From assembly GCA_024102635.1 (NCBI GenBank), contig JAGFJO010000080.1, positions 1 through 64,000 of the forward strand: DNA of 64,000 bases, in the 5' to 3' direction. Below, one piece after another: positions 1-64,000 of this stretch. The notes under the pieces were generated by a model. It saw only the letters and a list, made by a program, of their open reading frames with translations. It made no database searches and was not told the origin of the DNA. Made by a program: the position numbers and the translations under genes. This DNA is from Deltaproteobacteria bacterium. Lineage in GTDB: Bacteria; Bdellovibrionota_C; UBA2361; JAGFJO01. Position 1 is the stretch's first letter. Each line of letters begins with the position of its first letter.

Positions 1-1
1 A

Positions 2-1357
2 GAGGAGGCAGGCGGTCAGCCCAGGATCAGAAAGGGCGAACATCTACAGTTACAGGATGAAGCATACCGCCTTGCTGCTAACGGATTGCTGGAGGAAGCG
101 CTACAGCGGTACTTGCTTGCGCTTCAGAGGCTACCCTACGAATCCCGGCTGCACTTCGAGATCGGGAAACTGCTCAATCGCCTCGAGCGGCCGGCTGAGG
201 CGGTCGAGTATTTGCGCAGGGCTGTTGACCTCGACCCTTATTTTGTCCAAGCCCAGGTTGAGTTAGGTAATACGTTGCATCAGTCGGGGCATTTCGAAGA
301 AGGTTTGAAGGAGCTGAATGAGTTAGCCAGGCGGCATCCCGACAGCTGGGAGATCCTGAGCGCAATAGGCGAATGCGCGATGCGTCGCCGCTTTTTTGAG
401 GAGGCTGCCGATTGGTTCCGGCGCGCCGTGAGCGCGGCCCCCAAGATGGCCGGCCCGCACTATAAGCTTGCTCAATCGTTGGCCGCGCTTTCCAGATTTC
501 ACGAGGCGCTGGTTCACTGCCGCATCGCTCTCAATTTCTCGCCGGGCCACGAGGCTGCACGGGTGTTTTGCGGAGAACTTTGGATGACTTTGGGAAATTA
601 CGAGATGGGATGGAGGGAGATGCGATCGCGAGCGCTTGCGATGCGTCCGGATGGCGTAAAGGCGTGGCAGGGGGACGACCTCTCCGGCAATACGCTTATC
701 ATCGATGCCTCTTATTGCTCCAAAGAGGAGGTGGTACTACTAGTTAGATTTATCATGGATCCGGCACTCTCACAGGTAGAGAAGTATCTACTTTGTGAAA
801 AAACTTTGCACCCGCTACTTCGCTCCTTGCAGGGAGTAAAGCTGCTCACACCCGGAGATAGTTGGCCGAACGATTGCGTGTATACGGACCTTCACGCCTT
901 TCCATACCTCTCGAATGTCACAGTAGAGTCGGTTCCATGGAACGGCCCGTATTTGAAGCCGCCGTCTCCTTTATTTCTCGAGAGCGCCGATAACCGGGAG
1001 GAGCTGCTGTTCATAGCTGCCCGGGAAGGATCTTACGAAACGGTTATCTCGGAGCTGCATGGAGTGAATTTTGAATCACAGATTCTATTCCAAAACGGCG
1101 AGAAGCGACTGAGCCCGGAAAGTCTGGTCATGATGTTATCCGGCCGGCGTCTTGTCATCACCACTGACTCATTAACTGCCCACATCTGCGGAGCATGCGG
1201 GCTCAAGGCTGTGTATGTGAGCGAGGGGCAGCCCCCTTGGCACTTCGGAACGGCGGGCGACACCAGTTTGTGGTATCCGCAGCTCACCATAATGGCGCCC
1301 GGTCATTCTTATGATCTGAAAGGAACTGTTATGGCTGCGGGCCTGGGCGATCCATAG
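2..1357 (+). CDS. TPR protein with glycosyltransferase-like C-terminal domain, 5' partial
   Basis: The reading frame is open from base 2. A TTG at 86 lies inside a TPR helix pair (AANGLLEEALQRYLLAL), so the gene very probably starts upstream of the window. About six TPR units fill roughly the first 200 visible residues. The C-terminal half resembles the GT-B-like domain of bacterial TPR/O-GlcNAc-transferase-type proteins. Near the end, RLVITTDSLTAHICGACG followed by a SLWYPQL segment matches the usual pattern 'dlvItvDtavaHLaGalg...WYps'. TPRs probably bind a partner or acceptor protein; the donor sugar is unknown. It is convergent with the threonine aldolase gene, 30 bases apart. Confidence 0.75.
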   Translation, partial: EEAGGQPRIRKGEHLQLQDEAYRLAANGLLEEALQRYLLALQRLPYESRLHFEIGKLLNRLERPAEAVEYLRRAVDLDPYFVQAQVELGNTLHQSGHFEEGLKELNELARRHPDSWEILSAIGECAMRRRFFEEAADWFRRAVSAAPKMAGPHYKLAQSLAALSRFHEALVHCRIALNFSPGHEAARVFCGELWMTLGNYEMGWREMRSRALAMRPDGVKAWQGDDLSGNTLIIDASYCSKEEVVLLVRFIMDPALSQVEKYLLCEKTLHPLLRSLQGVKLLTPGDSWPNDCVYTDLHAFPYLSNVTVESVPWNGPYLKPPSPLFLESADNREELLFIAAREGSYETVISELHGVNFESQILFQNGEKRLSPESLVMMLSGRRLVITTDSLTAHICGACGLKAVYVSEGQPPWHFGTAGDTSLWYPQLTIMAPGHSYDLKGTVMAAGLGDP

Positions 1358-1387
1358 CGCTCGCCTAAATCCTTGAGCTAACAAAAT

Positions 1388-2473
1388 TCAACTGGATAAT
1401 TCTTTGAGGTCACCTAGCAGGGCTGCAACGTCCGCTTCGGTAGTATCCCAGGAGCACATGAAGCGGGAGGCGTTGCCGATAAACCCATAGAAGTGCCAGC
1501 CCCGCTCCCTAAGTCTGATGCAAACACGTTCCGGCAGTCTCACAAAAACTCCGTTGGCCTCGCAAGGGTATAAAAGCTCAGCCCCATTTATTACGGAGAT
1601 TCCTGCTGCGAGCATCCTAGCCAAGCGGTTTGTTTCGTGTCCGTACTTGAGCCACACGTCCTCGGTAAGAAGTCCCAGCCATGGCGCAGACAAAAACCTC
1701 ATCTTTGACGCTAGCTGCCCGGCCTGCTTGCAGCGGTAGTCAAACTCTGCTGCCAGCTCCTTATTAAAGAACACCACAGCCTCCCCTACCGGAAGGCCGA
1801 TCTTGGTTCCTCCAAAACACAACACATCCACTCCGACTTTCCAGGTGATCTCCTTAGGAGCGACATTTAGCGATGCCACTGCATTCGAAAAACGCGCGCC
1901 ATCCATATGCACCGAAAGGTCTAGTTTATGAGCGACTTCACGGATCGCATCAAGCTCCGCTACCGAGTAGACGGTCCCGAGTTCAGTTGACTGCGTGAGG
2001 CTAATGGCTCGCGGCTTGGGATAATGGATATCACTGCGCTTTTCCACAATCTCCCGTACTGCTTCAGGAGTTAACTTTCCCGCTCTATTGGGCGCTAAAA
2101 GAATCTTTGTGCCGTTCGAAAAAAACTCCGGGGCTCCGCATTCATCCGTTTCAACATGAGCTGCGTCGGAGCAAATTATGCTGTGATAGGATTGGCAAAG
2201 CGAAGCAAGTGCAAGTGAATTAGCGGCTGTACCGTTAAAAGTAAAATAAACCTCACAATCGATCTCGAATATCTCTCGCAGCTTGTTAGAAGCCTCTGCC
2301 GTCCAACGGTCCTCCCCGTATGATGGTGCGTGACCATTATTGGCTTCGCTGAGCGCTGCCCACGCTTCGGGGCAGATTCCAGAGTAGTTGTCACTGGCAA
2401 ACTGCCGTTTCTCAAAAGATCGAGGGCTCTTATGACGCATAACTCGGATGTACGAATCGCTCAATAATCGCAC
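1388..2473 (-). CDS. ltaE: Low-specificity L-threonine aldolase
   Basis: A PLP enzyme of fold type I that cleaves L-threonine/allo-threonine to glycine and acetaldehyde in the cytoplasm. The N-terminal FASDNYSG segment is typical of the family. DGARF (about residues 181-185) is the cofactor-binding region, and K224 in FGGTKIG is the predicted Schiff-base lysine. The full length of 361 residues fits the family. The frame begins with GTG at 2473; an in-frame ATG at 2440 is an equally plausible start. It stands alone, with wrbA 141 bases upstream on the same strand. Confidence 0.9.
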   Translation of the reverse strand: MRLLSDSYIRVMRHKSPRSFEKRQFASDNYSGICPEAWAALSEANNGHAPSYGEDRWTAEASNKLREIFEIDCEVYFTFNGTAANSLALASLCQSYHSIICSDAAHVETDECGAPEFFSNGTKILLAPNRAGKLTPEAVREIVEKRSDIHYPKPRAISLTQSTELGTVYSVAELDAIREVAHKLDLSVHMDGARFSNAVASLNVAPKEITWKVGVDVLCFGGTKIGLPVGEAVVFFNKELAAEFDYRCKQAGQLASKMRFLSAPWLGLLTEDVWLKYGHETNRLARMLAAGISVINGAELLYPCEANGVFVRLPERVCIRLRERGWHFYGFIGNASRFMCSWDTTEADVAALLGDLKELSS

Positions 2474-2614
2474 TCCTCACCAAAGGTAAGGGAGAAGCGG
2501 ATATACTCCGCGTCTGTCTAACGCACCGCGCGTCATTATATTAAGTAAATACGCATTCGATTGAAAGAGGGCCGGTTCATAGACCCGCCGGAATGGCTAA
2601 AAAAATCTGCGGCG

Positions 2615-3229
2615 TTACCCTCTCAGCTTAACTGCCACCTCTGCCACCCTTTTCCCCAGCGCTTCTGCGATCTTTAGATCTCCTTCTAGAGGAGCTAACT
2701 CTCCCTTCGGGCCGGCTATCGTGCTAGGCCCGTACGGTGTACCTCCGCGTGCCTCGGTATGAATCATGCCTTGAACAGAATAAGGAACCCCAACCATAAT
2801 CATCCCTAGATGGATCAGCGGGATCATCATTGTAATAAGTGTTGTCTCCTGCCCTCCGTGAGTAGAGGCGGTTGAGGTGAAAACTCCGGCTGGTTTCCCC
2901 TCCATCTCCCCCTTAAGCCAAAGGCTTGCCGTTGAATCGATAAGCTGCTTCATCTGTGCAGCCATGTTGCCGTATCGGGTAGGCGAGCCGAAGATGACCG
3001 CATCGGCCGCACGGAGATCATCCACTGTGCAAACAGGAATCTCCTTCTGCTGGTCCCGAACGGCTTTAGCGTGTTCGCTATCGGCGGTGCGTTCAAGAAC
3101 GCTTTCAAATTCCTCAACTTTCAGTAGCTGCGACTCAACCCCTTGAATGCTCGATGCGCCGTTATGAACGGACTGTGCCAGCTTAAAGGTATGACCGTAG
3201 AGAGAGTAAAATACCGTGATTACTTTCAT
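2615..3229 (-). CDS. wrbA: NAD(P)H:quinone oxidoreductase, WrbA family
   Basis: A flavodoxin-fold FMN enzyme that reduces quinones by two electrons and limits redox cycling. The N-terminus (VITVFYSLYGHTFKLA) is the phosphate-binding loop. The motif SPTRYGNMAAQMKQLID and the segment GGQETTLITMMIPL are hallmarks of WrbA as opposed to ordinary flavodoxins. The length of 204 residues is normal. The ATG at 3229 is preceded by a strong Shine-Dalgarno sequence (TAGGAGGATGC), which fixes the start. Confidence 0.93.
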   Translation of the reverse strand: MKVITVFYSLYGHTFKLAQSVHNGASSIQGVESQLLKVEEFESVLERTADSEHAKAVRDQQKEIPVCTVDDLRAADAVIFGSPTRYGNMAAQMKQLIDSTASLWLKGEMEGKPAGVFTSTASTHGGQETTLITMMIPLIHLGMIMVGVPYSVQGMIHTEARGGTPYGPSTIAGPKGELAPLEGDLKIAEALGKRVAEVAVKLRG

Positions 3230-3472
3230 GCATCCTCCTATTTAACTCTTGCAGATAACACGTAAAAGTCGGATCCGAAAACGAGCCGTATCACGCTCTA
3301 ATCGGCACAAAGTTAAAATGTTCAGTGTGGTCACTTCGCCTCACAATCTTATTGGTATACTTTTTATCGATCTAGTTTCAAGCGGCAAGTTGAGTATGGG
3401 TTAGATTATTGTTACAAGGGTTTATATCGGTAGTTTGATCTTTGCCTGCCCTCTACATCCGAGTAAAGCGAA

Positions 3473-3478
3473 TATAAT
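3473..3478 (+). promoter_or_regulatory. Perfect -10 hexamer before the structured leader
   Basis: TATAAT lies at 3473-3478. No good -35 is visible at 16-18 bases. If used, transcription would start near 3485, just before the first hairpin of the leader. Confidence 0.45.
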
Positions 3479-3484
3479 CAATAG

Positions 3485-3701
3485 GTGCGCCTCCTTGGCC
3501 CGATTCCAAGGGCGAAAGAGGTGCATGCTTATAAAGTTTTTCCTAGGTTTCAAGTACTTCAGAATCGGGCCGCAATGGCTCTTCGCTGGCGATTAGGCGG
3601 GCAGCGTTTGCTCCCCTAATCGCCAGCGCAGTGCGTTACTGCGATTCCGGATCTGGAGATCCGTGGCGAGTCCGAGGACCCTTTCCTGAAAGGACAGGAA
3701 A
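3485..3701 (+). promoter_or_regulatory. Structured 5' leader, possible cis-regulatory RNA
   Basis: This stretch of about 217 bases between the TATAAT and the ATG at 3702 is dense in perfect inverted repeats. A local hairpin CCTTGG (3493-3498)/CCAAGG (3506-3511) competes with a long-range 10-bp stem GGCCCGATTC (3497-3506)/GAATCGGGCC (3562-3571). A 14-bp stem follows (3584-3597/3615-3628), then CGGATC/GATCCG (3648-3663) with loop TGGA. A final hairpin TTTCCTG/CAGGAAA (3682-3701) abuts the start codon and holds AAAGGA, the Shine-Dalgarno sequence, in its loop. I recognise no known riboswitch consensus. The alternative folds and the hairpin at the ribosome-binding site suggest translational control. 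Confidence 0.5.
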
Positions 3702-4202
3702 ATGTCTAAGCACAGGTCAAACGGAGCGGTGTGCACAAACGGCACAGCAGGTCATCCCTGCGCGTCATGTGATGCCAGCAGATGTCCCAATGCAAAACAG
3801 GACATCTACCGGGTTTCCATACTGGAGCTGACCCGGGAGCAGCTGATCGAGAGGTGTCTGCGTGATGCGGCTTCGGTCGTCGATGGTCAGGTGACCATTC
3901 ACCCGACCAACGACGGGAAGAAGAGCGACTGCCATGAGGCTGCCGATCTCTTCAAAGAGCTGTACACGTTATGCGGGGGTACTTCACCCTCGCTGGACAG
4001 GGTGAGCCGAATTTTGTCGCGGCTTTGCAACGTGCATCACCCTCGAGGCAAGATTACCTTTAAGTTCCGCTGTAATCGGACGAGCAAGGCTCGCTGCGTG
4101 CAGCGCGACCTGAAGGAACTAAAGCGCCGAGCATTGTATCTCTGCTCTCATCCAGACGGCAAGGGAAGGCCCGAACTCGTCTTGGCTGGCGCCAATGGAT
4201 AA
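3702..4202 (+). CDS. Cysteine-rich protein of unknown function
   Basis: A 166-residue protein I do not recognise. The N-terminus has four closely spaced cysteines (C11, C20, C23, C28, in HPCASCDASRCPN), a possible zinc or metal site. Further cysteines and histidines occur at CNVHH and FRCNRTSKARC. The C-terminal half is basic. No signal peptide or membrane segment is seen. The ATG is placed directly after an RBS hairpin, and the gene is followed by a strong terminator, so it looks like a monocistronic, leader-controlled unit. Confidence 0.65.
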   Translation: MSKHRSNGAVCTNGTAGHPCASCDASRCPNAKQDIYRVSILELTREQLIERCLRDAASVVDGQVTIHPTNDGKKSDCHEAADLFKELYTLCGGTSPSLDRVSRILSRLCNVHHPRGKITFKFRCNRTSKARCVQRDLKELKRRALYLCSHPDGKGRPELVLAGANG

Positions 4203-4249
4203 GGAGGAAATTCACTTCTCGCTCGTTTCATGAGCATTAGATTCCAAGC

Positions 4250-4295
4250 CCCGGCGTGGCTTTTGGGATCTCCCAAAGCCGCGCCGGGAGTTTTT
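4250..4295 (+). terminator. Intrinsic terminator of the cysteine-rich gene
   Basis: A long GC-rich hairpin has arms CCCGGCG.GGCTTTTGGGA and TCCCAAAGCC.CGCCGGG with a 2-base turn, one mismatch and one bulge. It is followed by AG and a TTTTT run. Confidence 0.85.
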
Positions 4296-4368
4296 CCTCC
4301 GATAGTTCTGAGGTTTTCAGCCTGAAGGTTTATGGGGCATGCATCTCGGATTTTTGTTGACCCGGCTA

Positions 4369-5352
4369 TTAGTTGGTTAGTGACGCCCGAAGTAGCCTGA
4401 TTCGCCAGCCGTAACCGTCCCGATGACCGTATGGCTGACGTTCGACGCATTCCCGAAGAGCGCTAGTGTAGGGCGTCTCGGGTATCTCGCGGTACTGTGG
4501 GAAATTGCGATCTGGTTGTTCGTACCTTTTTGAAACAACCGCTATTCCACCCCCCTCAAGACGAGCTTTGACGTGGTGAGATTGAAGGAAGTGGTCTTGA
4601 GCACCATCTAGAACGGCCGCCTTCTCAAAATATGCCCGGATACGTTTAGGAACTAGGGAGATGCCGGGCGAGAACGCTTCAGCGAGCGATATTCGGCTAC
4701 ATACCGTAACCTCCCGTTCTTTCGGCTCTTTGTCATTCGGATGGCGCCATTTAAACGCAATAGTAGTACAGAGCGGCCCCTCGGTGAGATATAGTTTTTC
4801 CAGAATCCTATCTGAAACTCCTTGAGCCGGACTTATCATTTCAAGATTTTCCACACCGAGCGCTTTTAAAGTTGCGAATAGCGGCACAGCTAGGTTCCCG
4901 GTGTGAATTGAATTCCAGAATCCTGACCCTCTATTCCACTCCCTCCCTGTTTCAATCGCTTTAGACCCGCACTGCTCTAGAGTAAGATCTCCCTCAATCA
5001 ATTTTCGAAGTTGGCAGAGATTGATGCTTGCTGTGTCGATCATTTTGAGCCGGGTAGAGTTCAGAATAATGAGCGGTGCGGCGGCATCCGGACCGCTCGC
5101 GCCATAAATATCCTCTCCCTCCTTCGGCAGCGCATTGACTAGATTGAGCTGATGATTGAGGCCCACAAAGTAGTTCATGAGAGGCGCAGAGAACACTCCC
5201 GCCGGCTGCCGTACTGGATTCAAAGCCGTTGCCAACATATTAAGAATTATTGGCCGCGATGAAGGGCTAATCAAGTGCGCCAGTAACCGGCTGAAAAATG
5301 GAGAAGTTACAACGCTCTTTGGTAGAGGAAACAGGGCCAAAGACAATGGCAA
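4369..5352 (-). CDS. Hypothetical protein downstream of a flippase-like gene
   Basis: 327 codons, unrecognised. The frame opens with TTG at 5352, only 14 bases after the stop of the upstream LPG-synthase-like membrane gene, so the two are likely co-transcribed. An internal ATG (residue 39, NMLAT) is an alternative start. The segment PLIILNSTRLK weakly recalls the 'PLLILNAT' strand of patatin-like lipases, but no GxSxG or DGG motif is present, so I do not assign that family. No clear membrane span is visible. Function unknown; the neighbour suggests a lipid or envelope role. Confidence 0.6.
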   Translation of the reverse strand: MPLSLALFPLPKSVVTSPFFSRLLAHLISPSSRPIILNMLATALNPVRQPAGVFSAPLMNYFVGLNHQLNLVNALPKEGEDIYGASGPDAAAPLIILNSTRLKMIDTASINLCQLRKLIEGDLTLEQCGSKAIETGREWNRGSGFWNSIHTGNLAVPLFATLKALGVENLEMISPAQGVSDRILEKLYLTEGPLCTTIAFKWRHPNDKEPKEREVTVCSRISLAEAFSPGISLVPKRIRAYFEKAAVLDGAQDHFLQSHHVKARLEGGGIAVVSKRYEQPDRNFPQYREIPETPYTSALRECVERQPYGHRDGYGWRIRLLRASLTN

Positions 5353-5366
5353 TAGAGTCTAAAAGC

Positions 5367-6326
5367 TCATCGGCCGGGCCGAAGCCCGGAATGGGCCGAT
5401 TGTACTCCTTCATCAACCGGAACATTCATCCGATTGCGATACCATACGAACACTACGCCGCTGGCAGCACTCGCAAATACGACCGAAGCGCTCCAAATCA
5501 TTCCGGCTAAAACTGCTATCTCTTTTGAAAAAAGTACTGGGACGGTTAGACTTGCTAAAACTGCCTCCCTTACCCCTACACCCATCCAACTTAAAGGAAG
5601 AGTGCCGGCAATATTAACAAAAGGTATTATTCCAAGCAGCGTAACAAGAGAAACCGGCGCACCGATTTGGATCGTCACAAGCCAAAAGAGTGATATTTGA
5701 AGAAAGTGATACAAGAGCGCAACTAAGGAGGCCGCAAGTAGCACCTTTGGATCTTGCGGAACCACCGAGAGAATACGGCCTAAGCGTCGAATCGCGGGTC
5801 TTTGGGAGGAACCGAATCTACTTGCCATTCTAGGAGCGCCGTAACCCAATAAGACACAGCCTGTCACTATCAGCAAAGCAACGATAATTAGCCCGGTGAG
5901 ATGTGAGGACAATAGCTGTCCCATTCCAAAAGCTATGCCGATAGTTGCCAGTACGGCAAGCCCGAGGGCCCGATCAAACACCACAAGCGCAAGACTCTTA
6001 TCGCGATCGCGTTTATCGTCGGCTGCCAGCACCGAGCGCACCAGGTCGCCCCCCAAAGTTCCGAGCCCGAAGCAATTTACATAGGCCCCCGCGAAAGTCG
6101 CCCCAAGCGTATTGCGCAGCGAGTGCCCCACTCCTGCGTGCCGTAACAGAAGAAACCATTTGTACGAGGTAACCATCAAGGTGAGCGCGTATCCGGCAGC
6201 CGTTACGAGGATCGCTGTAGGAGGGCTTTCCCTGAACGCTTGCAGGAGTGCCTCGGTATCGGTGAACCAAAGGACCAAGCTTAGAGTGAGAATGCTAAGT
6301 GATATTTTGATGAGAAACTTCTTCAC
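5367..6326 (-). CDS. Lysylphosphatidylglycerol synthase TM-region family protein (UPF0104)
   Basis: A polytopic inner-membrane protein of 319 residues with about eight hydrophobic helices. It has the pattern of the MprF-like flippase domain: FAGAYVNCFGLGTLGGDLVRS, then RALGLAVLATIG, and a C-terminal GVREAVLASL segment. Stand-alone members are thought to flip or move lipids, often alongside glycolipid synthesis. The synthase (GNAT-like) domain of full MprF is absent. It heads a two-gene unit with the unrecognised 4369-5352 gene. Confidence 0.85.
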   Translation of the reverse strand: MKKFLIKISLSILTLSLVLWFTDTEALLQAFRESPPTAILVTAAGYALTLMVTSYKWFLLLRHAGVGHSLRNTLGATFAGAYVNCFGLGTLGGDLVRSVLAADDKRDRDKSLALVVFDRALGLAVLATIGIAFGMGQLLSSHLTGLIIVALLIVTGCVLLGYGAPRMASRFGSSQRPAIRRLGRILSVVPQDPKVLLAASLVALLYHFLQISLFWLVTIQIGAPVSLVTLLGIIPFVNIAGTLPLSWMGVGVREAVLASLTVPVLFSKEIAVLAGMIWSASVVFASAASGVVFVWYRNRMNVPVDEGVQSAHSGLRPGR

Positions 6327-6360
6327 CTGTCATACGATTTAAAATGGGACCTGCCTTCAG

Positions 6361-6647
6361 CCATGCCCAGAGCCGGACTCGAATCCCTCGGCTCGCTGCT
6401 CTCGCTCGGGACAAGCCCTTCCAGAAAAAATACTCCCGTGGTGAGCGAGCGAAGCGAGTCGAACCATGCCGCATGCCCGCCTTGATACCCTCTTACAACT
6501 ACTCCCCACAGAGCCGGACTTAATGCTCTCTACGACCACTCCCGCAGAGCCGGACTCGAATCCCTCGGCTCGCTGCTCTCGCTCGGGACAAGCCCTTCCA
6601 GAAAAAATACTCCCGTGGTGAGCGAGCGAAGCGAGTCGAACCATGCC
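6361..6647. repeat. Two perfect 103-bp repeats carrying a copy of the tRNA-Leu 3' end
   Basis: The copies at 6368-6470 and 6545-6647 are identical. Each begins with CAGAGCCGGACTCGAA, which is exactly the T-arm and acceptor 3' part of the adjacent tRNA-Leu as read on the plus strand (6648-6663). An inverted-repeat body follows (GGCTCGCTGCTCTCGCTCGG ... GAGCGAGCGAAGCGAG), and each ends CCATGCC. A third, truncated tRNA-tail copy (CAGAGCCGGACT) lies at 6509-6520. The second repeat runs directly into the real tRNA, and CCATGCC also precedes the first copy, so the repeats look like successive insertions or tandem duplications at the tRNA 3' end. Short open frames across this stretch are repeat-derived. 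Confidence 0.9.
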
Positions 6648-6727
6648 CAGAGCCGGACTCGAACCGGCACGGTATTTCTACCCCAGGATTTTAAGTCCTG
6701 TGCGTCTACCAATTTCGCCATCCGGGC
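6644..6727 (-). tRNA. tRNA-Leu(TAA)
   Basis: The reverse complement folds as a long-variable-arm tRNA. The acceptor GCCCGGA pairs with TCTGGGC (one G-T), the discriminator is A, the anticodon loop is CTTAAAA (anticodon TAA), and the T-loop is GGTTCGAGTCC. It is 84 bases long and CCA is not encoded. The 3' side abuts the 103-bp repeats. Confidence 0.95.
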
Positions 6728-7051
6728 AAATGCTAGTCCGGCGAACCGGCGCTAAGCCGAAGTTATTACTATCATTCACCTCGTCAAACTGCAATTAAGC
6801 AACAGAGATTACAATCGGCTGCCGCCAAAGTCTTTGATGCTCCCTGCTCCTTACTAGCCGAAGAGGCCGCATTAAATAAGTCCACAGGGGTTTTTTTATA
6901 GGATTACGTCCCGCAAGGCCCCATCTTCAGGATAACTTCACTGGACAGCCTAAACACCCCTGCGTGACCATTTGACGATGATGACGCCTCTCACCCCTTC
7001 GAGTTTGATTATCGCCGCAATTGTGCAAATATACTTGCCGGATATTTAGCG
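6728..7051. other. Intergenic region before otsAB
   Basis: 324 bases between the tRNA-Leu 5' end and the trehalose gene. The only signal I can support is a promoter-like pair close to the ATG (listed separately). The tRNA-Leu promoter must also lie here, reading leftward, but I see no clear hexamers for it. Confidence 0.5.
7005..7035 (+). promoter_or_regulatory. Candidate otsAB promoter
   Basis: TTGATT (7005-7010) and TATACT (7030-7035) are 19 bases apart. The expected start would leave a leader of only about 10 bases, consistent with the absence of a Shine-Dalgarno sequence before the ATG at 7052. Confidence 0.4.
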
Positions 7052-9259
7052 ATGGCAAATCGACGTTGGATTATCGTAAGCAACCGCCTGCCTTTCATGC
7101 GCGATCCGCAGGGAGACGGGTACGTCCGATCCTCGGGCGGCTTGGTGACTGCTATCAATGGAATTCAATCAGACGCCGAGAGGATCTGGTGCGGTATAGC
7201 GCCGGACTGCGTCACACCGGAGGAGTGGGCCAATATCTCCGGCCTACCTGAAGCCGAAATGTTCAAGCCCGTGTTCATTCCCCCGCAACAGTACGAGGCA
7301 TATTACAATGGATTCTCCAACGGCGCACTGTGGCCGCTCTTTCACTATGAGAGCAATTTCGTTAAAGCGGAAATCAGCGACTGGGAAGCATACCAAGAGG
7401 TGAATAGACAGATCGCCCGAAGCGTGGCTGAGATCGCGCGTGATGATGATTTAGTCTGGGTCCACGATTTTCATCTCTTTTTAGTCCCGCAAATGCTTCG
7501 GGAACTGCAGCCAAACGTAGCTATCGGCTTCTTTCTGCACATTCCATTCCCCAGCTCGGAAGTCGCACGGCAGCTGCCGATGCGTTCGCAGATTATTGAA
7601 GGGCTGCTGGGAGCCGACCTGATTGGATTTCACGATTTTTCATACTTACGCCACTTCAGCTCTACTCTGGAGTTAATGGAAGGAATTATCGGTGAGCCGT
7701 TCCGGATTCGTTACAATGATCGGATAGTCTCACTCGGTGTGTTCCCCGTGAGTATCGATACTCAGTCGTTCTACGACTCGGCCCGCTCAGATGAAATAGT
7801 CCAGCTGACAAAAAACTTCAAACAAACTAATCCATACGAAATAACTGTCTTAGGGGTGGACCGACTCGACTATACAAAAGGTGTTGATCTAAAGATTCAA
7901 GCTTTCGAGCTGTTTTTAGAAAAGTACCCAGACTTTAGAGACAAAGTTCGCTTGCTGCAGATCGCCGTACCGACGCGCGAAAAGGTCGAGAACTACCAGG
8001 AGCTGAGAGTCTCCATTGAACAAGCCGTAGGAAGGATTAACGGCAAGTTCGGCAGCATTAATGAGGCCCCTGTTCGTTATGTGTATTCAACTGTGCCGCA
8101 GAATGAACTCCTGGCACTATATCGAATGGCCGATGTGCTTCTTGTCACAAGCAAAAGAGACGGGATGAATCTAGTTTGTCAGGAGTATATAGCCTGTCAG
8201 GACGAGAACGATCCGGGCGTCGTAGTGCTGAGCGAATTCGCGGGGGCAATCTCAAATTTAAGCCATGTCATCGCCGTTAACCCGTGGGATTTCCACTCAG
8301 TCGCCGATTCATTGGCCACGGCTCTCCGTATGCCGCTGGAGGAAAGACAGCGGCGGCACAGCTCGATGCTGAGTTATCTGCAGGGATACACTGCAACTGC
8401 TTGGGCTGAATTTTTTATGAATGAGCTGCTGGGTTGTGCCGAGAGCCGTGAGACGGGATACGGTGAAGTGGCGCCGCTTGCGATCGGTACCGAGGATGTT
8501 GCTGAATGGAAACCGAGGCTGGAGGGAAGAGACTTATACCTGTTTTTAGACTTCGACGGAACGCTGACGGCAATTGAATCAACTCCCGACCAGGTGCGCC
8601 TTCCTGCCGCTATCGCCGATTTGATTAAAGGGCTTGTGCGCTGCAAAAATACCTTCGTGACGATTATTAGCGGCAGGCCTGCACACTATTTGGAGAGGGA
8701 ATGTGCATCGACTGGGGCTACGTTAGCTGCTGAGCACGGCGGAGAATTCTATGATCCCGAGACTGGGCAGTGGACCAGCTTGGTTCGCAGCGATTTAGAA
8801 AGTTGGTATGAACGAGCGGATAAGTTGCTCAAGATGTATGCATCCTACGTTCCGGGCAGCTTTATTGAACGAAAAAAGTACAGCCTGGCCTGGCATTACC
8901 GGCTCTCACCCAGGCATTTTGGAGCCTTCCAAGCACGCAGGCTAGCATTTGAGCTTCGCAGCATGTTTAAAGATCTGCCGGTGGCAGTTCTTAGCGGAAA
9001 TAAAGTAATTGAGGTCAAGAGCTTTGAAGCAGGAAAAGGACTGTTCTGCCGCTGGTTCCTAACAAAAAACAATGGAGATGACGCTAACCGGGCCATTATG
9101 GCAGTGGGCGATGATACGACCGATGAAGAGATGTTTCATGCCCTACCGGACAGTATGACAATTAAGATCGGTCCCGGCCCATCCCGAGCAGCTTATAGGC
9201 TAGCCTCGCAGTTGGACGTTGCAAAGCTGCTACGCACACTTCTTGAGATAAGAAAATAG
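7052..9259 (+). CDS. otsA-otsB: Bifunctional trehalose-6-phosphate synthase/phosphatase
   Basis: A 735-residue natural fusion of OtsA and OtsB. It makes trehalose-6-phosphate from UDP-glucose and glucose-6-phosphate and then dephosphorylates it. The GT20 half starts with SNRLPF and SSGGLVTAI and contains VWVHDFHLFLVPQMLRE, the GVDRLDYTKGVDLK nucleotide-sugar segment and SKRDGMNLVCQEY. The HAD phosphatase half begins near residue 497 with FLDFDGTLTAIES (catalytic aspartates), then VTIISGRP and GDDTTDEEMF. Both active sites look intact. Fusions of this order are known in eukaryotes and some bacteria. It stands alone and probably serves osmotic or desiccation stress. Confidence 0.95.
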   Translation: MANRRWIIVSNRLPFMRDPQGDGYVRSSGGLVTAINGIQSDAERIWCGIAPDCVTPEEWANISGLPEAEMFKPVFIPPQQYEAYYNGFSNGALWPLFHYESNFVKAEISDWEAYQEVNRQIARSVAEIARDDDLVWVHDFHLFLVPQMLRELQPNVAIGFFLHIPFPSSEVARQLPMRSQIIEGLLGADLIGFHDFSYLRHFSSTLELMEGIIGEPFRIRYNDRIVSLGVFPVSIDTQSFYDSARSDEIVQLTKNFKQTNPYEITVLGVDRLDYTKGVDLKIQAFELFLEKYPDFRDKVRLLQIAVPTREKVENYQELRVSIEQAVGRINGKFGSINEAPVRYVYSTVPQNELLALYRMADVLLVTSKRDGMNLVCQEYIACQDENDPGVVVLSEFAGAISNLSHVIAVNPWDFHSVADSLATALRMPLEERQRRHSSMLSYLQGYTATAWAEFFMNELLGCAESRETGYGEVAPLAIGTEDVAEWKPRLEGRDLYLFLDFDGTLTAIESTPDQVRLPAAIADLIKGLVRCKNTFVTIISGRPAHYLERECASTGATLAAEHGGEFYDPETGQWTSLVRSDLESWYERADKLLKMYASYVPGSFIERKKYSLAWHYRLSPRHFGAFQARRLAFELRSMFKDLPVAVLSGNKVIEVKSFEAGKGLFCRWFLTKNNGDDANRAIMAVGDDTTDEEMFHALPDSMTIKIGPGPSRAAYRLASQLDVAKLLRTLLEIRK

Positions 9260-9374
9260 CTGACTTTTTCAAGGCTGCTCCAATCTTCATCTGCGCCGTA
9301 GCGCGTATTAATTGAAGTGGCTGATGTCCATTTTCAACAAGGTAACAGGTGAGTTACAGACTTAACCGTATGAT

Positions 9375-11168
9375 CTACTCCTTCGGCATAACCACTTGGA
9401 TATGCACTTCTCGTAGCTGCCTCTCGCTCACTTCGCACGGAGCCCCCATAAGGAGGTCTTCGACCGTTTGGGAAAGGGGGAACGCAATGACGTCCCTAAT
9501 GGCATGTTCCTCCGCCAACAGCATCACAATCCGATCGACGCCTGGAGCCATTCCTCCATGGGGAGGGGCTCCAAAACGGAAAGCTTTGATCATACCGCCG
9601 AACTTCGAATCAACCTGACTTTTAGAATATCCTGCAATCTCAAAAGCCTTGTACATTATCTCGGGGTCATGATTGCGAATTGCCCCGCTGCTCAGTTCAT
9701 GACCGTTACACACTATATCGTACTGATAGGCGTAGATCTCCAGCGGGTTTTTATTGAGCAAAGAATCCATCCCACCCTGCGGCATGGAGAACGGATTATG
9801 GCTAAAACCTATCTCTCCCGTGGTTTCATCCCTCTCATACATCGGATAGTCGGTTATCCAGCAGAAACGAAAAGTCCCCTCCTCGATTAGTTTGAAATCC
9901 TCTCCTAGTTTGACGCGCAGCCGGCCAAAGTACGGCAAAATCTTCTTCTCGCTGCCGGCGGCAAAAAATACTACTGCACGGTCCTCTATCACCAGTTTTT
10001 CCTTAAGCGCCGCAATCTCACTCTGAGAAAAGAACTTAGCGACCGAGCCTTTGATTTCACCACCATCAAAAATCAGATAGGCCGTACCCTGCCCGCTCAG
10101 CTTAGTAAACCAAGCGATCGTATCGTCGAAGTATTTGCGCGAGGGGACCTCATCAACCGCGAGCTTAAGAGCAAAGATATCCCCAAGTCTCTCCAGCTCG
10201 CTGCGGAACACTTTGAATGAAGTATCCTGAAAAAGCTGTGAAACCTTCTCTATAATCAATGGATTTCTCAGATCGGGTTTGTCAGTCCCGTACTTACTGA
10301 TGGCATCGTCGTAGCGGATGCGGGGAAAAGGAGGCTTGGTTACGGCATGAGAAGAATGCCGGGCAAAAACGCCGTACATCAACTCCTCTCCCATCTTAAA
10401 TACATCTTCCTGCTCTACGAAGGACATTTCTATATCGACCTGATAAAATTCTCCCGGAGAGCGGTCGGCGCGCGGGTCTTCATCTCTGAAGCATGGAGCG
10501 ATCTGAAAGTAGCGATCAAAACCGGAAACCATCAGCAACTGCTTGAACTGCTGAGGGGCTTGAGGCAGCGCAAAGAATCTCCCCGGATGAAATCTCGACG
10601 GGACGAGAAAATCGCGCGCGCCTTCGGGCGAACTGCTTGTCAGAATAGGCGTCTGATACTCCAAAAACCCCATAGACTGCATAATCTCTCGAATGCTGGC
10701 GATAACCTTGCTTCTAAGAAGTATGTTATTATGCAGCTTCTCTCTTCGAAGCTCCAAAAATCGATAAGTCAGCCGCTGTGCCTCCGGCGCTTTGTCATCC
10801 TCGGCGATCTGAAACGGCAGAATATCAGCCATCGACAACGGTTCGAGCTTTCGGCAAATCACCTCTATTTCGCCCGTTTCTATCTTTGAGTTTATCAACT
10901 GCTTATCGCGTAGCGCCACGCTGCCTTCTATCTGAAGAACAGATTCGACACGGATATCGGTCATCAGTGCCGCTTCCTCCCCGCGAAAAACTATCTGGGT
11001 CACACCGTAATTGTCGCGCAGATCGACGAAGACGACCCCGCCGTGATCGCGTTTCCGGTGCACCCATCCGGAGAGCCTCACCTCCTTGCCATCGTCGGAT
11101 GACCGCAGCTCTGCGCAGGTGTGAGTTCTATACTTGCTTCTTAGATATTCGCAGTTATTCATACTCAT
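9375..11168 (-). CDS. aspS: Aspartyl-tRNA synthetase
   Basis: A class II synthetase of the bacterial type. An N-terminal OB fold (VRLSGWVHRKRDHGGVVFVDLRD) is followed by the catalytic core with motif 2 (FRDEDPRADRSPGEFYQVDIEMSF), an inserted GAD-type domain, and motif 3 (GMAPGVDRIVMLLA). The open frame reaches 11222, but MSMNNCEYLRSKYRTH at 11168 (or ATG 11162) gives the normal N-terminus. It follows murG in the dcw cluster, where murC is usual. Whether it is discriminating or also charges tRNA-Asn cannot be told here. Confidence 0.95.
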   Translation of the reverse strand: MSMNNCEYLRSKYRTHTCAELRSSDDGKEVRLSGWVHRKRDHGGVVFVDLRDNYGVTQIVFRGEEAALMTDIRVESVLQIEGSVALRDKQLINSKIETGEIEVICRKLEPLSMADILPFQIAEDDKAPEAQRLTYRFLELRREKLHNNILLRSKVIASIREIMQSMGFLEYQTPILTSSSPEGARDFLVPSRFHPGRFFALPQAPQQFKQLLMVSGFDRYFQIAPCFRDEDPRADRSPGEFYQVDIEMSFVEQEDVFKMGEELMYGVFARHSSHAVTKPPFPRIRYDDAISKYGTDKPDLRNPLIIEKVSQLFQDTSFKVFRSELERLGDIFALKLAVDEVPSRKYFDDTIAWFTKLSGQGTAYLIFDGGEIKGSVAKFFSQSEIAALKEKLVIEDRAVVFFAAGSEKKILPYFGRLRVKLGEDFKLIEEGTFRFCWITDYPMYERDETTGEIGFSHNPFSMPQGGMDSLLNKNPLEIYAYQYDIVCNGHELSSGAIRNHDPEIMYKAFEIAGYSKSQVDSKFGGMIKAFRFGAPPHGGMAPGVDRIVMLLAEEHAIRDVIAFPLSQTVEDLLMGAPCEVSERQLREVHIQVVMPKE

Positions 11169-11229
11169 AAGCGGCGGACAATCTACTATGATTGCGGCAA
11201 AAATGCCAGAAACAGTGCGCAATCCGATA

Positions 11230-12333
11230 TTATGAGGGCGAGCCTTCTCTGACCAGCTCCAAGCAGCCTTGCGCGATAGCTTCCGCAGCGTGCAGAGAGC
11301 GACTTTCGAACGGCTGCTGCTTCATTTGGTGATAGAATTGCGGATCTAGCATCCGGCTTATCGCCTCCCTCAACCTTGGCTGAAAATCCCCACCTTCCTT
11401 CACAACCAATGCCTTTCCGGAATTCGCAAGCGTCATGGCGTTGGCGGTTTGATGATCGCCCTGCGCGTATGGATAAGGAACCAATATAACAGGACGATTG
11501 GCCACACCCAGCTCCATTACGGTGCCCGCTCCCGCCCTTGAAATGACTATATCCGCCCAACCATAGGCCGCGCTCATGTCATCGATGAATGGTACGACTT
11601 TAGCCCGCACCCCGGCTTTAGCATAATTCTCACTAAGGCTAATAACGTTTTCGGGGCGGCACTGGTGTGTTAATTCTAGGTTTCTCTCGTTGAGCAACCC
11701 TGCAAGCGCCGGCAGAGCTTCATCTAATGCGCGGGCACCTTGCGACCCTCCGACTATCAGGACTTTTTTCGGAGCTTGCGGTGGCTGAATGCCTTGCGAG
11801 ATCTCTGCTAAATTCTCTCTTACCGGGTGCCCGGTAAAAATTACGTTCTTTCTCTTGATGAAAGACGCCTGAGCAAATGCCGCGGAGACGCGCGTGGCAT
11901 ACCTGATCAACACCTTGTTCGCCATCCCCGGTTTGAGTTCGGCCTCATGAATCCATGTAGGAATGCCCTTGATCCTGGCATAAGTGATAGGCACGAATGT
12001 AACGTACCCCCCAACTCCTACCACCACGTCGGGTTTAAAATCGCGGAAGATCTCTCCGATCTCTTTGAACGATGCAGGGAGCTTTTTCAGCGCCTGAAAA
12101 AGTCCTTTTATCCCTCTTCTTTTCACGCCAACCATGGATATCGTATGTATCTTAAATCCGGCCGATCCTAGAACCTTTTCCTCAAGCGGCCGCCCGCTTC
12201 CGATAAATTCCACTTGGCACGAGGAGCTAATGCGCTGGAATGCCCGGGCGATGAAAAGAGCGGGGAAAAGGTGTCCGCCGGTGCCGCTGGCAGCGATTAA
12301 TACCCTTGCCCCATGCTCCCGCTGAGTATTCAT
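11230..12333 (-). CDS. murG: UDP-GlcNAc:lipid I N-acetylglucosaminyltransferase MurG
   Basis: Adds GlcNAc to undecaprenyl-PP-MurNAc-pentapeptide (lipid I) on the cytoplasmic face to give lipid II. The N-terminal glycine loop ASGTGGHLFPALFIA, the GVGGYVTFVPITYA segment and the donor-site motifs VGGSQGARALDEALP and ISRAGAGTVMELG are all present. The length of 367 residues is normal. The ATG overlaps the ftsW stop codon as ATGA, implying translational coupling. Confidence 0.96.
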   Translation of the reverse strand: MNTQREHGARVLIAASGTGGHLFPALFIARAFQRISSSCQVEFIGSGRPLEEKVLGSAGFKIHTISMVGVKRRGIKGLFQALKKLPASFKEIGEIFRDFKPDVVVGVGGYVTFVPITYARIKGIPTWIHEAELKPGMANKVLIRYATRVSAAFAQASFIKRKNVIFTGHPVRENLAEISQGIQPPQAPKKVLIVGGSQGARALDEALPALAGLLNERNLELTHQCRPENVISLSENYAKAGVRAKVVPFIDDMSAAYGWADIVISRAGAGTVMELGVANRPVILVPYPYAQGDHQTANAMTLANSGKALVVKEGGDFQPRLREAISRMLDPQFYHQMKQQPFESRSLHAAEAIAQGCLELVREGSPS

Positions 12334-13472
12334 AGCCGTTTATGAAAGGAGCGGGCCAACGCCAGAATGAGTCCTACCGCCAGTAGACAGGAAAGCAAAC
12401 TGGAACCGCCGTAACCTATTAACGGCAATACCATTCCTTTAGTCGGCAATAGTCCGGTCACAACTCCGATATTTAGAAGTGCAGGCAAGACAATCAGCAG
12501 GGTCAATCCCAGAGTAAGAGAGAAACAAAAAGTGTCCTCTGCATACCTCGAAGCCAGCTTCATCCCGCGCCACAAAAAAAGCAGGAACATCAGAATCACG
12601 CAAGTGCATCCGATAAATCCGAGCTCTTCCGCTATGACCGCAAATATAAAATCGGTGTGCGCTGCCGGGAGAAAAAACAGTTTTTGCTGGCTTGCTCCGA
12701 GCCCAACTCCCGCGATCTGTCCTATCCCGATGGCTATCAGTGACTGAATAAGTTGATACCCTTTACCCGAGGCGTCCGCCCAGGGATAAAGAAAGCTAAT
12801 TACCCGCTGCATTCGATAAGGCGAGAGAAAGACCATTGCAACCAAGCACAGTGAAACGAAGAGTCCGAAAAAGAGAAAATAGCGTATCCTGACTCCCGCG
12901 GTACCGACCATACATAAGGTAATCAGCGCCAGCACTGCCGCACTACCAAAATCAGGCTGCATCAAAAAAAGTCCGGCCGTCAAAAACATTACAATAACGG
13001 GCTTCACCACACCGACCGAGAACGAAGATAGAGTTCTTTCGTGTCTCGACAGATAACCAGCCATGAAGATGATGAACAAAACCTTGACGAACTCTCCGGG
13101 CTGAAAACGCAAGCCGAAGATATTCACCCATCGGCGCGCTCCTCCCGCCACGTCTCCCAACCCGGGCAATATCGTAAGGAGCAGCATCGCAAGAAGCAGA
13201 GGCAGTGCGAATACGGAGAGCCTCTTCACAAGTTCAATGTTGACGCGCGAGGCCGCCAGCATAATACCTATACCTATAAGCGCCGCGAGAAACTGCCGCT
13301 TCGCATAGTATAGAGGATCACCGAATTTCTCTGTCGAAATTACTCCTGTGGTCGAATAGACCATTACTACACTGAACGAAACGAGAAACAGCGCGATTGC
13401 GAAAATAACAAGGTCAAAAAGCTGCGGGGCTTTTAGTTCCCGGTCTAGCGGAGCGGCAACCCTTTGATGCAT
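12330..13472 (-). CDS. ftsW: Peptidoglycan glycosyltransferase FtsW
   Basis: SEDS-family polytopic membrane protein (380 residues, about ten helices) that polymerises lipid II at the septum together with FtsI. Diagnostic segments are ALIGIGIMLAASRVN, the LMQPDFGSAAVLA loop, GLGASQQKLFFLPAAHTDFIFAVIAEELG and the C-terminal PTKGMVLPLIGYGGSSLL. It lies between murD (18 bases upstream) and murG (4-base overlap). Confidence 0.96.
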   Translation of the reverse strand: MHQRVAAPLDRELKAPQLFDLVIFAIALFLVSFSVVMVYSTTGVISTEKFGDPLYYAKRQFLAALIGIGIMLAASRVNIELVKRLSVFALPLLLAMLLLTILPGLGDVAGGARRWVNIFGLRFQPGEFVKVLFIIFMAGYLSRHERTLSSFSVGVVKPVIVMFLTAGLFLMQPDFGSAAVLALITLCMVGTAGVRIRYFLFFGLFVSLCLVAMVFLSPYRMQRVISFLYPWADASGKGYQLIQSLIAIGIGQIAGVGLGASQQKLFFLPAAHTDFIFAVIAEELGFIGCTCVILMFLLFLWRGMKLASRYAEDTFCFSLTLGLTLLIVLPALLNIGVVTGLLPTKGMVLPLIGYGGSSLLSCLLAVGLILALARSFHKRL

Positions 13473-13490
13473 AACCTGGCTGAGACAAAA

Positions 13491-14954
13491 CTAAATTGAA
13501 GACACTAAAGATTTAAACACATTTCCCCGCTCTTCAAAATCCGAAAACTCATCGAAACTGGCGCAAGCAGGCGAAAGCAATACCACATCTCCCGGCTCTG
13601 CAACCTCCGCAGCCTGCCTCACCGCACTCTCCAGCTTACCGGCAATGGAATGCGGAACTCCCTTACTCTTACAGTTGCTTGCTATCAGCCTGGCATCCTT
13701 GCCGAAGCAGATTACACTGCGAACGCGCTCGCCTGCTGATTTGATCGCCGCGAGAAGTGATTCCCAGGAGCCCGCTTTGGAAAGGCCACCAAGCAAGACT
13801 ATCATCCTGCTCTCCGGAAACTCATCTAACGACGACTGAAGCGCCGCTTGCGATGCCGCAACCGTAGTGGATTTAGAGTCATTGACGAATACAACTCCGT
13901 GCTTCTCGCCGCAAACCTCCAGCCGGTGCGCCAGCGAATGAAAGTCCTCAATGGCTTTCTGCACGGCGGCAGTTGAAGCGCCGCATAGCCTTGAAGTTAG
14001 AGCTGCCGCGGCGATATTAAGCCGGTTGTGTAACCCGGGAAGCTTCGACAAACGGCAATCGTAGCTTTCCGTCTCTCCGTTAAGCATCAGCGATATAGAA
14101 TCAAACCCTTTCTCCCTTCTCACTGTGCTTACGGCGTTACAGGAGGCGCTTGCCGGAGCAACTGAGAAAACTCCTGCCTGCGCCTTCAAAGAGCCGCGAA
14201 GTCCGGCTATGCGTGCGTCGTCCCCGGAGAAAATCGCCCAATCCGACGGGGTTTGATTAGCAAAGATCTTCGCTTTAATCGCCAAATAGCGCTCAATCGA
14301 CCCGTGTCGCTCGAGGTGATTGTCGGAAATATTGAGGAGGACAGCAATATCCGGCCTCAGAACAGTACATGTCTCGAGCTGATAACTTGACGCCTCGACA
14401 ACCAGCCAGCCGCTGTCTGTGCCGTCACTCTCCAACGCATCCGCCGGTGCATTCGCGATTACGGGCATGCCTACATTCCCGCATAGCGATGAGCTTATAC
14501 CGGAAGCCTGCAGCATGGCATGAATCAAACTGACGGTGGTGCTCTTACCGTTGCTACCGGTAACAACAACAGTGCGGCGCCGCAGAAGCTCTACGCCTAG
14601 TTCAAGCTCGCTTATGGTGGAAATATTGAAACGTTTGAGTGTTCCGCAAACTGCAGACTCGAGCGACACACCCGGGCTCAGCACACACAACGAAACGCGC
14701 TCAACAAAGCGCGCGATTTTCTCCCCATCAATTCCGAAATGAATCTCCGCTCCGAGCTTCCGAAGCGGTTCAATCTCGCTACGATACCGGTTTGATACGA
14801 GATACTCGGGCTCGCCGCTTTTCTCTACGCAAACACACTCCACGCCTGCTCGCCGAAGGAAATATGCCGTCTCTATACCGCTGATACCCATTCCTACGAT
14901 GAGCACCCTTTCATTTTGCGATCGGATCTGGATCAGTTTTTCTCGATAGTTCAT
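13491..14954 (-). CDS. murD: UDP-N-acetylmuramoylalanine-D-glutamate ligase
   Basis: Adds D-glutamate to UDP-MurNAc-L-Ala. The N-terminal Rossmann-like region (VLIVGMGISGIETAYFL), the ATP loop VTGSNGKSTTVSLIHAML and later NDSKSTTVAASQAAL are standard. The frame is open to a TTG at 15056; I prefer ATG 14954, which puts the glycine loop at the usual distance from the N-terminus (487 residues). Neither start has a convincing Shine-Dalgarno sequence. It lies between mraY and ftsW. Confidence 0.94.
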   Translation of the reverse strand: MNYREKLIQIRSQNERVLIVGMGISGIETAYFLRRAGVECVCVEKSGEPEYLVSNRYRSEIEPLRKLGAEIHFGIDGEKIARFVERVSLCVLSPGVSLESAVCGTLKRFNISTISELELGVELLRRRTVVVTGSNGKSTTVSLIHAMLQASGISSSLCGNVGMPVIANAPADALESDGTDSGWLVVEASSYQLETCTVLRPDIAVLLNISDNHLERHGSIERYLAIKAKIFANQTPSDWAIFSGDDARIAGLRGSLKAQAGVFSVAPASASCNAVSTVRREKGFDSISLMLNGETESYDCRLSKLPGLHNRLNIAAAALTSRLCGASTAAVQKAIEDFHSLAHRLEVCGEKHGVVFVNDSKSTTVAASQAALQSSLDEFPESRMIVLLGGLSKAGSWESLLAAIKSAGERVRSVICFGKDARLIASNCKSKGVPHSIAGKLESAVRQAAEVAEPGDVVLLSPACASFDEFSDFEERGNVFKSLVSSI

Positions 14955-15068
14955 ATGGCAGACAGTATCAGTGCGAAATGAGGTCTCTTTGCCGAAGGTA
15001 GCATAAGCATGCCACATCCTGGCGGCAACTTCAGCCGATCCGGTGATAAAATTCAAGCACTAGAACTA

Positions 15069-16145
15069 TCAGCGAAGCTTCAGGGTGGTCAGAGATATAA
15101 GCGCCAAGACGATCGAGACGATCCAGAAGCGGACGATAATTTTGGGCTCCGCCCACCCTTTTAGCTCAAAGTGGTGATGAATAGGGGCCATCCTGAAAAC
15201 CCGTTTACCGGTCATCTTGAATGAATACCGTTGGATTATTACGGAGAGAGCTTCGATTACGAAAACCCCTCCTGCGATGACAAGAACCAACTCATGCTTT
15301 ACCAAAACTGCGATGAAGCCTAAAAGACCCCCTATACCTAAGGCGCCGGTATCACCCATAAAAATCTGCGCCGGAAAGGTGTTGTACCAAAGAAACCCAA
15401 GGCCGCCCGCCAGCAAAGCAGCCAGTATAATACTCAGCTCGCCGGCGCCGTGAACGTGAAATAGGCCGAGATACTCGGCCAGTTTCACATTGCCTGTAAG
15501 ATAAGCGAAAACAGCATAAGTAAATGCAACGGTCATAATAGGCCCTATCGCCAGCCCATCAAGTCCATCGGTAAGATTCACCGCATTGGAACATCCAACC
15601 ACTACAAGTATGACAAACGGGATGAAGAATGCCCCTAGTGGGAATGAAAGGTCCTTTAAGAACGGAACGCTAAGGACGGTCGAGAATTCGGCATTAATCA
15701 GCATTAACGAAGCAGCTACTGCAATGAAGCACTGGCACAAAAGTTTGCCCCGCTCGGACAACCCTTTCGAGTTTTGATGCGTCACCTTGCGCCAGTCATC
15801 GATAAATCCCACTGCGGCGTAAGCAAGCATTACTGCAAGCGCCAGCCAAACAACCAGCTTGGTAAGATCAGCAAGAAGAAGGGTCGAGATTAGAACTGAA
15901 AACACAATCACAGCTCCGCCCATGGTCGGTGTGCCTTGCTTTGATATGTGGTCCTTTGGCCCATCGTCCCGGATAGGCTGCCCCTTCACACCTTTCTTTC
16001 TGAGCCACTCAATAAATTTCGGTTCAAGAATAAGGACCAAAAGGAACGAGAGGAGAAACGCCAGCATTCCACGGAAAGTTTGATAGCGGAATACGTTTAA
16101 CCAGCTGTAAACCTCATGCAGAGGATAGAAAATATGGTAGAGCAC
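15069..16145 (-). CDS. mraY: Phospho-N-acetylmuramoyl-pentapeptide transferase
   Basis: Integral membrane enzyme that transfers phospho-MurNAc-pentapeptide to undecaprenyl phosphate to make lipid I. Visible motifs are GTPTMGGAVIVFS, FIDDWRK, the catalytic NLTDGLDGLAIGP, GDTGALGIGGLLG and APIHHHFELKGW before the last helix. The 358 residues with about ten spans are typical. murE lies 66 bases upstream; murF, which normally separates the two, is absent. Confidence 0.97.
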   Translation of the reverse strand: MLYHIFYPLHEVYSWLNVFRYQTFRGMLAFLLSFLLVLILEPKFIEWLRKKGVKGQPIRDDGPKDHISKQGTPTMGGAVIVFSVLISTLLLADLTKLVVWLALAVMLAYAAVGFIDDWRKVTHQNSKGLSERGKLLCQCFIAVAASLMLINAEFSTVLSVPFLKDLSFPLGAFFIPFVILVVVGCSNAVNLTDGLDGLAIGPIMTVAFTYAVFAYLTGNVKLAEYLGLFHVHGAGELSIILAALLAGGLGFLWYNTFPAQIFMGDTGALGIGGLLGFIAVLVKHELVLVIAGGVFVIEALSVIIQRYSFKMTGKRVFRMAPIHHHFELKGWAEPKIIVRFWIVSIVLALISLTTLKLR

Positions 16146-16211
16146 ACAAACTCCAGGAAACCATTAAGCCCGACTCAAAGAGGCTTTTGCCAGTATCGAA
16201 GCAAACAACAA

Positions 16212-17693
16212 TCAAGACAAGAGGCTTCTTACCTCTCCTACATCTGAAAACGGATGTTTATCATGACCGATTATCTGGTAGGCCTCATGCCCCTTGCCCG
16301 CAATTAGTACCACATCACCGGGCGAAGCATTGCTTACAGCAATTTTGATAGCTTCGCGCCGGTCAACTTCAACGAAGTCTGCCCTAACATCTTCAAGAAT
16401 CTCCTCGATAATCGCCGACGGATCCTCCGTCCTGGGATTATCTGAGGTAACTACTACGACATCGGCCAGACTTCTTGCTATCTGCCCCATTACCGGACGC
16501 TTCCCCTTATCACGGTCCCCGCCGCAGCCAAACACTACCCAGAGGCGGTGCCGGGTCACAGGCCGTAACGCTCTAATTACATTTTTCAGCGCATCCGGTG
16601 TGTGTGCGTAGTCAACATAAACCGATATCTGGTCATTACCGGCCGATTCAAGGCGCCCGGGCACTTGGGGAAGCTCCGCAACTAGATCAACGAGTCTCTC
16701 TATGTCATCAACCAGAAAGTCACAAGCCAGCAGCGCTGCCACCACATTTTCGGCATTGTGGTAGCCGATATACGGGCTATGCACTTGCAGCTCTCTGCCT
16801 AAGAGGCGCAGTGTGAATTTGCTGCCGAAACTCCCTTGGTGGAGGGCGCCAATACGCGCATCCGCATCAGTTGCCTGCCCAAACGTTATAAGTTCCGTTC
16901 CCGAAGCCGCCACCTCGCTTGCCAGCTTTCTGCCATAATCACAGCTTACATTGATTACACCTCTCTTAGCACTCTTCGAAGAGTTCTCAAGCAGAGCAAA
17001 AAGTCTCCGCTTTGCGCTGTAATATTCCTCCATTCCCTGATGATAATCGAGATGATCACGGGTCAAATTCGTGAAGATGGCGGCGTCAAACGAGATATGG
17101 TCTGCACGAGATTGGATTAAGGCATGGGAAGAGACCTCCATAACAGCTGAAGTCACTCCTGCGGCATGTGCCTGTTTCAAGTTCTCATGAATTTCGAGCG
17201 GCCCGGGAGTAGTCAGGTTTCCGGGACTGCTAAAAATTCCTCCTCTCTCCGGAATGGCAGCCTCGATACCGAGAGTTCCGATGCGCATCGATCCGACTCC
17301 GCATTTTAGGAGCATATGGTAAACGATCCAATTTGTGGTAGTCTTGCCATTAGTGCCGGTTATTCCCACAATGTTCATTTTGTCTGACGGGCGCCCCGAC
17401 AAAAGGCTCGCCAGGAAGCTCAACGCCAATCTGGTGTCCCGGACTTTGATGAAAGGAAGCCCCTCGGCTCGAGTTGGATCCTGAACGATGACCGCCTCGG
17501 CCCCGGCTTTTAGCGCCTGCTCTAGATACTCGTGGCCGTCGGCGCTGCTCCCCTTCACCGCAACAAAAACAGTTCCCGGACCGGCCTCTAAACTCGACGA
17601 TACTACGCGGTGAATAACCGCATCGACATTTGGCAGGCTGCGCTGCTCTGCATCTAACAGTTGCGAAATCTCTAGTAGGGTAAGCGGACTCAT
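16212..17693 (-). CDS. murE: UDP-MurNAc-L-Ala-D-Glu:meso-diaminopimelate ligase
   Basis: Third Mur ligase. The ATP loop is VGITGTNGKTTTNWIVYHML; the substrate segment (MEVSSHALIQSRAD) and TNLTRDHLDYHQGMEEYY are present. VVTSDNPRTEDP carries the DNPR signature of meso-DAP-specific enzymes, so the cell wall should be of the Gram-negative DAP type. The length is 493 residues. It is the first gene of the distal dcw half, separated from ftsI by the mntR/OMP insertion. Confidence 0.96.
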   Translation of the reverse strand: MSPLTLLEISQLLDAEQRSLPNVDAVIHRVVSSSLEAGPGTVFVAVKGSSADGHEYLEQALKAGAEAVIVQDPTRAEGLPFIKVRDTRLALSFLASLLSGRPSDKMNIVGITGTNGKTTTNWIVYHMLLKCGVGSMRIGTLGIEAAIPERGGIFSSPGNLTTPGPLEIHENLKQAHAAGVTSAVMEVSSHALIQSRADHISFDAAIFTNLTRDHLDYHQGMEEYYSAKRRLFALLENSSKSAKRGVINVSCDYGRKLASEVAASGTELITFGQATDADARIGALHQGSFGSKFTLRLLGRELQVHSPYIGYHNAENVVAALLACDFLVDDIERLVDLVAELPQVPGRLESAGNDQISVYVDYAHTPDALKNVIRALRPVTRHRLWVVFGCGGDRDKGKRPVMGQIARSLADVVVVTSDNPRTEDPSAIIEEILEDVRADFVEVDRREAIKIAVSNASPGDVVLIAGKGHEAYQIIGHDKHPFSDVGEVRSLLS

Positions 17694-17799
17694 AGCAGTT
17701 CTTTAGGCGCACTATACGCAAGTGTCAAAGATGCTCATGATGAGGGAAAAACGCAAGTTTAGAGAACCGAAAGGGTCCAATACGCGAGGCTTCACTAAG

Positions 17800-18258
17800 C
17801 TAAATTTCGCCTATCAAAGAGTCTTTGCCACAGCTAACACCGCGATCTCTCAGGAAAGCTACGAACGCTCTTAAGGTGGTGTCGCTAATATGATGCTCTG
17901 CGCCCTCGGCATCTATTTCCGCCACGTCCGGGGGCACCCCGAGCATAAGAAGAAATTGTACAACTATGCGGTGCCTCTCCTTGGACGCAAGCGCAAGCCG
18001 CTCCCCCTTGGGAGTTAGAGTGACTGGCATTTTGCGAGCCGTCCTCAGATACCCCTCTTGCGACAACCTCCGTATGGTCCGGAGCGCTGTGACATGCGAT
18101 ATGCCCAGATGTTTAGCTATCTCTCCGGTCCGGGCTTCTCCCTTGGCCTTTATTAGATCCAGAACTAGCTCAGTGTAATCCTCGGCAGCTTCAAGGCTGT
18201 GCTGCTTGCGAGTCGCACTGAAGCGCCGGGCGTGTCGCTTTATCTCCCTTTTCGCCAT
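17800..18258 (-). CDS. mntR: Manganese-responsive regulator of the DtxR/MntR family
   Basis: A winged-helix metalloregulator (about 152 residues from ATG 18258; the open frame runs further, to 18315). The sequence is close to proteobacterial MntR. The winged helix spans TGEIAKHLGISHVTALRTIRRL. The dimerisation/metal region KERHRIVVQFLLMLGV...DAEGAEHHIS retains the histidine and glutamate ligands, with a DYTE ligand pair near the N-terminus. When Mn(II) is bound it should repress. The promoter of this gene overlaps a perfect palindrome, suggesting autorepression. It is inserted between ftsI and murE together with a divergent outer-membrane protein. Confidence 0.9.
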   Translation of the reverse strand: MAKREIKRHARRFSATRKQHSLEAAEDYTELVLDLIKAKGEARTGEIAKHLGISHVTALRTIRRLSQEGYLRTARKMPVTLTPKGERLALASKERHRIVVQFLLMLGVPPDVAEIDAEGAEHHISDTTLRAFVAFLRDRGVSCGKDSLIGEI

Positions 18259-18285
18259 TGTGTGATATTCCAGCTCTATTAACGC

Positions 18286-18338
18286 TTGACTTGTAGCATA
18301 TGCTACGTTATCCACACTGTCAAAGTAGCATTGGCTAC
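18286..18338. promoter_or_regulatory. Divergent promoters with two MntR-type operators
   Basis: A perfect 14-bp palindrome GTAGCATATGCTAC (18293-18306) and a related GTAGCATTGGCTAC (18325-18338) are present. On the minus strand TTGACA (18318-18323) and TATGCT (18295-18300), spaced 17, form a near-consensus mntR promoter whose -10 lies within the palindrome. On the plus strand TTGACT (18286-18291) with a weak TTATCC 16 bases on would drive the outer-membrane gene, placing the palindrome in the spacer. The layout fits co-repression of both genes by MntR. Confidence 0.7.
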
Positions 18339-18374
18339 ATTTAACTATCCACCTCTCTGTTCAAGGAGCCTCTC

Positions 18375-19184
18375 ATGCACAAATTTGATACCTTCATTCT
18401 GTGCGGCCTTCTCTCTCTTAATCTCCCGGCCGCATTACATGCAGAGAGCGGACCACTCGGATGGGGCGATCCAGAGATCAAGCAGGAGATGGAGACCGAT
18501 AGGCCTGACTTCACCGAGGGTACTCAACCTATTTCGCCCGGACATCTGCAGATCGAGACCGGCTACACCTACACTTACGACGGCGGCGGGGGGCAGAGGC
18601 TTGAAGAGCACACTTTGCCGGAACTGCTTGCAAGAATCGGAGCTTTTGAGGAACTCGAGCTGCGCATTGCATGGGCCGGATATATCTCGCAGCAACACGG
18701 GGCAATCGACGAAAGCGGCGTCAGCGATTTTTCTCTTGGGTTCAAACATCGAGTTCTCAATCAGGACGATTGGATGCCTGACCTTTCCTACATAGGCGAG
18801 CTTTCTATCCCGGCAGGCAGCAGCGGCCTAACTTCCGGCGCAGTAGAGCCGGCCTTCAAGCTATTGTGGGCCTACGGCCTCGATAGGTACTCCGTGGCGG
18901 GGAACCTTAACTTGGCCGCTCTGCAGGGCGAAGATGAGAGGTATCTCGAAGTTTCAAGCTCACTTGCTTTCGGCGCTGACCTGACGCAGCACTTTGGCAC
19001 TTACGTCGAATATTTCGGATTGTACCCTGCGGAGCAAGTTGTCGAAGAAGACGAGCACTATCTAAACGGGGGGTTCACCTGGTCCGTTAGTCCCGATTTT
19101 CAACTCGACCTTCGCACAGGATTTGGACTGAACGGAGATGCCATTGATTTATTTACCGGAGCCGGTTTTGCCGCGCGAATCTGA
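18375..19184 (+). CDS. Outer-membrane beta-barrel protein, transporter/Phenol_MetA_deg-like family
   Basis: 269 residues with a Sec signal peptide (LLSLNLPAALHA, cleavage near residue 23) and an all-beta remainder. ETDRPDFTEGTQPISPGHLQIETG is the recognisable N-terminal signature of the 'transporter / MetA pathway of phenol degradation' barrel family, whose substrates are mostly unknown. The start is set by AAGGAG 7 bases before the ATG. It shares a divergent, operator-bearing intergenic region with mntR, so a manganese-regulated porin role (as for MnoP of rhizobia) is an attractive inference, not shown. Confidence 0.8.
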   Translation: MHKFDTFILCGLLSLNLPAALHAESGPLGWGDPEIKQEMETDRPDFTEGTQPISPGHLQIETGYTYTYDGGGGQRLEEHTLPELLARIGAFEELELRIAWAGYISQQHGAIDESGVSDFSLGFKHRVLNQDDWMPDLSYIGELSIPAGSSGLTSGAVEPAFKLLWAYGLDRYSVAGNLNLAALQGEDERYLEVSSSLAFGADLTQHFGTYVEYFGLYPAEQVVEEDEHYLNGGFTWSVSPDFQLDLRTGFGLNGDAIDLFTGAGFAARI

Positions 19185-19198
19185 TGAGTAACAATGGA

Positions 19199-20965
19199 CT
19201 ACGAGCTGCGAAAAGCCGCTGGCAGCAACCCCTCCGAATCATCGCCGGCGAAGGGCCGGATGGGGATACGCTGCAGCCCGCTTCCTAAGCCGCTCTTGGT
19301 GGTTAGAAGGTGCAGGGTGCGCTGCATGATCCTCTTGAATACCGGCGCGGCCAACGTTCCTCCGTAAATCGAACCGGCGTTAGGTTCATCAATAATTACC
19401 AACAACACGAATGTTCGAGGTACTCCGAGGGCTGCCCCGTCCGTAAAACCCACAAATGAAGCCATGTAAGCGCCCGGCAGGTAGCCTCGCCCGTTAAGAT
19501 TCGGCTTTTGAGCTGTTCCGGTTTTACCGCCTACTCTAATACCTGCTATGGCAGCATTCTTTCCTGTGCCATGCTCATCTTCCACTACTCCATACATCAT
19601 CTCGCGAACCGCCTCGGCTGTACGCTCAGAAATAATTCGCTTCTGTGCCAACCGGCTCCCATCCTGAACTACCTGAAGGGTTGGAAGCCTTCCTCCGTTG
19701 GCTATTACGGCAGTAGCCCTTACTACCTGCAGCGGTGTAACCGCGATCCCTTGTCCGAACGAGTGAGTGGCAACGTCTACTTTAGCCCAGCTCTCGACCG
19801 GGCGAAGTATGCCGCTGGTTTCTCCGGGCAGAAGGTTGAGCGCTTCCTGTCCGAATCCGAAAAGGCGGAGAAACTCATACAGCTTTTGCTCTCCCATGCG
19901 CATCCCTATCTTCGTCATTCCGATATTCGAGGACCTCACCACCACGTCGCGGAAGGAGATGCGTTCATTTGGATGAACGTCTTTAATTGTATGGCGGCCG
20001 ACAGGAAAGCGCCCGCCCTCGCAATCGATTATCTCACGCGGAGAGGCCATCTTTGTTTCGATGGCAGCTGCCGCGACGATCGGCTTGAATATCGAACCGG
20101 GCTCGAAAACAGTCTCTAACAGCAGATTCTTAAGGTCTTTTGCCGGATCAATCTTGCCTTTATTGAAATTGACTGCCGGAGCCTGGCTTAAAGCCAGTAC
20201 CTCCCCGCTTTGAGCGTCGATCATTACGGCCATGGCGTTCTTTGCTTTTGCCGCTAGTCTGCCGGCTTCAATTTCCTCGTCGACGATAATCTGAATATCC
20301 GCATCCAATGTCAGATTAAGCGGGCTGCCTTTGGGCGGCGCGAACTCTTCGCTTTCGTCAGTCTCGACTTGGATCATATTGCCGAAAGCATCACGCACCA
20401 TCCGTGTCTTGATGTTCTTTCCGTGCAGGTACTCCTCGAATACGGCCTCGATTCCCGAAAGCCCGACTCCATCTACCCCCACTTTTCCGATTAGTGTGCT
20501 GGCGGCGCTGTTATACGGATAGAATCTTCGCGACTCGAGCACATGCCCGACGCCGGGCATCTTCAGGTCGCTCACTTTTTCCGCCACGGCGCGAGGTACC
20601 TGCCTGTCTACCCATACAAAGGGCTGTGAAGACTCGAGGGCCGATCGCACCCTCTCATGCTTGACCTTGAGCAGTTCTGCAATTTTTTTAGCGGTAAGCT
20701 CTCTATCTTTTACCTGACGGGGACGCACATAAACAGAACCGGCCGGCACCGACACGGCCATCAAGCGGCCCTGCCGATCATAGATAGGACCTCTTTCAGA
20801 GGCGAGACGGATCTCTGTAAAGTGCTGCTTTATCGCCCAGTCCTGCCAGGTTTCGAAATTTGCAATTTGTAAACTAAAGAGGCGAGTAAGCAAAACCAGA
20901 CTCCATACAACTGCAAAAAAGAGAATGAACCACATCCTTACTCGCCTACAGCGCGGGGTCAGCAT
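19199..20965 (-). CDS. ftsI: Septal peptidoglycan transpeptidase (class B PBP, FtsI/PBP3)
   Basis: An N-terminal cytoplasmic tail and one membrane helix (MWFILFFAVVWSLVLLTRLFSL) are followed by a dimerisation domain beginning ASERGPIYDRQGRLMAVS and the transpeptidase domain. Catalytic motifs are GSIFKP (SxxK), VVRSSNIG (SxN) and GGKTGTAQKP (KTG). The frame is open to TTG 21040 (613 codons); ATG 20965 gives a more usual N-terminus. No PASTA repeats. It follows ftsL, and the downstream gene is not murE but the mntR/OMP pair on the other side of its stop. Confidence 0.93.
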   Translation of the reverse strand: MLTPRCRRVRMWFILFFAVVWSLVLLTRLFSLQIANFETWQDWAIKQHFTEIRLASERGPIYDRQGRLMAVSVPAGSVYVRPRQVKDRELTAKKIAELLKVKHERVRSALESSQPFVWVDRQVPRAVAEKVSDLKMPGVGHVLESRRFYPYNSAASTLIGKVGVDGVGLSGIEAVFEEYLHGKNIKTRMVRDAFGNMIQVETDESEEFAPPKGSPLNLTLDADIQIIVDEEIEAGRLAAKAKNAMAVMIDAQSGEVLALSQAPAVNFNKGKIDPAKDLKNLLLETVFEPGSIFKPIVAAAAIETKMASPREIIDCEGGRFPVGRHTIKDVHPNERISFRDVVVRSSNIGMTKIGMRMGEQKLYEFLRLFGFGQEALNLLPGETSGILRPVESWAKVDVATHSFGQGIAVTPLQVVRATAVIANGGRLPTLQVVQDGSRLAQKRIISERTAEAVREMMYGVVEDEHGTGKNAAIAGIRVGGKTGTAQKPNLNGRGYLPGAYMASFVGFTDGAALGVPRTFVLLVIIDEPNAGSIYGGTLAAPVFKRIMQRTLHLLTTKSGLGSGLQRIPIRPFAGDDSEGLLPAAFRSS

Positions 20966-21089
20966 CCCCGAGCGAATGCATTTGGACTTGAGGGAAAAAC
21001 TACCGAGATCTGTTGTCTTTATGCAGCTACCTGGCCTCAACGCCGATTCTCCTATCTATGAGTGGAATGCGAAAAAGCCATACTGACTT

Positions 21090-21407
21090 CTAATTAATAA
21101 TGCGCCTTGCCTGCCTCGGATCCAGAGGCCGCAGCCCAAGCTGCACGGCGGCTTTATCCGCCAGATTATCGGCGCGTTTTACCACGGAGATCTGCAATTC
21201 CAGTTCACGCCGTTGCATATCGAGATCCATAGTTAACTGACGCTCCTTGGCTATCTGGTAACCTAGGCTGGTACATTCAATACGCAGCCAAACCTTAAAA
21301 GCCAGACAAACCAGCAGCACGAGTGCGGCAATTATCTGCACCCGTACCGAGACAACCAAGGAGCGTCTCTTGGAATAAACCTTTTGGTAATCAAGACAAA
21401 CCGACAT
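21090..21407 (-). CDS. ftsL: FtsL-like septum formation protein
   Basis: A 105-residue single-span protein: a short basic cytoplasmic N-terminus, a helix (VQIIAALVLLVCLAFKVWL), then a heptad-like periplasmic coiled coil and the terminal LGLRPLDPRQARRIIN. Sequence identity in this family is low, so the call rests on topology and on its position between rsmH and ftsI. It would join FtsB and FtsQ to recruit and activate FtsWI. Confidence 0.85.
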   Translation of the reverse strand: MSVCLDYQKVYSKRRSLVVSVRVQIIAALVLLVCLAFKVWLRIECTSLGYQIAKERQLTMDLDMQRRELELQISVVKRADNLADKAAVQLGLRPLDPRQARRIIN

Positions 21408-21430
21408 CTCAAAATTCTCCCGTTTCCCGG

Positions 21431-22342
21431 CTATTCAAATTCAAATACCCGCAGCCTCGCACTGCGGGCAGCCGGATTCTCTCGCAGTTCATCCGCTTGC
21501 GGCACAACCGCCTTTTTTGTAATCATTTTGCCTAAAGGCTTCTCCTTTCTCGGGCCGCGCCATAAAGCCGGATATCTTCCTTGCGACTGCCACTGCCGCA
21601 TCTTGTGCGCCACCACCTTATCTTCGAGTGAGTGGAAACTAATTACCGCCAGCCGCCCCTTAGGTTTAATAAGTTTAGGCACGGTATCGAGCAGCGCTTC
21701 GAGCTCTTCGAACTCACGATTCACAGCTATTCGGATGGCTTGGAATACCACCGTAGCTGGGTTGCCTTTCTTTTCACGGTACCTGCCCTTAAGCGCATGA
21801 GAAACGGTCTCCGACAATTTATCAGTGGACTTGATTGGGCGCGCTTTAATGATAGCCGCAGCAATGGGAACAGCTTCCTTACCCACACCGCCTTTCCGCA
21901 GCACGGTTACAAGTTCTCTCTGCGTAGTCTTGTTGACTACATGAGATGCCGACATCTCTTGGCTCTCATCCATTCGCATGTCGAGCGGAGTTTTGTCGGA
22001 AAACGAGAAACCACGGGATTCTTTAAGTTGGTCGGTAGAGAGGCCCAAATCCGCAAGTATGCCATCAAATTTTTCCCCTTTCAGCGCGTCCTTCAGCTCG
22101 GAGAAGGTGCTGTGCATAATCCGGCATCGCTCCGCAGAGTTCTCAAAACGGCGATTGGCGCGGATAATCGCGCGGGCGTCGCGGTCGGCGGCTACCACGG
22201 AGACCGTGCTGTTGGCATTAAGCAGCGCCTGCACGTGCCCTCCTCCACCAAGTGTGCAATCGAGGAATCTGCCTCCGTGAGCGGCCCTGAGGAGCTCTAC
22301 TACCTCCTCTTTCAACACCGATATGTGACAACTCTGCTCCAT
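21431..22342 (-). CDS. rsmH: 16S rRNA (cytosine(1402)-N4)-methyltransferase
   Basis: A SAM-dependent methyltransferase of the MraW family, 303 residues. HISVLKEEVVELL and FLDCTLGGGGHVQALL form the SAM-binding start; FDGILADLGLSTDQL, RKGGVGKEA, FQAIRIAVNREFEEL and ISFHSLEDKVVAHKMR are family signatures. It is the second gene of the dcw cluster, 40 bases after mraZ. Confidence 0.96.
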   Translation of the reverse strand: MEQSCHISVLKEEVVELLRAAHGGRFLDCTLGGGGHVQALLNANSTVSVVAADRDARAIIRANRRFENSAERCRIMHSTFSELKDALKGEKFDGILADLGLSTDQLKESRGFSFSDKTPLDMRMDESQEMSASHVVNKTTQRELVTVLRKGGVGKEAVPIAAAIIKARPIKSTDKLSETVSHALKGRYREKKGNPATVVFQAIRIAVNREFEELEALLDTVPKLIKPKGRLAVISFHSLEDKVVAHKMRQWQSQGRYPALWRGPRKEKPLGKMITKKAVVPQADELRENPAARSARLRVFEFE

Positions 22343-22381
22343 GCAAATATCCGTAGTTCAAAGTGGAGTTACCAGGCCGTC

Positions 22382-22903
22382 TCATAAATCGACCTCCGCG
22401 AATATCTCCGGGTCTTCCATCAAAGCCTGTTCCGCCGAATTGAAAACCATCTCCCAAACCCTTCTATCCCACACTCTGAAGCCGTGAATGGATGCGGTAA
22501 ATGAGACCTCCCTCTCTATTCCCGCATACGCCCTGAGATAGGAAGGAATTAGAATTCTTCCGCTACCATCAATAGGACACTGGCAAGCGCGGCTCAGATA
22601 AAAGTTCTCAAGCTTCTGCAGCTTGGAGCTGAAGCGGCTTTTAGTCCGCAGCTTTCTTTCAAAATCCAGCCATGCCGGTATCGAGAACCCCTCCAGGCAG
22701 CGGGCGCCCTCGGAGATATAGTTGGTCAGCACTAGTCCTGGACTGCCGGCCTCATCAAGTACCCGCCGAAATTCGGCCGGCAAACTTACCCGCCCCTTCT
22801 CATCAATGCTGTGAGTAAAGTTGCCGTAGAATGAACTGAAGGCGCTCGAATCCGGTGTCTCGGACTGCGAGTCTTTAGTTGCTTCTGTTCCGGCTTTTTT
22901 CAT
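22382..22903 (-). CDS. mraZ: Transcriptional regulator MraZ
   Basis: A double SpoVT-AbrB (swapped-hairpin) DNA-binding protein that represses the dcw promoter. The two modules are seen as FTHSIDEKGRVSLPAEFRRVL and CPIDGSGRILIPSYLRAYAG. It has an extra acidic/serine-rich N-terminus of about 25 residues compared with E. coli MraZ. The open frame begins with TTG at 22912; I prefer ATG 22903. Three MraZ-type repeats lie just upstream. Confidence 0.94.
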   Translation of the reverse strand: MKKAGTEATKDSQSETPDSSAFSSFYGNFTHSIDEKGRVSLPAEFRRVLDEAGSPGLVLTNYISEGARCLEGFSIPAWLDFERKLRTKSRFSSKLQKLENFYLSRACQCPIDGSGRILIPSYLRAYAGIEREVSFTASIHGFRVWDRRVWEMVFNSAEQALMEDPEIFAEVDL

Positions 22904-22939
22904 TTGATTCAACTACTTAAGCCAAATCGAGAGGGCCAT

Positions 22940-23000
22940 GCCACTGATTCCCACTTTATCCCACTTCACGAGAGTATAGGAAAAGCGTTTGCCGGGTCAA
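22940..23000 (-). promoter_or_regulatory. dcw (mraZ) promoter with triple MraZ-binding repeats
   Basis: Read on the minus strand: TTGACC (22995-23000), a 16-base spacer and TATACT (22973-22978) form a strong sigma-70 promoter. Immediately downstream come three direct repeats with a 10-base period, GTGGGATAAA, GTGGGAATCA and GTGGCATGGC (the plus strand shows CCAC at 22941, 22951 and 22961). This matches the TGGGN repeat array known for MraZ. Confidence 0.85.
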
Positions 23001-23120
23001 GCTAAATTAGCCTCAAAGCGCTGAAATTTCACTATTTTAAGAGACTTAAAGGAAAGGCCGGAGGATTTGAGACGTTTAGATCTGTTTAGCAAGCCATAGA
23101 GAGGCTCCCCTATTTTGCTT

Positions 23121-24449
23121 CTACAGGTACCCTAGAGTTTTCAATTCGCGGATCATCTCTTCGTTCTCGGGCACTTCACTAACTGAGTGCCTCTCGGTTA
23201 ATTTCAAAATCGAAAGATAGGTCTTTTGTGCCGCATCGAATACCGGATTCTCTTTGATCGCATCGGTCAGAAGCGGTTTTAATTCCAGTGGATCGGAGCG
23301 CAGCTCGAAAAGGTCAGCTTTGCTCCACCCTAGTAGTGAGTCAAGGCGCAGGCCCTTGTCAGGATCGTACTCAAGTATCAGGCGCTGGCCCTTCGCTGTA
23401 GTGAACGCCTTCAAGTTATAGTGCCTAAAAATCTCGGTCGTTACTCCGCCTCGCGCCTTTAATCTCTCCTGATCCATAAGCGAGAGGCCTTGAAAGTCCG
23501 GAGACGGTTCGAGCTTTAATAAATCAACAAGCGTCGGATACACATCCACTAAGCTGACCGGCTCAAGCTCCTCACCTTCGAATCCGGGGGCCTTAATAAT
23601 CAACGGTATGTGAATCTCCTCGGAATGAAGCCTGTCCCCATGCCCTAGAAAACCCCGTTCCCTGAACTGCTCGCCGTGGTCGGAGACGAACACGATTATC
23701 ATCTCTTCGTAAAGACCTTGCTCTTTGAGCCAGTCAAACAGCTTGCCGATCTCCTTATCGACAAAGCGAATTTCGCCGTCATACTGCGAAATGATCTGCA
23801 GCTCAGCCTCTCCATACGGCCATCTTTTAATCGGCCCGGAGAACATCTTGTCATACGGCTTCGGCGGTTTATAGGGATCGTGAGGATCGAGGTAGTGCAG
23901 ATAGAGAAAAAACGGCTTATCTTTGGGCCTTAGATCAGAGAGGTATTTGATCGCTCTCTTAGTAATGCGATCACCTTTTTCCCGTCCCGGCGAATAGTAC
24001 TGCTCGAATCCCTGCTGCATGCCGTACTTTTCGCTTACCAACGGATTCGCTGTAATACCCGCTGTCGCATAACCTGCCGCCTGAAGCGCCTCCGCCAATG
24101 TAACAAAACTTTCAGGGAGCTTCGTGAAATTCCGCCCAAATTTTGATCCGCCCGGCCTAGGCATGTGCCCGTGTACGGTCGGGAAGACACTTGTAAACAG
24201 CGAAGCAACAGATGGAGGTGTCCACGATGATGAAGAGAAAGCGTTTCGGTAGATTCTGTTTTCGGCGGCAAAGCGATCTATGTTAGGCGAGGTGTCCCGC
24301 TCGTAACCACTATAACCGAGGTGATCTGCTCTCAGTGTGTCGACCATTACGATCAAAATATTGGGCTTCTCGTCGCTGCCCTGCCGAAGCAACACGAATA
24401 TGCCTATGCCGCAGACGATCAGCGCCAACGCTAACGCTACTAGCCTCAT
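23121..24449 (-). CDS. Sulfatase-like hydrolase (alkaline phosphatase superfamily), paralogue 1
   Basis: 442 residues: a signal/anchor helix (residues 2-20), the metal-binding start PNILIVMVDTLRADHLGY (D37), and the nucleophile region SSWTPPSVASLFTS. T77 stands where sulfatases have the formylglycine cysteine (C-x-P-x-R), with P79 kept and the arginine replaced by V81. FVSDHGEQF supplies the second metal site. Likely a periplasmic phospho- or sulfo-transferase/hydrolase using Thr as nucleophile; the substrate is unknown. It ends in ELKTLGYL, shared with the other two paralogues. It is the last gene of a three-gene operon; its ATG overlaps the upstream stop (TAATG). Confidence 0.85.
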   Translation of the reverse strand: MRLVALALALIVCGIGIFVLLRQGSDEKPNILIVMVDTLRADHLGYSGYERDTSPNIDRFAAENRIYRNAFSSSSWTPPSVASLFTSVFPTVHGHMPRPGGSKFGRNFTKLPESFVTLAEALQAAGYATAGITANPLVSEKYGMQQGFEQYYSPGREKGDRITKRAIKYLSDLRPKDKPFFLYLHYLDPHDPYKPPKPYDKMFSGPIKRWPYGEAELQIISQYDGEIRFVDKEIGKLFDWLKEQGLYEEMIIVFVSDHGEQFRERGFLGHGDRLHSEEIHIPLIIKAPGFEGEELEPVSLVDVYPTLVDLLKLEPSPDFQGLSLMDQERLKARGGVTTEIFRHYNLKAFTTAKGQRLILEYDPDKGLRLDSLLGWSKADLFELRSDPLELKPLLTDAIKENPVFDAAQKTYLSILKLTERHSVSEVPENEEMIRELKTLGYL

Positions 24450-26239
24450 TACATTCCTTCTAGTTCCAATATTGCCACCCTCCCATTTCTATAGATCGCC
24501 GCCTTTTCCGCAAGCTGCGTTACCAAAAAGTCCTGAGGGCCAGGATCACTCAGGAACTCAGGGATTCTCTCCCCATAAGGGAGAAAATATTGCGGAGGGC
24601 TACCTTTTGAAAAATGAGAGAGGTCAACGATCAGATGTGTTACCCCGTAGTGATCCCTCAGCTCACGCAGCGGAGATAGGTCTACTCGAGAGAAATAAGC
24701 TCGCATCAAAACCTCCATTCGCTCGCGCATGCGATTCAGATATTCTTGGTGAAATGCCTGATTTATTTCGGAGGTAAGAAATACCTTGCGCCGCGAGAGG
24801 TAGGCCACATTGTTAATGACTCCCTTGGGCCAGCCCGCCACCACGCTATCAGCGGGAAGATGCGAAATGAACTGATAAAGCGGGACGAGCCCCGGTTCAG
24901 CGGTAATGTATCCCTCGTTCTCCTTCGAAGGCCCGCCTAAACATAGCAGAGCCAAAAGAGCTACTGTAGCGCAGATCGGACCCTGTAGCCGTTCACGCCT
25001 CACAAGCAGGCGGACCGCCAATACAAGACTGCATGCAAAAGCGGTCAAAGCAATGAGTGGCACGGTATAAACTAAATACCGCTGAGGGAAAAATAGATGC
25101 GGATAAAAGGCAATTGATGCGGCATGGGCAGCGATCGAACTTAAAGCAAAAAGAATTAATCCTCGCAGCGCCGAGGCCTGCGAAAACCGGCGCGAGAACG
25201 CGGCATAAAGGAGAAAAGCACAGGCGGCTATAAAGTATCCATTCATAAAGGCCGCCTTCTTATGGAATAAGAAGCTGCGTCGCTTGGTCTCGACAAGTCC
25301 TGCTTTTTTTATGAGCGATTCCAGGTACGGTTCCCGGCGCGGGAGAAAACTGCTCTTAATGTAACGTTGAAAGCCGCTTATATACGACATATGCGGGCCA
25401 TGTTCACTGTTACCGTAGCGCCCTCCTGCGCCTACCTCAGGATAAGAGGAAGAGTCGCTCTCCGTCAGCCTTTTGCCGTACGGCTGCGTGCTTACCAATA
25501 CCGGCGCTACCATAAGAACGCATAACACCGCTGTGCCGCCCAGCAGAAATGCTGATTGCTTAAGAGAAGGAACTCCATCTTGCCCGCGCGGAATCGCAAA
25601 TCTTGCAGGAAGATGCTGCGCAATAACGGCAAAAAATAGAAGTAGCGCCAGCAATAATGCCGGTGCCGGATAGAAGCCTGCAGCCAGTACTGTCAAAAGA
25701 GCAAGCAATTTCAGCCTGCCGGAGGTAACGGCATAAAGCCCCCATGCAAGCAGCGGAAAGGCGAAGGCTCGCGAGAGGCCCCCTACCATCCTGTCGAAAA
25801 AGACCGGAGCCGGTATTGCAAATAGAAGACAGGCAAAGGCGGCCGGCCGCCCGCCTATCCGGTAAGCTGCTGCGGCAAGCCCGGCCATGGCTAAAAGCCA
25901 GAGAGGATACGGCAGAAACTTACTAAAGGTAATCGGATCCATAATCTGCGCCGCTACGAAGTAGACACCCTTCCAGAGGATCGGGGAGAGCGCCTGCAGG
26001 TAATAGTCCGTCGGATAGTCATTCTCGAAGAGAGCGCTATCGAAGTAACGAAGGAATGGCGCTATATGATGACGAGCGTCGTCGCTGTAGGAGTAAGGAT
26101 CGAGCGCATACCGCAGATGCGCGGCAAGAAACGGGCCGTACAGCCAGATTATGAGCGCCAGCGCAGCCGCTGCGTATACTGCCTTCTTCAAAAGCGCGGT
26201 TCTTCCCTCGTCCTTTGAAGGAGTGCTTCCGCTTGTCAC
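24449..26239 (-). CDS. Polytopic membrane protein, GT-C glycosyltransferase-like
   Basis: 596 residues with about eleven hydrophobic helices and large loops. DPYSYSDDARHHIAPFLRYFD in the first periplasmic loop has acidic residues placed as in GT-C enzymes, and YLVYTVPLIAL and a soluble C-terminal part follow. The GT-C assignment is by architecture, not a diagnostic motif. The start is GTG 26239, with AGGGG 7 bases before it. It lies between two sulfatase-like genes (10-base gap upstream, 1-base overlap downstream), so it probably works with them on an envelope glycan or lipid. Confidence 0.7.
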   Translation of the reverse strand: MTSGSTPSKDEGRTALLKKAVYAAAALALIIWLYGPFLAAHLRYALDPYSYSDDARHHIAPFLRYFDSALFENDYPTDYYLQALSPILWKGVYFVAAQIMDPITFSKFLPYPLWLLAMAGLAAAAYRIGGRPAAFACLLFAIPAPVFFDRMVGGLSRAFAFPLLAWGLYAVTSGRLKLLALLTVLAAGFYPAPALLLALLLFFAVIAQHLPARFAIPRGQDGVPSLKQSAFLLGGTAVLCVLMVAPVLVSTQPYGKRLTESDSSSYPEVGAGGRYGNSEHGPHMSYISGFQRYIKSSFLPRREPYLESLIKKAGLVETKRRSFLFHKKAAFMNGYFIAACAFLLYAAFSRRFSQASALRGLILFALSSIAAHAASIAFYPHLFFPQRYLVYTVPLIALTAFACSLVLAVRLLVRRERLQGPICATVALLALLCLGGPSKENEGYITAEPGLVPLYQFISHLPADSVVAGWPKGVINNVAYLSRRKVFLTSEINQAFHQEYLNRMRERMEVLMRAYFSRVDLSPLRELRDHYGVTHLIVDLSHFSKGSPPQYFLPYGERIPEFLSDPGPQDFLVTQLAEKAAIYRNGRVAILELEGM

Positions 26240-26249
26240 TTTAATCCCC

Positions 26250-27611
26250 TCAATCTAAATATCCAAGGGTCTTGAGCTGTTCATAAGTCTCGCTATCTAC
26301 TTCAACCTCCACCTTTCCGGACTCGTTGTTCTCCTCAGGCATCGGGAGAGCTGCCACTCTCTCAGACAGAACTGCCCCTACTTTTGTGTCTGATGTGAAT
26401 ATATTCTTCTGCTCGCTGAAGTCCTGGTTTAGATCGAAGAGTTCCTGAAAAACCGTGTCGCGGCCCTTGGCGGTCTTTATATAGTGCATCTCCCGGCGCA
26501 CTCCCGAGCGCCTCCACTTTTTCTTCTTCTCATTTCGGCTTCGTAATCGCTCGCTGAACAGGATGCGCTCCGAGTCGAAACTTCCGCCATTAAGGAGCGG
26601 CTTCAAACTCCTGCCTTGCCAAGACTTATGCGCAGGCATATCGAGCAGCGCCGCGAGTGTGGGCAGCATATCGATATGACCGACATTGACATCGATGCTG
26701 CGGGCCGGAAAATGCGGGTGATAAATGATAAACGGCACGTGGATCATCTCACGATAAAGCGTGTCTCCGTGGCCTGTTCCTCCATGATCCCAGAACTCCT
26801 CACCATGGTCTGAGGTGAGCACAATTACCGAGTTTTCAAGCCACCCGTATCTCTCGGCCATTTTTTGCAGAACTTCGTCGACGTATCTTATCTCGCTATC
26901 ATACCTGCAGACCGTTTCCCCTTGGTTGGATCCTTCACTGCCAGCTAGGCACTCTGAATAGAACGGCTCACGCTTGTTGTAAGGATGGTGCGGGTCCATA
27001 AAGTGGATGTAAAGGAAATAGGGATCGCTCTTGGGTGCCTTTTGCATAAACTGATCAACCTGCTCAGCCACAACTTCGGCACCGCGGTAATAGAACTTTT
27101 CGAAAAGTTCAAAACCGCGATCAAAGCCCATTTCACTTCCAATATTGAGGTTATCCGCCACACCGACTGTGAAGAATCCGGCGGATTTCATGAACTCACC
27201 CAACGTCGCCCTATCCGCCGGTAATTTGTTAAGATCAATATTCCTTCCCTGGCGCTGCATTCGCTTAGTGGCAGCGAAACCGGTTATTACTCCGTGCTGC
27301 GAGGGAAGTTCAGAAGTGAAAAATGATGCAGTAGCCGGCGCGGTCCAAGAAGATGTGGAATAAGCCCGCTTAAAAACGGCACTCCTTTGCATGATAGACG
27401 AGATAAACGGGGAGGTCTCCCGCCGGTAACCGTAACCCGAGAGGTGATCTGCCCGAAGAGTGTCAATCATCACCACAACCAAGTTGCAGCCGGAGCATCC
27501 TTGTAGCTGCGCTGAGGCCGAGGAGGAACGGCTGCGGTAGAGATATCCGGCCAAGAGGAGTGCAGCTGCAATTGAAACTAATAATACTTTTGGTGCAATC
27601 TTTCCTGCCAT
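26250..27611 (-). CDS. Sulfatase-like hydrolase (alkaline phosphatase superfamily), paralogue 2
   Basis: 453 residues with an N-terminal signal/anchor helix. CNLVVVMIDTLRADHLSGYGY gives the first metal site (D50); the nucleophile region is SSWTAPATASFFTS, with T90 in the position of the formylglycine cysteine. LTSDHGEEFWDHGGTGHGD is the second metal site. The C-terminus is QLKTLGYLD. It is the first gene of the operon with the GT-C-like protein and paralogue 1, and divergent from paralogue 3 across a 133-base promoter region. Confidence 0.87.
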   Translation of the reverse strand: MAGKIAPKVLLVSIAAALLLAGYLYRSRSSSASAQLQGCSGCNLVVVMIDTLRADHLSGYGYRRETSPFISSIMQRSAVFKRAYSTSSWTAPATASFFTSELPSQHGVITGFAATKRMQRQGRNIDLNKLPADRATLGEFMKSAGFFTVGVADNLNIGSEMGFDRGFELFEKFYYRGAEVVAEQVDQFMQKAPKSDPYFLYIHFMDPHHPYNKREPFYSECLAGSEGSNQGETVCRYDSEIRYVDEVLQKMAERYGWLENSVIVLTSDHGEEFWDHGGTGHGDTLYREMIHVPFIIYHPHFPARSIDVNVGHIDMLPTLAALLDMPAHKSWQGRSLKPLLNGGSFDSERILFSERLRSRNEKKKKWRRSGVRREMHYIKTAKGRDTVFQELFDLNQDFSEQKNIFTSDTKVGAVLSERVAALPMPEENNESGKVEVEVDSETYEQLKTLGYLD

Positions 27612-27744
27612 CTGAAGTCGAACCTATTTGAAGAAATGGCCGCGTGAGTATATCCGGCATCCGTCATGATGTCCATGTAGCTAGGAGTCAGCTCGTTGCG
27701 CTGCGAGGCATGATCTGTTATTGGGATGAACGGAATATAAATCG

Positions 27745-29076
27745 ATGAACAAACGAACAATTGTTGCGGCCGCCGCTGTAGTGCTAATCGTGGCGTGTGC
27801 TGCAGCTTACCGGTATTTAGCGGCCAAGCAGTCCCAATATTCCCTTGTTCTTATCTCGCTCGACACTTTAAGGGCGGATCGTCTCGGTGCGTATGGATAC
27901 TCCCGCCCTACCTCACCAAGTATCGACCGGCTAGCCAAGGAATCTGCGCTGTTTGTTAATGCCGTGTCGGTAACTTCTTGGACGCTGCCGGCGCACGTCT
28001 CCCTGTTCACGGGGCTCTACCCCACGACCCATGGAGTGCGAACAAGAGAGCTCGGAAAGATTCCACCTTCCACTCCCCTACTTGCCGAGATCCTTGAAAG
28101 CCGGGGGTATAAGAACTACGGACTTATGGGCGGAGGATATTTAGGAGCGGACCACGGCTTCAAGAGAGGTTTCATAAAGTATGCAAGGGTGGGCAATCCG
28201 GCTAAGTTTGCCTTTGGAAAACAGGTGAAACAGGCCGAAGAGATCTTAAAATCGATTCCCGAACATCACCCCTATTTCCTTTTTTTGCATACCTACGATA
28301 TCCATTGTCCGTACGAAACACCTCCGGAATATCATTCGCATTTCCGCTCCGAAGGGGCTGCGCCCATAGATGCGTCAAAGTGCGGCAAAACCTTTTATAA
28401 TCAACAAAATGTGACCCCCCAACAGGCGCTGCATCTATCCGATCACTATGATGCCAGTATACGCATGGTGGACGACGCTTTCGGTAAGCTGATTGACTAT
28501 CTGAAAAGCCGCAGCGACTACGACGATACAATAATCATTGTGACATCCGACCACGGCGAAGAGTTTTTGGAACACGGCCGTATAGGACATATTCTTTCGT
28601 TAAACCGAGAACTCTTGATGGTTCCCCTAATCATTAAGGCGCCTGGAGCAAAGCCTCGTGCGATCGAGAATACTGTCAGCTTGGTCGACATCACGCCAAC
28701 GGTGCTTGACCTGCTGAATATAGAAGACCTGCCAAAAATGGATGGGCGGTCACTGGGAAAACTGCTCAAAGGAGAAAACTCCGAGATACGGCCTTTCCAG
28801 TTTTCCGAGCTGGAGGTCGATGTCAATTTGAGATCACACTACGATGATCAGTACCATACGATAGTGGATCTTGAATCGGGCTCCGCCTCACTTTTTGATG
28901 TTACTGCCGATTCGACAGAGCAGAATAATATAGCGGAAGCTCAGCCCGAAGTGCTGGAAGAGCGGGTTTCGCAGCTGCAAAAGTTCGTCAGCGGACTAAT
29001 CAGCGGATTAGGCGAATCGAAATCTCACAGTGATAAAGAGCTCGAACAGCTCAGGACACTCGGATATCTGGATTGA
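27745..29076 (+). CDS. Sulfatase-like hydrolase (alkaline phosphatase superfamily), paralogue 3
   Basis: 443 residues: an anchor helix (residues 6-25), YSLVLISLDTLRADRLGAYGY (D40), nucleophile region TSWTLPAHVSLFTG with T80 replacing the sulfatase cysteine, then VTSDHGEEFLEHGRIGH. The C-terminus is QLRTLGYLD. Divergently transcribed from paralogue 2. The three share about the same length and C-terminal tag, so they arose by duplication; different residues around the nucleophile (PS, PA, PAH) suggest different substrates. Confidence 0.87.
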   Translation: MNKRTIVAAAAVVLIVACAAAYRYLAAKQSQYSLVLISLDTLRADRLGAYGYSRPTSPSIDRLAKESALFVNAVSVTSWTLPAHVSLFTGLYPTTHGVRTRELGKIPPSTPLLAEILESRGYKNYGLMGGGYLGADHGFKRGFIKYARVGNPAKFAFGKQVKQAEEILKSIPEHHPYFLFLHTYDIHCPYETPPEYHSHFRSEGAAPIDASKCGKTFYNQQNVTPQQALHLSDHYDASIRMVDDAFGKLIDYLKSRSDYDDTIIIVTSDHGEEFLEHGRIGHILSLNRELLMVPLIIKAPGAKPRAIENTVSLVDITPTVLDLLNIEDLPKMDGRSLGKLLKGENSEIRPFQFSELEVDVNLRSHYDDQYHTIVDLESGSASLFDVTADSTEQNNIAEAQPEVLEERVSQLQKFVSGLISGLGESKSHSDKELEQLRTLGYLD

Positions 29077-29122
29077 TAACAGGCGAGCCGGATCCTTGAA
29101 AAACACAATGAAAAACCGGACA

Positions 29123-29153
29123 GCGCCGTCACGGCGTAATTCCGTGACGGCGC
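29123..29153. terminator. Hairpin between convergent genes
   Basis: A perfect 12-bp stem GCGCCGTCACGG (29123-29134)/CCGTGACGGCGC (29142-29153) with a 7-base loop. On the minus strand it is followed after 7-8 bases by GGTTTTTC, so it best serves the minus-strand 68-residue gene, and may also end the sulfatase-like transcript. Confidence 0.65.
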
Positions 29154-29181
29154 GATCCAACACTTTAAAGGACTGCTCTTT

Positions 29182-29388
29182 TCAATCTTCGTGGTACTGG
29201 CAGCCATACTCGATCTGATCGGCTACCGTCGGATCGAGCTTAAAGAGATCTAGCCGTGCCCTTAGATAGGGAAGGGCGTTCTCACGAGCGTACCGCTCGG
29301 GATCTCCCATAGGCATGAACCGTAGTCTTGCCAATACAAGGTTGCGGGCAGCTTGATGAACTTGCTCACTTAAACCACCTTGAGACAT
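29182..29388 (-). CDS. Small protein of unknown function, 68 residues
   Basis: The open frame reaches 29469, but ATG 29388 has an excellent Shine-Dalgarno sequence (AAAGGAG about 9 bases before) and is taken as the start, giving MSQGGLSEQVHQ at the N-terminus. The product is soluble, helical and amphipathic, with the segment LARLRFMPMGDPERYAREN and an acidic end (GCQYHED). I know no family. The downstream hairpin supports a real transcription unit. It lies between the sulfatase cluster and glmS. Confidence 0.65.
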   Translation of the reverse strand: MSQGGLSEQVHQAARNLVLARLRFMPMGDPERYARENALPYLRARLDLFKLDPTVADQIEYGCQYHED

Positions 29389-29631
29389 AGACGCACACTC
29401 CTTTCTAGGTTCATTAAGGCATGAACCAAAAACCCTAGCGAATCCGCCTCGCCAGCCTCTAAGGCCCAAAATTCACCACGGCTATTAGCAAGCAGTGGCG
29501 GGCCAGAGAAACTGGCGTGCAATAATGAATGCCCCTCTTCCCGAAGAATTTCTTAAATGAGCTGTGAATCCGTTCAATATGACAGAGGGAAAGGTGCTAG
29601 TTCAAGAAATATCTGCCGGACTGCTGCTGAT

Positions 29632-31485
29632 CTACTCGACCGTTACGCTTTTCGCGAGGTTACGCGGAAGATCGACATCCGTACCGTTGAAGACGGCCAC
29701 GTAATAAGCGAGCAGCTGAAGCGGAATCGTGAGCGAAATAGGACTGAGAAGTTCTGACACAAATGGCATCTCTATTACAGAGTCGCAAACCGCTTTCAGC
29801 TCCTTGCTGCCGATTACATCGGTCACAGCCAGGATTTTACCCCCTCGGGACTCCACCTCTCTCAAGTTCGAAAGAGTTTTCTCAAACAGCACGTCCGAGC
29901 GCTGCATTACCATTACTACCGGCATGCTTTCGTCAATCAACGCAATGGGACCGTGCTTCATTTCTCCTGCGGGATATCCCTCGGCATGAATGTAAGATAT
30001 CTCCTTGAGTTTTAGTGCTCCCTCGAGAGCAATCGGATAACAGATGCCACGCCCAAGGAACAAAAAGTCGCGGGCGCCGTGAAATTTCCTGGCAACCTTC
30101 TCGACCTTATCGGCGGTCTTCAGCGCATCATCAATGAGTGACGGGAGAAACACGAGGTCGTTAATGAGAGAAAAAACTCCCTTTTCGTCGAGGCTTTTGC
30201 GCTTTTGACCCATAAAAGCCGCTAAGAGATATAGCGCGGCAAGCTGCGTAGTGAACGCTTTGGTAGATGCGACGCTTATCTCCGGGCCGGCATGAGTGAA
30301 TATAACGTTAGGCACCTTACGCGCCATCGAGGATCCTAAAACATTGCACACGGCCAATGCCTGCGCACCATGAGACATCGCCATTTCAATAGCAGCTAGG
30401 GTATCGGCGGTTTCCCCCGATTGAGAGACGGCGATCACCAGTGTCGAATCGTTGAGAACCGGCGTCCGATAACGAAATTCAGAGGCGTAATCGACTTCAC
30501 AAGGAATCCCCGTTAGAGCTTGCAGGTAGAACTTACCTACCAAACAGGCGTGCCAAGCAGTGCCGCACGCAACTAATATGACCCGGTTCACCTTGGCAAT
30601 ATCTTCGTCGGTCATGGTTAATTCGGGGAAAAATACCCGCGGCATCTCGATTTCCACCCGCCCACGAAAGGTGTCGGCCAGAACCTGCGGCTGCTCATAG
30701 ATCTCTTTCAACATGAAATGCTTGAATCCGCCTTTTTGAGCAGTAACCGGATCCCAAGTAATATTCTGCTCGAGCCGCTTCACTTCAACCGAAGCTCCGT
30801 CGGGCCCAAGATGTTTAATCCTTACTTGGTCACGATGCACTTCTGCAATATCGCCATCCTCGAGTATAATCACGCGGCGAGTATAATTCAGCAGCGCCGG
30901 TATATCGCTTGCTACGAACACCTCTTTATCTCCCAGCCCAATCACGATAGGCGTAGCGTTTTTCGCAACCAGCAGGCGGTCAGGGTTATCGCGATCAATC
31001 GCAACGAACGCATAACTGCCTCTTATATCGCGGCAGGTAGTGCGCAGCGCTTCTAAAGAATCCAGCCCTTTTTCAAGATAACGATTAAGCAGGTGCGCGG
31101 CGATCTCGGTGTCGGTCTCCGATGAGAAGACCGCCCCCTCATCTTCGAGCTTTTCGCGCAGGTCGATATAGTTCTCTATTATCCCGTTGTGAATAAGACT
31201 TACTCTACCGGCAGTGTGAGGATGGGCATTGTTTTCGGAGGGCCTGCCGTGCGTGGCCCACCGTGTGTGGCCGATTCCAAGGTGCGACATCTGCTTGGGC
31301 GGCGTTTCGGCCAATATCTTTTTGAGTTCCGAAAGTTTGCCAATTGAACGAGTGACTTCGACCGTTCCATTGACCGACAACGCAACACCGGCCGAATCAT
31401 AACCCCGGTATTCAAGCTTCTCAAGACCGGAGAGTATAACCTCGAGCGCACTTCGATCTCCGAGGTACCCGACAATTCCGCACAT
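29632..31485 (-). CDS. glmS: Glutamine-fructose-6-phosphate aminotransferase (isomerizing)
   Basis: 617 residues; makes glucosamine-6-phosphate for peptidoglycan and LPS. The Ntn glutaminase domain begins MCGIVGYLG (Cys1 nucleophile after Met removal), with KLEYRGYDSAGVAL and GHTRWATHG. Two SIS domains carry CGTAWHACLVGKFY, VSQSGETADTLAA and the SSMARK region. The terminal NLAKSVTVE is diagnostic of GlmS. I see no glmS ribozyme in the upstream 361 bases. Confidence 0.97.
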   Translation of the reverse strand: MCGIVGYLGDRSALEVILSGLEKLEYRGYDSAGVALSVNGTVEVTRSIGKLSELKKILAETPPKQMSHLGIGHTRWATHGRPSENNAHPHTAGRVSLIHNGIIENYIDLREKLEDEGAVFSSETDTEIAAHLLNRYLEKGLDSLEALRTTCRDIRGSYAFVAIDRDNPDRLLVAKNATPIVIGLGDKEVFVASDIPALLNYTRRVIILEDGDIAEVHRDQVRIKHLGPDGASVEVKRLEQNITWDPVTAQKGGFKHFMLKEIYEQPQVLADTFRGRVEIEMPRVFFPELTMTDEDIAKVNRVILVACGTAWHACLVGKFYLQALTGIPCEVDYASEFRYRTPVLNDSTLVIAVSQSGETADTLAAIEMAMSHGAQALAVCNVLGSSMARKVPNVIFTHAGPEISVASTKAFTTQLAALYLLAAFMGQKRKSLDEKGVFSLINDLVFLPSLIDDALKTADKVEKVARKFHGARDFLFLGRGICYPIALEGALKLKEISYIHAEGYPAGEMKHGPIALIDESMPVVMVMQRSDVLFEKTLSNLREVESRGGKILAVTDVIGSKELKAVCDSVIEMPFVSELLSPISLTIPLQLLAYYVAVFNGTDVDLPRNLAKSVTVE

Positions 31486-31846
31486 TCTGCTTCCTGTAAA
31501 TTAATTCCTCGTTGCGGCAAATCCGATACTGCGGCCGCTCCGGCTGTAAAATCTCTTCTGAAACTGGCTAGCACTCCATGTTTATGCTCATTAATTCTTC
31601 ATCTTTTCGCAGTCGATTACAAGCTCCACTCTATGTTCCAGCGTCGCTGGTAACCGAATCGGGGCGCGCTATAGTGACTATACCTGCGAATTTTACGCAT
31701 ACCGGCGCGGCCGTCCAGTTAGCGCTCATTCGCATACAAAATCCTTTTGTCATCAATAGCTTGCCAAGCACTTCCAACTAAGCCAGAAGCAAATTCGCTC
31801 TAGAACAAGATCCCTGGCCGGAGTTTATTGAGGTTAAAGAGAGGTT
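31486..31846. other. Intergenic region between glmS and the transglycosylase
   Basis: 361 bases with divergent promoters expected. A 67-codon open frame on the plus strand (31578-31781) has no Shine-Dalgarno sequence or recognisable product and I do not call it. No hairpin or repeat stands out. Confidence 0.4.
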
Positions 31847-32581
31847 ATGGGCGGGAATGTATGCGCCAGCATCTCAACACTTGAACAAGGAGTCATGTCA
31901 CCTTGGGGCAGCCGGCCATTTTTAGTCGGCAGCGCCCCCGCTGTAATGCAGGTAATCTGCATAGCGATTTTGGTGGCGTCATCCGCCCTATTCCTTTCAC
32001 AGCACACTACGGTTCGCAATAAAAATAACGGAATGAGTCCCTCACATAAGGAAAATTCCCAACAATCCCCGACAGGGCTCTCACAAATAGAGACCTTTAT
32101 CGCCCGCAAAATAAAAAAGTTAAATCCCGCAATCAATGCTGATCAGCTCTCACGCCTGATCGTGAACGCCAGCATGACTGAAAATATCGACCCGTTGATA
32201 CTGGCCTCCATAATCAAGCACGAAAGTACCTTCAAAGGAGAGGTTTTCTCCAATAAGGGCGCGGCAGGGCTGATGCAAATAATGCCCAGTACGGCCCGTT
32301 ACATCTCACAGAAGTTAGGCCCCGAGCTTAAAAGTGAGCGGGAACTTTTAAAGCCCGATCTGAACATTAGAATGGGCATACGTTATCTGCACTACCTGAA
32401 GGAGCGTTTCAACGGAGATACCACTCTGGCGCTGATAGCTTACAATTGGGGCCCGACAAACCTCTCCCGATCTCTCAAAGAGAGATCGCCGGTAAACACT
32501 TCAGCGCTACGATACGCTCGAAATATCCTCGCGTTACATGCAAAGTGGGATAGTGAGCTAAAGCTCACGCTGCGGTCATAA
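31847..32581 (+). CDS. Lytic transglycosylase (SLT domain)
   Basis: A 244-residue protein with an N-terminal membrane helix (VMQVICIAILVASSALFL) after a short cytoplasmic stretch, a low-complexity linker, then a goose-lysozyme-like SLT domain. LILASIIKHESTFKGEVFS contains the catalytic Glu, and GAAGLMQIMPSTARYIS is the family motif, with AYNWGP later. It cleaves glycan strands to 1,6-anhydroMurNAc ends. Start choice is uncertain: ATG 31847, 31895 (AAGGAG just before it) and 31946 are all possible. Confidence 0.88.
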   Translation: MGGNVCASISTLEQGVMSPWGSRPFLVGSAPAVMQVICIAILVASSALFLSQHTTVRNKNNGMSPSHKENSQQSPTGLSQIETFIARKIKKLNPAINADQLSRLIVNASMTENIDPLILASIIKHESTFKGEVFSNKGAAGLMQIMPSTARYISQKLGPELKSERELLKPDLNIRMGIRYLHYLKERFNGDTTLALIAYNWGPTNLSRSLKERSPVNTSALRYARNILALHAKWDSELKLTLRS

Positions 32582-32658
32582 CCGGCATCCTTGCGCTGCG
32601 CGCTAATCATAGCTAACTTAGAACTTCACAATTGATTATCAACCTCGAAGTGGTTTGA

Positions 32659-34149
32659 ATGAGAATCAACGATAAAGATTTAAATCATTACTATGCCTCC
32701 CTCAGCGAAATCTACAAGCTCGAAGGGATCAATGCTTTGCTATACTGGGATCAAAAAACATATATGCCGCCTAAAGCGGCGCAGCATCGGGCCTCACAAC
32801 TTGCGTTAGTGGATCAGCTGATCCACCAACGCAAAACCTCTCCTGAGCTGCAACACAAAGTTCAAGATCTTTTGCAATGCGAGGGGCTCAAGCCGGAAGA
32901 CCGCATCAATTTGCAGCGCACCAATTACGAGATAACCCGTAATCAAAAACTCAGCGAAGAGTTCGTCGCCACGCGTTCGAGATTACAGGCCGAGTGCTAT
33001 TCCCTTTGGATCGAAGCTCGCCCTAGCAGCAGCTTCAAAAGCGTAGCTCCTCATCTCGAAAAGCTCGTAGAACTTGCCCGGCAGGAAGCTGACCTAACCG
33101 GCTATTCTGAACACCCGTACGATGCGCTGCTCGAGGTATATGAGCCATTCTCAAGATTGTCCAAGATTAAGCCTGTTCTTCTTGAGCTGGGAGGAGGACT
33201 CCGCCAATTGATCGATCAGATCCCTGCAAAAGGCCAAGATCTTTCATCAGCTAAGGAGGAAGATTATCTTGCCGAGAACCAGCATCAGCTTAATTTGGCG
33301 ATTGCGTCCGACCTCGGCTTCGAATCGGATGAAGGTAGATTGGATGTAACCGCACACCCTTTTGCCTCTGATATGGGGCCTTATGATTACAGAATCACTA
33401 CGCGCTACGATGAAACTGACTTTCTATCAGCAGTTTTTTCTACTCTGCATGAGACGGGACATGCCCTTTATGAAATGGGGCTCCCTAAAGAGTACCTAGG
33501 CAGCGCATGCGGCAGAGCAATTTCGCTTGGTATACATGAGTCACAATCCAGGTTCTGGGAGAACTGTGTGGGCCGCAGTAAACCATACGCCCGTTACCTT
33601 CACCGTTTACTTGGCCGTTATCTCCCTGAGGCAGCAGAAAATTTCAGCGAAGAGCAGCTATATCGCGCGGCTAATAAAGTGCAGCCGAGCTTAATCAGAG
33701 TGGAGGCAGATGAGGTGACTTATTCTCTCCATGTCGTAATTCGCATGCTCCTCGAAGAGCAGTTGATCAGCGGGAATCTTGCGGTAAGCGAGCTTCCCGA
33801 TGCCTGGAATGATCAGTATAAGAACCATCTTGGATTAGACGTTCCCGCCGATTGCGACGGAGTGCTGCAAGATGTTCATTGGTATACAGGAAGTTTCGGC
33901 TATTTCCCAACCTACGCCTTCGGCAATATTTACGGCGCCATGATGCACCGGAAGATGAGAAGCGACATTCCAGAAATGGACAGTTTGATTGAGAACGGAG
34001 AGTTCGCGCAGATTCTGAGCTGGCTGCGCGAACGGGTGCATAAGTTCGGAACCCGCTTCGAGGCGGCCGAGCTGGCATCTAGGGCGTCAGGCATGCCGGT
34101 CTCGTCGCAGCCTTTCCTGGATTACTTAAGAGAGAAGCATTTGGGGTAA
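32659..34149 (+). CDS. Metallocarboxypeptidase, M32 (Taq) family
   Basis: 496 residues, the normal length. HETGHALYEMGLP is the zinc HExxH motif, followed by GIHESQSRFWENCVGRS with the third glutamate ligand region and RVEADEVTYSLHVVIRMLLE. The substrate segment HPFASDMGPYDYRITTRY is typical. A cytoplasmic broad-specificity carboxypeptidase. The gene ends 6 bases before the tRNA-Arg tail-copy repeat begins. Confidence 0.96.
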   Translation: MRINDKDLNHYYASLSEIYKLEGINALLYWDQKTYMPPKAAQHRASQLALVDQLIHQRKTSPELQHKVQDLLQCEGLKPEDRINLQRTNYEITRNQKLSEEFVATRSRLQAECYSLWIEARPSSSFKSVAPHLEKLVELARQEADLTGYSEHPYDALLEVYEPFSRLSKIKPVLLELGGGLRQLIDQIPAKGQDLSSAKEEDYLAENQHQLNLAIASDLGFESDEGRLDVTAHPFASDMGPYDYRITTRYDETDFLSAVFSTLHETGHALYEMGLPKEYLGSACGRAISLGIHESQSRFWENCVGRSKPYARYLHRLLGRYLPEAAENFSEEQLYRAANKVQPSLIRVEADEVTYSLHVVIRMLLEEQLISGNLAVSELPDAWNDQYKNHLGLDVPADCDGVLQDVHWYTGSFGYFPTYAFGNIYGAMMHRKMRSDIPEMDSLIENGEFAQILSWLRERVHKFGTRFEAAELASRASGMPVSSQPFLDYLREKHLG

Positions 34150-34155
34150 GTTAAA

Positions 34156-34330
34156 ACGCGCCCTGAGGGATTCGAACTCGACTTCGCTTTCAGGGAAGCT
34201 ACGTCGGAGCAAGCCCCCGACAGAGCGAAGTCGATCCGCCGAAGCCTTGGCGAAGGTGGACCAGTCGCGTCGCGAAAAGCCTCTCCATCTCAAATTGAAT
34301 AGGAGTGAACGCGCCCTGAGGGATTCGAAC
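34156..34330. repeat. Duplicated tRNA-Arg 3' end with inverted-repeat body
   Basis: ACGCGCCCTGAGGGATTCGA plus AC (34156-34177) is a 22-base exact copy of 34309-34330, the 3' end of the real tRNA-Arg. The body between them carries TCGACTTCGCT (34178-34188)/AGCGAAGTCGA (34224-34234) and a GGAGCAAGCCCCCGA stretch resembling the GGGACAAGCCC core of the tRNA-Leu repeats. It is thus built like the 6.4-6.6 kb element. Confidence 0.85.
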
Positions 34331-34383
34331 CCCCGACCCTCTGGTCCGAAGCCAGATGCTCTATCCAGCTGAGCTAAGGACGC
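34310..34383 (-). tRNA. tRNA-Arg(TCG)
   Basis: Acceptor GCGTCCT pairs with AGGGCGC (one T-G), D-stem GCTC/GAGC, anticodon stem TCTGG/CCAGA with loop CTTCGGA (anticodon TCG, reading CGA), T-loop GTTCGAATC, discriminator G. CCA is not encoded. A copy of its 3' end lies 153 bases away. Confidence 0.95.
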
Positions 34384-34543
34384 GTATGAAGCTGGCAATT
34401 AAGAATCTCACAAAACAGAGAAGCTTTCCACCGGCACAAGAAACTAAAGCCAAAATGTCTGCCCATCCGAACGTGGAAAGCTAAGGCTTGATGAACGTTA
34501 CACCTTAAAATCTCACAAAACAGCAAGGATTACTACTATCGGC

Positions 34544-35044
34544 CTAGTTCCTCTTGTACAGCCTATATGAATATCCCTCGTGCTTCTCGTCTTCCGCCAG
34601 CTTGAAATCCTCTTCGAAAGAAGGAAAAAAGGCGTCACCGTCATGCCGCCCTTCAACCAGCGTCAGATAGATCTCATCAGTAAGTGGCATCGCCGCCCGA
34701 TATATCTGCTCTCCGCCGATCACCCACAGCTTTTCACTAGGGAGCGCTATCATTCCTTGCTTACATTGGTTGATAAACTTCTCGGGAGAATCGACGACAT
34801 CGGTCCCTTCTGCCACCGTTAAGTGTCTGGAAACCACAACGTTCTTTCTCTCCGGCAGCGGCCTATACTTAGGAGGAAGCGACTCGAAGGTCTTGCGTCC
34901 CATCAGCACAGTATGCCCCCGGGTGAGCTTCGAGAACCGCTTCATATCGTCGGGTAGATGCCAAGGAAGCGCGTTATCACGTCCAATAACACGCCCTTCA
35001 TCCATGGCTACAATGGCGGATACAGTCACGGCTCTGCCGGCCAT
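34544..35044 (-). CDS. folA: Dihydrofolate reductase
   Basis: 166 residues; reduces dihydrofolate with NADPH. VSAIVAMDEGRVIGRDNALPWHLPDDMKRF contains the substrate/NADPH loop and catalytic Asp; HTVLMGRKTFESLP and LWVIGGEQIYRAAMP are the cofactor sites. It starts 7 bases after thyA ends, the common thyA-folA pairing that recycles dihydrofolate made by thymidylate synthase. Confidence 0.96.
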   Translation of the reverse strand: MAGRAVTVSAIVAMDEGRVIGRDNALPWHLPDDMKRFSKLTRGHTVLMGRKTFESLPPKYRPLPERKNVVVSRHLTVAEGTDVVDSPEKFINQCKQGMIALPSEKLWVIGGEQIYRAAMPLTDEIYLTLVEGRHDGDAFFPSFEEDFKLAEDEKHEGYSYRLYKRN

Positions 35045-35051
35045 ATAACAC

Positions 35052-35879
35052 TCAAACTGCTATATCAAACTTGATGTGCTCCCACGGCTCATAGTCAAGG
35101 AGCTTGAAATCCTCAAATCGAAATTCGAAGATATCCTTTACTTCAGGATTGATTAACATTCGTGGGAGCTTTCTTGGCTCGCGTTTCAGCTGCTCCACTG
35201 CTCCTTCAACATGATTCGAGTATATATGAACATCTCCAAATGTATGCACGAACTCATGCGGCTTCAGACCACACACCTGCGCCACCATCATCAGCAATAA
35301 CGAGTAACTGGCGATATTGAACGGAACGCCTAACATCAGATCCGCCGAGCGTTGGTAAAGCTGCAAGCTAAGCTGATCGCCGTTGACATAAAATTGAAAC
35401 AAGGTGTGGCATGCAGGAGGAGCGACTTCAGGCAGGTCGGCCGGATTGAAAGCGATCACCAAAATGCGCCGGCTGCTAGGATTATTCTTAATCGTCTCAA
35501 CAGCGCGCTTTATCTGGTCGACGGTTCCCTGCGGCCCCTGCCAATTTCTCCACTGCTTGCCATAGATAGGTCCAAGATCGCCATTTCTATCAGCCCACTC
35601 ATCCCAAATGGTCACTTTATTCTGGTGCAGATAGCGCACATTTGTTTCACCGCTCAAGAACCAAAGCAGCTCGTGAATAATGGATCTCAAATGAAGCTTT
35701 TTGGTAGTCAAAAGCGGGAAGCCTTCTCTGAGATCGAACCGCAGCTGCCGGCCAAAGACCGAATAGGTTCCGACCCCGGTACGATCTTCGCGCCTAGCAA
35801 CGCGCGGCTGCTCTCCGGAAGAATGGAGAAATCCTGCGGAAGTAAGAATTTCACTAACAAGATCAAGATACTGTCGCAT
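35052..35879 (-). CDS. thyA: Thymidylate synthase (ThyA)
   Basis: 275 residues. Methylates dUMP using methylene-tetrahydrofolate. [19 protein letters not shown] is the folate loop, [15 protein letters not shown] the conserved core, and [40 protein letters not shown] contains the catalytic Cys and dUMP-binding residues. It is the first gene of the thyA-folA unit. Confidence 0.97.
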
Positions 35880-36041
35880 AAATTACTTCAGGTAAGAATG
35901 ACTTCAAAAAGCGATCATTTCAAAAGAGGTGTTACTTCTAGGCTCGTGAGCCCCTAAATCTATTGACAATTAATTCAACAATCAAGAGCGGTAAGCGGCG
36001 GTTCAAATATAACGCACCAGGCGGTATCGGCAATAACTATA

Positions 36042-37979
36042 TTGAGACATTTTCATCACACTGTAATGCGAGAACCAAAAACTTCCCCGATTCAATTGGA
36101 TCCGTCACCGTCGCTCGCAGCGCGATCAAATCATTGCACGGATACACCCACTTTCGAAAGGCAGCCCGCCTCCATCAACAAGCCTGACCTCCGAGCACAG
36201 ATACGAAACAGTGAAGCACATGGTGTTGCCCTCCATTCTAATATAGAGCCAGCAGCAAGAGATCATCGAAGCGCACACTCCACCCTTGTGGCTGCGCGCG
36301 CAAATGACGCGCTATTGGGGCGCCTAAGTAACAAGTTGGAGATACAACTCATTGCCGGCGATCTCTCCCGCACTCCGGCCGAAGCTCGACTGCACAGCAT
36401 GGTCCAGAATTGTAAAGTCGAGGAGATGCCTCTCCTCCGGCAATGTTACAAAGAACGGTTCAAAGCGGATTTAGCTCAGGTTATGAGCCGCTCAAGGACA
36501 GAATCGCAGAGATCCGGTGATCTATTCAGCGACGATCCAGTGAAGCGTGCTACGGCTGTGGTTAACGAAATTCTCGAAAACCGCGAACTGCATAGAGCAT
36601 TACCGCGGGTGCTTGGCTCCCTGCACAGAAGCCAGGTCCAAGGCTTGTACCAGTGTTATGCTCAGAGTTTTGACCTCCCGTTAGAGCAAGCCATCAGGTC
36701 AGCTCTGGGAGAAGGCGCACTGCTCCACCGCACGCTGCACATAATAAGGGGAGAGCAGGTACTCGCCGATGCATGCTCCATCCGCTCGTTGACCGAGACG
36801 CACAGCGATTTAGCCGCTCTTCGCAGGCTGCTGCGCTCGATTAGTTCAGACTCGCTGCCTGCGGTGCTGCATGAGTACAAACAGATCTATGGACAGTCGC
36901 TGGAGGAGCTTTTCGATCCCCGAGTGGCCAAGATTGCAGAACTTCCGCTGATAAGGCGGATGGAACTGGCCGAGATACGGGCGGTTATTGAAGCAGGCGG
37001 CGCTGATCTCTACGAGACGCTTGGGGCCATAATAGCGGATCTTCCCGATCAGGAAATTTCAAAGCTGCAAAAGCAATACTGTGATGCTTTCGGCAGCGAT
37101 CTAGCCGCCGACATCAAATCTTCGCAGCTAACTGCGACACAACTTCAGGCCATTACAACACTGCTGGCCGGACACGAATTGACCTCGTCTCAGGCTGTGG
37201 CAGGGCCTATCCTTGACGGCCTCTCTCATCATGCGCTGAAACAGGCACTCACCAATGGGCTGGAAGGCGGAAGTTTGATAGAGCTTCAAAAAATCGCCCG
37301 CGAGCTTTCATATCAATATGGCATCGATCTGCAGGGTGTAATTGAGAGCCGCCTCTCCGCACCGGATCGCTTCGATATCAAGCTTCTAATGCTGGGAAGT
37401 CCCGAGACGTTGCAGCAAGAAAAGCTTGTCATAGACGCCAAGCATAGCTTTGAAATTCCGCAATCCCAGCCGCAGCTTCTCAAACTGATTAATCGCGCTG
37501 CAGAGAGATCGATAAACCTCAGCTCCAACTACGAAGACTTAAGGCAAGCATACGATCGGTTGAACCGCAACGAGGTGAACTTCTGTGAGGATGACGAAGT
37601 AAGACTTTATGCAATCTTAGAAGATGTCGAGGCCGAGCTGCGGCGATTTCGCGCAATGAGGGCCACCCTAACCCAGCTGTGCTCGAATCTCTGCGCTCTT
37701 GCCGGGGGAGCGTTCGGTTTCTTTGTGAGCCATCGCAGCAATTATCCGCTGTCCTACTCTCTAGCCTGCGCCGCGGCATTCGCATCGCTTTCCAAGCTAT
37801 GCGGTCACTATTACTTCTCTCAACGCTTCGGCGACGAGGGAAAGATACTTAATGAGCTACAGAAGCAGCTGAGGGCGCAGCGCAAGGGTCCCATCAGCCG
37901 CCGCAGCAAACTCAAGCGGCGCTTATCTTCAAAGAAACTTCGCAGCGCGCAGAGGTCACTACAGCTACCGCCCAAGTAA
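36042..37979 (+). CDS. Large protein with degenerate annexin-like repeats and C-terminal membrane hairpin
   Basis: 645 codons from TTG 36042 (ATG 36066 is more likely). Five segments of the same pattern, near residues 131-147, 201-217, 274-290, 341-357 and 414-433, recur about every 65-80 residues: [67 protein letters not shown]. This is the spacing and the helix-D/E pattern (L..xY...YG.dL...i) of annexin repeats. The type II calcium loop GxGT is not conserved. Two hydrophobic spans near residues 545-595 and a very basic tail follow, suggesting membrane attachment. Function unknown. Convergent, overlapping the SSP411-type gene by 15 bases. Confidence 0.7.
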
Positions 37980-39977
37980 ACGCTTAGCCTCCTCAAGGTC
38001 AACCAGCGGGGATTTGCAAGTTTGATTCTCACAGATGTAGAAAGTAGTTTTGCCGCTTATCGCCTGGCGCCCTTTAAGCAGATCCGGCTGATCCTCCGTT
38101 TGTCCGTTAAGTCCCATTGCCACCGTCAAGAGAGGCCGGAACTCCGCACGCAGAAAATTGAGCATCGCCGCAGCGGGAGCAGCGTCAGCGCCCGGCATTA
38201 TTGCAATCTCTTTGTGGCTGAACGCCTGCATATGTACTCCGATTAGCGCCTTCGGAAAAGCATTCGGATACCTTGAAGCATGACTGACAAAGATCCGGCC
38301 CAGCCGCTTGGCCCTCTCCTGATGCACGGAATTATTAAAAAATCCCGTCAGCCTCAATAGGTTAACCAGCGAGGCTGAATTACATGATGGAATGGCTCCA
38401 TCCAAAAATTCCTTCTTTCTAAACACCACTTCAGGCGCAGCAGTGAAAAAGTATCCACCTTTAGCCTCGTCCCAAAAAATTTCGTCCTGCTGTTGCTGCA
38501 GCTTGTTGGCCCAATTTATCCAAGCGGTGTCAAAATCGCTTTCGTAAAGATTTATAAGTCCCTCTATCAGGAACGCGTAATCCTCACAGAAGGCCTCTGT
38601 GCGCACCTGATCGTCCCGATAGCTTCGGTACAGCCTGCCGTTTATCTGCATTCTATCTCTTAGAAATGCAGCCGCCTTCTGCGCCGCCCTAAGATAGTTC
38701 TCGTCACCAAGAACTTGATAGCCCTTTGCTAGAGCTGAGATCATGAGCCCGTTCCAGGCCGTAAGCACCTTGTCGTCCAATCTGGGCGGTGCACGTCCCT
38801 CCCTGCGGGCTGTGAGTTTTTGACGGCACTCCGCGATTACATCACGAGAGCGGGAGTCCCAGGAGAGGTGGGGGCGAAGGAAGAGGATATTAGTATCTCC
38901 CTCGAAATTACCCTCCTCTGATACGCTGTAAACTTCTTTAAACGCCTGCAGCTCTGAACGCTCTAGAACGCTCTCAAGCTCGCCTATCTTCCATACGTAG
39001 TACTCGCCCTCTTTGCCTACCTCGCCGGCATCCTGCGCCGAATAAAAACCTCCCTCGGGTGATGTCATCTCACGCAGCACGTAATTTAATGTTTCGGAAG
39101 CTACTTCTGCATAGCGTTTCTCCGCCGTCACTTGGTAAGCCTCGAGATAACTAACGGATAGTAAGGCATTGTCATAAAGCATCTTCTCGAAGTGCGGAAC
39201 CACCCAGCGCTGATCGGTCGAGTAGCGGTGAAAACCTCCTCCCAAATGATCATAAATTCCGCCCCAAGCCATTGCATCAAGCGTCTTTTGCACCATGCTA
39301 AGGCCCTGAGTGCGATCAATTGAGTATTGAAGACGCAACAGCAACGAGCACTGCACGGCCGGAGGAAATTTAGGAGAACTGCCAAAACCACCGTATGAGG
39401 CGTCAAAGGACTGCTCATACGCTCTTAACACCGTGCCTAATAGTGCGCGCAGGTCGCGGGAATCCCCGCTCTGCAATACGCGATTCTGAAGGTGACTGGT
39501 AATCTCTGACGAGGTTACTTCGATAGTAGCGCGGTCACTCATCCACGCGTTGCCGAGCTGCTGCAATATCGAAAGAAACTGATTTTTGTAAAAGAAAGTG
39601 CCTCCCCAGAATGGCTTCAGGTCAGGGGTTAAGAATACGCTTAGTGGCCAACCTCCCTGCCCTGTGAATTCGACGACGGCCTCCATGTAGATCTGATCTA
39701 CATCGGGGCGCTCCTCACGATCTACCTTTATGCAGATGAAATTTTTATTTAATAGCTCCGCCACGGCCTCGTTTTCGAACGAGTCCTTCTCCATTACATG
39801 ACACCAGTAGCAGGTAGAATAGCCGATTGAAAGGAAGATAGGCTTCATCTCCCTTTTTGCTGCGGCAAATGCCTCCTCACCCCAGGCATACCACCAAACG
39901 GGATTGTCTTTATGCTGCAATAAATACGGGCTGGTTTCCCCCGAAAGCCTGTTCGTGCCCTGCTGAGTTTGCGTCAT
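37965..39977 (-). CDS. SSP411/YyaL-type protein (thioredoxin-like DUF255 plus glycan-epimerase-like barrel)
   Basis: About 670 residues from ATG 39977 (the open frame runs to 40007). The N-terminus [26 protein letters not shown] is the family hallmark. The thioredoxin-like domain has [16 protein letters not shown] (CxxC) and [13 protein letters not shown], and an (alpha/alpha)6-barrel resembling N-acylglucosamine epimerases follows. Widespread, with a poorly known role; mammalian SPATA20 is a homologue. It is a single gene. Confidence 0.93.
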
Positions 39978-40256
39978 GAATTCGATTTGTGCACTGGCGG
40001 GAGCCAAATAAATCTATCTGAAACTAATTGATAAAGGGGCCGTTGTAAACGTGCTTGAATCCCTTTACGCCGCTCACCGGTAGAATAGACCAAATCCGCC
40101 ACGTAGGGAATTAAAGAGAACCGGCATAAGGGCCCAATGGCGCAGTTCATTGACTTCAATCACTAAAGATCCTGGCCGGTTCGTGTTTCGACCATAACGC
40201 AGCTTGGTACGGCGAATCCGCACAACCTATCCGGCTATACAGCCGATGTCGCGGAG

Positions 40257-42527
40257 TCAAGAAGCCGGCCTGAGCATGTTAAGTGCCGAGCCCGCTTTGA
40301 ACCATTCTATCTGCTCTTGATTGAGCGAATGCTTAAGCACGGCCTTTGTCTCCCCCCCCTCGGGCGTTTTCACGATCATTTGAAGTTCACAGCCCGGCGC
40401 AAGCGACGAAAGGCCGACCACCGAAATGCGGTCTAGTTCTCCAATCAAATCATAAGTGGAAGGATCGGCAAAAGTGAGCGGCAGAATCCCTTGCTTCTTA
40501 AGGTTGGTCTCGGCAATTCGTGCGAAACTTTTGGCGATTACCGCTTTACAGCCGAGGTAGCGCGGCGACATCGCTGCGTGCTCACGCGAGGAGCCTTCTC
40601 CATAATTCTCGTCGGCAATAGTAATCCATGAAACCCCTGCCCTCTTATACTGCTTGGCAATCTCCGGAAACGGCAATCCGCGCTCCCCGGTTATAACATT
40701 TACCCCCTTGCCAGGCTCGTTGGTGTAGGCGTTGACCGCGCCAAGATAAGTATTATTAGAGATGTTCGCTAGGTGCCCTCGGTACTTAAGCCATGGGCCA
40801 GCCTGCGATATATGATCGGTTGTACACTTACCCAGCGCTTTAAGCAGTACAGGAAGATCGATAAAATCTTTTCCGTCCCATGCCGGAAACGGCTCGATGA
40901 ATGAAAGGCGATCGCTGCTCGGTGAGATTGCCACCTGCACCTGCTTGCGCTGCTCAAGGTTCCCCGGCTCGACAAACCCCTCACGGCTGAATACGAATCC
41001 GTTGGGCGGTAGCTCACTGCCGGAAGGCTCATTCAAGGTAAACTCGCTGCCGCCGGCATCCAGAAGTTTGTCCAACACCGGATTCGCTGAGAGCTTGCCG
41101 TAAAATGCCATAGCAGTAACAAGCTCGGGCGAGCCGATAAAGGCCATCGTCTCACTGTTGCCGTCGTTACGTTTCTTGAAATTGCGGTTAAAACTAGTGA
41201 TGATCGTATTTTGTTCCCCCGGTTTGATATCATCTCTGCTCCACTGTCCGATGCAGGGGCCGCACGCGTTGGCCAGCACAGTCGCGCCGACATCTTCGAA
41301 AATTTTCAAGAACCCGTCCCGCTCAATGGTTTTATAGATCTGATCCGATCCGGGCGTTACCAATAGTGGAATCTTGGTCTTAAGGCCTCGCTCACGCGCC
41401 TGTTTGGCAACGCTGGCGGCGCGGCTGATGTCTTCGTATGACGAATTGGTGCATGAACCGATCAAGGCATAGCGGATATCATCCGGATACCCCTTCTCCT
41501 TCACCGCACTGCGCATCTCTGAAACGCTGCGCAGCAGATCGGGCGTATGTGGGCCAACCCACTGCGGCTCAAGTTTAGAGAGATCAATCTCCAAAACTTC
41601 ATCGAAGTATCGCGCCGGGTCTTTCTGGACCTCCTCATCTGCCGCAAGAAACGCCGCATGTTTGTCGGCAAGCTCAGCCACGGCCGACCTCTCGGTCTCC
41701 TTCAAGTACGCCCCCATCTTTGCATCATATGGGAAAATGGAGGTTGTAGCGCCCAACTCTGCCCCCATATTGGTGATTGTACCCTTACCCGTGCAGCTAA
41801 TGGTCGCCGTTCCGGGACCGAAGTACTCAACGATCTTTCCTGTGCCACCCTTCACCGTTAAGGCGCCCGCCACTTTCAAGATAACATCTTTTGGTGAGGC
41901 CCAGCCTTTGAGACTACCGGTCAAACGCACTCCCACAAGCCGGGGATTAAGAACACTCCACGGCAACCCTGCCATTACGTCGACCGCATCCGCGCCGCCC
42001 ACACCCACTGCAATCATACCCAAACCTCCTGCGTTCGGAGTATGGGAGTCGGTGCCGATCATCATGCCTCCTGGAAAGGCGTACTGCTCCAACACCACCT
42101 GGTGAATTATACCAGAACCAGCTTTCCAAAAACCGATACCGTATCTCTGGGAAGCCGATTGCAGGAACTCGTAAACTTCGTGGTTTTCATCTAGGGCCCT
42201 AAGAAGATCTTTCTGTGAACCGACCTTGGCCTGAACAAGGTGATCGCAATGTACAGTTGTCGGAACCGAGACCGTATCCCGTCCTGTCACCATGAACTGT
42301 AGAAGCGCCATCTGAGCAGTAGCGTCCTGCATAGCGATTCTATCCGGCTTAAGGGACAGGTGCGTCTTACCACGCTCCAGACTCTCGGCCGGCCAAACAG
42401 CTAAGTGAGAAAATAAAATCTTTTCAGTCAGGGTAAGTGGGCGGCCAAGCCGCTTTCTTGCTTCTTCCACCCTCCCCGGCATAGCACTAAAGTGGCGCTG
42501 CACCAGCTCCAGATCTTTCTGCTCCAT
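40257..42527 (-). CDS. acn: Aconitate hydratase, mitochondrial (ACO2) type
   Basis: 756 residues; isomerises citrate and isocitrate in the TCA cycle. GRPLTLTEKILFSHLAVW at the N-terminus and the length are those of the ACO2 subfamily, rather than the 890-residue AcnA or AcnB. GTDSHTPNAGGLGMIAVGVGGADAVD is the substrate region; the 4Fe-4S ligands are Cys in GSCTNSSYEDISRA and ACGPCIGQW. The swivel domain follows (ENYGEGSSREHAAMSPRYLG). It is the last gene of a PP2C-like/yajQ/acn unit, 10 bases after yajQ. Confidence 0.96.
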   Translation of the reverse strand: MEQKDLELVQRHFSAMPGRVEEARKRLGRPLTLTEKILFSHLAVWPAESLERGKTHLSLKPDRIAMQDATAQMALLQFMVTGRDTVSVPTTVHCDHLVQAKVGSQKDLLRALDENHEVYEFLQSASQRYGIGFWKAGSGIIHQVVLEQYAFPGGMMIGTDSHTPNAGGLGMIAVGVGGADAVDVMAGLPWSVLNPRLVGVRLTGSLKGWASPKDVILKVAGALTVKGGTGKIVEYFGPGTATISCTGKGTITNMGAELGATTSIFPYDAKMGAYLKETERSAVAELADKHAAFLAADEEVQKDPARYFDEVLEIDLSKLEPQWVGPHTPDLLRSVSEMRSAVKEKGYPDDIRYALIGSCTNSSYEDISRAASVAKQARERGLKTKIPLLVTPGSDQIYKTIERDGFLKIFEDVGATVLANACGPCIGQWSRDDIKPGEQNTIITSFNRNFKKRNDGNSETMAFIGSPELVTAMAFYGKLSANPVLDKLLDAGGSEFTLNEPSGSELPPNGFVFSREGFVEPGNLEQRKQVQVAISPSSDRLSFIEPFPAWDGKDFIDLPVLLKALGKCTTDHISQAGPWLKYRGHLANISNNTYLGAVNAYTNEPGKGVNVITGERGLPFPEIAKQYKRAGVSWITIADENYGEGSSREHAAMSPRYLGCKAVIAKSFARIAETNLKKQGILPLTFADPSTYDLIGELDRISVVGLSSLAPGCELQMIVKTPEGGETKAVLKHSLNQEQIEWFKAGSALNMLRPAS

Positions 42528-42537
42528 ATCAGCCCTC

Positions 42538-43023
42538 TTAATCTCGAAAATTCACAAATTGTAGGTCAACTTCCGCCATCTCTTTCTTGAGATGTGCAAT
42601 AGCACTCTGCAAATCATCCCGTTTTTTCCCAGACACGCGCACCTGGTCACCTTGGATTTGGCTGCTGACCTTAACTTTCATGTTCTTGATCAACTTATTA
42701 ATCTGCTTAAGCTCCTCCTCCTTAAGCCCCTCCTTCACGGCCACCTCCTGGCGAAGCATATCCCCGCCGGCGGCCTGTGCATCCTTGAATTCGACCGATT
42801 TCAAGCTCACTCCCCGCTTGGCAAGCTTTTGCCGCACAATCTCCTGCACTGCGTTAAGCTTCATTTGATCGTCTGCCATGATTACTATAAGGGGGCCCGT
42901 GAGTTCGACGGAGCACTTGGTATCTTTCAAATCATAGCGAGTGCCTATCTCTCGCCGCGCTTGATCCACCGCGTTCTTCACCTCTTGTGTATCGACCTTC
43001 GAAACCACGTCAAACGAGGGCAT
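42538..43023 (-). CDS. yajQ: YajQ-family nucleotide-binding protein
   Basis: 161 residues: PSFDVVSKVDTQEVKNAVDQ at the N-terminus and RQEVAVKEGLKEEELKQINK are conserved across UPF0234/YajQ. In Xanthomonas a member binds cyclic di-GMP and acts as a transcription co-factor; that function is not established for all members. Its ATG directly follows the stop codon of the PP2C-like gene, and acn follows after 10 bases. Confidence 0.94.
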   Translation of the reverse strand: MPSFDVVSKVDTQEVKNAVDQARREIGTRYDLKDTKCSVELTGPLIVIMADDQMKLNAVQEIVRQKLAKRGVSLKSVEFKDAQAAGGDMLRQEVAVKEGLKEEELKQINKLIKNMKVKVSSQIQGDQVRVSGKKRDDLQSAIAHLKKEMAEVDLQFVNFRD

Positions 43024-43758
43024 CTATACAGCCTCCGCTAAGTAAATTGTCTCCGGTCCAATCCGGGCATACATCGCAAACGGAACCCTGAAGGCATCCT
43101 CATACACGCACCTGCATATCTCAGCCGAGGGATTTTGAGTATTTTGCACTCCATTATGCAGCCGTTCGCGCAGAAGCAGCTCTTTCTCGGCCGGCAATTG
43201 CTGCGGCACTACAATCAAGCAATCTCCTTCGTTAACTGCAATACTGGCAAGTTCAACGGACACCATAGAATTTGAACCGATGTACGACTCCGCCGCTTTC
43301 AAAATGCGCGCCTCTTCAAAAAAAGGAAGCAGCTCTCCATTGCGAAATAAGTAGACAACCCCTTCCCCGACTCTTCCGGCAGCAACGGTTTTGTCTTCAA
43401 GCACCACTCCGAGAAGCGATGCTGACAACCTGCCGCCAGCCGCCAGCTTGTGACCGAAATTGTAAACCGAGCTATTGGCGTTTCTGAATGCAGCCTCCAG
43501 CACTTCCAGGCTGATCTCGCCTCCCTCGCCTTGAGCCGAATCTCCGATTTCAGAATAATATGAAAGCACTCCATCAACAAAATGTTCTAATCCAAGTTTA
43601 CACGCCACCTGACTGCCGATACTCTCGCGTGCTGCAATGGCGCCCGCTAACACCAAGCTTCCCGGCCTATGACTGGGGTTGAGCGCAACAAAAGAGGATG
43701 TGTCGAGACTGGCCCCGCGGCCTCTAAAAACGTGACAATCTATTCGTGTCAGAGACAT
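43024..43758 (-). CDS. PP2C-like protein phosphatase fold, probably degenerate
   Basis: About 244 residues from ATG 43758 (the open frame reaches 43866). The run LEVLEAAFRNANSSVYNFG, then SASLLGVVLEDKTVAAGRVGEGVVYLFRNGELL, matches the PP2C/SpoIIE pattern 'A...AN..v....gttl.a.vl......vGDSr.Yl.r.g.l'. GDSR has become GRVGEG, and no DG metal motif is obvious, so metal binding and catalysis may be lost. It is the first gene of the yajQ-acn unit with no gap to yajQ. A sensing or scaffold role is inferred. Confidence 0.6.
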   Translation of the reverse strand: MSLTRIDCHVFRGRGASLDTSSFVALNPSHRPGSLVLAGAIAARESIGSQVACKLGLEHFVDGVLSYYSEIGDSAQGEGGEISLEVLEAAFRNANSSVYNFGHKLAAGGRLSASLLGVVLEDKTVAAGRVGEGVVYLFRNGELLPFFEEARILKAAESYIGSNSMVSVELASIAVNEGDCLIVVPQQLPAEKELLLRERLHNGVQNTQNPSAEICRCVYEDAFRVPFAMYARIGPETIYLAEAV

Positions 43759-44047
43759 ACTCACTATTTTCACACAGCTAAAAGAGAAGCTACAACTCAC
43801 TTTGTCCGGGTGCGCACCTGCGGCATCCGATCCGAACTCCGCCCGTGGCCTCTCTATACCATCCAAGAATACCAGCCATAAAGATCTATAAACGCGAACT
43901 GCTTGATGCTTGGATTAAAAAAAAGTACCTAACTTGCCATAACCGCGGAACATTTTTCCCGGCAAACGATATTTGGCTTAAGTGGGGAATCAATGAGCCG
44001 ATACAGGTATTAGCGGCAAGGATGCACACAATAATCAGGAGTACGAC

Positions 44048-44686
44048 ATGGATAGTTTACTCGCGTCGACTGGGCAGCCGTCCCAAACTTCACAATTAAA
44101 AATAACCTCAATTCAGCTTAAATATCAGCTGGACGTCAGCATCGTTGCCTCAATAAATAACAATGACGGAGATCGCTATTCCGTCGACTTCGGCAGCCCC
44201 GAGAAAGCCGTTGCTCTCTCCGCACAAGAGATCGTCAGCAAACTGAATGAACTTTTGGCGCCAGCCTTACCTCAAGGGATCGAAGGGTTGAAGCCTGAGG
44301 AGACTACACCGGAAGCAAGCGCCGATCGCATAGTAAAATCGGTAAGCGCTCTTTTCCCGGCATTTGCGGCTCAAAACCCCGAGTTAAGCGATGAAGAGGT
44401 TCTTGATAAGTTTATGGAAGAGGTAAAAAAGGGCGTTCAGCAAGGGTATGACGAAGCGTTCCAGATTCTTGAGGGCCTGGGCGCATTTTCATTCGAAGGA
44501 GTCCAGTCGGGTGTCGAACAGACCAAGATATTAATCGATCAAAAACTCGACTCCTTTTACCGCTTAATGAGAGAAAGTTTCGGTCTCCCATCGAAGGACA
44601 AGGAAGTCCCCTCCGCAGAAGGTAAAGAGAACGGCGGCGCCGGCAGTTCGGCTGCAAGTGCCACCGTTTTGAATAGGGTAGTGTAA
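44048..44686 (+). CDS. DUF5610-domain protein
   Basis: 212 residues. The stretch from KLNELLAPALPQGIEGLKPEETTPEASADRIV through the FPAFAAQNPELSDEEVLDKF region, GVQQGYDEAFQILEGLGAF and GVQSGVEQTKILIDQKLDSFY follows the DUF5610 pattern closely. The N-terminus is short and variable; the C-terminus is low complexity (KENGGAGSSAASA). No signal peptide is seen. Function unknown. The start is well set: AGGAG 7 bases before the ATG. Confidence 0.85.
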   Translation: MDSLLASTGQPSQTSQLKITSIQLKYQLDVSIVASINNNDGDRYSVDFGSPEKAVALSAQEIVSKLNELLAPALPQGIEGLKPEETTPEASADRIVKSVSALFPAFAAQNPELSDEEVLDKFMEEVKKGVQQGYDEAFQILEGLGAFSFEGVQSGVEQTKILIDQKLDSFYRLMRESFGLPSKDKEVPSAEGKENGGAGSSAASATVLNRVV

Positions 44687-44718
44687 GAAGTGTCCGGCAA
44701 AACGGCCGGAAGCTCGGC

Positions 44719-44742
44719 CCTCCAGGATGCAATTCCTGGAGG
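44719..44742. terminator. Hairpin between convergent DUF5610 gene and sufS
   Basis: A perfect 9-bp stem CCTCCAGGA/TCCTGGAGG with loop TGCAAT, without a T-run. Possibly a bidirectional terminator or attenuating hairpin. Confidence 0.5.
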
Positions 44743-44804
44743 CCGGCGCTTCCCGCCATGCCACTAATTATTCACCATTTCAGCCGTCAGGTAGACAAAG
44801 CGAG

Positions 44805-46103
44805 TTACCGGAACATTTTTCGGGCCGCCCTAATCGCATCGATCAACGCCTCAAAATCCGAGATGTCACTGTAAAGCCCGATACTGGCGCGAGCCGAAGA
44901 GGCGATCCCAAGATGCTTAAGCGCCGGCATGGCGCAGTGATGCCCAGCACGGATCTGAACGTTAAAGTTGTCCGCTATAGTTGAAAGGTCGTGGGCATGA
45001 ACGCCCTTAAGATTGAAGGAAATGATTGAAACCTGACAGCCGGATTCTGCGCCATGCCGGGTGGCAGGGCCGTAAAGTTCTACCCCTTCCTCCTTAGATA
45101 AAAGCTCCCAGGCCTTTACAAAAAGGCTATGCTCGTAGTCCGCTATCGCTTTCAAGCCGAAACCCTCAACAAAGTCCACTGCGCTTTCAAGCGCTATTGC
45201 CTCCGCGATTGGGGGAGTCCCCGCTTCCATTCTTTGAGGAAAATCAGCCCAAGCTGATCCTTCCACCGCAACCGAAGAGATCATATCGCCGCCCCCCTGA
45301 AACGGCTCCATTAGGTGGTGCACTTTGCTGTTCGCATATAGCACTCCTATACCCGTCGGACCGTAAAATTTGTGGCCCGAAAAGGCAAGAAAGTCAGCGC
45401 CGATTCTCGAGCAATCCAGCTCGCAGTGCTGCACTGATTGAGCGGCATCTACCAGTACCAGCGCGCCCGCTTTATGCGCAACGTCGACTATCTTGTCGAC
45501 CGGAAACAAAGTGCCGAACGAATTAGCAACGTGCGTCATAGCTACAAGCTTCGGCTTCAATTCCTCGACCTTTTTTTTATAATCATCAAGGTCAAATTCT
45601 GCCGAAGGAGAGATGTTGCAGAAGCTAAGATTTAAACCTTTGCGGCGGGCGAGCATCTGCCACGGCACAATATTACTGTGATGCTCGATAAGAGAGATGA
45701 GAATATTATCTCCTCTGCTAAAGTAGTTTTCCAGCGAGTGTGCTACCAGATTGATTGATTCCGTTGTTCCCTTAGTGAAGATTATCTCTCTCTCACTATC
45801 CGCTCCAAGGAACCGCGCCAGACGAAGCTTGCTGTTGTCATAGGCCTTCGTCGCGTTTGCGCTAAGGCTATAAGCGCCGCGATGAATGTTGGCATGTTCA
45901 TGAGATAAATAGGCCGTGATTCTATCGATCACCGCGGCCGGCTTTTGAGCACTAGCTGCGGTATCAAGATAGTGCAGCTGGGCCTTTTCGCCCTTAGACA
46001 AAATAGGGAAAAATTGCCGGGCTGTTAGTCCGGGCAACCGCTTTGACTCTTTTGATTCTATTGCTGCCATGCCCATAATTCGGTGCCGCTCAATATAAGG
46101 CAC
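44805..46103 (-). CDS. sufS: Cysteine desulfurase, SufS type
   Basis: A group II cysteine desulfurase, up to 432 residues (GTG 46103; ATG 46076 or 46070 may be the true start). LHYLDTAASAQKPAAVIDRI and the NIHRGAYSLS region begin the PLP fold. K in SGHKFYGPTGIGVLY is the Schiff-base lysine, and Cys in RAGHHCAMPALKHLG is the persulfide site in the short SufS-type loop. It would supply sulfur for Fe-S clusters, but no other suf genes are in the window. Confidence 0.94.
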   Translation of the reverse strand: MPYIERHRIMGMAAIESKESKRLPGLTARQFFPILSKGEKAQLHYLDTAASAQKPAAVIDRITAYLSHEHANIHRGAYSLSANATKAYDNSKLRLARFLGADSEREIIFTKGTTESINLVAHSLENYFSRGDNILISLIEHHSNIVPWQMLARRKGLNLSFCNISPSAEFDLDDYKKKVEELKPKLVAMTHVANSFGTLFPVDKIVDVAHKAGALVLVDAAQSVQHCELDCSRIGADFLAFSGHKFYGPTGIGVLYANSKVHHLMEPFQGGGDMISSVAVEGSAWADFPQRMEAGTPPIAEAIALESAVDFVEGFGLKAIADYEHSLFVKAWELLSKEEGVELYGPATRHGAESGCQVSIISFNLKGVHAHDLSTIADNFNVQIRAGHHCAMPALKHLGIASSARASIGLYSDISDFEALIDAIRAARKMFR

Positions 46104-46244
46104 AAGCTTACATTATCAAGTTTTCCGCCCTTTTGCGAGGCGGGGCCACCGAATATCGCATACGATAATTCGCTCAAGGTTTTCGTGCGCCTCTGTCGAT
46201 ATACCATTTAGGTAATAACTGCTCGTAAATTAGGTCTAGGCGAT

Positions 46245-47240
46245 ATGAATACTCCTCCGGCTGCGCACTCAAAACCCGGAATTATAGGATGGACCGCAGC
46301 AGCGTTCTCGGCCTGTTTGATAGTCTATCTTATCGGGGCGGTACTGCAGGTCGGCGAGTATTGGCGCAAAACAGTTTGCGCCGAGCGCGCCAAACTAGCT
46401 TTGGACGGCTCAAATATGGCGCTAGCTCGTTACTACACTGATCGAGCCCTTCGCGCTGAGGGGCTAGCTTGGCTATTTTCGCTAGGTAGCAATATTGATA
46501 CCAAATTGGGGAATTTGATTGCGCTTAACCTCGACCTTTTGGAGGAGAGTAACGGATACGATTTTCGCGCGGCCCTTAACAGAATCGAAATACTTCGGAC
46601 CTCCATCAGCGAAGTACAGGTTCTTGACCCCGACGAGCCACGCCTTGTCAAGACGGCTGATGATGCTAAACCGGTTTTGGAATCGTTGGTGTATCTGGAC
46701 AACAAACGGCGCACCAAACAGGCTGAGCGCGGGCGGCTGGAGGAACAGCGGAGAAAACTAGTTCAGGCTTACTCGATCATCGCTACTGAATTTGGCGAAT
46801 TCTTTTCTCTCACCCCGGAAAAAGCGGATCCGGAATCGGCTCTTCCTGTGTATGAGAAAGGCGTGCTGAAAGGACTTCCTCGCCTGCAAAACCTTGAGGA
46901 TGATCTTCCCACACTTACGGCACTTGCAAAGTCCTTGGAGATCGCGAGAGGCAAGGTTCAGCTCGAACCTGGAGCTAATGCCCATCTTCAATTTACCGAG
47001 AGAATGAAGTATTTCCGCAACGCTATGCGTCCCTTGAACTTGGGCAACTCCACCGTAACAAAAGCGATCATAGAGATTGACAGTTATCTAGCTGCCAATG
47101 AAAGCGAACTGAAAAGGTCCCGCTACGTACTAGACTCGAACCTTAGAGAGATCTTTTTTACCGCGCTAGCGGCGAGCCGCACACCATCACCAAGAGCCCT
47201 CGCTGAAATAGGCGATTCCCTGAGAACAGTTATTCTCTAG
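46245..47240 (+). CDS. Membrane-anchored helical protein of unknown function
   Basis: 331 residues: a short N-terminus, one membrane helix (TAAAFSACLIVYLIGAVLQV, about residues 17-36), then a long, mostly helical, probably periplasmic part with charged coiled-coil stretches (KRRTKQAERGRLEEQRRKL). I do not recognise it. It overlaps the stop of the convergent class I amidotransferase gene by 11 bases. Confidence 0.7.
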   Translation: MNTPPAAHSKPGIIGWTAAAFSACLIVYLIGAVLQVGEYWRKTVCAERAKLALDGSNMALARYYTDRALRAEGLAWLFSLGSNIDTKLGNLIALNLDLLEESNGYDFRAALNRIEILRTSISEVQVLDPDEPRLVKTADDAKPVLESLVYLDNKRRTKQAERGRLEEQRRKLVQAYSIIATEFGEFFSLTPEKADPESALPVYEKGVLKGLPRLQNLEDDLPTLTALAKSLEIARGKVQLEPGANAHLQFTERMKYFRNAMRPLNLGNSTVTKAIIEIDSYLAANESELKRSRYVLDSNLREIFFTALAASRTPSPRALAEIGDSLRTVIL

Positions 47241-47991
47241 TTGACAGTCGCTTTCGTTCGAAACCTCGCGCCTCTAAAACAAGTTGCTTAAAAACATTGA
47301 GCCACTCGCGAACCTGCTTGTCCCAGATACTCTCGGGGTGGCACTGAACACCAACGCAGTACCACTCCCCCTCTGCCTCGACTGCTTCTATCAAGCCGCC
47401 ATGCCTGGCTGAGGCGCGCAAACCGGGCGCCAATCTTTTGATGGCCTGGTGATGCCAGGAGTTGACCGCTATGGTCTCACGGCCCAGCTGCGCAGCTAGA
47501 CGTGAATCTTCGTCGATTGCGATCTCATGGGCCGCCTGAGACTCGGCATCGTAAGCCAGCTTGCTTGAATGCCCTTTGATTGAGCACTGAGTCTCCAAAT
47601 CTTGGAATAATGTTCCGCCCAGTACTACGTTAATTATCTGCATACCGCGGCAGATTCCTAAAACCGGCTTTTGCTCTTCCTTTGCTGACAGAATCAGGTA
47701 CTTCTCAATCTCGTCCCTGCTTTCGCATACCGGTCCTATCTTTTCGTGCGGATTCTCCCCATATAACTGAGGCGAAACATCCTCTCCCCCGGTAATGAGA
47801 AGGCCGCTACACCTGCTGTAAATCGCAGCTACCGTTTCCAGAGATTGTGTAACTGGGATCAATATAGGCACTCCACCGGCTGCGATAATTGATTCAATGT
47901 ACTCCCGCGCTACTCCAATTTTGAGTTCATCGTCGGCTGTTCTGTAGCAACAGGTGGAAATGCCTATCGAAGGAGGTTCATTCAGTTGCAT
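47230..47991 (-). CDS. Class I glutamine amidotransferase-like hydrolase (peptidase C26, PuuD-like)
   Basis: 253 residues. GICRGMQIINVVLGGTLFQDL carries the nucleophilic Cys; VGVQCHPESIWD supplies the catalytic His and Glu; LLITGGEDVSPQLYGE is the oxyanion segment. The family hydrolyses gamma-glutamyl amides such as gamma-glutamyl-GABA in putrescine breakdown, but no other puu genes are nearby, so the substrate is uncertain. The 238 bases upstream (47992-48229) hold nothing I can name. Confidence 0.9.
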   Translation of the reverse strand: MQLNEPPSIGISTCCYRTADDELKIGVAREYIESIIAAGGVPILIPVTQSLETVAAIYSRCSGLLITGGEDVSPQLYGENPHEKIGPVCESRDEIEKYLILSAKEEQKPVLGICRGMQIINVVLGGTLFQDLETQCSIKGHSSKLAYDAESQAAHEIAIDEDSRLAAQLGRETIAVNSWHHQAIKRLAPGLRASARHGGLIEAVEAEGEWYCVGVQCHPESIWDKQVREWLNVFKQLVLEARGFERKRLSTRE

Positions 47992-48229
47992 AAAGGTATA
48001 GTCACTGCCAATGACACTAGTCTGCTATGGCCGCCGCTAATATCTTCTGGCGTGCTGCATGATGCAAGCTGCCATCTACTCCGGTCAGGTGTGTTTGAGC
48101 TTTAAAAAATCGGGGTGCACAAAATTTTGCTCACCAAACCCCCATTGACATAGCAGAGCTGAAAAACAGCCCAAATTAAGAAATGGCGTAAATGGCTGAT
48201 TTCATAAATTTTTTGGGCTTATTTTCATG

Positions 48230-48257
48230 TTGCTTTCGAGCAATCGTGTGCTATACT
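48230..48257 (+). promoter_or_regulatory. Sigma-70 promoter of a candidate RNA gene
   Basis: TTGCTT (48230-48235), a 16-base spacer and TATACT (48252-48257) predict a start near 48264. No credible coding frame follows for more than 600 bases. Confidence 0.6.
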
Positions 48258-48263
48258 TAAAAA

Positions 48264-48753
48264 CTCCTTGGCCTGGTAACAACCACCGACGTGGTTGTGT
48301 GTTTGTTTGGGCCGGTATTTCGAAAAAATTGAAACAGGATAGCTGAAGCAGTATAGCTAAAGCGGGCCAGAGTGCCGACGGCAGTTTGAGCTGGACCCAT
48401 TTATTGGAACTAGCGGTTACAATAATTGTGTCCAGGAATGAGATTTTCGCCCCGAACCGCTTTTTGCAGTATTTCTCGGAGGCGGAATTAGAGATCGGTT
48501 ACGCAGTACCTGCTTTACTGAACTGTCATGTGCTTCGCGCGGTAAGGTGGCTCGTAAGAGCCGGCTTCCTCTAAGGGGCGATCCCCTTGTGAGTTAATGG
48601 TGCCTCATGTTTGTGATAGCTGACCTTTTGTTGCTTGCTTTGCATCAGATATCAGCAATAACACGACAACGGCCTCCGGTAATTCGCGCTTAATCATCAC
48701 ACTTACTGTTTGTAATTGACGGCGGAGATTGAAACTCTCTGGCCGTTTTTTTT
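48264..48753 (+). ncRNA. Candidate structured non-coding RNA, about 490 nt
   Basis: The unit runs from the promoter above to an intrinsic terminator. Hairpins in order: ACAACCAC/GTGGTTGT with loop CGAC (48279-48298); GGGCCAG/CTGGaCCC (48364-48398) enclosing TGCC/GGCA; AGCGGTT (48412-48418)/AACCGCT (48455-48461); GGCTC/GAGCC with GNRA loop GTAA (48549-48562); AAGGGG/CCCCTT with loop CGAT (48573-48588). The terminator is ACGGC.GGAGA/TCTCT.GCCGT (48719-48746) with eight T. A near direct repeat ATAGCTGAAGC/ATAGCTAAAGC lies near 48339-48363. It does not match tmRNA, RNase P, SRP or 6S RNA features I know. A 62-codon TTG-start frame inside (48386-48574) has no support. Confidence 0.5.
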
Positions 48754-48765
48754 GCTTTGCGGGCT

Positions 48766-48791
48766 GGCTCTCAGACCGACGGGCCGTTTTT
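48766..48791 (+). terminator. Possible second terminator after the RNA unit
   Basis: A weak stem GGCTC/GGGCC is followed by GTTTTT. The end sequence GGCCGTTTTTGCTTG is a near repeat of the first terminator's tail at 48741-48757. Confidence 0.35.
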
Positions 48792-48908
48792 GCTTGTGGG
48801 AAGTAGGTAAGGTTTTCGTCTGTACCAGCCGGGCGCAATTGCACGGCGAGTTAGCTCATGTAGTTATTGTTATTTATATCGATTTTTACTTTAAAAAGGA
48901 TGTGTGTC

Positions 48909-49196
48909 ATGAAATTCTGGTCAAACTCTGATATCCCCTCCGTAGGTCCCTATGTGCCGGAGAAGAGGCTTTTGGCTGCTGTATTGCAGCGCGCCATCAG
49001 CGATCTTATCGGTGGAGAAGGCGAACTTAGAGAAGGTGCTCGCTCTTGGCTGATGGATGATGAGCCGACTGACGCTCCTCTTACGTTTCGCTTCATTTGT
49101 GAAGCTTTGGATCTTGATTGTATGAGCCTTAGGAAGGCTATAACCATCCAAGCTCAGAGCCAGTCCGACGTTGCTGTGGGCGAAGCAGCATACTAG
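48909..49196 (+). CDS. Small conserved-looking protein, 95 residues
   Basis: ATG 48909 with AAAAAGGA about 9 bases before is preferred over the longer open frame from 48867. The pattern PEKRLLAAVLQRAISDLIGG ... EGARSWLMDDE ... PLTFRFICEALDLDCMSLRKAI matches, from memory, a widespread unnamed small family in phages and delta-proteobacteria ('LL.AVL.dAi......a..W..sdd...pFsF..vCeaLgld...lr'). The second half looks helix-turn-helix-like, so a regulatory or DNA-binding role is possible. It is followed by a tandem repeat and a strong terminator. Confidence 0.75.
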   Translation: MKFWSNSDIPSVGPYVPEKRLLAAVLQRAISDLIGGEGELREGARSWLMDDEPTDAPLTFRFICEALDLDCMSLRKAITIQAQSQSDVAVGEAAY

Positions 49197-49205
49197 TCGA
49201 ACAGC

Positions 49206-49270
49206 ACACAGGGTACTGGCACACAGGGTCACCTGGCACACAGGGGCACCTGGCACACAGGGGCACCTGC
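49206..49270. repeat. Four-unit tandem repeat of about 17 bp
   Basis: Units ACACAGGGTACTGGC, ACACAGGGTCACCTGGC, ACACAGGGGCACCTGGC and ACACAGGGGCACCTGC. The unit contains GGCACCTGGC-like short inverted parts. It lies in the 3' UTR of the 95-residue gene. Confidence 0.85.
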
Positions 49271-49289
49271 TTAAGCGGGGTGCCCCGCC

Positions 49290-49316
49290 CGTGCGACTCT
49301 CCCCCGCACGCTTTTT
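49290..49316 (+). terminator. Intrinsic terminator after the tandem repeat
   Basis: Stem CGTGCG (49290-49295)/CGCACG (49305-49310), then CTTTTTCTTT. It is preceded by another GCGGGG/CCCCGC hairpin (49275-49288). Confidence 0.75.
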
Positions 49317-49320
49317 CTTT

Positions 49321-49659
49321 CCTTCCGCATCCTCGCATCCCCGTTGCCTGTCACCGGCACCGCACTGGGATATCCGGTAACGTTTCAAGTTCTTCATCTA
49401 TGAACATCGATAGAAGCGAGTGCTAGGAAGCTAAGATTTCGAAAAAGCATAGTCTCTACTAGAGCAACCATTCCATAAAAAATCTGCGCAATATCGCCGC
49501 ATTTTAAGGCAATCTATTATCTCTTTAATCTAAGTTTTCAGTTTCATGACAGAGATCAGAGGATGATAGTTCTTATGGCATCGACGATCTTGGTCGCAGA
49601 AATTCCCTTCCCCGCTACACATCTAACTGTTATATAATAGTTATAGTTGGCGATTCATT
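49321..49659. other. Intergenic region with near-palindrome over a -10 element
   Basis: 339 AT-rich bases without a gene. AACTGTTATATAATAGTT (49625-49642) matches its own reverse complement at 16 of 18 positions and contains TATAAT (49633-49638). It lies about 20 bases before the ATG at 49660 and may be promoter plus operator. Nothing else stands out. Confidence 0.5.
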
Positions 49660-49950
49660 ATGGGTGATCACGGTAGCAACCAGGGCGGTAAAGGCAACCA
49701 ACCGGAACGGTGGGAAAAGTTGCTGATGGCGCTAGATGAGAAGTTGCAGCTTGGTCTGCTTGATCGGTTGCGCCGGGTTACACGCTACGAATTTACCAAG
49801 GAGTCCGCGGGTGAGGCTTTAATAATAGAGACTGCATCCGCGGAAGACGAAGAGTACCTCTCCAAAGAGCCTTTCTTTCATCAACTCGAACTTCTTGCTC
49901 AAGACGCCATCGGCGTTGAACGGGTGCAGATCAATCGCCGAGAAGAATAG
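49660..49950 (+). CDS. Small protein resembling DnaA domain I
   Basis: 96 residues with a glycine-rich start. WEKLLMALDEKLQLGLLDRLRRV, a beta pair (EALIIETASAEDEEYLS) and HQLELLAQDAIGVERVQIN follow the size and alternation of the KH-like DnaA N-terminal domain ('W..iL..L........f..w......... l.l.......fl......l...l'). This is pattern-level similarity only. There is no ATPase domain, so it could be an interaction module. No Shine-Dalgarno sequence; the leader would be very short. Confidence 0.55.
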   Translation: MGDHGSNQGGKGNQPERWEKLLMALDEKLQLGLLDRLRRVTRYEFTKESAGEALIIETASAEDEEYLSKEPFFHQLELLAQDAIGVERVQINRREE

Positions 49951-49983
49951 ATACTTTTAAGCTACTCGCTTTCAAGACCTGGA

Positions 49984-50796
49984 TTATCGCGCTGGGGAGC
50001 TTTCAGCAGATTGCCGGGCCACAAGGTGCTTGATGCCTGCAAAGCCTGGATCGGGCATCTTAACCCGAGCCATCCTGCTTCCAACCTGAGCCAGAGCGTT
50101 CGCGTTAGAAAAGCTGAATAGTTGAAATTTAATCTTCGGCCAGCGCGATCTAAAAATGCTCACGGAATCAGCGTATGCCAGATCAAAGGCTCTGAATCCA
50201 TACGTCTCCACCAGCTGCGGTAGAACAGCTAAGCGATGCGGCGTCTTATCCATACGGCTCGGGAGAGCCACTGCGCCAAACTCATCAATAATCGACAGCA
50301 CATGATCGAAGGGGTGTGAAACGAGATATTTGCGGTTCCCCATGGCTGCAGACGGGACTCCGAGTGCTCGCAGAAAGTCATGAATAGCTTGTGCATTGCT
50401 GCTCTCAGGAAATAAGCAGGAAAGTATTACATCGTCGCAATTTTTCAGAGTTACTCTGAGGTCCACTCCGGGAATGACGATAAGAGAGGTATTTCTGGCT
50501 GCATCGATGACCCTATCGATGTAGGCGGCGCTGTAAAAGTCCGTTACAGCTATGACATCCAACCCCTTAACCTTGGCCAGCCGGACTAGAGCCGGAGCGG
50601 TATCTATCCCCTCGATTCCCAAATACCCGAGCGAGGCGGGGCTATGGATTCTAAGATCCATTAAGTAACTTTTCTTTTTAGCCCTCGACTTTTCGATCGA
50701 GGCGGAGAGATTTTTAGGCTGCTCTGCGGCTACATTCTCACTTGAACTTTGTTCTCTCTCTATGCTGGCAGCTAAGGTGGTCTTCTTGTCTTCCAT
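49984..50796 (-). CDS. PHP-superfamily protein with metal ligands lost
   Basis: About 270 residues from ATG 50796 (AAAGGA about 10 bases before it). A disordered N-terminus (about 38 residues) is followed by a PHP fold: LMDLRIHSPASLGY, LAKVKGLDVIAVTDFYSAAYID, VIPGVDLRV, LPSRMDK and FSNANALAQVGS. Active PHP enzymes have DLHxH, TDH, GxE, HPxR and SDAH at these places, so nearly every ligand is replaced (R, F, D, L, N/N). Likely a pseudo-enzyme with a binding or regulatory role. It follows the 155-residue coiled-coil gene after only 27 bases. Confidence 0.75.
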   Translation of the reverse strand: MEDKKTTLAASIEREQSSSENVAAEQPKNLSASIEKSRAKKKSYLMDLRIHSPASLGYLGIEGIDTAPALVRLAKVKGLDVIAVTDFYSAAYIDRVIDAARNTSLIVIPGVDLRVTLKNCDDVILSCLFPESSNAQAIHDFLRALGVPSAAMGNRKYLVSHPFDHVLSIIDEFGAVALPSRMDKTPHRLAVLPQLVETYGFRAFDLAYADSVSIFRSRWPKIKFQLFSFSNANALAQVGSRMARVKMPDPGFAGIKHLVARQSAESSPAR

Positions 50797-50823
50797 ATTG
50801 ACGTTTCCTTTAAATTGCAAGCC

Positions 50824-51291
50824 TTAGCTTCCCTCTTCAGACGTGATTATTTCTGTGGCCGAAGGAAGTGAACTGGCTGGGGGAGGCTGTTTGGGCGCCT
50901 TGACCTTTTCTCCTCCAGACAGCGCCATGAGGTCCCGAAGTAAGGTTTTTAGTGAGCCGATCTGAACATCGATTCGCTCGAGGTCGCTGCCGGTAGGCAT
51001 CTGCTGAAACAGATTAAGCACCCTGTCCAGCTTAACTCCCATATTGGTAACGCGGGTGGTGACGAGATCGAGCTTTCCCTCCAGCACTTTCACTTCTGAG
51101 GTCGTAGCTACGCCCATCATGCGGGCTATGGCATATGCGCTTACATCAGATGCAGCGCGGGGAGTTTCTGAAGCTTCGGCGGCTGCGCTTTTTTCACTGG
51201 AATACTCCGGCGAGCCATTTTTTGCGGCCCCCGTGGCATTAGCGGCGTCGGATGTTGTAGAAGTATCAGTTCCGAGGTCTTTCTCCTGCAT
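50824..51291 (-). CDS. Coiled-coil protein of unknown function, 155 residues
   Basis: A Ser/Thr/Ala-rich, low-complexity N-terminus (about 45 residues) is followed by AIARMMGVATTSEVKVLEGKLDLVTTRVTNMGVKLDRVL, a heptad-patterned helix, and LERIDVQIGSLKTLLRDLMA, then a proline-rich tail. No signal peptide or span. Not recognised. It sits directly upstream of the pseudo-PHP gene; both have similar disordered, charged N-termini and may act together. Confidence 0.65.
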   Translation of the reverse strand: MQEKDLGTDTSTTSDAANATGAAKNGSPEYSSEKSAAAEASETPRAASDVSAYAIARMMGVATTSEVKVLEGKLDLVTTRVTNMGVKLDRVLNLFQQMPTGSDLERIDVQIGSLKTLLRDLMALSGGEKVKAPKQPPPASSLPSATEIITSEEGS

Positions 51292-51541
51292 GACTTATCT
51301 CTCACTAAAATTCTTCGGGAAAAATGGGAGCGGCGAATAGTACTGCTGGCTCGGCCCTCTGCTTACTTTTGATGAGGGAAGGGCGGTTTAAGATTCTGGC
51401 TGCGTCACAACACGGCGAATTATTGCAGACGCTAAGCACTTGTAATGACGCAGTTTTAGTCTTAATTGTCTGGTCTATGAGGCGGGGATCGGGCAATAAT
51501 ACCACGAATGGCAGCATTAATTTAAAGGCAGCAGAACGACC

Positions 51542-53770
51542 ATGAATGATCAGATGGTGGCGCACAGAGAGATCCTTTGGAACGTAGGGACACCGGCAAA
51601 TGTCATCCTGATGTATGCACTATTTGCGCTTGGTCTATTTGTCGCGGCGGTTGGGATCTTTCGGCGAATAGAGATGTGGCAGAGCGGCGCTCCCGACAAA
51701 GAGCGAGATATGCCTTGGCATCTGCGGATAGCGGATCTCTTCAAATGGGTGGTATTTCAACGCGGTGTGGTGAGCGACCGGGCAGGCGGCGTTATGCATA
51801 CCCTGATATACACCGGCTTCCTAGTCCTCCTTTTCACCACCACCATGGTGCTTATCGATCACGACTTCGGCATCAAGATTTATCACGGCGAGTTCTATCT
51901 TGCCGTTACGTTAATGAGCGATCTTTTTGGCGCCGGGCTGTTGATCGGGTGCGTTTTAGCCGCATACAGGCGTTACGTTACACATAGCGACCGGCTGCAT
52001 TCGCGTACGGCGGATATTATTGCTTTGGGGGTACTTGCATTACTAATTCTTCAGGGCTTCGTTCTGGAGGGTCTGCGCATTCACGTTACAGGCGATCCCT
52101 GGGCTGCATACTCGCCCATCGGTGCGGCGTTTGCAGGTTTCTTCTGGCCGCTTTCGATCGATGCCAGCCGTATCCTTCATTTTGGTATATGGTGGTTCCA
52201 TACTGTCACGGTGTTTGTGGCATTGGCTCTTGTCCCATACACGAAATTTTTTCACATCGTCGCAAGCTCCATCAACCTCTATTTAAGCCGCTCAAATAGA
52301 CCGAAGGGTGCCCTGCGCCCTGTCGGAGATCTTCAAGCGATGCTCGAAAGCGGCGAAGAATTTTCAATCGGTCTTTCGAGCATCAAGGACTACAGCTGGA
52401 AGGAACTAATGGATCTGGACGCATGCACCAGTTGCGGTAGATGCCAGGAGGCCTGCCCCGCTTACAATTCCGGTAAACCGCTTTCGCCGAAGTGGCTAAT
52501 TCTGGACACCCGTAACCATGCGCTGGCTCTCACCGCGGATAACAAACTATTCGAAAGCGCCCTGCCCTCCCGTCTGGAGCGGACAGACTCCTCCTTGTTG
52601 GGATCACTATATCTTAAGTCCAGCGGCCTAGAACGCGCGGACGATGGATCATGGACGTACGCATCAGACGGGTCTTTCCGCGCCTCCAACCCGATGGTGC
52701 AGCAGGCCGCCTTTACTTTAGGCGGGTCTACAGAGAAAAGGGTTTTGGGCGAAGTGATGGACCCTAATGTTTTCTGGTCGTGCACTACCTGTATGGCATG
52801 CGTACAGGCGTGCCCGGTAGGAATCAATCATGTGGACCAAATAGTGGAGAACCGCCGCAATGCGGTTTTGATGCACGGAGAACTCCCTTCGGAAGCCCAG
52901 GCCACTCTGCGCGCCCTTGAGAATCGCTCCAACCCTTACGGCCCGCAAGAAGAGCGTACAAAATGGCTTGAGGGGCTGGATGTAAAAGTGCTCCAGCCCG
53001 GAGATAGTGTTGATTATCTATACTGGGTCGGGTGCGTATCCTCTTACGACCCCCGCAAGCAGAAAATTGCCCGCGCACTGGTGCAGATAATGAAGCAAGC
53101 CGGGCTCTCCTTCGGCATCCTGGGCAAGGCTGAGGGTTGCAGCGGCGACCCTGCGCGCCGGCTGGGAGAAGAGAATTTGTTTCAGACCCTTGCGAAAAGC
53201 AATCTAGATATTCTACGTTCCATTTCATTCAAGACCGTGGTAGCCAACTGTCCTCATTGTTTCAATACACTGAAGCATGAGTATCCGCAGCTCGGGAACC
53301 TTCAGGACGGGAGAACGCCTGAGATAATACACCACTCGGTACTGCTGAAGCGGCTCATAGCAGAAAAGAAGATTTCGCAAAAAGAAAGTAGAGATACTTT
53401 CACATTCCACGATCCATGCTACCTCGGACGCTACAATGACGAGTACAATGCGCCCCGCGACACGCTCAAGGCCGGCTCTCCATTTCCAATCCTAGAGATT
53501 GCTCAAAGCCGTGAGAACGCCATGTGCTGCGGAGCCGGCGGCGGACATTTTTGGATGGATCTAAAGATCGGCGAGCGGGTAAATACCATTAGAACCGATC
53601 AGCTCGCAGCAAGCGGAGCCGAGAATGTAGCGACTGCCTGCCCATTCTGTATGCAGATGATTGAGGACGGCGTCAAGCTTACTAACCGCGAAGATACGAT
53701 GGCAGTGCGGGATATAGCGGAAGTGGTGCTGGAGAGAATGGAACCATCAACTGGGAACGGAAAACATTAA
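51542..53770 (+). CDS. Membrane (Fe-S)-binding oxidoreductase, HdrD/ETF:quinone oxidoreductase-like
   Basis: 742 residues. An N-terminal cytochrome-b-like membrane domain (about six helices, with GVMHTLIYTGFLVLLFTT and ILHFGIWWFHTVTVF resembling nitrate reductase gamma) is followed by two 4Fe-4S motifs (CTSCGRCQEACP and CTTCMACVQACPVG) and two CCG domains (GCSGDPARRLG with NCPHCFNTLKHEYP; DPCYLGRYND with MCCGAGGG and CPFCMQM). This is the layout of proteins that pass electrons from ETF or a soluble donor to quinone. No etf genes are adjacent in the window. Confidence 0.92.
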   Translation: MNDQMVAHREILWNVGTPANVILMYALFALGLFVAAVGIFRRIEMWQSGAPDKERDMPWHLRIADLFKWVVFQRGVVSDRAGGVMHTLIYTGFLVLLFTTTMVLIDHDFGIKIYHGEFYLAVTLMSDLFGAGLLIGCVLAAYRRYVTHSDRLHSRTADIIALGVLALLILQGFVLEGLRIHVTGDPWAAYSPIGAAFAGFFWPLSIDASRILHFGIWWFHTVTVFVALALVPYTKFFHIVASSINLYLSRSNRPKGALRPVGDLQAMLESGEEFSIGLSSIKDYSWKELMDLDACTSCGRCQEACPAYNSGKPLSPKWLILDTRNHALALTADNKLFESALPSRLERTDSSLLGSLYLKSSGLERADDGSWTYASDGSFRASNPMVQQAAFTLGGSTEKRVLGEVMDPNVFWSCTTCMACVQACPVGINHVDQIVENRRNAVLMHGELPSEAQATLRALENRSNPYGPQEERTKWLEGLDVKVLQPGDSVDYLYWVGCVSSYDPRKQKIARALVQIMKQAGLSFGILGKAEGCSGDPARRLGEENLFQTLAKSNLDILRSISFKTVVANCPHCFNTLKHEYPQLGNLQDGRTPEIIHHSVLLKRLIAEKKISQKESRDTFTFHDPCYLGRYNDEYNAPRDTLKAGSPFPILEIAQSRENAMCCGAGGGHFWMDLKIGERVNTIRTDQLAASGAENVATACPFCMQMIEDGVKLTNREDTMAVRDIAEVVLERMEPSTGNGKH

Positions 53771-53837
53771 GTTCTCTGTCTGCCCCGGGGCGTCGAAAAT
53801 GGAAGCGGTAGAAAGAACAACAAAAAAAGCCTCAAAT

Positions 53838-53872
53838 AAAAACGGCGAGGAGGGCTATTGCCCTTCCCCGCC
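53838..53872 (-). terminator. Terminator of the HU gene
   Basis: On the minus strand a GC-rich hairpin (arms GGCGGGGAAGGGC and GCCCTCCTCGCC, loop AATA) is followed by GTTTTTATTTG. Confidence 0.85.
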
Positions 53873-53892
53873 GCATCAGAACAGAGGAGTTC

Positions 53893-54336
53893 CTACTTAA
53901 GAACCGCCTCTTTCAGCGCCTTGGCCACCGAGAAACGGACTCGCTTCTTAGCAGGAATCGGCATTACCTCGCCGGTAGCAGGGTTACGGCCCATGCGCGG
54001 CTTGGTTTGACGGACGTACATTTTGCCCAGTCCGAAAAGCGGAATCTTGTAGCCCCTCTTGAGGGAATCTTTGACGAAAAGAGCGATATCCTCACAAAGC
54101 TCCTTTGCCTGTGAGCGCTTCACCAACCCGCAAAAGCCCTTGATGTTCTCCAGAAACTCCGACTGAGTGTAGCTCAAAGTAGAGCTGTTCTTCGGCCGTG
54201 AAGCTGTACGGGTTTTTGGAACCGTAACCGGAGCCGGCTTGGCAGCCTTTGCGCTCATTTTTGACGCCTTTTTAGCAGCGGCCTTTTTTGGCTTGGCTGC
54301 TTTCTTTGCTGATTTCTTTGCTGGCTTCTTTGCCAT
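53893..54336 (-). CDS. HU-family DNA-binding protein with lysine-rich N-terminal tail
   Basis: 147 residues. The first 45 or so are a histone-H1-like Lys/Ala/Pro repeat (KKPAKKSAKKAAKPKKAAAK...). The HU core begins at SYTQSEFLENI and includes LFGLGKMYVRQTKPRMGRNPATGEVMPIPAKKRVRFSVAKALKEAV, the DNA-binding beta arm and last helix. A nucleoid protein; tails of this type tighten or modulate DNA compaction in other bacteria. The gene is monocistronic, with its own terminator. Confidence 0.93.
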   Translation of the reverse strand: MAKKPAKKSAKKAAKPKKAAAKKASKMSAKAAKPAPVTVPKTRTASRPKNSSTLSYTQSEFLENIKGFCGLVKRSQAKELCEDIALFVKDSLKRGYKIPLFGLGKMYVRQTKPRMGRNPATGEVMPIPAKKRVRFSVAKALKEAVLK

Positions 54337-54645
54337 AAAAGCATTCCCTCAAATAAGTCATTATTAAAATCCCGCAAAATTGCATTAAAATGCGGGAAAA
54401 ACATAGCTGCAGGTTGAACTGCACAGCAATAATAGAGACAAAAAGAGCGAAGAATCAATAAAAAATCTTTACATCAGAGCGACTTTTTTCTGTTCGCTAT
54501 GCCGTTTCGACCCCAAAAAATAGGCTTAAAGCCGTCCTTGCCACGATCCGCGATCGCGCGCAGGCGAAGCCGGTCACCTTTGAGATGCTTGCCGGCCAGC
54601 CAAGCAGTGATACAATCCTCCCGTTATCCTCCCCTAATGATCGCT
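54337..54645. other. Intergenic region between HU and the signal-peptide protein
   Basis: 309 bases holding divergent promoters. It is AT-rich near HU. Upstream in-frame codons of the next gene (54499-54645) look non-coding (R/S/P-rich), so I treat them as leader. I see no further element. Confidence 0.4.
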
Positions 54646-55293
54646 ATGAAAACCCTTATAGCACTTGCCTGCACAGCTTTTATTCCCCTCATCTGCCAGG
54701 CCGAGACATTCGTGAACGGTGAGCAGGGCTTTCAGATAGAACTTCCAGGCGGTATGGAGATGGTACAGATGGAGAGTCCGGTGGTAGGGTTGGCTCTAAG
54801 GCCAGAAGAGGAAGGTCTAGCCTACCCCACTTTTAATGTTATCCAGCAGTCGGGCACACTTGATCTATCACGAAGCACCCGCGAGATTGCCGATGAGCTA
54901 TTAAATGACTATCGGTTGGTAGGTTTCTCGGATGTGCAGCTACTCTCATCCTTCATCTGGGACGTTTCGAATGCCAGAAGATTCACCGCTACATTGGAGT
55001 ATACCTTGGCAGGTAAGAGGTTGTGCTCTGAGGTGACTTTGGTGCCCGCACACGGTAAGCGATTTATCCTGACTTTTATTGATACTTGCGAAAATGGCAA
55101 AAAAACCAATGACTTGTCGAAGGCACTTAGAGAGCGCTTCCAAGTGTTGGGCGAGCCGCAGAGTGCTCACAGAGATGGAGTCCCTACCTCAACGTCATCT
55201 CCGCTCACAATTCCGTTGATTGCCGGCGCCGCTGCTGCCTTAACCTTGCTCTTCATATTCCTCCGCCGAAAGGCGGCTGGCAGCAAGATTTAG
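54646..55293 (+). CDS. Exported protein with C-terminal membrane anchor, unknown function
   Basis: 215 residues from ATG 54646, chosen because a clean Sec signal peptide starts there (MKTLIALACTAFIPLICQA, cleavage before ETF). The mature part is a mixed alpha/beta domain (GEQGFQIELPGGMEMVQM ...) with two or three cysteines, then a Ser/Thr linker and one helix (IPLIAGAAAALTLLFIFL) ending in RRKAAG. It would be periplasm-facing and anchored. Not recognised. Confidence 0.7.
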   Translation: MKTLIALACTAFIPLICQAETFVNGEQGFQIELPGGMEMVQMESPVVGLALRPEEEGLAYPTFNVIQQSGTLDLSRSTREIADELLNDYRLVGFSDVQLLSSFIWDVSNARRFTATLEYTLAGKRLCSEVTLVPAHGKRFILTFIDTCENGKKTNDLSKALRERFQVLGEPQSAHRDGVPTSTSSPLTIPLIAGAAAALTLLFIFLRRKAAGSKI

Positions 55294-55349
55294 CTCATGA
55301 TCTCTGATACCATGTAGCCCTATTACGCTTTATACCTGCTCAGCTTACT

Positions 55350-57428
55350 ATGCCGTTAAGGGGAAACGCACGCAGACAATTTATCCTCTCCCAGGTCTAT
55401 GAAGACGAGACAGGCGAGAAACTGTTTCGAGACTCGGTTCAGGGCCAACGGGGTAATCCATTTGCTGACTGGGTCTACCTCGCAAAAAAGAACGAAAAAC
55501 GGAGAAGTAGCGCCGCTCCCAAGGCCGAGAAACCTAGTACCTTTTTTGCCGGACTAACCAGAGACCTCAATGATCCGACGATCGCCAAGGTACAGATTAC
55601 AGATAAACGGCTTGGACGCTCTCTACTTGACAATAGACAACTTGGCCGTGAGATGCGGGATGTTCTTCAGTTCTGCCTTGAGCGGCGTGCCGATACGCTT
55701 ATTATAGGCCTTCCCGAGAGCGGCATGCCGACTCTATTGGCCAGACGGATAGAAGAGTTTCAAGCAAGTAACGTTACAGTTTTATGCTATCAGAACGGTC
55801 AGAACGGAACTCCTGCCGGGTGGATTCTGCCCTCCTATTCGGATGCGGCTGCGATCGCGCGTAAGGCGCTCCTACCCGGCTTTTCGGCCGGCTTTTTTAA
55901 GGCTTACACCCGTGCCGGAATCTATGGTGACACAATTTTTGTAGAGCCAGCACCAGAACTTCTTGCCCCCGCCGTTCCTCAAAGAGCACAGCAGGCCTTT
56001 CAGAAAGAACTTGGTGAAATGGTTAGTAAATTGACAGAGCCGCAAGTATTGTTCCTCACGGCTTCTATACGCCCTTCCGATGAGATCCTTCGCTCTGCCG
56101 TGTATGGAGTTGAGAATAGAGGCGGGCGTGCAGTCATTCTATTACCAAAAGGGACGGCCGATAAGGCACCCCCACTCCTTACCAGCAACTGCCGCGACTC
56201 GCTTCCACTGGCGAAGGCCGCCTTAGATACAAAATCCGGCAGCGCCGCTCTTCCTATGCCCTCGCTTGGATGGGGCATATTCAACCGCCCAGTGTTCGTG
56301 GAAGAGAGCGCAGCTTTTCATATCGACGGCCTTCAGGATCCTTCTTATCCGAAATATCTGAACGATTTGGAGGTGTTTTTCAAAGGTGATCTGGCCTCAT
56401 TAAGAACAGCCGGCAAAGGACGGATAGTATTGCACCTGGGCGATACCCCCTGCACTGAGAGTTTCGTTAATGGACTGCATGAGTTTCTCGCCGCTCCATT
56501 GGAGAAAGCTGGTGGCCTCTTGGTGGTACATAGCAAAGATCCTCAATTTGCAATGCATAATTCGGCTATGAATCCACCGATCTTGCAGGCTGATAGCGAA
56601 GGAAATATTACCGCCTTACTCCACAGGCACTTTCCTATTGCACCTGCCCGCTACGGTAAATGGATTACAATGACAAGGCCGCAACGGGTCGAAAAGGGGT
56701 CAGCTGCAGCCACCTCCTCGCTTGAACAGAAGTTTGTAGAAGCGGTTGCGCGCGCCCCAAATATCTTGCGTTACTGCTCCCCCGAAATGAAGGCGGTTCG
56801 GAAATCAGAAGCGCGAGCTCTTATGTTGGAGCTTCCGGGGGATGGCGTGCCGGGAACTTTATCTAACTTCCTGAGAAATACTCAGAATGAGTTTAGATCT
56901 GCAAAAAAGGAGCTTTTTATTATAGCCCCCTCTGCACGGCTGCGCCTTACTCTGCGTACCAGTGCCGGGCCACAGCTTCCCCTCCTTCATAAAAATCTGG
57001 CGGAAGCCGATCTGGAGTATCAGGATCGGCTCTCTCCCCCGGAGAACGGTTGGGAGTTGTTCCGGCTAGACCGCCTGATGGGCTATGGAAATGTGCTGCG
57101 CATTCGACTCGCAGATCCCTCTTTAGGCTGTGATGTGCTGTTCGGCCACCAGCATCATGACAAAGCCGTGTTTTTCACTGAGCTAAGGGCGCTTAAACTT
57201 GCAGTTCATGATTATGCCGTTTTCGTATTCCCTCGTTCGTTAGAGGATGATGAAATTCAAAATACATCATTTATCCGATGGGCTGTTGAAGAGCTTTTTC
57301 GTTCGGGCAAGACCGTCATCGGCATCCATCCGAACAGAGACCTATTATACGATCTTGGATTCAATCCACAGTGCTCGTTTGAGCGTGTACTCGACGCGGC
57401 GAAGCATTACAAGGGTAAATGGCGCTAA
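55350..57428 (+). CDS. Large protein with a decayed PurF-like phosphoribosyltransferase region
   Basis: 692 residues, soluble. Residues about 115-265 follow the order of the PurF transferase domain. DTLIIGLPESGMP corresponds to 'dvViGVPDSG'; AGFFKAYTRAGIYGDTIFVEPAPELL to 'gliKNRYvgRTFIqPtqelR'; VLFLTASIRPSDEILRSA to 'VvlvDDSIVRGTTsr'; and GGRAVILL to 'GAkeVhv'. The DD and GTT of the PRPP loop are gone, so PRPP chemistry is unlikely. No glutaminase domain precedes it. Residues 300-692 match nothing I know. This is pattern-level inference; the gene itself is certain. Confidence 0.75.
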   Translation: MPLRGNARRQFILSQVYEDETGEKLFRDSVQGQRGNPFADWVYLAKKNEKRRSSAAPKAEKPSTFFAGLTRDLNDPTIAKVQITDKRLGRSLLDNRQLGREMRDVLQFCLERRADTLIIGLPESGMPTLLARRIEEFQASNVTVLCYQNGQNGTPAGWILPSYSDAAAIARKALLPGFSAGFFKAYTRAGIYGDTIFVEPAPELLAPAVPQRAQQAFQKELGEMVSKLTEPQVLFLTASIRPSDEILRSAVYGVENRGGRAVILLPKGTADKAPPLLTSNCRDSLPLAKAALDTKSGSAALPMPSLGWGIFNRPVFVEESAAFHIDGLQDPSYPKYLNDLEVFFKGDLASLRTAGKGRIVLHLGDTPCTESFVNGLHEFLAAPLEKAGGLLVVHSKDPQFAMHNSAMNPPILQADSEGNITALLHRHFPIAPARYGKWITMTRPQRVEKGSAAATSSLEQKFVEAVARAPNILRYCSPEMKAVRKSEARALMLELPGDGVPGTLSNFLRNTQNEFRSAKKELFIIAPSARLRLTLRTSAGPQLPLLHKNLAEADLEYQDRLSPPENGWELFRLDRLMGYGNVLRIRLADPSLGCDVLFGHQHHDKAVFFTELRALKLAVHDYAVFVFPRSLEDDEIQNTSFIRWAVEELFRSGKTVIGIHPNRDLLYDLGFNPQCSFERVLDAAKHYKGKWR

Positions 57429-57470
57429 AAGAAGGTCGCCTGGACCCCCGGCATAAGCTCTTGAAATACC

Positions 57471-57818
57471 TCATTCAAGACTGAAATAAGCGCCGCCACT
57501 GCCTTTGGCTATCAAACTGTACGGATTGGTTCGTATAGGAATAGCGGTGTCCACGACTTGCATTTCTTGCATAGGAACCCGCTTTCCCATCGCCCTGACA
57601 ATAAATGCTACGGCTGCGATTCTATTGGGAAGAAATCCATTCTTCTGCTTCCGAGAGCGGGCACGCTCAGTGGCACCGAATTTGAAAAGTGAGGATGCGG
57701 GGACGCGGTTCTCATCCTTGAGAGTAACGCCCGTTTCCGCGAAAGAGAGGGGAAGAAAAACAAGTTCGGCGGTTGGAGATCGATCGCCGGGCTCATCTCG
57801 TCGATTTAGGTGCTTCAA
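57471..57818 (-). CDS. Possible small protein, uncertain
   Basis: A 115-codon frame from TTG 57818, read opposite the DUF1800 gene and separated from its ATG by 18 bases. The segment ATERARSRKQKNGFLPNRIAAVAFIVRAMGKRVPMQE then MQVVDTAIPIRTNPYSL looks protein-like. No Shine-Dalgarno sequence, no ATG before residue 76 or so, and an overlapping plus-strand frame (57505-57828) competes. Either one, or neither, may be real; this 408-base gap holds nothing else I see. Confidence 0.35.
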   Translation of the reverse strand: MKHLNRRDEPGDRSPTAELVFLPLSFAETGVTLKDENRVPASSLFKFGATERARSRKQKNGFLPNRIAAVAFIVRAMGKRVPMQEMQVVDTAIPIRTNPYSLIAKGSGGAYFSLE

Positions 57819-57836
57819 GAGAATATAGGGGCTAGC

Positions 57837-59678
57837 ATGAAAAGATTACTGCTGTCGATTTCCTTCATCTGCTCGATTGCCTTGCACACGGCCGCCAGTG
57901 CGGCGCCCAAGGCGCCTAAAGGGGGTGTCAAGCTGCCCAGCGAAAACATGTTTCTGGTAAACGACGAGAGAGGAAAGTTCCTATGTGGACTCGTAAAGAA
58001 GTGGGAGTCCGGCAAGCTGGTCGGGAAAGCGAAAGATTATTTTCTCCCAGTGCGGGTCGAGATTTCGCAGCTTAAGAAAAAGCCAAAAACCGCAGCCGCC
58101 ACAAAGAAGCTCAAAAAGTTAAAGAATCAGCAAAAGAAGGGTAAAAAGGCGTGTGCAGGAGGACCTCCTAGCACCCCAGTTGCGCCGCCTAATCCGACAC
58201 CCGTACCTACTCCTGACCACTTAGCGGAGAAAACAACGCCTGTAACACTAGACGACCTGAACCACCTCTACCGCCACGCGGGTCTTGGTGTGCCGCCGCA
58301 GGAAGCTCTCTCTTTTGTGGGCGGGCCGGTGGGGCCATTGGTCGACTACTTTATGACGCTTCAGTCTGATGGCGCAGTGGAAGACGAAGCTCGTACCTGG
58401 CTTGACCAGAATACAGCTGAGCCGCACTACCCCGCGAGCAACCCCACAACCACTGGTATCAATATGTATGCCCTTCGCATACTAATGAAGAGCCCCAACC
58501 AGTTTCATGAGCGCTTAGCGCTGCTCGCGCTACACGACAGGCTTGCCACCTCCAGCCGGGCAGTTGAATCGGTAACGGCGCAACGAAGGCTGATGGTTGA
58601 TCACTTAACGCTTATTAGACAGGCAGCTTGGGGTAATCTGGACTACGCAAAGCTCGTCGAAGATATCGGCGAGGACGGCGTCATGGTTCGCTGGCTTACC
58701 CTGGACAGAAACACGCTAACAGCGCCCAATGAAGACTATGCGCGCGAGCTAATGGAGCTTTTCTCACTGGACACGGTGAATAATGCAGGTGAACCGAACT
58801 ATACTAACGAGGATATCATCAACATCGCTCGCGCCTTTACCGGCTGGAATCTACTCCAAGTGAACGGTCAGTGGCGCGTAATCTTCACACCGGCAACGTT
58901 TGATGCAGATCCGAATAAGACAATCTTTGCAGGCACCGCCTGGCAGGGAACCGTTCAGGGCGGCCGGGATGTAGTAAGACACATCTTCGCTCACCATCCG
59001 AACGCTTCAGTCAGTACGGCAAAATGGATAGCTCGTGAGTACCTTAAAGAGGATGCGCCTGAAGCGGTAATTGGTCAGCTCGCGGCTCTGGTAAAAGAAA
59101 ACAATTTCTTGCTTAAGCCGGTTTTTGCCAAATTGCTTAAGTCTGAAGAGTTTTACAAGGCCGAGTACCAGTTCTCGATTGCAAAAACTCCTGTCGAGCG
59201 ATTCGTGCATCTTACTCGCATAATGGATCAAGTCGGTATGCCTTACGACTTCGTGACCGTTAGGAACAGCCTTGCAAATATGGGCTGTGTGCTAACTCAA
59301 ACCGAGACCGTCTTCGGATGCGATAAGCTCGAGGAGCTTCCGGATGGGCAGCGGCTGCTGAATTCGGCCAATTTGATTACTTCACTTTCAAACAATAATA
59401 ATCTCTTTAACGCGAACGGCTTCGACTATTCGAGGTTCTTCCCGAACCCTGCCCCGAGCGCTGATGAGATGGTAGATCACATGGAGCGTGTATTCGGGCT
59501 CAACCTGCCGATCGTACGCAAGGCGGCAATTCGCGACTATATGAACAATGCCATGAACAACAACGGAACCTTGGTATCCGAGCCTTGGAACCCTGCTAAT
59601 ACGGCTATGGTACGCAGAAAGGTGGCCGGACTGTTCAGGCTCTATGCACAGATTCCACTCAGCCATGACTTACGCTAG
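57837..59678 (+). CDS. Exported DUF1800 protein
   Basis: About 613 residues from ATG 57837, where a Sec signal peptide begins (KRLLLSISFICSIALHTAASA). A linker rich in lysine and then Pro/Thr (about residues 70-135) precedes the DUF1800 domain: LDDLNHLYRHAGLGVPPQEA, FHERLALLALHDRLATSS and NEDYARELMELFSLDT are typical. The family is nearly always encoded next to a DUF1501 gene, as here (56 bases downstream). Function is not settled; export and the partner are consistent across genomes. Confidence 0.9.
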   Translation: MKRLLLSISFICSIALHTAASAAPKAPKGGVKLPSENMFLVNDERGKFLCGLVKKWESGKLVGKAKDYFLPVRVEISQLKKKPKTAAATKKLKKLKNQQKKGKKACAGGPPSTPVAPPNPTPVPTPDHLAEKTTPVTLDDLNHLYRHAGLGVPPQEALSFVGGPVGPLVDYFMTLQSDGAVEDEARTWLDQNTAEPHYPASNPTTTGINMYALRILMKSPNQFHERLALLALHDRLATSSRAVESVTAQRRLMVDHLTLIRQAAWGNLDYAKLVEDIGEDGVMVRWLTLDRNTLTAPNEDYARELMELFSLDTVNNAGEPNYTNEDIINIARAFTGWNLLQVNGQWRVIFTPATFDADPNKTIFAGTAWQGTVQGGRDVVRHIFAHHPNASVSTAKWIAREYLKEDAPEAVIGQLAALVKENNFLLKPVFAKLLKSEEFYKAEYQFSIAKTPVERFVHLTRIMDQVGMPYDFVTVRNSLANMGCVLTQTETVFGCDKLEELPDGQRLLNSANLITSLSNNNNLFNANGFDYSRFFPNPAPSADEMVDHMERVFGLNLPIVRKAAIRDYMNNAMNNNGTLVSEPWNPANTAMVRRKVAGLFRLYAQIPLSHDLR

Positions 59679-59734
59679 CGCAGAAGGATGGTGACGGCCT
59701 TGAGGGTTATGCGAAAAGGATAACGGAGGACAAA

Positions 59735-60973
59735 ATGAAGAAGCTAAATCGCCGGGACTTTCTTAAAAATCTCACAGCCTGTGCCTGCGGCACGGCTATC
59801 GCCAAAGGGCTTGTCCCCTTCAACTCGGTCGCGTTTGCACAAGCTACCTGCGCTACCAGCCGCAAATCACTGGTAACTATCTTCCTAAACGGCGGGCCGC
59901 ACGGCCCCTCAATCCTAGTGCCCAGAGCAACACAATCGTATTTTGATAAGCATCCCACGCTTGGAATTACGAACTCTCTACCGATAGATACCTACCACGG
60001 ACTGCATCCTAGCTTGGCTAACATTTACAATCTATACACCCAGGGTAAAGCCGTTTTTCTGAATGGTGCGGGCTATCCGAACCATTCGCGCTCGCATGAA
60101 GATTCAACAAATCTGATGGGCAACGGTATAGTGTCAGGCGTCGGCGATGGCTCAGGCTGGGGCGGCCGTTTCGCAAAGACATACTGTGGGCCTAATGAGG
60201 TTTTCTCGCTCTTCTCATTCAGAGGCAATATATCCGACATTCAAGCAGCAGGAATAACCGCTCCCACTGCTTCGAGCTTGGGAACCTACGGCTATAGCAA
60301 TGACAGCCAGGGGACAAATAACAACCGGTTCTTGCGGCAAGTCATGGCGGAGACCCGCCTTAACTCGGGTGTAACCAATCCCCATCAGCAGGCGATGTTA
60401 AGCGCATGGGATACAACCGATAACTCTATTTCTACCATCGCTGCGGTTAACTCCGGCTACACAAATGGAGTAGCCTATCCCAACACCGGCTTAGCGCAAA
60501 GAATGCGTGACGCTGCCAAGCTCATTGTTTCCAATCAGATTACGGCTAAGGCGATCTTTATTTCGCATGGCGGATTTGACACGCATGGAAGTCAAAATAA
60601 TAGTCTTCCAAATCTGTTGACCACTCTCGACCAAGCGGTTAGCGCCTTCTGGCAGGATATGGTGAACAGGGGACGGGCCGATGACGTTATGGTTCTCTTC
60701 TATGGAGAGTTCGGCCGCACTCATGAGAATGACAACCAGGGAACCGACCACGGAACCGGGACTTTTATGGGCTTGATTGGTAATAACGTCCGTGCGGGAG
60801 TAGCCTCACCGGCGTACCAGGAGTCCGACTTTTTACAACGGGCTCCATGGGTACCGGTTAAGTTCGACTACCGCGAGGTAATTGAACAGATTCATTCAAG
60901 GCATATGGGAGTAGATCCGGCTCCAATTTTTCCCGAGGCCTTTAACCGCGTAGGACTAAATCTCTTTGCATAA
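59735..60973 (+). CDS. Tat-exported DUF1501 protein
   Basis: 412 residues. The twin-arginine signal is NRRDFLKNLTACACGTAIAKG. The alkaline-phosphatase-like DUF1501 fold shows IFLNGGPHGPSILVPR, AIFISHGGFDTHGSQNNSL and LFYGEFGRTHENDNQGTDHGTG, the metal-site-like HG/DTH and DHG elements. GGAGG lies 6 bases before the ATG. It is co-transcribed with the DUF1800 gene and followed by a strong terminator. Exported folded through Tat, probably with a cofactor or metal. Confidence 0.93.
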   Translation: MKKLNRRDFLKNLTACACGTAIAKGLVPFNSVAFAQATCATSRKSLVTIFLNGGPHGPSILVPRATQSYFDKHPTLGITNSLPIDTYHGLHPSLANIYNLYTQGKAVFLNGAGYPNHSRSHEDSTNLMGNGIVSGVGDGSGWGGRFAKTYCGPNEVFSLFSFRGNISDIQAAGITAPTASSLGTYGYSNDSQGTNNNRFLRQVMAETRLNSGVTNPHQQAMLSAWDTTDNSISTIAAVNSGYTNGVAYPNTGLAQRMRDAAKLIVSNQITAKAIFISHGGFDTHGSQNNSLPNLLTTLDQAVSAFWQDMVNRGRADDVMVLFYGEFGRTHENDNQGTDHGTGTFMGLIGNNVRAGVASPAYQESDFLQRAPWVPVKFDYREVIEQIHSRHMGVDPAPIFPEAFNRVGLNLFA

Positions 60974-60996
60974 TCCTTAAGACAACCTCAATCGAC

Positions 60997-61035
60997 GGCC
61001 CTGATCAAGTACGCCAACTGATCAGGGCCTTTTTT
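60997..61035 (+). terminator. Terminator of the DUF1800-DUF1501 operon
   Basis: A perfect 11-bp stem GGCCCTGATCA/TGATCAGGGCC with an 11-base loop, followed by TTTTTT. Confidence 0.95.
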
Positions 61036-61189
61036 CGCAAGTAGCTGTAATTACCCTCCTTTCTGTTGCTTATAGCCTAGAAAGTGCGAAATCACTTGCA
61101 GCGTCGTAAGTCACTTTGATGCCCGGCTTCACTATAATAGTAACTGAGAGTTCATATATTGACCGCCTATCTGCCTTGGGGGAGGCGAA

Positions 61190-62458
61190 ATGGATCATTT
61201 TAAACAGGACCAAAAACTACAACTAGAGCGGCGCACCTTATTCCTGCCGGTAACAGATGAAACAAAGGCGCATAGCCCGGTTGAGTTTGCACTTCCAAAG
61301 GCGCGCATTGCGATCATCGGAGCGGGGGTGCTCGGTCTTACCTGCGCAAGGGAACTGATTGAGACCGGCGGTCAGCGAGTGGTGCTTTTCGACTCGCGAA
61401 ACGCAGGAGAGTTGCAGAGAACCGAGGAGGCTTTCTCCTTAAGATTGCTCATGAAGCAGTTGGGATTAGAGCTCTCAACCATGGGCGGATACTCAACTGC
61501 ACACCTCAGTTTTGGCTGCCAGACTGAAGGTAAGAACTTAACTGAAAGGCAGTTTGTCTCTGCCTTAGATCGCTTCATAGTGCGTGTAGAGCACGGGATC
61601 GCATCGTTAACCGATGGCTGCGGTTCCTTTTCGGAGTTGCAGGCCATGCCGGCATCGCAGTTTATCCGATCACTGGACCTTCCAAAATGGGCAGTTTCGA
61701 TGTTGGAGTCGCGCTTGGTGATTGCAGGCGAGGCGAACCGCTCTACCGCTCTCTCGTTGCTACAGCGATTTGCCCATCAAAGGAGCAATGAGATAACCGG
61801 CGGAGAACAAGACGAGCCTCTAAAAATCTCGCCGATACGCGACTATGTGGAGCACTTAGCCTCCACTTCTCCCGAAGGCGCCGCGGGCTATCTGCACCTC
61901 AACCACACTCTTACGGCTTTGCGTAAAAAGCAGCGTGGATTCGAACTTCAGTTTGATACTGAGGGAGGCGCGGTGTTCCACTATGCGGACTATATAGTGC
62001 TGGCCGCCCCTGCCTCCGAGTTAACTAGATCGGACCTCACTCTCTCGGGGCTTACGGACGCCCGCCTAAGGACCCTGGCAGCACTGGAGGGTGAGCCGGA
62101 GGTGAGAGCGGTCATCATAGCCGAGGGACCGCCGCATCCTGAATCCGGATTCACTACAGTTCTGATAGAAGATATTCACGGCCTGGAAGCGGACCTGTGG
62201 AGCAGCTATAGAAACGGCGGCCGGGCGGTTGAAGGAACTATTCGTACGATTCACTTATCCGAACATGATGTGGCGCCGCATAGCGCCCTATATCTGGACG
62301 AAGCACCGCTCGCATTAAACAACGAGGATCATAATCCTGCCGCGCCGCAAGGCCAGCTCGTTGCGGCAGCCATCCTTGGCAACATGCTGAAGCGAAGAGA
62401 GGAGTTTCACCCGGCGGGCCAATTCGCCAGCTTCTTGCATACACGTAAAGTAGCTTAG
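61190..62458 (+). CDS. FAD-dependent amine-oxidase/PPOX-like oxidoreductase
   Basis: 422 residues. After an N-terminal extension of about 35 residues comes ARIAIIGAGVLGLTCARELIETGG, a classic FAD-binding GxGxxG fold with VVLFDSR ending the second strand. The layout (substrate domain, then YIVLAAPASEL, and a C-terminal NPAAPQGQLVAAAILGNML) fits amine oxidases and protoporphyrinogen-oxidase relatives, but the usual C-terminal 'GE...G...GA..SG' is poorly kept. Substrate unknown. The start is firm: GGGGGAGG 5 bases before the ATG. Confidence 0.8.
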   Translation: MDHFKQDQKLQLERRTLFLPVTDETKAHSPVEFALPKARIAIIGAGVLGLTCARELIETGGQRVVLFDSRNAGELQRTEEAFSLRLLMKQLGLELSTMGGYSTAHLSFGCQTEGKNLTERQFVSALDRFIVRVEHGIASLTDGCGSFSELQAMPASQFIRSLDLPKWAVSMLESRLVIAGEANRSTALSLLQRFAHQRSNEITGGEQDEPLKISPIRDYVEHLASTSPEGAAGYLHLNHTLTALRKKQRGFELQFDTEGGAVFHYADYIVLAAPASELTRSDLTLSGLTDARLRTLAALEGEPEVRAVIIAEGPPHPESGFTTVLIEDIHGLEADLWSSYRNGGRAVEGTIRTIHLSEHDVAPHSALYLDEAPLALNNEDHNPAAPQGQLVAAAILGNMLKRREEFHPAGQFASFLHTRKVA

Positions 62459-62474
62459 TCTTTACGGAGTAGTC

Positions 62475-63263
62475 TTAGCTCGGCATCCCGGCAACCGGAT
62501 AACGCGAGACTTCCCGTAACCTATCCAGATTGCAAGAGCCGTCTTCACAGCCAATTGCAGTGAATTGGCGGCTTGGCTCCAGGCCGGTTCCGGTTAGATG
62601 CTCCACTACCCGGGCAACGGCATTCACCGTCATCTCATCAAGCCGCATATCGTTGGCCGAACCGGATCTGAATGGGCGAAGTTTAAGAACAGCTCCGTTC
62701 GCTCCTGCCGCCGCAAATTCATAGTTCATTGCATCGCCTGAAAATCCGACGATAATTCTCCCCTTCTCAGGCGGCTCGCTGGCCCGAACGGCCTTTATAA
62801 CATCGGCGCCGGTGAAATATTCCCTTTCCCTTGCACCGCCATTCTTGGCAGAACAGATATTATAGTCTATTAGCACTGTGTCACACCCGCTCTTTACAAT
62901 CTCCGATACCAATTCCTTAAGCGGCTGGTCCGTTGGAACAATGAAGGATGTTTTCCCGTTGGTAACAGATTCAAGGAGGGCCGCGTACTCAATGAGCAGC
63001 TCCGCCTGATCGTCCAACGCCACTAGATCTCTAGTACCTAAAACCTCCCTCTCAAATACCAGCCTTTCGATAAGATCAAGATACTCTCGAAATGTGAAGT
63101 TGAGCGCCGGAGCTCCAAGCTGCCTGAACGCCGCCAAAGTACGTTGACACACTCCAGTGCTGTATCTCTGAAAAGCCTCTTTAACTGTGTCTAAAGATTT
63201 TTCGCCGGGCGCTGCTTCAGGCGGAATTGCATCCTGTAATGACTTCTTCGTCTTCTCGAACAT
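62475..63263 (-). CDS. Response-regulator-like (pseudo-receiver) protein
   Basis: About 262 residues from ATG 63263 (the open frame reaches 63299). An N-terminal helical part of about 90 residues is followed by a CheY-like region: CDTVLIDYNI (Asp as phospho-acceptor candidate), DVIKAVRAS, GRIIVGFSGDAMNYEFAAAGANGAVLKLRPF (Ser/Thr switch and Lys positions). The N-terminal acidic pair and the KP motif are weak, so phosphorylation is uncertain. The C-terminus has IGCEDGSCNLD with two cysteines. No output DNA-binding domain is visible. Confidence 0.6.
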   Translation of the reverse strand: MFEKTKKSLQDAIPPEAAPGEKSLDTVKEAFQRYSTGVCQRTLAAFRQLGAPALNFTFREYLDLIERLVFEREVLGTRDLVALDDQAELLIEYAALLESVTNGKTSFIVPTDQPLKELVSEIVKSGCDTVLIDYNICSAKNGGAREREYFTGADVIKAVRASEPPEKGRIIVGFSGDAMNYEFAAAGANGAVLKLRPFRSGSANDMRLDEMTVNAVARVVEHLTGTGLEPSRQFTAIGCEDGSCNLDRLREVSRYPVAGMPS

Positions 63264-63384
63264 GCGCCGTAAGATAACAGGAACCAGCAGAAAAATCATC
63301 CTTGAGAGCGCAGATGTGCTTCAAAAGGAATGAGTGCTAACTCCTATGCCTTGCTGAGCCGTGCGGCTCCCTCAGGGATTTTGG

Positions 63385-64000
63385 TTAACGGTGCCGTTTA
63401 GCATTACTGCGCGCCGCCGTCGAGGCGACCTCCTGACCGTCGAATTCAATACCGAATTCAACCCCTTTGACTCCCCCTTTTAGACGAACATTAAGAACGA
63501 AGAGATCTTCCGATATTACAAACCTGCCCAGCTCCTTCCGTTTGTTTTTGATCCGGCTCACCAACACTGCTGTCTCGCCTTTGTAGAACGAAGCGCCTTT
63601 GGCCGTAATGGTATAAACGCCGCCCTTGTTCCCTCTTTTTTTCTTGGAAGATAATTTTCCGGTAGCGCTTATCTCCCAATTAAGCTCTCCGGGTTTAACA
63701 TTTACGTCGCTGGCATAAATAATCGCCAAGGAGGCGTCGACTTTGCCGCCGGACCGGGTAGCAGCCGCTAAGAGCTGGCTAGCTTCGGAGCTTTGAACCA
63801 TCAACGCTTTAAGCTCGTGCGGCAAAAGAGCTTGATTGACTGACAACATTAACGCAGCCACTCCCGCTACTTGAGGCGCTGCCATCGAGGTGCCGGAGAG
63901 GTATGCGTATCCGCCGCCAAGATAAGTGCTTACAACCCCCGCTCCAGGCGCCGCGATATCAACCGAGCCAGGGCCGTAGTTTGAGAATCCTGCCAATCTG
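63385..64000 (-). CDS. Subtilisin-like serine protease (S8), N-terminus outside window
   Basis: The frame is open to the right edge. [21 protein letters not shown] and [20 protein letters not shown] (catalytic Ser in GTSMAAPQ) identify a subtilase; the Asp and His of the triad must lie beyond the window. After the catalytic domain, a basic beta-rich C-terminal part of about 110 residues ([17 protein letters not shown]...) ends in SNAKRHR. It is probably secreted; the signal peptide cannot be seen. In-frame TTG at 63996 is not a real start. Confidence 0.9.

Follow-up and report, generated by a model that had tools for sequence, protein, structure and literature searches.

Within the 64,000-nucleotide stretch of a Deltaproteobacteria bacterium genome analysed here (the window), the region at 48230-48753 is fairly probably the 5' leader, long and structured, that precedes the gene for a 95-aa protein, which starts at 48909, and not the separate RNA gene that the original prediction had proposed. 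Transcription would start at about 48264, from a promoter at 48230-48257, and the folded leader, with a hairpin at its 5' end and a branched domain, would control the expression of the 95-aa gene in cis. The hairpin and T8 at 48718-48753 probably serve as an attenuator in this genome; some transcripts would end at 48753, about 490 nt long, and the others would continue into the gene. The signal for such control is perhaps the 95-aa protein itself.

Sequence comparison supports the position of the promoter, the tie of the region to the gene and, for the relatives, selection acting on structure. The promoter lies far upstream with no intervening gene, and linkage to the same gene is found across species. 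Short of experiment, nothing points to a cis element better than such linkage (PMC2965389), and the cis reading is favoured because synteny with the flanking gene is present here. Of the original prediction, the idea that the hairpins and signals make one functional RNA is supported, indirectly, by the conserved promoter position, the leader and the consensus structure of the relatives, but its independence as a gene is not favoured, given the synteny with the 95-aa gene, the lack of a clear second promoter and the inconstancy of the terminators.

The 95-aa gene and its locus

The gene that follows the leader occupies 48909-49196 on the forward strand (protein-coding 48909-49193). Its host genome amounts to 3.9 Mb in 154 contigs, and the nearest relatives compared belong to the same order only; the sets comprised 29 genomes of the order, 46 of the class and 58 for the DNA-level search. 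Of the 29 order-level genomes, 23 have one close orthologue of the protein each, with 53-78% identity, and of the 46 in the class, 35 give a match at E<=1e-20. Distant paralogues also exist, three of them in the same genome, with a core common to them. Among named database records, its closest relatives come mostly from metagenome bins that carry the label Deltaproteobacteria or Proteobacteria. Pfam, NCBIfam and PHROG gave no match to the protein, and the PDB no significant sequence match; its model consists of four helices (pLDDT 79), and a fold search with that model returned nothing significant, only weak matches of the sigma-region-4 or HTH-like kind. The gene had been described as phage-like, a label that finds no backing in PHROG or, for a paralogue of the protein, in 50,697 phage records.

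A marker of synteny at this locus is the downstream neighbour, a gene for a 96-aa protein at 49660-49950 on the forward strand, which was matched by tblastn (43-55% identity) in 19 relatives of the order, at 410-1119 nt downstream of the start of the 95-aa gene. A relative of the 331-aa protein encoded at 46245-47240 precedes the 95-aa locus in several members of the order. In several relatives it adjoins the leader directly, unlike in this genome, where a Peptidase_C26 gene (PF07722, glutamine amidotransferase-like; 47230-47991, reverse strand) separates the leader from the 331-aa gene. Just 3' of the 95-aa gene, the 17-bp unit GCACACAGGGGCACCTG is repeated in four tandem copies (49204-49269).

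Nearly all orthologues of the 95-aa gene are preceded by several hundred bases without a convincing long frame. The leaders of the relatives range from about 90 to 750 nt, some being only about 90-150 nt, and their sequence is not conserved between families; a motif search over 23 of them gave nothing above shuffles except a weak T-rich word. At the DNA level, 48230-48753 is single-copy and has no relative among the 58 genomes, where chance matches only were obtained.

Promoters at the orthologous loci

The predicted promoter, TTGCTT-16-TATACT, lies on the forward strand at 48230-48257, with the -35 element at 48230-48235, the -10 element at 48252-48257 and a spacer of 16 nt. The A/T tract TTATTTTC stands directly 5' of it on the same strand, and the palindrome TTGCTTTCGAGCAA (48230-48243) spans the -35 element. 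The elements are present as first described, but the promoter is weak, with 8 of 12 consensus bases and a score under the consensus-scan threshold. It is nevertheless credible, because it ties for the top match in its own intergenic region: against a profile built from 31 relatives, with this genome left out, it reaches the joint-best score within 47992-48908. The full profile, which includes the start region, gives it a lower score, since the GC-rich start seen in the relatives is missing from this genome. Such weakness by consensus, together with the missing GC-rich start, counts against the leader reading.

In the relatives, throughout both order and class, candidate promoters are found 120-790 nt upstream of the orthologous ATG in every orthologue region, at positions that were picked from scored lists, partly by eye. 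Their pattern consists of an A/T tract, TTGACt-17/18-TATtcT and a CTC-containing start. Between the terminator and the 95-aa gene (48754-48908), neither profile nor consensus scoring gave a clear promoter. Assignment of the pattern to a class of stable-RNA promoters was rejected, the promoters of this genome's own 16S rRNA, tmRNA, RNase P and tRNA lacking the full signature of the relatives.

At loci L023, L025, L035, L037, L039 and L041, which represent several families, a palindromic CGAATN5TTCGG-type box is placed within the leader promoter or immediately behind it, and is nearly absent elsewhere in the same loci. It looks like a repressor operator. The palindrome TTGCTTTCGAGCAA over the -35 element differs from it.

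Folding of the region and selection on structure

The leader of this genome (48264-48908, forward strand; about 645 nt from the likely transcription start to the start codon) belongs to the longest non-coding stretch of the window and folds with a z of -3.4 to -4.4. For 48264-48752 the minimum free energy (MFE) is -168.9 kcal/mol (z -3.67), which none of 100 dinucleotide shuffles equalled in the first fold test; a repeat test gave z -3.15 to -3.41, and -3.20 with the terminator removed. Shuffle controls comprised 40 replicates. Over twenty-five random windows of 489 nt the mean z is -0.27 (sd 1.5). Equally low folding, at z -3 to -4.8, is seen in several further intergenic stretches of the window, so that energy alone does not single out 48264-48752.

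The predicted hairpins are present, including the three closed by the tetraloops CGAC, GTAA and CGAT. The first belongs to the 5'-terminal hairpin of the centroid fold, ACAACCAC-CGAC-GTGGTTGT, within 48269-48314 of the forward strand (CGAC-loop hairpin at 48279-48298), where a clamp of the GGCCTGG/GGGCCGG type encloses it and the U-rich GTGTTTGTTTG comes next. The other two, GGCTC-GTAA-GAGCC (48549-48562) and AAGGGG-CGAT-CCCCTT (48573-48588), both on the forward strand, occur in the MFE and the centroid folds alike. Inside the leader, a 14-bp unit, TGAAGCAGGATAGC, is repeated in 2.4 tandem copies (48330-48363). The view that the region holds no credible protein also stands: the 62-aa frame at 48386-48574 matches nothing in Pfam or PHROG, and no homologous frame occurs at the orthologous loci of the relatives.

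The nearest relatives share only the order and give no DNA-level match to this copy; the evidence for selection comes from the orthologous leaders. These have a mean z of -2.8, as compared with -1.9 for their reverse complements and -0.6 for the DNA 5' of their promoters; the leader mean is not specific on its own, because the stretches downstream, terminators included, average -2.7. More telling are three subclades of relatives within one family, where the consensus structure reaches z -6.6, -4.0 and -4.2 against column shuffles, and the adjacent coding gene in the same subclades -0.35, 0.17 and 0.12. On the antisense strand each alignment gives a weaker value (-4.2, -1.9 and -2.9), and the upstream controls give -0.7, +0.9 and -2.8. 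For the intergenic region downstream of the gene the values are -5.0, -2.3 and -12.9, as would be expected of a place with conserved terminators. Lying between the genes for the 95-aa and 96-aa proteins (49197-49659, with counterparts in relatives), that region is likewise long and structured, the value of -12.9 being reached in one subclade.

Compensatory changes occur among the predicted pairs, with three to four sequences per subclade, and are only suggestive of structure. In an alignment of all 12 leaders of the family (f11) no consensus structure was recovered; structure is therefore kept over short evolutionary distances only, or else the alignment fails. Hairpins are predicted in the first 60 nt of most order-level relatives, with stem sequences that differ. 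A pairing of CGGUUG with CAAUCG, just 5' of the start codon, is predicted for one subclade; sequestration of the ribosome-binding site was rejected as a general mechanism, since the arrangement is varied and inconsistent among leaders. The want of a motif shared across families and the null result of the 12-leader alignment count against the leader reading.

The same two results, and the equally low folding of other intergenic regions of the window, agree with a plainer explanation, by which the stretch is merely a long 5' untranslated or intergenic region of no specific function, its hairpins being incidental or only protecting the mRNA. This explanation is decidedly unlikely: it does not account for a consensus structure that in three subclades goes far beyond column shuffles while the coding control stays at about zero, nor for the upstream controls given above, nor for the long distance between promoter and gene that is kept across the order.

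The terminator inside the leader

The eight-T terminator of the original prediction is borne out, as the only hairpin in the window with eight T after it. It lies on the forward strand at 48718-48753, 156 nt before the start codon, and consists of an 11-bp stem with one bulge (48718-48747; about -13.0 kcal/mol) and T8 (48746-48753). Terminator-like sites as such are not in excess, with five found in 46000-51000 and 5.2 in shuffles. Strong internal terminators also occur, at other positions, in the leaders of L024, L026, L029 and L038, and in L024, L026 and L029 an equivalent terminator stands 230-265 nt past the transcription start; most relatives' leaders have no strong internal terminator. 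A terminator conserved across the family, as an attenuator would be expected to show, is thus not seen, which lowers the standing of the attenuator and not that of the leader. Attenuation is a reasonable inference for this genome and is not conserved across the family. The inconstancy of the internal terminators, along with the structured character of the downstream intergenic region and of other intergenic stretches in the window, counts against the leader reading.

A rival proposal is that the region is an independent sRNA gene that acts in trans, about 490 nt long and with a promoter and a terminator to itself, in which case the 95-aa gene would have a promoter in 48754-48908 that escaped detection. 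The strong T8 terminator, its equivalents 230-265 nt past the start in three relatives and the stable fold are what such a gene would have, and adjacency to one gene is compatible with action in trans, position beside a gene being no bar to it (PMC2965389). The proposal is rather unlikely even so, as most relatives have no strong internal terminator, 48754-48908 holds no good match to the relatives' promoter profile, the sequence is single-copy and absent from the relatives away from the 95-aa gene, and some of their leaders measure only about 90-150 nt. Attenuators and independent RNAs are inseparable by computation alone (Naville and Gautheret, PMC2965389).

Known RNA families

The Rfam search suggested with the original prediction gave no family at gathering score, and a permissive scan stayed at chance level, with E above 2. 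None of the Rfam 15 covariance models, riboswitches included, matches at 48230-48753, in agreement with the first impression that the region could not be matched to tmRNA, RNase P RNA, SRP RNA, 6S RNA or a known riboswitch; a permissive Rfam scan of 19 orthologous loci was equally without a match. The tmRNA (RF00023) of this genome is located elsewhere, at 24615-25006 of contig C21 (genome G000), and so is its RNase P RNA (RF00010), at 3620-4028 of contig C30; neither model matches at the locus. The 6S RNA model (RF00013) does not match either, and the length of the region and the absence of an end-to-end rod are unsuitable for that RNA.

The Rfam model detected no 6S RNA in 28 genomes of the order, and it misses many control genomes too; a divergent 6S RNA and an absent one are equally likely for the order. 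An unrecognised 6S RNA somewhere in these genomes would leave room for the region to be a divergent copy of a housekeeping RNA (6S, tmRNA, RNase P or SRP) or of a known riboswitch. Such an identity is highly improbable, as neither the window nor the 19 orthologous loci gave an Rfam match with E relaxed to 2-5, the tmRNA and RNase P genes lie elsewhere and length and the missing rod are unlike 6S.

Two further candidates were set aside, a CsrB-type RNA on a look at the hairpin loops, none of which carries GGA, and a replication origin on the lack of a DnaA-box cluster and of a clear skew turn.

Resemblance to known systems

The mRNAs of the cspA type combine an A/T-rich tract 5' of the promoter with a long structured 5' UTR and a short conserved protein. 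The leader at 48264-48908 is similar to them in being long and structured, in its A/T-rich upstream tract and in preceding a gene for a short conserved protein, but it has no cold-box or sequence match, the 95-aa protein is not a cold-shock protein and leader length varies widely.

A parallel may also be drawn with the leaders of rimP and rpsL, which are listed as transcription attenuators by Naville and Gautheret 2010 (PMC2965389). In common with these, the leader is structured, fast-evolving, non-coding and syntenic with one conserved gene, and in this genome it has an intrinsic terminator before the start codon; unlike them, the terminator is present in some relatives only and the gene is uncharacterised. 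Some sRNAs arise from 5' UTRs when transcription stops prematurely (Adams et al. 2021, PMC7815308), and the terminated leader RNA could in the same manner come off the front of the mRNA, so that a second role in trans is possible; compared with such RNAs, a stable RNA and targets in trans are hypothetical here.

Implications

The region probably performs gene control of an ordinary kind, yet it belongs to no catalogued RNA family. A wider reading, somewhat unlikely and offered tentatively, is that of a class-wide cis-regulatory RNA, in which the leader of one small protein keeps its promoter and its structured character and is rebuilt in each family; the 95-aa protein would then perhaps bind nucleic acid and regulate itself. 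Since sequence and length would be rebuilt per family, RNA catalogues based on homology would be blind to such a leader. According to Naville and Gautheret (PMC2965389), the evolution of attenuators outpaces searches by conservation, and as fast-evolving attenuators have already been described there, the principle itself is not new. If the region is indeed a regulatory leader, it would be conserved in its place and its structuredness and not in its sequence, and searches with covariance models would miss leaders of this sort. The finding also draws attention to a small protein, conserved but uncharacterised, in a whole class of uncultured bacteria, in which the 95-aa family is a core protein with several distant paralogues per genome.
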